Assembly: GCA_947503685.1 (NCBI GenBank)
Contig: CANNEW010000004.1
Coordinates: 1-32,271, forward strand
Direction: 5' to 3'
Length of the DNA: 32,271 bases
Source: Comamonadaceae bacterium
GTDB lineage: Bacteria; Pseudomonadota; Gammaproteobacteria; Burkholderiales; Burkholderiaceae_C
Each line of letters begins with the position of its first letter. The first letter of the stretch is position 1. Both the position numbers and the translations under genes were made by a program. Positions 1-32,271 of the stretch are shown here, one piece after another. The notes under the pieces were generated by a model. That model was not told where the DNA came from and ran no database searches. It worked only from the letters and a program-made list of their open reading frames with translations.

Positions 1-588
1 CGAGGCGGCGCCAATGCGGGCCACCGTGGGTTCCACCCAGTGGGGTAGCGAAAAACCCAGCAAGTTTGCCGCCAAGCCGCTGGTGGTAGCGATGATTAAG
101 GGGTTGCGCAATAACTCTCGCCCAAAGCCGCGATCGCTGCCGCGTGCCATGGGCCAGACCGCTGCCACATTGGCTAAGGGCACGCAAAAGCCGATCAAGA
201 CGGCGATGGACAGCAAGCCTGCGGGGCCGCCCAGTCTTTCGGCCAGGGCCAGGCCGATAAATGAATTGAAACGAAAGCCCACTTGCGCTGCCGCTGCGTG
301 CTCGCGCCGGTCAATATGTCTTGCGAGGCCCGGTAGCAAGGGCAGGCTGTAGGCCAGAGCCACGCCGCTTGCCAATACGCCCAAGCCACCGGCCAGCAGG
401 CGCGAGGCGTCACCCAGGTCCAGCGGGCTTTTGATGATGGAGTGAAACAAGAGGGTTGGAAACAACAAGTAGTACACCAGCGCGTCCACCTGGCTCCAAA
501 CGCTGCGGTTCAGGGCGGTATGTCGGCAGATCAGATAGCCCAGCAAGATAAGGGAAAACTCGGGCAGCAGAAGTAGGGCGTAGCTCAC
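1..588 (-). CDS. AEC-family (auxin efflux carrier-like) transporter, C-terminus beyond window edge
   Basis: Manual reverse-strand translation from GTG at 588 is open to the window edge: VSYALLLLPEFSLILLGYLICRHTALNRSVWSQVDALVYYLLFPTLLFHSIIKSPLDL...; multi-TM hydrophobic pattern typical of AEC permeases. Absent from the supplied ORF track because it is partial with a non-ATG start. Confidence 0.7.
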   Translation of the reverse strand, partial: MSYALLLLPEFSLILLGYLICRHTALNRSVWSQVDALVYYLLFPTLLFHSIIKSPLDLGDASRLLAGGLGVLASGVALAYSLPLLPGLARHIDRREHAAAAQVGFRFNSFIGLALAERLGGPAGLLSIAVLIGFCVPLANVAAVWPMARGSDRGFGRELLRNPLIIATTSGLAANLLGFSLPHWVEPTVARIGAAS

Positions 589-772
589 CCGCAGGAGGAT
601 ACCAGTGCAAGCGCGAAGCGTCGGGCCACCGACGGGGCGGAGCAGGTTGGGACCTATGGGCCCACGCGGTGTGGCCGCTTTGGTGTGGGCCTGGCGGGCT
701 TCGTTGTAGTATTGCCGCTTACCATGAAGGTCGCTGCGCTTGGCAGCGGCCATTGATCCACAGGAGTTTCCT

Positions 773-1747
773 ATGCAGCGTCGCCCCTTAGTCGTTTCCA
801 CTTTTATCCTTAGTGCCCTGGTCGCGGCCAGTGGCGTATGGGCCCAGGCCTACCCCAACAAGCCAGTGAAATTGCAGGTGCCGTTTGCGCCCGGCGGCAC
901 CACCGACATCGTGGCCCGGGTGATTTCCGATGCCATGGGCAAGGCTCTGGGGCAGAGCGTGGTGGTGGAAAACAAGGCCGGCGGTGGCGGCGTGATTGGC
1001 GCCAACGAAACCGCCAAGTCCACGCCCGATGGCTATTCGCTAGGCATGGCCACCGTGTCCACGGTAGCGGCTAACCCGGCCATCAACGCCAAAATCCCGT
1101 ACAACTCGCTCACCGATTTCACACCGATCATCAATGTGGCGGCCACGCCGAATGTGATTGCAGTGCACCCCAGTTTTCCCGCCAAGGACTACAAGAGCTT
1201 TGTCGCCGAACTGAAAAAAAACCCCGGTCAGCATTCCTACGCGTCCTCGGGCACGGGCGGCATCGGGCACTTACAAATGGAGTTGTACAAAAACCTGGCC
1301 GGTGTCTTTGTGACCCATATTCCTTACCGGGGCGCAGGCCCGGCGCTCAACGACACCGTGGCTGGCCAGGTGCCGATTATTTTTGACAATATGCCATCGG
1401 CTTTGCCTTTCATTCAGGCCAATAAATTGGTGGCCATTGCAGTAGCAGCGCCGCAGCGCCTGTCGCAATTACCCCAAGTGCCGACCTTCAAAGAAGTGGG
1501 TTTAGAGCCGGTGAACCGCATGGCGTTTTACGGTATTTACGGCCCCAAAGGTTTGCCCAAAGACGTGGTGGATAAAGTCAATGCCGCAGTACGCAAGGCC
1601 TTGGAAGACCCCTCGGTTCGCAAGCGCATCGAGGACACCGGCTCGATCATCATTGGCAACACCCCCGAGCAATTTGCAGAGCAAATGAAGGCCGAATACG
1701 CGGTCTATAAGCAAGTGGTAGAGACAGCCAAACTCAAGCTCGACTGA
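773..1747 (+). CDS. Tripartite tricarboxylate transporter (Bug/TctC-family) periplasmic substrate-binding protein
   Basis: [51 protein letters not shown]...; signal peptide and '[23 protein letters not shown]' motif are hallmarks. ATG at 773 preceded by AGGAG; the listed 740 start is upstream of the signal peptide. Confidence 0.93.
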
Positions 1748-1749
1748 GT

Positions 1750-2676
1750 TTGCCCAGCCTGCCACCGAGCACCGTGCCTGCATCGGCGAGTGATGCGTCT
1801 ATCGACGCATTTGTCGATGCGCTGTGGCTGGAAGACGGGCTGGCACTTAACAGCTTGCAGGCCTACCGGCGCGACCTGGTCAAGCTGCAAGCCCATCTGC
1901 AAGGCGCGTCGCTGACCAGTTGTTCGCAATGGCAATTGCAGCATTACTTTGCGGCGCAACATGGGGGTAGCAAAGCCACTACCGCCAACCGCCGCCTGAC
2001 GGTCTTTAAGCGCTACTTCCGCTGGGCACTGCGCCATGGACTGGTGCAGCAAGACCCTACGCTACAGCTTCAATCGGCCAAGCAGGCCTTGCGTGTGCCC
2101 AAGACCTTGAGTGAAGCCCAGGTCGAAGCCTTGTTGGCCGCGCCCGATGTGGGCAGCGCCATTGGCGTGCGTGACCGCACCATGCTGGAGCTGATGTACG
2201 CCAGCGGCCTGCGGGTGAGTGAACTGGTCGGGCTCAAAGTGTTTCAACTCGGGCTCAACGACAACGTCTTGCGGGTGATGGGCAAGGGCTCCAAAGAGCG
2301 CCTGGTGCCCTATGGCGAAGTGGCAAGCCAGTGGCTGGGTAATTACCTGGGCGGCGCCCGCGATGTCTTGCTTGGGGGCAAGCAGACCGAAGCGCTATTT
2401 GTGACCACCCGCGGAACCGTTGCGGGCGGCGCCATGACGCGGGTGATGTTTTGGATGCTGGTGAAAAAATATGCGCTGCTGGCTGGCATCCAGGTGCCTT
2501 TGTCGCCGCACACTTTGCGTCACGCATTTGCCACGCACTTACTCAACCATGGCGCCGATTTGCGGACGGTGCAACTGCTGCTGGGCCATGCCGATATTTC
2601 CACCACTACGATCTACACCCATGTCGCGCGCGAACGCCTGGCCAAGCTGCATGCAGAGCACCACCCCAGGGGATAA
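1750..2676 (+). CDS. xerD: Site-specific tyrosine recombinase XerD
   Basis: Tyrosine recombinase with SPHTLRHAFATHLLNHGADLRTVQLLLGHADISTTTIYTHV and N-terminal SAM-like domain; TTG start 2 nt after the upstream stop. Confidence 0.92.
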   Translation: MPSLPPSTVPASASDASIDAFVDALWLEDGLALNSLQAYRRDLVKLQAHLQGASLTSCSQWQLQHYFAAQHGGSKATTANRRLTVFKRYFRWALRHGLVQQDPTLQLQSAKQALRVPKTLSEAQVEALLAAPDVGSAIGVRDRTMLELMYASGLRVSELVGLKVFQLGLNDNVLRVMGKGSKERLVPYGEVASQWLGNYLGGARDVLLGGKQTEALFVTTRGTVAGGAMTRVMFWMLVKKYALLAGIQVPLSPHTLRHAFATHLLNHGADLRTVQLLLGHADISTTTIYTHVARERLAKLHAEHHPRG

Positions 2677-2685
2677 GCACAGCGT

Positions 2686-3612
2686 TTAGTCGGCCCTGCG
2701 CGGCTTCAAAAACGGCAGGCTCCACAAACCGCTGGACAAGCTGGTGCCCAAGACGATGACCAGAGCGCAACCCAGCATCCAGTGCGTCACGCCTTCACCC
2801 AGCAAGACCACGCCATAGGCAATGGCAAATACCGGGATGGCAAAAGTCACCGTTAATGCGCGGCCTGGGCCGGCGTTGGCAATCAGCCGGAAATACAGGA
2901 TGTAGGCGCTACCGGTACACAGCACGCCTAGCGCGCTAACGGCCAGCCACGCTTGCGTGCTAGGTGCCTGCGCCGGCCAGTACCAAAGACAAAAAGGCAG
3001 CAAAAAAATCGAGGCACCCAACTGGCTGCCGGTGGCCGATACCAACGAGGGCACGCCACCCAAAAAGCGCCGCGTATAGCTGGCGGCAATGCCGTAGCAC
3101 AGGCAGGCCAGTAGGCTGGCGGCAATGCCCCAGGCGCTGGAGCCGCCCAGGGGATTGGCGTCAAAGCTGGCGTTCTCACTGGCCAATAAGGCAATGCCGG
3201 CAAAGCCGATGAGTAAGCCCACCGCGCGCGAACCCGATGGCCGCTCACCCAGCCAGGCCCAGGCGACGAGCGCGCCAAACAAGGGTACGGTGGCATTGAG
3301 CACCGAGGACTGGCCGATAGAAATATTTTGCAGCGCAAAGGCGATGCAGACAAAGGGAATGGCCGAATTGATCACCCCGACCAGCAGGACTTTTTTCCAA
3401 TGCAGCACAAAGTCGGCCCGGTGCCCGCGCAGCAGCATCAAGGGCAGCAGCACGGCGCTGGCGATGATCACGCGCAGCGCGGCGGTGGCCACTGGCCCAA
3501 ATCCGACCATACTCAGGCGTGTGAATAAAAAAGAAGCGCCCCAGATGGCTGCGAGGGCAATGAAATCAGGTACCCAGCGTGCTGGGCGCGCGTCGCTGAC
3601 AAGGAGATTCAA
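2686..3612 (-). CDS. DMT-superfamily (EamA) transporter
   Basis: 308 aa, about 10 TM segments, EamA pattern ([13 protein letters not shown]...; [27 protein letters not shown]). Confidence 0.88.
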
Positions 3613-4106
3613 ATCGCGCTTTCGAGTTGCAGAAGGGCGATCTTACGTGGCAGGCCACCAGCGTAACCGGTCAATTGACCATTGCTACCTATCACGCGAT
3701 GGCAAGGAACAACGATGCTTAAAGGGTTGCGACCGATAGCTGCCCCGACCGCCCGCACCGCTAAAGGGCGTCCGATGGCTCGCGCAATCGCAGCGTAACT
3801 GCGGGTTTGCCCCGGCGCGATCTTGCCTAACTGGCGCCACACCGCTTGTTGAAAGTCGGTGCCAACGCTGTAATCCAGCGGCAGGGAAAAGCCATGGCCT
3901 CGCTGTAAAAAATATGCGCGTAATTGCGCATGTGCCAGATCATGAATCGCATGCGCGTTGACAGATGGGAAAGCATCGAGGGTTGGAAAGTGGTCCTGCC
4001 CCTCAAACCACAAGCCCAGCAGCCCGTTTGCATTGGCGAGCAGGTGAATCCGGCCCAAGGGGCTGCAGTAAGTCGATTGAACGGCTTGGGGATCAAAGGG
4101 TTTCAT
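3609..4106 (-). CDS. ogt: Methylated-DNA--protein-cysteine S-methyltransferase
   Basis: Active-site motif [32 protein letters not shown]; overlaps the upstream gene by 4 nt. Confidence 0.93.
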
Positions 4107-5695
4107 GGTGCTATGGGGTGTTCAGGTGCGCTGCGCATTGCCGCACGTTGCCAGGCTCGTACGGTGGCGTAACTGCGCCAGGGTCGCCAGGGCTGCGATG
4201 CTGCTTGCGCTAAGGCTTTGGCGCCGGGTTCATGCGCCAGGCCCAGCGCCTTGTGTAAGGCTACATCACCGGTGGGAAATGCGTCGGGCCATCGCAATGC
4301 CCGCATAGCAATGTATTGCGCCGTCCATGGCCCAATGCCCTCGATGGATTGCAGTCGCTCCAGAGTTACTTGCAGCGGCGCGCCAGGTGCGAGCCGCAAA
4401 TCCTCCCGCGCCACGGCGCGCGCCAGCCCAATAATGGCGGCCTGGCGTTGGCGCACAATGCCCAGCGCACCCAAAGCCGACGCCGGTAAGTCGGCTAGGC
4501 GCGTAGCCTGTGGGAAATAGTGTGTGATTCCTTGCAATGGCATGTGTGCGCTGTCTGCCACGGCAGTGCCGAAGGCCAGTACCAGGCGCGCACTGATTGT
4601 GCGGGCCGCAGCGACCGTGATTTGTTGGCCCAGTATCGCGCGCACTGCCAGCTCGAAGCCATCGACCGTGCCCGGCAGGCGCATGCCTTCGGTGCCCGGA
4701 AAAGCCGGTGCCAACAAGGCCTCATAGGCCAGGGGATCGGCATCGAGGTCCAGCAAGTGGCGGCATAAGCCCTGTACCTCAAGCAAGGCGGGCCCCAGCG
4801 AGACGCTGATTTGCAGCTGTACCAATGTGCTGTTCGGAACAAAGCGCGCCACCATCCAACCCTGGTAGCGGTGAGCACCCTGACCCAGACACAAACTGCG
4901 GGCGTAGCGCAGTTGTGCCAGGTCCACCGCTTCCAGCCCGGGCAATGCGCGCTGATGCAAAAAGCCGATCAAATGGGTGGCATCCAGCGGCGGCCGGTAA
5001 GCTAATGTGACGCTTAAACCAGCGGCCAGTGGGTGGCCGTTGCTGCTTGCCGGCGCATTCCCAATTCTGAAGGTCCTGCGCATGGAGCCTGGCGTGAGCC
5101 GGTAGTGCTTGGCAAACACGGCGTTAAAGCGCCGAGCGCTGCCAAAGCCACTGCGCTGTGCTACCTCGCTGAGGGGCCAGCGGGTATCGGTGAGCCACTG
5201 CTTGGCAAATAAGAGGCGGCGCGTTTGCAGGTATTCCAGCGGCGCGATATGCATGTGTTCTTCCATCAGGCGGCGCAAGTGGCGCTCACTGATGCCCAAA
5301 CGCGCAGCCCAGCTTCGCACGGTCCATTGCACCGAACCGTGACCCTTGGAGACGTCCAATAATTGAAGCGCCTGGCGCACCAACATTACACCGGCGTCTT
5401 GCGTGGACCAGTGGTAGAGCCCTGGCGCCGCAGGCGCTAGTTCCGGCCGGCAACGCAAACAGGGACGAAAACCTGCAGCCTCGGCCTGGGCTGGAAGCGC
5501 AAAAAAAACGCAGTTTTTTTCCAAGGGAATACGCACTTTGCAGACCGGGCGGCAGTAAATGCCGGTAGAGCGCACGCCGGTAAAAAAATGCCCGTCAAAG
5601 CGCGCGTCCCGGGCTTGCAGTGCCCGGTAACAGGCCACGGAATCCATGGAAAGACCGGTGGCTGTGGTAAGTGGTGAGGTCGCATGCAATGGCAT
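4103..5695 (-). CDS. Ada (metal-binding domain + AraC HTH) fused to AlkA-type DNA-3-methyladenine glycosylase
   Basis: Ada N-domain [30 protein letters not shown]...[10 protein letters not shown]; AraC HTH; C-terminal HhH glycosylase [18 protein letters not shown]...[23 protein letters not shown] open to TTG at 5734; ATG at 5695 or 5647 more likely. Confidence 0.92.
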
Positions 5696-5876
5696 GGGCC
5701 GATGATACGCAGGACCGGCGTCGCGCTTAGTCAAAATCGGACATGACTTTTACGGGACCTCGTCGTCCGCCTTCGAAAACGGCCCTTTGCCGGGGGCTTA
5801 ATCTCCGGCAGCAACTTGTATGCTTATATCGGCGTGTTGTCGAGTGCGCACCAAGGCGCGGCACAAGGCCATTATG

Positions 5877-5905
5877 AAAAAGCAGCCCTGGTGGCTGCAT
5901 TTTTC
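5877..5905. terminator. Candidate bidirectional rho-independent terminator
   Basis: AAAAA-GCAGCC-CTGGT-GGCTGC-ATTTTTC: 6-bp GC stem flanked by A-run and T-run. Confidence 0.7.
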
Positions 5906-5942
5906 AATCGATCATCTTGGCGTTAGCGCCAACACAGGATAG

Positions 5943-6452
5943 CTAAGCGGGAATTGCCAAACTTAAATCCAACGGGGTCTTGTCGGTCACCAGTTCGCCG
6001 GTTTCGATATACACCTTGTGGCCTGCCAAGATGCCATTGAGCAGTTTGGTGTTCATGGACTTCATGACCAGCGTATTGACGAGGTCAAAAAAGGCATTTT
6101 TCATAGAATAAGTCATGGTGCCGGTTAACACCGTAGTATTTCCGTTGGGCGCGATGTCCAAGCGGAGTTTGACGGTTTTGAGGCCCGGCATTTTGCGCAG
6201 TTCGTAGACCTCTACCGTGACGGTCTGCCCCTCGACCCACTCGGTGACACGTTCTTCTGCGCTGCCGCCCATCATGGTGAAGTCGCAATGCCGGGTGGCA
6301 CCCACACCGCTGATTTGTACGGAAGTGACGCGCGATTTGCGTACGGCGGGATGGCCGTGACAGATGTTGCCAAAATCCGCCAAGATGGGCCAGACTTTGT
6401 GGGTTGGCATGTTGATATCAATGGCTCTTTTTAAGACGGTGAATTTTTCCAT
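5943..6452 (-). CDS. SRPBCC-family protein (polyketide cyclase/MxaD-like)
   Basis: MEKFTVLKRAIDINMPTHKVWPILADFGNICHGHPAVRKSRV...; START-like fold pattern. Start placed at ATG 6452 with upstream AAAAGGA; the listed N-terminus translates an A/T tract. Confidence 0.82.
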   Translation of the reverse strand: MEKFTVLKRAIDINMPTHKVWPILADFGNICHGHPAVRKSRVTSVQISGVGATRHCDFTMMGGSAEERVTEWVEGQTVTVEVYELRKMPGLKTVKLRLDIAPNGNTTVLTGTMTYSMKNAFFDLVNTLVMKSMNTKLLNGILAGHKVYIETGELVTDKTPLDLSLAIPA

Positions 6453-6488
6453 ATAGTCCTTTTGAAGTATGGGCGGCAGCGTGGTGTC

Positions 6489-6539
6489 TAATTTTATTAT
6501 AAAAATAATAATAATTTTATAAAAAATAATAAAAAATAA
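6489..6539 (-). promoter_or_regulatory. 51-nt pure A/T promoter tract upstream of the SRPBCC gene
   Basis: Uninterrupted A/T from 6489 to 6539; reverse strand contains TATAAT at 6501-6496, about 45 nt before ATG 6452. Confidence 0.55.
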
Positions 6540-6799
6540 CAAAAACTACCATGCCGCCATGGCAAGCCGCAATTCGGCGGCCTTCAGCCTGGCCAGCGCG
6601 GGGGAGCGGGTTGATTGCGGTCTTTATCACCCGCACCGATCGGCTGCTACCGCATTTGTGCCCCATGGTGCAGCAACCGGAGTGCAATTTGCGGCTGTAG
6701 GCCTTGCGCCGTGGCTGGCAGCTACCCCTTCTACAATGCGCTTCGCTACGCGCGCGTTGGTCCCCTGCGCATACAAAAAAACTCAAGAACCTTCACAAT

Positions 6800-8182
6800 A
6801 TGCAACTTTCCCCCACTATTTTTAAAGCCTACGACATCCGGGGCATCGTGCCATCCACCGTGCATGCCGATATGGCGCGCGCTCTAGGCCGCGCTTTCGG
6901 CACCCTGGCCATGCGCCAGGGCGAGCGCACGGTGGCCGTAGGGCGTGACGGACGCCTGAGCGGGCCGCTGCTGGCTGGCGCATTAATGCAGGGCTTGCAG
7001 GATGCGGGCGTGCAGGTCATCGACATCGGTCCGGCCACCACGCCTATGCTGTACTTTGCCGCCTGCACCTTGTGCAATAGCGGCATCCAGGTTACGGGGA
7101 GCCACAACCCACGGGATTACAACGGCTTCAAAATGGTCCTGGGCAGCAAGGCGATTTACGGCGAGGAAATCCAGTCCCTGCGCCGCATCATGGAAGACGA
7201 AAGCTGGGATTTGCAAGCCGGTGGTGGCTGTACCCAGGCCGATGTTTTGCCCACGTATCGCGAACGCATCGTAGGTGACATCCAGTTGGCGCGTCCGCTC
7301 AAAATAGTGGTGGATTCGGGCAATGGCATCGCCGGGGCCAGCGCGCCGGGCATTTTGCGCGCCATAGGCTGTGAGGTGACAGAGTTGTACAGCGATGTGG
7401 ATGGCAATTTTCCCAACCACCACCCGGACCCGAGCAAGCCCGAAAATCTGCGCGACCTGATCGCCGCCTTGCAGGCCAGTGACGCCGAGCTGGGCCTGGC
7501 CTTTGATGGCGACGGCGACCGCTTGGGAATTGTGACGCGCGATGGCAGCAATATTTTTCCGGACCGGCAAATGATGTTGTTTGCGCAGGACGTGCTGTCG
7601 CGCGTGCCGGGCGCTACGATTTTGTTTGATGTGAAGTGCTCGCAGCGCCTGGCTCCGGCCATAGCTGCAGCAGGTGGCGTGCCGCTGATGTTCAAGACCG
7701 GCCATTCTTTGATCAAAGCAAAAATGCGCGAGATCGATTCGCCCCTGGGTGGCGAGATGAGCGGGCATATATTTTTCAAAGAGCGCTGGTTTGGCTTTGA
7801 CGACGGCACCTATGCAGGATGCCGTTTGCTGGAGATCGTCAGCCGTGTCGCCGACTCCAATGCTTTGCTGCACGCCTTGCCCACCAGCTTTTCCACGCCC
7901 GAGCTCAACGTGCCCTGCCAAGAAGGCGAAGCGCAGGCCGTAGTGGAACGCTTGGTAGCGGCGGCAAACTTTGCCGCCCCAGCGGTATGCACCACTATCG
8001 ATGGTTTGCGCGTGGATTGGCCCGATGGTTTTGGCCTGGTGCGTGCCTCCAACACCACGCCAGTGCTGGTGCTGCGCTTTGAGGGCCACGATGCGCAGGC
8101 GCTGGCACGCATTGAAGACGCCATGATGATTTTGTTGCGCAGCGTGAAGCCTGATGCGCGGGTTAAAGAGGCTGCGCATTGA
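6800..8182 (+). CDS. Phosphomannomutase/phosphoglucomutase
   Basis: MQLSPTIFKAYDIRGIVPS...; phosphoserine loop VTGSHNPRDYNGFKM; metal loop LAFDGDGDRLGIV; GGEMSGHIFF. Start at ATG 6800. Confidence 0.95.
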   Translation: MQLSPTIFKAYDIRGIVPSTVHADMARALGRAFGTLAMRQGERTVAVGRDGRLSGPLLAGALMQGLQDAGVQVIDIGPATTPMLYFAACTLCNSGIQVTGSHNPRDYNGFKMVLGSKAIYGEEIQSLRRIMEDESWDLQAGGGCTQADVLPTYRERIVGDIQLARPLKIVVDSGNGIAGASAPGILRAIGCEVTELYSDVDGNFPNHHPDPSKPENLRDLIAALQASDAELGLAFDGDGDRLGIVTRDGSNIFPDRQMMLFAQDVLSRVPGATILFDVKCSQRLAPAIAAAGGVPLMFKTGHSLIKAKMREIDSPLGGEMSGHIFFKERWFGFDDGTYAGCRLLEIVSRVADSNALLHALPTSFSTPELNVPCQEGEAQAVVERLVAAANFAAPAVCTTIDGLRVDWPDGFGLVRASNTTPVLVLRFEGHDAQALARIEDAMMILLRSVKPDARVKEAAH

Positions 8183-8200
8183 AACTTACCGCCTGGCCCC

Positions 8201-9208
8201 ATGCGCATCTTGATCGTTAAGCTTTCCTCCTTGGGTGATGTCATTCAGACCATGGCGGTGGTGCCAGACCTATTGGCGGTGGTTCCAAACGCAGAGATCG
8301 ATTGGGTCGTAGAAGAAGCGTTTGCGCCCTTAGTGTCTTTGGTGAGCGGCGTGCGTGCCGTCATACCGATTGGACAAAGGCGTTGGCGTAAGTCTTTTTT
8401 TAGCGCGCCGACACGCGCAGAACGCCGCGCATTCCACTCCCGACTGCGGCAGGATGCCTATGACGCTGTGATTGACTTCCAAGGGCTGATTAAGTCTGCT
8501 TGGGTGGCCCGTGCAGCCCGCCTGCAGCCCGGTGGCTTTAGCGCGACCTACGCCAATGGAAGTGATGCCTGTTCCTACGAGTGGCCGGTTCATTACTTGC
8601 TGCAGCGCAGTTTTCCGATGCCGCGCCGTATCCATGCGGTGGCCCGTTACCGTTTGCTGGCAGCGCAGGCATTGGGTTACAGCGGACAGGCGCTACATAT
8701 GCCGGCGCGTTGCGGCTGGAATTTTGATCTGCATACCGCTGCACCCAAGGCTCCCCCCGAGGTGGTGCTGGCGCATGGCACCACGCGTTCGGATAACGAG
8801 TGGCCGGATGCTCATTGGCTGGATTTAGCCCGGCAACTAATTACGGACGGGTTTTCTGTGGGCTTGCCGCACGCGGGGGCGCGGGAGTTGGTACGGGTAA
8901 AGGCGCTTGCGGACCAACTGGGCTCGATGGCTTGCGTTTGGCCGTCGCAAAGCCTGGACGCGCTGGCCCGTCGAATGGCTGCCAGTGCTGGAGTGATTGG
9001 CGTTGATTCTGGTCTGAGCCATTTGGCAGTAGCGCTTGACTTGCCGCATGTACAGATATTCAGCCAGGACCGCGCGTGGCGTGCCGGGCCGGTGGGGCGA
9101 GACTACCAACGTGTAGTCGGCGGTGCACAGGCACCCGACGTGGCCCAGGTGCTGGATACCTGGCAAGCAGCAATTGCCTCATCGCACGTGGGCCGGGTAC
9201 GCCCATGA
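8201..9208 (+). CDS. waaC: Lipopolysaccharide heptosyltransferase I
   Basis: MRILIVKLSSLGDVIQTMAVVPDLLAVVPNAEIDWVVEEAFAPLV...; GT9 family pattern, GVIGVDSGLSHLAVAL. Confidence 0.93.
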   Translation: MRILIVKLSSLGDVIQTMAVVPDLLAVVPNAEIDWVVEEAFAPLVSLVSGVRAVIPIGQRRWRKSFFSAPTRAERRAFHSRLRQDAYDAVIDFQGLIKSAWVARAARLQPGGFSATYANGSDACSYEWPVHYLLQRSFPMPRRIHAVARYRLLAAQALGYSGQALHMPARCGWNFDLHTAAPKAPPEVVLAHGTTRSDNEWPDAHWLDLARQLITDGFSVGLPHAGARELVRVKALADQLGSMACVWPSQSLDALARRMAASAGVIGVDSGLSHLAVALDLPHVQIFSQDRAWRAGPVGRDYQRVVGGAQAPDVAQVLDTWQAAIASSHVGRVRP

Positions 9209-10536
9209 ACAACTCGGGGTCCCAGTTGCCCGCACCGCGTACCGTCTCTGCTTTGCAAAGCCTGGTGCATCTGCTTTACAGCGGCTTGATGGTCTTGTTG
9301 CAGCCCGCGCTGCGCTGGAAGCTGCGCCGCCGGGCGCGTAGCGAACCGGCGTATGCGCAGCATGTGGAACAGCGTTTCGGGCATTACGGCTCTGCAGCCT
9401 TGCAATCCGGTCCGGTGTTGTGGGTGCATTCCGTGTCCCTCGGTGAAACCCGTGCTATCGGAGCATTGATTGCTTTATTGCGCACGCAATGGCCCGGGAT
9501 GCGCTTATTACTCACCCATGGCACGGCCACCGGGCTGGATGCTGGCGCTGACTTGCTGCAAGCAGGCGATTTACAGGTTTGGCAGCCCTGGGACACGCCT
9601 GCCGTCACGCGTAGTTTTGTGCAGCACTTCAGGCCGCGCCTAGGCTTGTTGGTGGACACCGAAATCTGGCCCAATCTGGTGCGCGCTTGCGCCCAGGCCT
9701 CGGTGCCGCTGTGCCTGGTCAATGCGCGCTTAAGCGCGCACTCCTTGCAGCGCGCCCGGCGCTTGCATTGGTTGGCCGAACCGGCTTATCAGAGCCTGGC
9801 CGGCGTTTGGCCGCAGGACGAGGACCAGTCGATGCGGTTTCGCGCGCTGGGGGTCAAGCCCCATGCGCCGACCGGCAATATCAAATTTGACATGGAGCCC
9901 GAGCTGGCTTTGTGGAGCCAAGGCCAAGCGGCCCGCCAGGCGCAACTGCGCCCGGTACTGATGCTGGCCGTGAGCCGCGAAGGCGAAGAGCAGATGTGGC
10001 TGGATGCGATGCGCCATGCGCAAGCAAGCGGGCTGGGTATGGACCGGGTGCAGTGCTTGATCGTGCCGCGCCATCCGCAGCGTTTTGACACGGTAGCCGA
10101 CTTGCTGCAGTCGGCGGGCTTGTCGGTGGCGCGCCGATCGGTCGATGGCGCCCCGTTTTCGGCCGCTGACGTTTGGTTGGGCGATACGCTGGGAGAGATG
10201 GCGTTTTATTATGGGCTGGCCGATGTGGCCTTGCTGGGCGGCAGCTTTGCGCCGCTAGGCGGGCAAAACCTGATTGAGGCTGCCGCCTGCCGTTGCCCGG
10301 TGGTCATGGGCCCGCATACCTTTAATTTTGCGCAAGCCGCCGAGATGGCCCAGGAAGCGGGCGCCGCTTTGCTGCGGCCTGACATGGCATCGGCCATGCA
10401 AGCGGCTTTGCAACTTCTGGAAGACAAAGCGGCCCTGGAAGCTGCCAGCAGCGCCGCTTGGGCTTTTGCGCAGACCCACCGGGGTGCGGCACTGCGTTTA
10501 AGCCGGGCCTTGGATGTGCTGTGGCGTCATGGCTAA
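9205..10536 (+). CDS. waaA: 3-deoxy-D-manno-octulosonic acid transferase
   Basis: LWVHSVSLGETRAIGALIALLRTQWPGMRLLLTHGTATGLDAG, VDTEIWPNLVRAC, LLGGSFAPLGGQNLIEAAA; ATG at 9205 overlaps waaC stop (ATGA). Confidence 0.95.
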   Translation: MNNSGSQLPAPRTVSALQSLVHLLYSGLMVLLQPALRWKLRRRARSEPAYAQHVEQRFGHYGSAALQSGPVLWVHSVSLGETRAIGALIALLRTQWPGMRLLLTHGTATGLDAGADLLQAGDLQVWQPWDTPAVTRSFVQHFRPRLGLLVDTEIWPNLVRACAQASVPLCLVNARLSAHSLQRARRLHWLAEPAYQSLAGVWPQDEDQSMRFRALGVKPHAPTGNIKFDMEPELALWSQGQAARQAQLRPVLMLAVSREGEEQMWLDAMRHAQASGLGMDRVQCLIVPRHPQRFDTVADLLQSAGLSVARRSVDGAPFSAADVWLGDTLGEMAFYYGLADVALLGGSFAPLGGQNLIEAAACRCPVVMGPHTFNFAQAAEMAQEAGAALLRPDMASAMQAALQLLEDKAALEAASSAAWAFAQTHRGAALRLSRALDVLWRHG

Positions 10537-10562
10537 AGCGCCCGGACCTTGCCGTTTAGCGC

Positions 10563-11876
10563 TTAGCGCAGCAGTGCATTGATCGCTTGTAGATCAGCGG
10601 CCTTAAGGATGCCGCTGGCCTGGCGTAGCTTGAGGTTGCCCACCAACACGTCGTAGCGCGCTTTAGATAGCTTGGCTTTGGTGTCGTACAGCTGGCTTTG
10701 GGAATTGAGCACGTCGATGTTGATGCGCACGCCCACCTGGTAGCCGAGCTTGTTGGCATCGAGCGCGCTTTGGCTGGAGATAGCCGCTGCCTGGTAGGCC
10801 CGCACCTGTCCGAGTGCCGAATCCACTCCCATAAACGCTGCACGGGTGCTCTGGGCCACATTGCGTTGCGCTGCTTCCAGATCCGCGCGCGCCTTGTCTT
10901 CCAGAGACAAAGTTTCTTTGACGCGGTTTTGAATCGAGTAGCCGGAAAACAATGGCATATTGATGTTGAAACCCAGCGTGTAGGCATTGGAGCCCCCAAA
11001 CAGTGACGAGGCCACGCTGCCATTGTTGGTTGTGGCCTGGTAACGGGCCACCAGATCCACCGTAGGCATATTGGCTGCATTGGCCTTCTGGGTTTCCAGG
11101 CGAGCCACTTCCAGCGCGAGCTTGAGCTGACGGATGGCGGGGTGCTCGGTTTGACCGACGGTCAGCCATTCGTTCATGTCGGCGGGCGAGAACTGCGAAA
11201 GATTGAAATCCGGCGCAACCGCCAGCGGCTTGACGTCGGACTTGCCCACTAACTGCGCCAGCGCCAATGTCTTGACGCGCAAATCATTTTCTGCAGCGAT
11301 CTCTTGGGCCAGCACCAAGTCAAAGCGGGCTTGCGCTTCGCGCGCGTCGGTGATCGTGGAAGTGCCGACTTCAAAGTTGCGTTTGGCGGCAGCCAGTTGT
11401 TCTTGCACGGCTACTTTCTGGGCTTTTACAAACTCCAGGCTGTCGGCCGATGCCAGCACATCAAAGTAGGTCTGACTCAGGCGCAAGATCAGTTCCTGCT
11501 CGGCGGTTTGCAAGGCGCTGGCGGCTTGTTGTACCGCTTTGCGGCTTTGCGCATAGCTGGCGTCGTCCGCTGGCCGGTACAAGCCCTGGCTGGCGTCCAG
11601 CGTCATAGAGTTGTTGTTAAAGCCACGGTCATCTTGCGCCAGGCCGGCGCTCCAGGTGGCATTGATGCCGACCTTGGGCAAGACCAGAGCCATAGCCTGG
11701 TCGGCTTTGTACAGGTTGGCATCGTTTTGCGCCTTGGCCGATTGGTAGCTGGCATCAAAGTCGCGCGCGGCGGCATACAAGTCCACCAGGCTTTGGGCCT
11801 GCGCGGTCGGTGCCATGCCGATCGCCATCAGCAGAACTACACGGCGTAAATGCGAGGGATGGATGGGTTTTTTCAT
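10563..11876 (-). CDS. TolC-family outer membrane efflux protein
   Basis: Signal peptide, QSLVDLYAAARDFDASYQSAKAQNDANLYKADQAMALVLPKVGINATW; coiled-coil repeats NEDLR.../AQLVGK; C-terminal ...GNLKLRQASGILKAADLQAINALL. Confidence 0.92.
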   Translation of the reverse strand: MKKPIHPSHLRRVVLLMAIGMAPTAQAQSLVDLYAAARDFDASYQSAKAQNDANLYKADQAMALVLPKVGINATWSAGLAQDDRGFNNNSMTLDASQGLYRPADDASYAQSRKAVQQAASALQTAEQELILRLSQTYFDVLASADSLEFVKAQKVAVQEQLAAAKRNFEVGTSTITDAREAQARFDLVLAQEIAAENDLRVKTLALAQLVGKSDVKPLAVAPDFNLSQFSPADMNEWLTVGQTEHPAIRQLKLALEVARLETQKANAANMPTVDLVARYQATTNNGSVASSLFGGSNAYTLGFNINMPLFSGYSIQNRVKETLSLEDKARADLEAAQRNVAQSTRAAFMGVDSALGQVRAYQAAAISSQSALDANKLGYQVGVRINIDVLNSQSQLYDTKAKLSKARYDVLVGNLKLRQASGILKAADLQAINALLR

Positions 11877-11948
11877 GGGCAGTTTCTCGGTCGTTAAATA
11901 GATGTTGTTGGGGCCGGATAGTGTTCGTCAACGAAGAATGTCTTTGCG

Positions 11949-12302
11949 TCAATAACGCGCAATAGTGCTATCGACCTGCGCGGACCAGGCGTCGATACCA
12001 CCTTCGATATTGACCACATGGCCAAAACCGTTGCTGACCAGAAAGCGGGCTACCTGCATGCTGCGCATACCATGGTGGCACAGGCAGGCAATGGCTTGGT
12101 CGGGGTCGAGTTCGGCAAGCCGCGCGGGTAGTTGGGCCATGGGGATAGCGAGGACGCGAAAGTCAGGGCCATGTACCAGCTGTGCCCAGTCCAGCTCATA
12201 AGGTTCGCGCACATCGAGCAAGACCGGCGCGTCCATGGGGTGCGATTGCGCGACAGCCGCCAACCAAGCGGCGAAATCAGCGGGTCGGACCTGTGCAATC
12301 AT
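11949..12302 (-). CDS. Rhodanese-like domain protein
   Basis: PVLLDVREPYELDWAQ...DQAIACLCHHGMRSMQVARFLVSNGFGHVVNIEGGIDAWS; active-site loop CHHGMRS. Confidence 0.92.
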   Translation of the reverse strand: MIAQVRPADFAAWLAAVAQSHPMDAPVLLDVREPYELDWAQLVHGPDFRVLAIPMAQLPARLAELDPDQAIACLCHHGMRSMQVARFLVSNGFGHVVNIEGGIDAWSAQVDSTIARY

Positions 12303-12320
12303 GCTTGGATAGGTGGTGCT

Positions 12321-12983
12321 TTAAAAGTGGAACTGCGAATGTTCGGCAAATCCGTGCAGACGCGGTGCGTTGGCATCCCAGGGTGTGGTGCTGCGCAGGG
12401 CGGTTTCGCTCACGCGGGTAATCAGCTGCGCGGACATGATGGGCTCATCGCCCACAATGGCTATTAGGCGGCCGCCCACAGCCAGCAGGTCCAGCACATG
12501 TTGCGGCACCTGGGGCACCGAGCCGCTGAGCACGATGGCGTCAAATTTCCCTAAGTCGCCCAAGGCTTGGGAGCCATCAGCAAGCCGTACTTGGACATTG
12601 TGCAGGCCCGCTTTTTGTAGCCTGGTGCCTGCTATGGCGGCCAGTTCAGGGATGCGCTCCAGGCTCAGCACGCTGTGCGCGCGGCGTCCCAGCAGTGCTG
12701 CCATATAGCCTGAGCCGGTGCCGATTTCTAGCGCTTTTTCATGGGGCTGGATTTGCAAGTCTTGCAGCATGCGTGCTTCCATGCGCGGTGCCAACATGTA
12801 CTGGCCGTGGCCCAAGGGCACTTCCAAGTCAGCAAAGGCCAGCGCCTGGTGCGCCAAGGGCACAAACTCTTCGCGCCGCACATCGGCCAGCAAGGTCAGG
12901 ACCTCGGCATCGAGCACATTCCAGGGTCTGATTTGCTGCTCGATCATATTGAAGCGGGCTTGGGCGATGTTGGCAAGGTTCAT
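12321..12983 (-). CDS. pcm: Protein-L-isoaspartate O-methyltransferase-family protein
   Basis: ARFNMIEQQIRPWNVLD..., EKALEIGTGSGYMAALLGRRAHSVLSLERIPELA; PCMT family pattern. Confidence 0.88.
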   Translation of the reverse strand: MNLANIAQARFNMIEQQIRPWNVLDAEVLTLLADVRREEFVPLAHQALAFADLEVPLGHGQYMLAPRMEARMLQDLQIQPHEKALEIGTGSGYMAALLGRRAHSVLSLERIPELAAIAGTRLQKAGLHNVQVRLADGSQALGDLGKFDAIVLSGSVPQVPQHVLDLLAVGGRLIAIVGDEPIMSAQLITRVSETALRSTTPWDANAPRLHGFAEHSQFHF

Positions 12984-13006
12984 AACAATACTTTCGAGAG
13001 CACAGC

Positions 13007-16000
13007 TCAGACGGGCCCAATTTTACCGGCGGCTTGTGACGGCGTCTCTAAGGCAGGTGCCGGCAGCCCGAAGAGTCGGCGCATCCACTGACCTAGATCG
13101 TCCAAATAGCAATACACCACCGGTACCACCACCAGCGTCAGCAGGGACGAGGTAATCACCCCGCCGATCACTGCCTGGCCCATGGGCGCGCGCATTTCTG
13201 AGCCTTCGGAGAGCGCAAAGGCCAGCGGCACCATACCAAAAATCATGGCCAGCGTAGTCATCAAAATCGGGCGCAGGCGCACTTTGGCGGCCATCAGCAA
13301 GGCCGCATTACGGTCCAAGCCGGGCACCGCGCGTCCTTGGGCGTCGGTAGAGCCTGCGCGCGCCCGGATGGCAAAGTCCACCAGCAAAATTGCGTTTTTG
13401 GTGACCAGGCCCATCAACATCAGCACACCGATGACCGAGAACATGGACAGGGTGGAGCGAAAGGCCATCAGCGCCAGCACCACGCCGATCAGGGTCAGCG
13501 GCAAGGCCGTCATCAGCGCCAGCGGTTGCAAAAAGCTTTTGAACTGGCTGGCCAAAATCATATAAATAAACACAATGCCCAGCGCCAGCGCTGACACGGC
13601 GTAGCCAAAGGAGTCGGCCATGTCTTTGGTCGATCCGCTGAACTGTGTGCTGTAGCCCGGCGGCATGCTGATGCCGTCCATCACTTTCTTGATGTCTTTG
13701 GATACCTCGCCGGCCGAGCGGCCGCTGACATTGGCATTGATCGACACCTCGCGCAACAAGTCACGCCGATTGATTTGGTTGGATGTCCGGGTCTCCACCA
13801 GTTTGGCGACCTGGTTCAAGCGCACGATACGGCCCGATCCGTCGGCATTGCTGCCCATTGCTAGGGGCATGCGTTCCAGGTCCGTGGCGCTGTCGCGCGC
13901 GGCCGGGTTGAGTCGCACATTGACATCATAGGTCTGGTCGTCACTGGCGCGCCAGTTGCCCACGGTTTGTCCGGCTACCAAGGTGCGTAGGCTGTTGCCG
14001 ATCTGGGACAGGGAGAGGCCCAAGTCGGAGGCCGCGTCGCGATTGATTTGTAATTCCAGGGTGGGCTTGTTGGGCTTCATGCTGGAGTCCAGGTCCACTA
14101 GGCCGGGGATTTCACGCAGTTGGGGCAATGCGCTTTGAGCAATGCGCTCCAGGGTTTGGATGTCGCTGCCCAGCACCGAGAATGTGATTTGTTTGCTACC
14201 GCCCACCGAATCGAATAAGCCGATATGGGTGACGGTAATGCCCGGCGCATGGGCCAAGCGTTCGCGCAAAATAGTGGATATTTCTTCGATACCGCGTTTG
14301 CGCGCTTTGCGGTCCACCAAGCGGATGTAAATGCTGGCGTACATCTTGCCCTGCGCATTGCCGGTATTGATGGTGGTCAGCGTGTAGCGCACCTCCGGAA
14401 ATTCGCGCACGATGGCTTCGACCTGCTTGGCGCGCGCCTCGGTCACTTCCAAGGAAGAGCCAACCGGCGTGTGAAAGTTGACCGTGGTTTCCGAAAAATC
14501 TGACTTCGGCACAAACTCGGTGCCCAGCAGCGGCACCATGAATACGCTGGAGATAAAAATGCTAATGGCCAGCAAGACAGTAGCCAGTTTGTGGCCCAGC
14601 GCCCAGCGCAAAATGCGTTGGTACACATCAATCAGGTAATTCGTGCCCCGGTCAAACCAGCCGGTAACGCGGCCTATGGTTTTGTCGTACCAGTTAGCGG
14701 GCCCGCTGTGTTTGCCATTGCTTTGGACACTAGGGTCGTGCCAGACGCTGGAGAGCATAGGGTCTAGCGTGAAGCTCACAAACATGGAGATCAGCACCGC
14801 CACCACAATCGTCAGGCCAAATTCGTGGAAAAACTTGCCGATGATGCCGGCCATAAAACCAATGGGTAAAAACACGGCCACGATAGACAAGGTGGTGGCC
14901 AACACCGCCAGCCCGATTTCTTGCGTACCGTCCATAGCGGCTTGAAACGGCGTCTTGCCCATTTGAATATGGCGCACGATGTTTTCGCGCACCACGATGG
15001 CATCGTCAATCAGCAAACCTACACACAGGCTAAGCGCCATCATGCTGATCATATTGATGGTAAAGCCCAGCATGTACATGAACAAAAACGTGCCGATCAG
15101 GGCAATCGGTAGCGTGAGGCCGGTGATGATGGTCGAGCGCCAGGAGTTAAGAAACAAAAACACAATCAATACGGTGAGCACCGCGCCTTCGATCAGCGTG
15201 CGGTTGACGTTGTCCACGGACACACGGATCTGACGCGAACCATCGGTAATCGTTTCCAGCCGGATGCCCGGCGGCAATTGTTTGCGCACTTCTACCAGAG
15301 TTTTTTCCAGACCGTTAACGACGCCAATCGTGTTCTCGTCCTGGGATTTTTGTACCGACAACAGCAAGGTACGCTGCCCGTTGTACAGGGCTAAGTTTTC
15401 CACTTCCTGAGCGCCATCTTTGAGTTGTGCAATTTGGCTGACTCGCACCGGCGCCCCGTTTTTGCGGGCGACGATGATGTTGCCAAAGTCCGCAGGCCTT
15501 TGCATGCGGCCTGAGACCTGAATCACCCGCTCCTGCTCCAAGGATCGGATGCTGCCCAGGGGCAAGTCCTGGTTCTCATTGCGCACGGCCGAGACCACCT
15601 GGTCAGGCGTAATGCCCAGCGACTCCATGGCCTGCGGGTTGAGGTAAATATTGATCTCGCGTTTGGTGCCACCCACCACGCTGGCCGATCCCACGCCTGG
15701 CACATTTTCCAGGCGCTTTTTAAACACCTGCTCGGCCCAGTTGGTCAGCTCCACGGCGCTCAGGGCGGGGCCCTTGCCATCGGGCAAGACCGCTACCGAC
15801 CAGACCGCCTTGGCCGACGGGTCAAAGCGCAGAACCCGCGGCTCTTTCACTTCGGTTCGCAACGAGGGTTTGACGGATGCAACTTTCTCGCGCACATCGT
15901 CGGCCGCTTTGCGACCATTCATGGTCAGGTCAAAGCTGATGATGACCACCGACTGGCCTTCGTAGCTGCGCGAGGTGAGAGAACTGATGCCGGCAATCGA

Positions 16001-16216
16001 GTTGACCGCCTCTTCCAGCTTTTTAGAAACTTCGCTCTCCACAATCTCGGGTGCAGCGCCTGGGTAATCGGTAATCACCACGACCGTGGGGAAGTCAATG
16101 TTCGGAAACTGATCGACCTTGAGCCTATTCATGGAAAACAGGCCCAACACCACCAGCGCGACCATCATCATGGTGGCAAACACCGGGTTGTTCAGGCTGA
16201 CGCGGGTAAACCACAT
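13007..16216 (-). CDS. RND-family efflux transporter permease (AcrB/MexF-like)
   Basis: 1069 aa; [60 protein letters not shown]..., repeated TM blocks, [23 protein letters not shown]. Confidence 0.95.
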
Positions 16217-16219
16217 AAA

Positions 16220-17377
16220 TTATTTGCCCGCTTCGTTCACGGTGACAGGCGTGCCTGCCAGCAAGGCGCCGACGCTGCCCAGCAGCGCGCGCGTGCCCGG
16301 CGCTAAGCCGATCACTTCGACCATGGTTTGTCCCTGGTAGTCACCGATAAAGCCGGTTACCACTGTTTGATGCTCCACTTTGCCGTCCACGATGGTTTGC
16401 GCATAGGTCACCGGCTTGTCTGTGCGCACCGCGCTCAAGGGAAGCGCCGGACCGGTGCGGCTGCCGGTAGACAAATGGCCTTGCACGAATAGCCCTTGGC
16501 GCAGTTGTGCATGGGGTGAAAGCGCCAGGTACACCACCACTGCGCGGCTACCAGCGGTTGCAATCGGGTTGACCCGAGCCACCCTGGCGGCCACGCTGTC
16601 AATGCTGCCGTCGATGCTCACCTGCGCCACTTGGCCAAGCCGCACCCGTGCCGCATCTTCGGCGCTCAGGCTGGCTTCCATTTCTAATTGCGCCAGGTCC
16701 ACAATCTCCACCACACGCGCATCAACGGCAACCCGCTCCCCGTTTTGCGCCAGGCGTTGTGATACCTGGCCGGTAATGGGCGCGCGCATGACCGCGTCAT
16801 CTAAAGATTTTTGCAGCACGTCCACACCCGATTGCGCCGCTTGGTAACCGGCCTGGCTGGCCGCCAGGTTGGAAGCAGACAGCTCCAAAGCGGTTTTGGA
16901 AATAAAGCCCTGGTCCACCAGCGAGCGGTTGTTGTCATAGGTGCGCTGCGCAATATCAACCTGCGCCTTGGCCGATTGGGCTTGTTGCTGTGCCTGGCGC
17001 AGGCGCGCCTGGTATTCGGTGCTGTCCACGCGCGCAATCACCTGCCCGGCTTTGACATAGTCGCCCTCGCGCACCAGCAGGTCTTGCAATTCACCGGCTA
17101 CGCGGGCTTTGACAAAAGCCGAATTCACCGCTTTGACCGGCCCGGAGATTTGCAGTACCTGCACCAGCGCGATGGTTTGCACACTGACCAAGTCGCTGGC
17201 AGCCAGCGTCACCACGGGCAAGGACTTGGCAGCCGCACTGGCAGCCGATGTGGGATTGGCGGCTGCGCCAGCGGCCGTGGCCGCAGTCGCCTTGCTCTTC
17301 ATCCGTTGCCATTGAAACGCGCCGCCGCCTGCGGCAAGCGCCAGCACCAAAAATATCCAGGGTAATTTCGATTTCAT
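16220..17377 (-). CDS. RND efflux periplasmic adaptor subunit
   Basis: LQISGPVKAVNSAFVKARVAGELQDLLVREGDYVKAGQVIARVDSTEYQARLRQA; biotinyl-lipoyl-like and hairpin domains. Confidence 0.93.
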   Translation of the reverse strand: MKSKLPWIFLVLALAAGGGAFQWQRMKSKATAATAAGAAANPTSAASAAAKSLPVVTLAASDLVSVQTIALVQVLQISGPVKAVNSAFVKARVAGELQDLLVREGDYVKAGQVIARVDSTEYQARLRQAQQQAQSAKAQVDIAQRTYDNNRSLVDQGFISKTALELSASNLAASQAGYQAAQSGVDVLQKSLDDAVMRAPITGQVSQRLAQNGERVAVDARVVEIVDLAQLEMEASLSAEDAARVRLGQVAQVSIDGSIDSVAARVARVNPIATAGSRAVVVYLALSPHAQLRQGLFVQGHLSTGSRTGPALPLSAVRTDKPVTYAQTIVDGKVEHQTVVTGFIGDYQGQTMVEVIGLAPGTRALLGSVGALLAGTPVTVNEAGK

Positions 17378-18072
17378 AAAGCTTTTTTATCAAGTACAGG
17401 GTGCGTCGGCTCGCGCAGCAACACCCCGCTAAGGTAGGTATCAATCAAGGCGTCCAAGTAAGCCAAGGGTTGCAAAGGGCTTATTTGCGAGGGGCTTAAG
17501 GCCGGCGCGTGGCGCCACAAGGCCAAAAATAGTATCGATGACAGCAGCGTCAAGGGGCCATAAGTAGGGTCAATGGGTCGGAATTCACCCCGCTTTACGC
17601 CGCGCCCGTGCACGCGCGCAATCAACTCGCGCGCCGGATCAATGACCTCTTCGCGGTAAAAAGCGGCTAACTCAGGAAATTGCTGCCCCTCGCTGAGCAT
17701 TAGCTTGGCGATGCCGCTGCTTTGGCTGGCGTCTGCCTGCTGCCACCAGGCGTGCAAAAAAGTGCGCATCAGTCGGTCGGTTGGGCCCTCAAAGTCGTCA
17801 ATGGCGGCATGAAACTGCGACAACTGGCCCACGATCTTGTCCCGTACCACGGCTTTGAACAATTCTTCTTTGCTGCTGAAATAAAGGAACAAAGTGCCTT
17901 TGGATACCCCAGCCATCCGGGCTACGTCTTCCACCTTGGTGGCGGCAAAGCCTTTCTCCACGAACAAGGCCAGCGCGGCCTGCAACAGCTCGCCGGGACG
18001 CGCCTCCTTGCGACGCTCGCGCTTGACCGGCATGGGGCAGGAAGGTTGGAAGAAGTTTTTGATTAACTGCAT
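17374..18072 (-). CDS. TetR/AcrR-family transcriptional regulator
   Basis: ELLQAALALFVEKGFAATKVEDVARMAGVSKGTLFLYFSSKEELFKAVV. Start is either ATG 18072 or ATG 18033; the listed 18282 start is an overextension. Confidence 0.92.
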   Translation of the reverse strand: MQLIKNFFQPSCPMPVKRERRKEARPGELLQAALALFVEKGFAATKVEDVARMAGVSKGTLFLYFSSKEELFKAVVRDKIVGQLSQFHAAIDDFEGPTDRLMRTFLHAWWQQADASQSSGIAKLMLSEGQQFPELAAFYREEVIDPARELIARVHGRGVKRGEFRPIDPTYGPLTLLSSILFLALWRHAPALSPSQISPLQPLAYLDALIDTYLSGVLLREPTHPVLDKKAL

Positions 18073-18076
18073 TTTT

Positions 18077-18094
18077 ACTGACCACGTGGTTAGT
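18077..18094. promoter_or_regulatory. Putative TetR-family operator
   Basis: ACTGACCAC|GTGGTTAGT, an 18-bp near-perfect palindrome (8 of 9 positions) immediately upstream of the tetR gene. Confidence 0.6.
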
Positions 18095-18266
18095 AGTGTA
18101 GCGCCTGGCTGCGCACCGGCGCTTGTGTCCTCTTGCGCAGGCTTATTGCCCTGAGCAGGGCAACGCCGCTTTGCCCCCGACGCAACCTGGGCTACGCCGT
18201 ACGGACACGTAAGCGCCTTATGCTCGGGGTTTTGACCATTCGGTCTTGACCTAGGAGATATCGCGC

Positions 18267-18809
18267 ATGGGCTCAGCCACACAAACCCTGGTTCTGGGGG
18301 GAGGATGTTTTTGGTGCACCGAGTCGGTGTTTTTGCAGGTGCGAGGGCTCACGCAGGTGGAGTCCGGTTACAGCAACGGGCAGGCGCCCCAGCCCACTTA
18401 CGAGATGGTTTGTACCGGTACCAGCGGCCACAACGAGGTGGTGCGACTGGAGTTTGACCCGCAGCACATCAGTTTGACCGAGTTGCTGGAAATCTTTTTT
18501 GTGATCCACGACCCGACGACCCTCAACCGACAGGGCCATGACGTAGGCACCCAGTACCGCAGCGCTATTTACTGCACCACGTCCGAGCAATTACAAGCCG
18601 CCCAGGCCATGGTGCAGGCCTTGGATGCCGCCGGCGACTTTAGCAAACCCATCGTCACCGAGGTAAAGATGTTGTCCAACTACGCCCGCGCCGAGGAGTA
18701 CCACCAGAACTACTTCGCCAAGAACCCCGGCCAGGGCTACTGTCTGGCGGTGGCCGCGCCCAAAGTGGCCAAGTTCAAAAAGACGTTTGCGCGGCTAGCT
18801 AAGCCCTGA
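18267..18809 (+). CDS. msrA: Peptide-methionine (S)-S-oxide reductase
   Basis: LGGGCFWCTESVFLQVRGLTQVESGYSNG...HNEVVRLEFDP...YRSAIYCTT; MsrA signature GCFWC. Confidence 0.96.
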   Translation: MGSATQTLVLGGGCFWCTESVFLQVRGLTQVESGYSNGQAPQPTYEMVCTGTSGHNEVVRLEFDPQHISLTELLEIFFVIHDPTTLNRQGHDVGTQYRSAIYCTTSEQLQAAQAMVQALDAAGDFSKPIVTEVKMLSNYARAEEYHQNYFAKNPGQGYCLAVAAPKVAKFKKTFARLAKP

Positions 18810-18838
18810 CACGCCATTTTCCGGATGACCTGATTTCT

Positions 18839-19540
18839 ATGATTGAAACGCAGCAATTGCAGTTTGCTTATGGTGCGGGCCAGCCCTTGGTATTCCCGGA
18901 TGTGGCGGTGCCGCAAGGCGCCGTGGTTCTGCTCAGTGGTCTCTCGGGTAGCGGCAAATCCACCTGGCTGGCATTGCTGGCAGCACTGGTCAAACCCAGG
19001 CATGGCGCGCTCACGGTGGCGGGGCAGGACTTGCGGGCTTTGTCCGGCCGCAGTGCCGATGCATGGCGCGCGCGCAACATCGGATTTTTGCCGCAAAAGC
19101 TGTATTTGAGCGCCGCCTTGACGGTGCAGCACAACCTGGAATTGGCTTTTTGGGCGGCAGGCTTGCCAGTCGATAGGCCGCGGGTGCGGCAGGTATTGGC
19201 CCAGCTCAATGTGGCTGAATTGGCCCAACGGCTTGCGTCGCAATTGTCTGGCGGGCAGGCGCAGCGCGTGGCCCTGGCGCGGGCAGTCTTAATGCAGCCC
19301 CGGCTGATCCTGGCTGACGAACCCACTGCCAGCCTGGACGATGCGGCAGCGCAGGGCGCTGTGCAAATGTTGGTACACGCTGCAAAGGAGCAAAACGCCA
19401 CCTTAGTCATCGCCACGCACGATGCGCGCGTCGCGCAAGCTGTGTCGGCCTGCACGGATGTGGCGCCGATCTTGCTGCACCTGTCTCCAGCAGGGTCCGC
19501 AAGCGCACTTAGCACGGCAACCGGGCGCTTGCAGGCATGA
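18839..19540 (+). CDS. ABC transporter ATP-binding protein (LolD/MacB-type)
   Basis: Walker A LSGLSGSGKSTWLALL, signature LSGGQAQRVALARAVL, Walker B LILADEPTASLDD. Confidence 0.95.
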   Translation: MIETQQLQFAYGAGQPLVFPDVAVPQGAVVLLSGLSGSGKSTWLALLAALVKPRHGALTVAGQDLRALSGRSADAWRARNIGFLPQKLYLSAALTVQHNLELAFWAAGLPVDRPRVRQVLAQLNVAELAQRLASQLSGGQAQRVALARAVLMQPRLILADEPTASLDDAAAQGAVQMLVHAAKEQNATLVIATHDARVAQAVSACTDVAPILLHLSPAGSASALSTATGRLQA

Positions 19541-20742
19541 GCACGCTGGCCTATGCTTGGCGCTATTTGTGGGCGCGCCCGATGGCGGCACTGCTCAATG
19601 TCTTGCTGCTAAGTCTGGGTCTGGGCTCCATGACGTTTTTATTGCTGGTGTCGCACCATGTAGAGCGTGCTTTTGATCGCGATCTGGCCGGTATCGACGT
19701 GGTGGTCGGCGCCAAAGGCAGCCCCATGCAATTGATTTTGTCGGGCGTGCTGCACTTGGACGTACCGCCGGGCAATGTGCCCTTGGCGGCGGTCAATGCG
19801 CTTAAGGCAAACCCCCTGGTGGCGCAAGTCATTCCTATCAGCTTGGGCGACAACTTTCAGGGCTACCGGATTGTGGGCAGTTCTACGGCCTACCTGAGCC
19901 ATTACCAGGTCAGCTTGGCGCAAGGGCAGGTGTGGGATGCCCCCATGCAGGTAGTACTGGGCGCCACCGTGGCGCGCACTTTAGGCTTGGGCTTAGGTCA
20001 AAAATTTGCAGGCTCCCATGGCCTGGGCGCAGGCGGCCATGCCCATGGCGATCAGGCCTATACCGTGGTCGGTGTGCTGGCGCCCCATGGCGGCGTGATC
20101 GACCGACTGGTCATCACCGACAGCGCCTCGGTCTGGAAAGTGCACGAAAGCGCGCAGGCTGTAGACGAAGAAGACCGCCAGGCACTGGAAGACGAACGTG
20201 AGGTCACTATGGCCTTGGTGCGCTACACCAGCCCGCTGGCGGCCGTTACCTTCCCGCGCTGGGTGAACACCACTACCGAAATGCAAGCAGCGGCACCGGC
20301 GCTTGAAGTAACGCGCCTGTTGCATATGCTGGGTCTGGGCACGGACGTATTGCGTGCCTTTGCCGGCCTGCTCTTGTTCACGGCTGGCCTGAGTGTGTTT
20401 ATTGCTTTGTGGAATGCAGTGCGCGAGCGCCGTGGCGATTTGGCTTTGCTGCGCATGTTGGGCGCACCAGCCAGCCGGATCGGCCTCTTGTTGATGGCAG
20501 AGGCACTCTGGCTAGCGCTTGTATCCGCGCTGTTCGGCTTGGCCTTGGGTCAAGCCTTTGTGCTGGGCTTGGGTTGGGTGCTAGGCCTGCAAAGCCAGCT
20601 GATGGCCACCGGCTTGCTGTGGCCGCCGACGTTGTGGGTAGTGCCTGTGCTGGCGGCGCTTGTGGCGCTTGGCGCTGCGTTGCTGCCGGTGTGGCAGGCC
20701 TACCAAAGCGATGTTTTACAACTACTTCAAACCAAGGAATAG
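19537..20742 (+). CDS. ABC transporter permease (FtsX/MacB-like)
   Basis: MSTLAYAWRYLWARPMAALLNVLLLSLGLGSMTFLLLV, periplasmic domain, three C-terminal TM segments; His-rich loop GSHGLGAGGHAHGDQ...APHGG; 4-nt overlap with the ATPase. Confidence 0.92.
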   Translation: MSTLAYAWRYLWARPMAALLNVLLLSLGLGSMTFLLLVSHHVERAFDRDLAGIDVVVGAKGSPMQLILSGVLHLDVPPGNVPLAAVNALKANPLVAQVIPISLGDNFQGYRIVGSSTAYLSHYQVSLAQGQVWDAPMQVVLGATVARTLGLGLGQKFAGSHGLGAGGHAHGDQAYTVVGVLAPHGGVIDRLVITDSASVWKVHESAQAVDEEDRQALEDEREVTMALVRYTSPLAAVTFPRWVNTTTEMQAAAPALEVTRLLHMLGLGTDVLRAFAGLLLFTAGLSVFIALWNAVRERRGDLALLRMLGAPASRIGLLLMAEALWLALVSALFGLALGQAFVLGLGWVLGLQSQLMATGLLWPPTLWVVPVLAALVALGAALLPVWQAYQSDVLQLLQTKE

Positions 20743-20745
20743 ACC

Positions 20746-20988
20746 ATGAAAAAAGTATTATTGAGTGCCCTGGCTATGGGCTGCATGCTAGCTTTTGCTG
20801 CCGATAAGCACGGCGATAAAGAACGCCAGGAGGATATTGCCCGCCACCGTGCGATGGCAGCAGCCCACGAAGGTGCGGCCAAATGCTTGGAGGCCGGCAA
20901 GAAGGAAAGCGCTTGCGAGGCTGAGTTGCAAGCCGCATGCAAAGGGCTGGCGATAGGCAAAATGTGCGGTATGAAGCACCAGCATTAA
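20746..20988 (+). CDS. Small secreted four-cysteine protein, function unknown
   Basis: MKKVLLSALAMGCMLAFA signal peptide, mature ADKHGDKERQEDIARHRAMAAAHEGAAKCLEAGKKESACEAELQAACKGLAIGKMCGMKHQH; begins 3 nt after the permease stop. Confidence 0.82.
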   Translation: MKKVLLSALAMGCMLAFAADKHGDKERQEDIARHRAMAAAHEGAAKCLEAGKKESACEAELQAACKGLAIGKMCGMKHQH

Positions 20989-21030
20989 AGTTTTGATATT
21001 TTTCGTTACGCGCGTTGTCCAAGGAGTTGG

Positions 21031-21595
21031 TATGAAAATTATGTTTTTGAAGCGCTATGTAGCCGGGGCTTGTGCCGCCTGCTTGGCCCTGTCGTCCATG
21101 AGCCCCGCGTTTGCACAATCGACGCCTGCACCGGGCGCCTCGGCCCCGAGCGTGCCCACCCCGGCCGCAGTGGTCCCCATGGGAACCGGTGCGGGGGAGC
21201 ACGGAGCCAACAGCCCGTTTGCGCCCTTGCAGCCGCGTGCAGATGTTGTGCCCTGGTCAGTGCTGACCGATGTCAAAACCAAAACGGTGAAGAGCCGTAT
21301 CCTGCCCGTGTTCGGGTCTGTGCAACAAGGCTTGAACCAGAAAACCCAGCGCATTCAAGGCTTCATGATGCCGCTGGACCCCGGCGAGAAGCAGCGCCAT
21401 TTTTTAATCAGCTCGGTGCCTTTGACCTGCTCTTTTTGCCTGCCTGGCGGACCCGAGAGCATGGTGGAAGTGACTACCAAAACGCCGGTACGCTATTCCA
21501 TGGAGCCGGTGGTGATAGAGGGCAAATTTGCTGTGCTGGCCGATGACCCCTATGGCATGTACTACCGCATGACGGACGCGGTAGCGGTGAAGTAA
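21031..21595 (+). CDS. DUF3299-like exported protein
   Basis: MKIMFLKRYVAGACAACLALSSMSPAFAQ signal peptide; KSRILPVFGSVQQGLNQKTQRIQGFMMPLDPGEKQRHFLISSVPLTCSFCLPGGPESMVEV; ATG at 21031 preceded by AAGGAG. Confidence 0.78.
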
Positions 21596-21825
21596 AGCTT
21601 TAGCTAAACAGCGCTGCCCACGGCGTGCAGCAGAGTCGCCAAAGGCGCAGCGCTTTGGGCTGCGCTCGGTGTACCAGTGCAGTCCTTCTTTCGATACTAG
21701 CGGCAAGACGTTTACTGTAAAGGCACTTGTTTGCAGCGGTTTTGATACGGGTCAATCAATCCTTGGCTGGAGTTCAGATCCGTCTTTTGGAGCCAAGGCC
21801 AGCGGATCTTGCAGAGAGCCTAAGC

Positions 21826-22647
21826 CTATGCACGCGATTCTCTCCATGCCTGCAGCCAGCCTAAACCCTGTGATGTTGCGCCGGGTAAGGCGCCGCGCGT
21901 GGGGCGGTATTCGCAGCCCACCCAGCCCTCCCAGCCGCATTGGGCGCTTAGCGCATCTATCAGGTCAAACAGATAGGGGTAGTTCAGTTCGCCAACCGAT
22001 GGCTCCTGCCGCTCGGGCACCCCGGCGATTTGTAGATGGCCGACGCGGCCTGTGGGCAGGTAGTGGCGCAGCTTGCTGGCCACATCGCCTTCCATGACCT
22101 GGCAGTGGTAAAGATCGAACTGGACTTTCAGGTTGGGCGCGCCAAGAGCCTGCACGATCTGGTGCGCCGCTTCCTGGCGATTTAAGAAATAGCCCGGCAT
22201 ATCTCGGGTATTGATGGGCTCGATCAGCACGTCGATGCCCGCTGGCTGCGCGGCTTCAGCGGCCCATTGCAAATTCGCTTCATAGGTTTTTTGTAGAGCA
22301 TCCGGGGCGGCTGAAGGAGGCGCAATGCCGGCCATCACATGCACGCGCGGGCAGCCGAGCGCTGCTGCGTACTCCAGTGCCTTGGCAAAGCCTTCGCGAA
22401 ACTCGGCTTCGCGTCCGGGCAGGCAGGCCAGGCCGCGCTCACCGGCGTCCCAATCGCCTGGGGGTGCGTTAAACAGCACTTGTTGTAAGCCATGGTCTTG
22501 CAAACGTTGTTGCAGTGCGGTGGCGGAAAACGCATAGGGAAATAAATACTCCACCGCGCTAAAGCCGTCTTGCGCGGCGGCGGGGAAGCGGTCTAAAAAA
22601 GCATGCTCTGGGTAGAGCATGGACAGGTTGGCGGCAAAGCGGGGCAT
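21826..22647 (-). CDS. hyi: Hydroxypyruvate isomerase-family TIM barrel
   Basis: [40 protein letters not shown]...[25 protein letters not shown]...[13 protein letters not shown]. Confidence 0.88.
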
Positions 22648-22686
22648 GCGGGCGGGCTTGCGGCAATGACCGGAACGCGCTGCCGT

Positions 22687-23331
22687 TTAAGGCGCCAGGC
22701 GCTGGCGCAGCCATCCGCCGCCGGAGCCACCCTCTAGCCGGTATTGCAGCCGGTCATGCAAGCGGCTTTTGCGCCCTTGCCAAAACTGCCAGTTGTCGGG
22801 CCGCAGACGGTAGCCGCCCCAATGCGGCGGGCGCGGCGGGTTCAGCAAAAACTGCGCGGCGTATTTGGCCGCATTGGCCACCAGTACGCCGCGCCCGCTA
22901 ATCACCTGGCTTTGCGGCGAGGCCCAAGCGCCTATGCGTGAATCTAGCGGGCGGCTGGCATAGTAGGCATCCGCCTCCAGGTCGCTTACTTTTTCCACCC
23001 GGCCTTCGATCCGCACCACGCGCTCTAGCTCCACCCAATGAAATTGCAGCGCAGCAAACGGGTTAGCCGCCAGTTCTTGTCCCTTGCGGCTTTCAAAATT
23101 GGTGTACCAGACAATGCCTTGCGCGTCATAGCCTTTGATCAGCACCACCCGCGTCGAGGGCCGCAAGTCGCTGCCTACGGTGGCCAGCGTCATGGCATTG
23201 GGCTCGGGTACTTGGGCGGCGATGGCCTCGTTCAGCCACTGTTCAAACTGGGATAAAGGGTTGGACTGCGAAGCGCTTTCGTCCAGTTCGGCGCGTTCGT
23301 AGCTTTTGCGTAAATCGGCGATAGAGCTCAT
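22687..23331 (-). CDS. pdxH: Pyridoxamine 5'-phosphate oxidase
   Basis: [37 protein letters not shown]...[42 protein letters not shown]...WLRQRLAP. Start at ATG 23331; the 23499 start is an overextension. Confidence 0.95.
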
Positions 23332-23516
23332 GGCGGCAGTATACGGAGCCGCTCCTGCGCCGGTACCTCCGCCGCGCGCGCTGCTGTGACCGCGCCAAGC
23401 GCCCATCAATTGATTACGACTGCCGCGTACACCGATCAACGTGCCCAAACCCGCATCGCAAGCTTTCGCACCAACACCCCTATCCGGCCTAAAAAACAAA
23501 ATTGGCTGTTTAGGCT

Positions 23517-23544
23517 CCCCTTCACCCCGGCGGGGGTGAAGGGG
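23517..23544. repeat. Perfect 12-bp inverted repeat (hairpin) between pdxH and edd
   Basis: CCCCTTCACCCC-GGCG-GGGGTGAAGGGG. Confidence 0.75.
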
Positions 23545-23641
23545 CGGGGGGGAAGCGGGGGGTAAACCGATATCCCGGTAATTCAGTAACCAGCCCGTAA
23601 CGAATCACCAATGAGAAGTGGAAAAATGCGTTACCATCCAT

Positions 23642-23660
23642 TATGTAATTTTGTTACATA
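23642..23660. promoter_or_regulatory. HexR-like operator upstream of edd
   Basis: TATGTAA-TTTTG-TTACATA, perfect 7-5-7 inverted repeat with core TGTAATTTTGTTACA resembling the reported HexR motif TGTAATwwwATTACA; overlaps a TATACT -10-like element at 23659-23664. Confidence 0.6.
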
Positions 23661-23680
23661 TACTGGTTACACCGCCCACC

Positions 23681-25537
23681 ATGCCACTCCATCCCCGCAT
23701 CCAGTCGGTTACCGACAGCATCATCGCCCGCAGCGCACCCACCCGCAGCGCTTACCTGGCCCAGGTCGATGCCATGGCCCAGCGACCGCCGGGCGCGCAG
23801 CGCATGGGCTGCGCCAATGTGGCGCATGCCTTTGCCGCCATGGAGCCTGCCGACAAGCGCCGCGCTAGCGCCCTGGACAAAGTGCAAGTGATCGGGCATC
23901 GCGCGCCCAATATCGCCATCATCAACGCCTACAACGACATGCTCTCGGCCCACGCGCCCTTGCAGCATTACCCCGACATCATCAAACACGAAGCCCGCCA
24001 GTGGGGCGCTACCGCGCAGGTCGCCGGTGGCGTGCCCGCGATGTGTGACGGCGTGACCCAGGGCACCGCCGGCATGGAGCTCAGCCTGTTCTCGCGCGAC
24101 GCGATTGCCATGGCCACGGCGGTATCGCTCAGCCACGACATGTTTGACTGCGCGCTGATGCTGGGCGTGTGCGACAAGATTGTTCCTGGCCTCTTGATAG
24201 GCGCATTGCACTTTGGGCATTTGCCCACCGTGTTTGTGCCGGCCGGGCCCATGACTTCGGGCTTGCCCAATAAAGAAAAAGCCAAGGTGCGCGAACAAGC
24301 TGCGCTGGGGCTGGTGGACCGCGCCGAGTTGCTGCAAGCCGAGTCTGCCGCCTACCACGGCGAAGGCACTTGCACTTTTTACGGTACGGCCAATAGCAAC
24401 CAAATGCTGCTCGAAGCCATGGGCCTGCATGTGCCGGGCACTGCGTTTGTGAACCCCGGCGCCTCTATGCGTGAGCAACTGACGCGCGAGGCAGCGCGCA
24501 CCGTGCTGGGCCACAGCGAAGGCACCGCGAGCGTTGTTGCATGCCCCCCGATTGGCCGCGTGGTGGACGAGCGCTGCATCGTCAACGCCATGGTCGCTTT
24601 GCTAGCCACCGGCGGCTCGACCAACCATTTAATTCATTGGGTGGCCGTTGCCCGTGCGGCGGGCATCATCATCGACTGGGACGATTTTTCCGCGCTTTCA
24701 GATGTAGTGCCCACGCTCACCCGCGTCTATCCCAACGGCAGCGCCGACGTCAACCAATTCCAGGCAGCCGGTGGCCCCGGATATGTGATACGCGAACTGT
24801 TGGACGCGGGATTGCTTCACGCTGATGCGTTGACAGTGCGCCCTGGTGGATTGCGTGAATTCACCCGTATTGCGCAGGCGGACGCCCAAGGGGCACTGGC
24901 CTGGCGTGATGCTGGTGCGAGTGGCGACCTGTCGGTGGTGCGGCCGGCAGCCGAGCCTTTCAATGCCAGTGGTGGTTTAAAGCTCTTGCAAGGCAAGCTG
25001 GGGCGCAGCGTGATGAAAGTGTCTTCCGTGCCCGAAGAACGCCACATCGTGCAAGCGCCCTGTCGTGTATTTGCATCGCAAGAAGAATTGCATGCTGCCT
25101 TTCAGGCCGGCGAATTGGACCGTGACGTGGTCTGCGTGGTGCGTTGGCAAGGGCCGCAAGCCAATGGCATGCCCGAACTGCACAAGCTCACGCCCCCCTT
25201 GGCCATCCTACAAAACAAAGGCTATGAAGTGGCCCTGGTGACCGATGGGCGCATGAGTGGTGCATCGGGCAATGTGCCCGCCGCCATCCATGTATCGCCC
25301 GAGGCCGCAGCCGGGGGACCACTGGCCAAGCTGCAGGACGGCGACGTCATTCGTGTGGACGCGGTCACGGGCAGCCTGGACGTGCTGGTGGACGCAGCAC
25401 AATGGGAAGCCCGGCCCACCGCCACCATGCCCGCCGCCTTGCGAGCGGCCAACGGCCTAGGCATGGGGCGCGAGCTGTTTGCCGGCATGCGGCGCAATGC
25501 GCTGGCGGCCGAGCAGGGCGCTTGCAGCTGGCTTTAA
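23681..25537 (+). CDS. edd: Phosphogluconate dehydratase (Entner-Doudoroff)
   Basis: [30 protein letters not shown]...; [78 protein letters not shown]. Start ATG 23681 (listed 23618 is upstream). Confidence 0.96.
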
Positions 25538-25555
25538 TTTTTGAAGGACAGGACC

Positions 25556-26194
25556 ATGACGCACAGCTCTTTAACCTCCTTGCAAGTGATGCAAGACGCG
25601 CCCGTGATTCCGGTCATCGTACTGAACGATGTGGCCCACGCCGTGCCCGTGGCACGCGCCTTGGTGGAGGGCGGCATTCGCATGTTGGAAGTGACGCTGC
25701 GCACTCCGCAAGCGCTGGCCTGCATTGAAGCGATCGCCAAGGCCGTGCCCGAGGCAGTGGTCGGCGCGGGCACCTTGCGCTCTAAAGCCGATGCGCAGGC
25801 CGCGGCCAATGCAGGCGCGCGCTTCGCAGTAAGCCCCGGCTACACCACCGCGCTAGGCGCCGCCTGCCGCGACCTGGGCCTGCCTTTGTTGCCCGGCGTG
25901 GCCACCGGCGGCGAAATCATGGCCGCGAAGGAGGACGGTTTTGGCGCGCTGAAGTTTTTCCCCGCCCTGCAAGCGGGTGGCAGCGCCATGCTCAAGGCCT
26001 GGAGCGGGCCATTTTTTGATGTGAAGTTCTGCCCCACGGGAGGCATCAGCCTACAAAACGCCCCCGACTTCCTGGCCCTGCCCAATGTGCTGTGCGTAGG
26101 CGGTTCCTGGTTGGTGCCCGCCGCCGCCTTGGCACAGAGCGACTGGGCACGCATCACGACGCTGGCGCGCCAGGCGGTTGCGCTCAGGGTTTAG
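25556..26194 (+). CDS. eda: 2-dehydro-3-deoxy-phosphogluconate (KDPG) aldolase
   Basis: MTHSSLTSLQVMQDAPVIPVIVLNDVAHAVPVARALVEGGIRMLEVTLRT...VGAGTLR...FGALKFFPALQAGG...FCPTGGIS; RBS AAGGACAGGA. Confidence 0.96.
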   Translation: MTHSSLTSLQVMQDAPVIPVIVLNDVAHAVPVARALVEGGIRMLEVTLRTPQALACIEAIAKAVPEAVVGAGTLRSKADAQAAANAGARFAVSPGYTTALGAACRDLGLPLLPGVATGGEIMAAKEDGFGALKFFPALQAGGSAMLKAWSGPFFDVKFCPTGGISLQNAPDFLALPNVLCVGGSWLVPAAALAQSDWARITTLARQAVALRV

Positions 26195-26356
26195 CAGTTT
26201 GCCTGCCAGTGGGCGGCGGGGTTTTTGGCCCCACTGCCTTGGGTTGACCAAAGGACGCCATCATGATTTTGCCGATGTGAGCGCTTGGATGGCGCCGGCT
26301 TTGGCTGGTTTGGCATACCCTAGGCCTTTGCGCATGGTGCAGTGCACTAGGTTCAA

Positions 26357-26374
26357 TCTAGATAGATAGCTAGA
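26357..26374. promoter_or_regulatory. Candidate toxin-antitoxin operator
   Basis: TCTAGATAGATAGCTAGA: imperfect palindrome (arms TCTAG/CTAGA) with TAGA repeats, about 55 nt upstream of the antitoxin, next to TAATAT / TACAAT -10-like hexamers. Confidence 0.4.
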
Positions 26375-26428
26375 TAATATTGTTTTCGCCTACAATGCGC
26401 TACCTAAATTCGCTCCGGAGTCATCCCC

Positions 26429-26659
26429 TTGCAAGTTCAATTGGCCGAAATCAAAAACAAAATGTCCGAATATGTCCGGGCCGTTCAGAACGGAAGCACC
26501 TTTGAAATCACGGTGCGTGGCGTACCCGTGGCCATGCTGATGCCCATCGCCAAGCCTGCCAGCAAATCCGGCTTTCACGCCCGTGTGTTGGCTCTCACGG
26601 CTACACCCGGTGCGCCAAAGTTAGACGTCATGGCGGCGTTGCAAGAGGGTCGCAAGTGA
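26429..26659 (+). CDS. Type II antitoxin, Phd/YefM-like
   Basis: MQVQLAEIKNKMSEYVRAVQNGSTFEITVRGVPVAMLMPI; TTG start; 4-nt overlap with the toxin gene. Confidence 0.85.
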   Translation: MQVQLAEIKNKMSEYVRAVQNGSTFEITVRGVPVAMLMPIAKPASKSGFHARVLALTATPGAPKLDVMAALQEGRK

Positions 26660-27087
26660 AGCTCGTTGTGGATAACTCCGTGGCGATGCGATGGTTGTTT
26701 ACAGACGGCTCAGAGGCGGATCGACACTATGCCAGCGAGGTGGCGGCCATGGTTGAAACCTCAGAGGTTCATGTGCCTGCCCTGTTTGTCACCGAGGCCG
26801 CCCATGTCATTTCGCGTGCATTGAAAGTGGGGGTGATCACCCCACAAGAATGTGAATCCCGGTTTGATCTGCTCAATGCCATGCAAGCAAGCATTGATCC
26901 AATGGAATCCATGCATTCAGCCATGCCACTGACTATCAAAGCATTTGATGAGGGGCTTTCAGCCTACGATGCCAGCTATTTGCTGTTGGCCAAAAAACTG
27001 GGCTGCCCGCTTGCAACGCTTGACAAGGACTTACGTCGGGCGGCAAAAAACTGTGGCGTTCCGATTGCCGGGGACTTTGCTTATTAA
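26656..27087 (+). CDS. Type II toxin, PIN-domain ribonuclease (VapC-like)
   Basis: MKLVVDNSVAMRWLF...EVHVPALFVTEAAHVI...AYDASYLLLAKKLGCPLATLDKDL; conserved PIN acidic residues; GTG start. Confidence 0.9.
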   Translation: MKLVVDNSVAMRWLFTDGSEADRHYASEVAAMVETSEVHVPALFVTEAAHVISRALKVGVITPQECESRFDLLNAMQASIDPMESMHSAMPLTIKAFDEGLSAYDASYLLLAKKLGCPLATLDKDLRRAAKNCGVPIAGDFAY

Positions 27088-27154
27088 GCCGATCGAAAAG
27101 TCATAAGCACCGCGCTTTACCAGCGCAATAGCCTTCAGGCTGTACCCTATCTTG

Positions 27155-29203
27155 TTACAGCACCCGAGCCAGGCGCAGCCCGTCCAACACCGCCGCATGC
27201 GTATTGCGCGCCGCCACCGCGTCGCCGATGCGAAAGAGCTGAAACGCACCCGCCGGGTTGGGCCGCAAGGTTTGTGCTTGCAGCGCCGTTAGCGCCGCAT
27301 AGTCCGCCGCGCCCAGGTTGCTTGAGTGGGGTTTGAGCGCAAAGTACAGGTCGTCCAGCGGCAGCGTGCCGTGGTTCACGATTACCTGGTCAACGATACG
27401 TTCTTTGTGCACGCCGCCGTAGTCGCTGCCGACCACGGCTTTGAGGCCCTCAGCGCAACGCTCCACCGATAGCAGCCGGAAAGTCACGGTAAACGTCACG
27501 TCGAGTTTTTGCAGGCTGCGCATATAGGGCACCAGGTTCATGGCCATCACTTCGGGTGCAAAGCTGCGGTCCGGCGTCATGATTTCCAGCCGCGCGCCGC
27601 TTTTGGCAATCACTTCAGCCGCTTGCAGCGCAGGGTGGTCACCGGCGTCGTCAAACAACAGCACGTTCTTGCCCGGCGCTACCTCGCCGCTCAGGATGTC
27701 CCAGGTGGAGGCCACCAATTCGTTTCCGCTTTGCAGCACCTCGGTATGCGGCATGCCGCCGGTGGCGATGATGACCACGTCTGGGTTTTCTGCCAGCACC
27801 GTGGTTTCGTCGGCCAGGGTATTGAAGCGGAAAGTCACGCCGCGCTCTTCGCAGCGCGCCATACGCCAGTCGATGATGCTTAGCATTTCACGCCTACGCG
27901 GGCTCACCGCCGTCAGGCGAATTTGCCCTCCGGGCTTGGGCGCCGCTTCCAGTACCGTCACCGCGTGCCCGCGCTCGGCGCTCACGCGTGCGGCCTCCAA
28001 GCCCGCAGGTCCGGCGCCGACGATCAGCACTTTGCGCCTGGCAGCAGCAGGCTCGATCTCGTGCGGCAGTGTGAGTTCGCGACCAGTTGAAGGGTTGTGG
28101 ATGCAATAGGCTTCGCCACCGGCATAAATGCGGTCCAGGCAAAAGTTACCGCCCACGCAAGGGCGGATGGTGTCTTCGCGGCCTTCCATGATTTTGCGCA
28201 TGATGTGCGGGTCCGCCATGTGCGCCCGCGTCATGCCCACCATGTCCAGCTTGCCACTGGCAATGGCGTGGCGCGCGGTATTCACGTCTTGGATCTTGGC
28301 GGCGTGGAAGATGGGCACGTTTACGTGCTCGCGCAAGCTGCCGGCAAAGTCCAGGTGCGGTGCGCTGGCCATGCCTTGCACCGGTATCACATCAGTGAGG
28401 CCCGCATCGGTATCGATATGGCCGCGAATGATGTTCAAAAAATCTACCATGCCGGAGTTGGCCAGGTAGCGTGCAATACCTATGCCATCTTGCGCACTGA
28501 TGCCGCCGGGCCGCACTTCGTCGGCCACGCCGCGCACGCCCAAAATGAACTCCGGCCCCACGCGCTTGCGGATGGCGCGTACCACCTCCATCGCAAAGCG
28601 CACCCGGTTTTCCAATACCCCGCCAAATGGTGCGTCTAGTGTGTTGGTCGAGGGCGACCAAAACTGGTCGATCAAATGCCCGTAGGCCTCCAGCTCCAGG
28701 CCATCGACTCCGGCTGCGTGCATGCGTTCGGCGGCGTCTGCATAGTCGCTGATGATGCGGTCGATGTCCCAGTCTTCCATCTTTTTGGGGAAGGCGCGGT
28801 GCGAGGCCTCGCGCTCGTGCGAGGGTGATACCACCGGCAACCAGTCGGCCTTGGACCAGCTGGTGCGTCGGCCCAGGTGGGTAATCTGGATCATCACCGC
28901 CGCGCCGTGTTCGTGGCAGGCGTCGGTCAGGTCGCGCATCCAGGGCACAACTTCGTCTTTGTAGGCCAGTATGTTGTTAAACACCGGCGGGCTGTCGCGT
29001 GAAACGGCTGCGGAGCCTGCAGTCATCGTCAGCGCAATACCAGCTTTGGCGCGCTCCACATGGTAGGCGCGGTATTTGGCCTTGGGCATGCCGTCCTCGG
29101 GGTATGCCGGCTCGTGCGAGGTAATCATCAGCCGGTTTTTCAGGCGCAGATGCTTGAGCTGAAAAGGCTGTAGCAAGGGGTCTTTGGAGGCGGTGCTGGT
29201 CAT
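27155..29203 (-). CDS. NADH:flavin oxidoreductase / FAD-dependent demethylase-like flavoprotein (TMADH/DgcA-like)
   Basis: 682 aa: N-terminal OYE-type TIM barrel (FQLKHLRLKNRLMITSHEPAYPEDGMPK), RPCVGGNFCLDRIYAGGEAYCIHNPSTGRE cluster motif, C-terminal dinucleotide-binding VLIVGAGPAGLEAARVSAERGHAVTVLEA. Confidence 0.88.
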   Translation of the reverse strand: MTSTASKDPLLQPFQLKHLRLKNRLMITSHEPAYPEDGMPKAKYRAYHVERAKAGIALTMTAGSAAVSRDSPPVFNNILAYKDEVVPWMRDLTDACHEHGAAVMIQITHLGRRTSWSKADWLPVVSPSHEREASHRAFPKKMEDWDIDRIISDYADAAERMHAAGVDGLELEAYGHLIDQFWSPSTNTLDAPFGGVLENRVRFAMEVVRAIRKRVGPEFILGVRGVADEVRPGGISAQDGIGIARYLANSGMVDFLNIIRGHIDTDAGLTDVIPVQGMASAPHLDFAGSLREHVNVPIFHAAKIQDVNTARHAIASGKLDMVGMTRAHMADPHIMRKIMEGREDTIRPCVGGNFCLDRIYAGGEAYCIHNPSTGRELTLPHEIEPAAARRKVLIVGAGPAGLEAARVSAERGHAVTVLEAAPKPGGQIRLTAVSPRRREMLSIIDWRMARCEERGVTFRFNTLADETTVLAENPDVVIIATGGMPHTEVLQSGNELVASTWDILSGEVAPGKNVLLFDDAGDHPALQAAEVIAKSGARLEIMTPDRSFAPEVMAMNLVPYMRSLQKLDVTFTVTFRLLSVERCAEGLKAVVGSDYGGVHKERIVDQVIVNHGTLPLDDLYFALKPHSSNLGAADYAALTALQAQTLRPNPAGAFQLFRIGDAVAARNTHAAVLDGLRLARVL

Positions 29204-29233
29204 GGCATGTTCGCTTTGGAGAACGTTAAAGGA

Positions 29234-30823
29234 TTAGTACCACTGGTCTGGCATAGACGCTTTGGTGCGGTCCATAAAGTCGCGCAGGGCTTCGTCCACC
29301 GATACATCCATGGGTGGCGCCACATATTCGGCCAGCGACTGCTTCCATCGTTTGTTGGCGCGGGTGGCAGCATCGCTCTGGCCCGCTTCGGTCCAGGTTT
29401 CGAACGGCGTGTCGTCCGAAATACTGGAGTCAAAAAACGCAGTGGTGTAGTTGGCCATGGTGTGCGCGCTGCCCAGGTAATGACCGCCGGGCGTTACGCC
29501 CTGGAAAGCGCTCATGGCTAGGGAATTTTCATCGACCGTGACGCCGTTCACATAGCTGTGCAGCGCGCCGCAAAAGTCGGCGTCCATCATGAATTTTTCA
29601 TAGCTCATGGACAAGAGCCCGTCCAAAAAGCCGGCCGCGTGCAATATGAAATTAGCGCCGCAATGGATGGCCGAGAGCATGGACATCACGCTCTCTTGCA
29701 TGGCCTGGCCGTCGGGCAGTTTGGAGGTGGTGAAAGAGCCGGCGCAGCGCAGCGGCAAATTTAAGCGGCGTGCCAATTGGCCCACCACCATAGAGCCAAT
29801 GGCCGGTTCGGGTGTGCCAAAAGTGGGCGAGCCCGAACGCAGCGACATGCTGGACAAAAAGTTGCCGTAAATCACCGGCGCGCCGGGGCGCTCCAACTGC
29901 GTGAGCGCGCAGCCGACCATGGTTTCGGCGTGCGCTTGCGCAATCGCACCGGCATTGGTCACCGGCCCCATGGCACCGCCCAAGATAAAGGGCACGATCA
30001 CCGCCGCCTGGTTGGCGCGCGCGTAGGCGCGGGCCGACTTGGTCATGGTGCCATCCCACAGCAAGGGCGAATTGACGTTCACATTGCCCATCACGACGCA
30101 GTTTTCATCGACAAACTTCTCGCCAAACAGAATGCGGCTCATGGCAATTGAATCCTCGGCACGCTGCTCGGAGGTGATAGAGCCCATATAGGCTTTGTCC
30201 GAATAGCGCATGTGCGAATACACCATGTCCAGATGCCGCTTGTTTACGGGTACATCGGTGGGTTCGCAGACGGTGCCGCCGCTGTGGTGCAACCAGGGGC
30301 TGCTGTAGGCCAGCTTGATAAAGTTTTGAAAATCTTCGATGGTGCCGTAGCGGCGCCCCCGGTCTAGGTCCATCACAAAGGGCGAGCCATAGGCCGGCGA
30401 GAAAACGATGTTTTTGCCGCCAATGGGCACGCTATGCGTTGGGTTGCGGGCATGCTGGGTGAACTGGGCTGGTGCGGTTTTCAGCACCTCTTGCAAGTGC
30501 CCCGGCTCAAAGCGCACCCGCATGCCATCGACCTTGGCGCCGGATTTTTTAAATAGCGCCAACGCTTCGTCGTCGTCGCGGATGTCCAGGCCGATCTCGG
30601 CCAGGATGCGGTCGGCCGTCGCTTCGATCTGCAGCAGGCTTTCCTCGCCCAGCACTTCGTAGGTGGGGATGACGCGTTTGATATAGGCCGGGCCTGTGGG
30701 CCGGGCGTTAGGGTCGCGCCGCTCGCGTCCGCCTAAGCGGCGGTTGGCGCGGGCCGGTGCGGGCTCGGGCACGCTCGCGGGTTCGCTGATGGGGGCTGGG
30801 GCGCTGGCTTCTAGCGTGTTCAT
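29234..30823 (-). CDS. Trimethylamine methyltransferase (MttB)-superfamily protein, non-pyrrolysine type
   Basis: 529 aa uninterrupted: YIKRVIPTYEVLGEESLLQIEATADRILAEIGLDIRDDDEAL...ILGGAMGPVTNAGAIAQAHAETMVGCALTQLERPGAPVIYGNF...; MttB family pattern. Confidence 0.9.
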   Translation of the reverse strand: MNTLEASAPAPISEPASVPEPAPARANRRLGGRERRDPNARPTGPAYIKRVIPTYEVLGEESLLQIEATADRILAEIGLDIRDDDEALALFKKSGAKVDGMRVRFEPGHLQEVLKTAPAQFTQHARNPTHSVPIGGKNIVFSPAYGSPFVMDLDRGRRYGTIEDFQNFIKLAYSSPWLHHSGGTVCEPTDVPVNKRHLDMVYSHMRYSDKAYMGSITSEQRAEDSIAMSRILFGEKFVDENCVVMGNVNVNSPLLWDGTMTKSARAYARANQAAVIVPFILGGAMGPVTNAGAIAQAHAETMVGCALTQLERPGAPVIYGNFLSSMSLRSGSPTFGTPEPAIGSMVVGQLARRLNLPLRCAGSFTTSKLPDGQAMQESVMSMLSAIHCGANFILHAAGFLDGLLSMSYEKFMMDADFCGALHSYVNGVTVDENSLAMSAFQGVTPGGHYLGSAHTMANYTTAFFDSSISDDTPFETWTEAGQSDAATRANKRWKQSLAEYVAPPMDVSVDEALRDFMDRTKASMPDQWY

Positions 30824-30944
30824 GGTCTTGTCTCCAATTCAATGCCGTTTGTACGCCGGCTTGTTTTTTTGTAATAGGCCGCTCGCGACCTTTGCTGCCG
30901 CGCTGGCGTCTTGCAGCTTTTGCGACGCACTATAGCCGTTGGCC

Positions 30945-31307
30945 TCAGGCCGGGGTGCGCGTGGCCTTACCGACCTTGATACCCAGCACCAGGCACAGAG
31001 CCCGCTCAATCTCTGCCATATCTTGGGCGCCTATGTCGGTGATATAGCCCGACAGCCGGGATTTGTCGATTGCGCGTATGTGTTCGGTACGTACCTTGGA
31101 ACTGGCACTGACCGAGGGCGTGGCGATTAACAAGGGGAAGACGGCGGGCGTGTCCGTTGTGGTGAGCGGCAACACAACGACGGTGCGGCGGTGGTCGTTG
31201 ATTTCTTTGACAGATAGCACCACGCAGGGGCGGCGCTTAGCCATTTCGGAACCCCGTGCGGGGTCCAGCCCCACCCAATGCACTTCCCCGCGCTGTATGG
31301 ACTTCAT
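30945..31307 (-). CDS. Type II toxin, PemK/MazF-like endoribonuclease
   Basis: MKSIQRGEVHWVGLDPARGSEMAKRRPCVVLSVKEINDHRRTVVVLPLTTT...VRTEHIRAIDKSRLSGYITDI. Confidence 0.92.
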   Translation of the reverse strand: MKSIQRGEVHWVGLDPARGSEMAKRRPCVVLSVKEINDHRRTVVVLPLTTTDTPAVFPLLIATPSVSASSKVRTEHIRAIDKSRLSGYITDIGAQDMAEIERALCLVLGIKVGKATRTPA

Positions 31308-31624
31308 GCAGGCAGCGCCCGCGCGGTTTTGGCCGGTTTGTAGTCTTTGGCCTTACGCTCCTGCAAAAAGCGTTGCTCGTCGAATTCGCCTCCGGCCAGC
31401 GCATCGTCTAGCTCTAGCCAATCCGCATCGTCTGCGGTGTGGGGTTGCTCCAGCAACGACAGTCGCTGCGCCGCCTCTTCCAACTCGCGGCTTTCACGAT
31501 CCAGTTCGCGGCGCACCAGGTCGACCACAAACTGGTTGCGCTTGCGCGACGGCGAGCTCGCCGCCAGACGCTGCGCCAGGTCCTGGGGCAGGCGTAGGGT
31601 GATTTGTTGAGTTGGTTTCATCAT
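31304..31624 (-). CDS. Cognate antitoxin, ribbon-helix-helix (CopG/Arc-like)
   Basis: MKPTQQITLRLPQDLAQRLAASSPSRKRNQFVVDLVRRELDRESRELEEAAQRL; 4-nt overlap with PemK-like toxin start. Confidence 0.8.
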   Translation of the reverse strand: MMKPTQQITLRLPQDLAQRLAASSPSRKRNQFVVDLVRRELDRESRELEEAAQRLSLLEQPHTADDADWLELDDALAGGEFDEQRFLQERKAKDYKPAKTARALPA

Positions 31625-31697
31625 GACCCAAAGATATCACGAATGAATCAAAGAAATCAAGTTGATGCGCTGGAGGTGATTTTCGGAATCATAGATC

Positions 31698-32271
31698 TCA
31701 GCGGCGGCCACCACCCAAGATACTGCCCAGCACCCCACGGATGATTTGCCGACCCACTTCGCGGCCAATCGAGCTGGCGGCGCTTTTTATCAGTTGCTCG
31801 CCGATGCTGGCACGGCGCCGTCCGCGTCCGCCGCCCATCAAATCGCCCAGTTCGTCGAGCATGCCGCGCTCAGGCGGCGCCTCCGGTGCGTTTTGCGTTG
31901 GTGCTGGCGCTTGTGAACGTGATGCCGGTCCAGGCCCCGCCGCTGGCGCCGCCGCGCGGGCCTCTTTGTCGGCTTGGGCTTGCGTGGCAGCCTGGCCCTT
32001 TAGCGCTTCAAAGGCAGAGGCGCGGTCTATGGTTTTTTCATAGACGCCGGCAACGATGGACTGGGCTTGCAAATCGGCGCGTTGGTCCGGGCTGACAGGC
32101 CCGATTTGGCTGGCCGGGGGCAGCACATAGGCGCGTTCGGTGGGGCAGGGGCGCCCCTTTTCATCCAGCAGGCTCACCAGGGCTTCGCCCACGGCCAGTT
32201 CGGTAATGGCGGCGGCCACGTCCAGCCCCGCATTGCCCCGCATGGTGTCGGCAGCGGCTTTGACCGCCTTT
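31698..32271 (-). CDS. HerA-like ATPase, DUF853/YjgR family (C-terminal part; N-terminus beyond window edge)
   Basis: Open frame continues to the edge (KAVKAAADTMRGNAGLDVAAAITELAVGEALVSLLDEKGRPCPTERAYVLPPASQIGPVSPDQR...; C-terminal GREVGRQIIRGVLGSILGGGRR). Confidence 0.82.
   Translation of the reverse strand, partial: KAVKAAADTMRGNAGLDVAAAITELAVGEALVSLLDEKGRPCPTERAYVLPPASQIGPVSPDQRADLQAQSIVAGVYEKTIDRASAFEALKGQAATQAQADKEARAAAPAAGPGPASRSQAPAPTQNAPEAPPERGMLDELGDLMGGGRGRRRASIGEQLIKSAASSIGREVGRQIIRGVLGSILGGGRR

Follow-up and report, generated by a model that had tools for sequence, protein, structure and literature searches.

What does an MttB-superfamily methyltransferase act on when its gene lies directly beside that of a flavoprotein? 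The question is raised by a 32,271-nucleotide stretch of DNA (the window), which is the whole of contig C4 in the draft genome of a freshwater Comamonadaceae bacterium (a MAG, 81% complete). To our knowledge, the majority of MttB-superfamily genes have no assigned substrate. Proline betaine, a salt-protectant of plants and algae, is degraded aerobically in Paracoccus and Sinorhizobium by a Rieske demethylase (Stc2/Hpb), followed by HpbA/StcD. We favour, with moderate confidence, a reading in which the two genes form a two-step betaine demethylation module, the MttB-type enzyme feeding N-methylproline to an HpbA-type flavoprotein; as judged from sequence, proline betaine is the likely substrate of the first enzyme.

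Results

The methyltransferase (P0001, 529 amino acids, here assigned to a group termed clade A) is encoded by an open reading frame at exactly positions 29,234–30,823 of the minus strand, and the flavoprotein (P0002, 682 amino acids) by one at exactly 27,155–29,203 of the same strand. They are separated by a 30-nucleotide spacer (29,204–29,233), in exact agreement with the codirectional arrangement described in a sequence-only reading of this DNA. Across 60 loci the median spacing between the corresponding homology matches is 32.5 nucleotides, and the two genes are probably cotranscribed. That they are mere neighbours without metabolic coupling is barely credible: the direct link is absent from 19 of the 52 alphaproteobacterial genomes that hold both genes, but the HpbA gene is present in the genome even when unlinked (33 of 33 genomes), and gene order is kept in 42 of 45 betaproteobacterial loci with sufficient downstream sequence. 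Neither a betaine transporter nor a proline gene was found among the neighbours of the pair in the window, and a tblastn search of the window for the remnant of a divergent LysR gene gave no match. The nearest relatives are Comamonadaceae MAGs, which bears out the earlier assignment to a betaproteobacterium, and the group to which the host belongs probably respires.

P0001 matches PF06253 (MTTB; COG5598) over its full length (750 bits, positions 5–500). With neither an in-frame TAG/pyrrolysine codon nor any internal stop, it belongs to the non-pyrrolysine branch of the superfamily, as had been read from the sequence. It is not a pyrrolysine trimethylamine methyltransferase, scoring 254.6 bits against TIGR02369 (cut-off 525). 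The Methanosarcina pyrrolysine enzyme shares its superfamily and fold (TM 0.80–0.81), but is only 22% identical over the structural alignment, and the position aligned with the pyrrolysine (X) of MttB 7xcl is Phe364 in P0001 (codon at 29,732–29,734, minus strand) and leucine in MtgB sequences. An AF2 model gave target-normalized TM scores of 0.88 to PDB 4yyc (S. meliloti) and 0.85–0.86 to MtgB 9yce; its mean pLDDT is 71.7 and its active-site loops are of low confidence, so it serves to confirm the fold and not to describe the substrate pocket.

P0001 is 54% identical to 4yyc and 41% identical to D. hafniense MtgB. Four residues of MtgB (Tyr94, Asn199, Arg309 and His345) are glycine-betaine contacts according to a docking prediction (PMC6855144). 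All four of these predicted contacts are kept in P0001, as Tyr145 (codon at 30,389–30,391), Asn249 (30,077–30,079), Arg359 (29,747–29,749) and His395 (29,639–29,641; all minus strand), and each is identical in 87 of 87 clade A sequences. P0001 is predicted from its sequence to be a betaine:corrinoid-protein methyltransferase. It is not an MtgB by clade, however. The sequence-only reading would have been contradicted by tight clustering with a characterized MtgB, whereas the tree places clade A apart from the core clade of corrinoid-cluster-linked MtgB (support 100/98). Thirty-seven diagnostic positions differ between clade A and MtgB, among them Phe364, Trp256 and Phe399.

P0002 contains an Oxidored_FMN domain (172 bits) together with FAD/NAD domains, confirming the OYE/FAD-type architecture recognized earlier, although the likeness to DgcA and TMADH then proposed is displaced by a closer one to HpbA/StcD. 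P0002 nests with Paracoccus HpbA (node support 100/100), is 71–73% identical to HpbA/StcD-like relatives, and is 72–73% identical to plasmid-borne proteins, some of them annotated HpbA. DgcA proteins from two loci with confirmed dgcA-dgcB-etf-gbcAB content (L107 and L108) branch outside the P0002/HpbA group, and NCBIfam offers no HpbA or DgcA model that tells the two apart. The Fe–S motif of P0002 (C349-VGGNF-C355 ... C367; 28,103–28,159, minus strand) is degenerate, falling short of the [4Fe-4S] motif of TMADH and DCR (CxxCxxxCx11C) by one cysteine and one residue, which excludes a TMADH-class Fe–S flavoprotein. HpbA/StcD relatives are named N-methylproline demethylases (PMC12239276), names that derive from annotation and from the genetics of relatives 71–73% identical to P0002. 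We therefore predict that P0002 is a demethylase of N-methylproline or, more broadly, of N-methyl cyclic amino acids. An HpbA-type rather than DgcA- or TMADH-type partner suggests that the substrate is proline betaine or a cyclic betaine resembling it.

The pair could instead constitute a second glycine betaine route, the MttB-type protein making dimethylglycine and the flavoprotein acting as a DgcA. This is consistent with the retained glycine betaine contacts, with the 54–56% identity of P0001 to core MtgB members of the S. meliloti/Paracoccus type, with the kinship of HpbA and DgcA (43–45% identity and the same degenerate Fe–S motif), and with the failure to find a core MtgB gene in the window's MAG, which is 81% complete. 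Against it stand the position of P0002 outside the DgcA branch, the 37 positions that split clade A from MtgB, and the fact that relatives with clade A usually also hold a separate, 55% identical MtgB-type paralogue whose gene lies in linkage with RamA, BetA or choline genes. We consider this route improbable.

A strong association between clade A and HpbA is seen in each of two unrelated lineages. Among relatives of the window, HpbA is present in 34 of 38 clade A genomes and in 4 of 111 others (Fisher, 1e-24), while among alphaproteobacteria (n=201) it is found in 52 of 53 genomes with clade A and 43 of 148 without (Fisher, 1.6e-20), both values ignoring relatedness within the lineage. In 33 of the alphaproteobacterial genomes the two genes are directly linked. 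The 43 genomes with HpbA only show that the flavoprotein is not specific to the proposed route. The two-enzyme N-demethylation route suggested from sequence is supported, and neither outcome that would have contradicted it was seen: the genes co-occur beyond chance and P0001 lies in its own clade.

Genomic context is informative as to the substrate. On a Rhodobacter plasmid a clade A MttB gene lies inside a proline-betaine gene cluster (an hpbA-ProXWV-Rieske locus). A Rieske homologue (at least 45% identity) occurs in only 2 of 38 HpbA-bearing relatives of the window, and none was found at this threshold in the window's genome. In some operons (L024, L042, L049, L054 and L110) there is in addition a homologue of Delta1-pyrroline-2-carboxylate reductase, that of L049 passing NF004793 (345 bits versus 322), and this too favours proline betaine. 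The same mechanism might nevertheless act on another betaine, such as 4-hydroxyproline betaine, pipecolate betaine or an N-methylated aromatic betaine. In favour of this are the same reductase homologue, taken as a pyrroline/piperideine-2-carboxylate reductase, an MR/MLE-family gene that adjoins the Mesorhizobium clade A gene, and the presence of hpbD, encoding hydroxyproline betaine epimerase, in the hpb locus of P. pantotrophus. However, the Mesorhizobium MLE protein is only 27% identical to HpbD, and the name borne by the HpbA/StcD relatives favours N-methylproline. Another betaine is thus unlikely, if somewhat less so than glycine betaine.

The sequence-only reading had noted no corrinoid partner in view, which holds for the window but not for the genome. 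As it had also anticipated, the corrinoid genes sit elsewhere in this draft assembly, on contig C74. The genes there run in the order GbdR-like regulator, MtgC-type corrinoid protein with a DIHDIG motif, DUF1638, MTHFR C-terminal protein and MetF, followed by a methyl-THF:corrinoid methyltransferase (MtgD-type; 363 bits, cut-off 259), a RACo/RamA activase, BetA and BHMT/MtgE. MtgC, MtgD, MetF and RamA of the MtgBCD/RamA system are all present on C74, arranged as reported for the glycine betaine demethylation genes of Ruegeria (PMC12478193). In Paracoccus aminovorans the gene order of C74 recurs, divergent from an MttB gene. The other earlier suggestion, that the MttB protein acts without a corrinoid protein on a different methyl acceptor, draws on the absence of a corrinoid gene from the window. 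It is not supported, because the genome holds MtgC, MtgD and RamA and because co-occurrence with RamA is near-perfect (all of the 22 relatives that carry MttB and are 90% or more complete, and 32 of the 33 clade A-bearing genomes from alphaproteobacteria). Moreover, MttB-type genes of E. limosum likewise lie apart from MtqC, MtqA and RamQ (PMC8604678). We regard a corrinoid-free reaction as very unlikely, and the corrinoid dependence of P0001, as inferred from sequence, as close to certain.

Discussion

From the genes, families, phylogeny, conserved ligand residues and co-occurrence established here, we infer the catalysis and the substrate, and that P0001 uses the corrinoid protein of C74, as follows. 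In the first step P0001 would transfer a single methyl group from its substrate, proline betaine or a closely similar cyclic N,N-dimethyl amino acid, onto the Co(I) corrinoid that the MtgC-type protein carries. The MtgD-type protein would hand the methyl group to tetrahydrofolate, MetF would oxidize it into the C1 pool, and RamA and DUF1638 may keep the corrinoid reduced. In the second step P0002 would oxidatively demethylate N-methylproline to proline and formaldehyde. By taking the first methyl group from proline betaine, P0001 would fill the role of the Rieske oxygenase without O2.

The window's genome shares a PF06253 methyltransferase, MtgC-type protein, MtgD, MetF2, RamA, DUF1638 and MtgE/BHMT with the MtgBCD/MtgE/RamA system of Ruegeria pomeroyi (PMC12478193), but P0001 falls in a clade sister to that of MtgB, and its association is with an HpbA flavoprotein rather than with the corrinoid cluster. 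The 2025 Ruegeria study left open the substrates of the extra PF06253 paralogues, of which there are up to seven per genome (PMC12478193). A parallel in predicted reaction is MtpB of Eubacterium limosum, a proline betaine:corrinoid methyltransferase (cited in PMC8604678). The likeness is one of predicted reaction and of gene layout, the MttB-type gene standing apart from those for the corrinoid protein and activase. MtpB, however, serves an anaerobic acetogen in which the methyl group enters acetogenesis, whereas in the window's host HpbA would take the second methyl. The Paracoccus/Sinorhizobium proline betaine pathway has the same HpbA-type flavoprotein at the N-methylproline step but an O2-dependent Rieske enzyme in place of the predicted corrinoid methyltransferase. 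The DgcA-DgcB-Etf-GbcAB glycine betaine/dimethylglycine system, in spite of its related flavoprotein, also begins with a Rieske enzyme, and P0002 has no DgcB/Etf alongside.

More broadly, two unrelated respiring proteobacterial lineages may have replaced the O2-dependent first enzyme by a corrinoid methyltransferase mounted on the MtgC/MtgD core of glycine betaine/methionine metabolism. Clade A would then be an aerobic, non-glycine-betaine MttB branch to which a substrate can be assigned, and S. meliloti would have both routes. We regard this proposal as evenly balanced.

For one large MttB clade, the partner enzyme, the genomic surroundings and the conserved ligand residues together point to a definite substrate that can be put to the test. 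Proline betaine matters in freshwater and in legume–rhizobium interactions. If the proposed route is correct, aerobic corrinoid demethylation would take in an osmolyte of plants and algae in addition to glycine betaine, and the corrinoid core would be a common hub to which different substrate-specific enzymes can be fitted.

The MttB–flavoprotein gene pair

The source genome is a 2.64-Mb draft of 312 contigs that is 81% complete, and the window is the entire contig C4. Two open reading frames were found on its minus strand exactly where the sequence-only reading had put them, an MttB-superfamily gene at 29234–30823 (full-length PF06253, 750 bits) and, 30 nt away, a flavoprotein gene at 27155–29203 that encodes an OYE-type FMN barrel followed by FAD/NAD domains. 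The reading frame of the 529-residue MttB-superfamily protein (P0001) has no internal stop, and its Phe364 aligns with the pyrrolysine position of MttB. The closest homologues, up to 99% identical, are in MAGs labelled Comamonadaceae, Comamonas, Rhodoferax or 'beta proteobacterium'. Entner–Doudoroff dehydratase and KDPG aldolase genes adjoin the pair (23618–26194), and about ten related loci likewise have them close to the pair, which suggests a chromosomal and fairly stable position. Just upstream of the MttB gene lie a PemK/MazF-type toxin gene and, upstream of that, a partner ORF (30945–31624). Close relatives L015–L018 have a divergent LysR gene at this site and L011–L014 lack one; in the window no remnant of it was found.

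Gene order was counted in 80 fetched loci. Of the 45 betaproteobacterial loci whose sequence extends far enough downstream, 42 have the flavoprotein gene downstream and in the same direction; of 33 alphaproteobacterial loci, 18 have it within 4 kb. The two genes are a median of 32.5 nt apart, and 52 of the 80 loci have a LysR-type gene divergent from the operon.

An HpbA-type flavoprotein

The best relatives of the 682-residue flavoprotein (P0002) on public plasmids are 72–73% identical, some of them annotated as N-methyl-L-proline N-demethylase HpbA. Among the matches listed, this plasmid group reaches down to about 69% identity, below which full-length matches fall to 44%. The Paracoccus pantotrophus hpbA locus contains hpbD, a Rieske oxygenase and reductase, a betaine ABC transporter and a P5C reductase homologue, while Rhizobium etli hpbA adjoins Etf and formaldehyde-oxidation genes. 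A 1.6-Mb plasmid of S. meliloti carries a homologue that is probably StcD, an N-methylproline demethylase gene of pSymB (PMC12239276). The flavoprotein had been described as DgcA/TMADH-like, and neither assignment was supported. In the tree P0002 groups with the HpbA/StcD-like plasmid proteins (100/100), and the flavoprotein of dgcA-dgcB-etf-gbcAB loci lies outside, which argues against DgcA. A TMADH-like Fe–S flavoprotein is argued against because one cysteine and one further residue of the four-cysteine motif are missing in both HpbA and DgcA; 2,4-dienoyl-CoA reductase keeps the motif.

The MttB protein belongs to a clade distinct from MtgB

P0001 is 54–56% identical to the MtgB type linked to corrinoid clusters (PDB 4yyc of S. 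meliloti; P. aminovorans) and 41% identical to D. hafniense MtgB. A maximum-likelihood tree does not place P0001 within MtgB; it falls in a separate clade (clade A, 100/98), with the MtgB core (90/81) and a paralogue on contig C49 of the same genome both apart from it. In most relatives a clade A gene is accompanied by a 55% MtgB-type gene, and some examples of the MtgB type are close to RamA, BetA or choline genes. The fold predicted for P0001 agrees with those of 4yyc, MtgB and MttB, with active-site loops of low confidence. Docking placed MtgB Tyr94, Asn199, Arg309 and His345 around glycine betaine (PMC6855144); these contacts are kept in clade A (Tyr145, Asn249, Arg359 and His395 in P0001; identical in 87 of 87 sequences), but 37 otherwise fixed positions differ between clade A and MtgB, including Phe364, Trp256 and Phe399. 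We therefore read the clade A pocket as one that would bind a betaine other than that of MtgB.

The C49 paralogue (1720–5738 of that contig) is 38% identical to P0001, keeps three of the four predicted contacts and adjoins an 809-residue dimethylglycine-dehydrogenase-like flavoprotein. A far paralogue group in the same genus (L120 4272, L121 4026) is 26–28% identical, and as none of the four contacts is kept (checked on L120), it may act on something other than a betaine.

Co-occurrence of clade A and HpbA

The two genes co-occur beyond chance. Among the 149 genomes nearest that of the window, 34 have clade A and HpbA, 4 clade A alone, 4 HpbA alone and 107 neither (Fisher 1e-24); HpbA is present in 18 of 19 clade A genomes that are at least 90% complete. 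Because clade A is limited to one genus in this sample, the test was repeated in 201 alphaproteobacterial genomes, with 52, 1, 43 and 105 in the same categories (Fisher 1.6e-20). An HpbA-type gene is present in 33 of 33 alphaproteobacterial clade A genomes, non-adjacent cases included. The pairing is thus well supported; no published description of it was found in a partial search of the literature, in which MtpB and the hpb pathway are thinly covered, and an earlier one is possible.

The dependency is one-way, since clade A is nearly always accompanied by HpbA and 43 of the 201 alphaproteobacterial genomes have HpbA alone. A second first-step enzyme in HpbA-only genomes would explain this, and a Rieske enzyme is a candidate. 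None was found in the 81% complete draft of the window's genome, and only 2 of 38 HpbA-bearing relatives have a Rieske homologue at 45% identity or more. In relatives with DgcA-type flavoproteins, the Rieske enzyme is on the same contig, a few kilobases off.

Corrinoid machinery on another contig

The sequence-only reading saw no corrinoid partner and offered either a corrinoid protein encoded elsewhere or a different methyl acceptor. Searches of the whole draft genome with the corrinoid-protein cap and RACo/RamA domains both match contig C74, where genes for a GbdR-like regulator, a corrinoid protein (NCBIfam best match MtgC, below its cut-off; DIHDIG cobalamin motif), DUF1638, an MTHFR C-terminal protein, MetF, a methyl-THF:corrinoid methyltransferase (363 bits against a cut-off of 259), a RACo/RamA activase, choline dehydrogenase BetA and a BHMT/MtgE-type methyltransferase run in that order in one direction. 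In Paracoccus aminovorans the six core genes have identical order, divergent from an MttB gene, and the set matches the Ruegeria pomeroyi glycine betaine system worked out by genetics (PMC12478193). Each of the 22 MttB-bearing relatives with a completeness of 90% or more has RamA, and so have 32 of 33 alphaproteobacterial clade A genomes. As in the window's genome, substrate-specific MttB genes of E. limosum are encoded away from the shared corrinoid protein and activase (PMC8604678). The lack of a corrinoid neighbour is therefore, by analogy, a known layout and not evidence of another methyl acceptor, an idea that can be dropped.

MtgC, MtgD and BHMT/MtgE on C74 (695–9996) form a split methionine synthase arrangement; R. 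pomeroyi MtgC and MtgD serve methionine synthesis as well (PMC12478193). No full MetH turned up when the contigs of the 81% complete draft were searched with the corrinoid cap, as in most MtgBCD-bearing marine genomes (PMC12478193).

Substrate and proposed pathway

Three hints, each independent of the others, favour a cyclic betaine: the HpbA-type partner, a Rhodobacter plasmid with a clade A gene within an hpbA-ProXWV-Rieske locus, and five Comamonadaceae operons (L024, L042, L049, L054 and L110) that add a Delta1-pyrroline-2-carboxylate/piperideine-2-carboxylate reductase homologue (the copy tested, of L049, scores 345 bits against a curated cut-off of 322). Proline betaine is the most likely substrate of clade A MttB, with hydroxyproline betaine and pipecolate betaine as close rivals.

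In these five operons the reductase homologue comes with a different OYE-type flavoprotein, its CxxCxxxC motif intact, between or beside MttB and HpbA (L024 9486–12402; L110 11063–13979). An MttB paralogue (43%) on an Aminobacter plasmid (L118 5884–13428) has a corrinoid protein of its own, and both are in a single run with an OYE-type flavoprotein, a P5C-reductase homologue and an enzyme of the MR/MLE family. A Mesorhizobium plasmid (L097 9911–15178) has, after a clade A-related MttB, an MR/MLE enzyme with 27% identity to HpbD; in place of HpbA there is a GcvT-fused FAD oxidoreductase, which may provide a second step linked to folate.

Genomes that carry mtgC frequently contain several PF06253 genes (as many as seven), and use of other methylated compounds has been suggested (PMC12478193). 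The general idea of an MttB/flavoprotein N-demethylation pair was right, and we propose a pathway whose five steps are all predicted from sequence for this organism. The betaine would enter the MttB barrel, as the conserved residues suggest, and its methyl group would pass to Co(I)-MtgC, as expected from family and co-occurrence. By homology of the genes present, MtgD would pass it from MtgC to THF, MetF would act next, and RamA/DUF1638 would provide reactivation. P0002, judged by its clade, would then convert N-methylproline to proline and formaldehyde.
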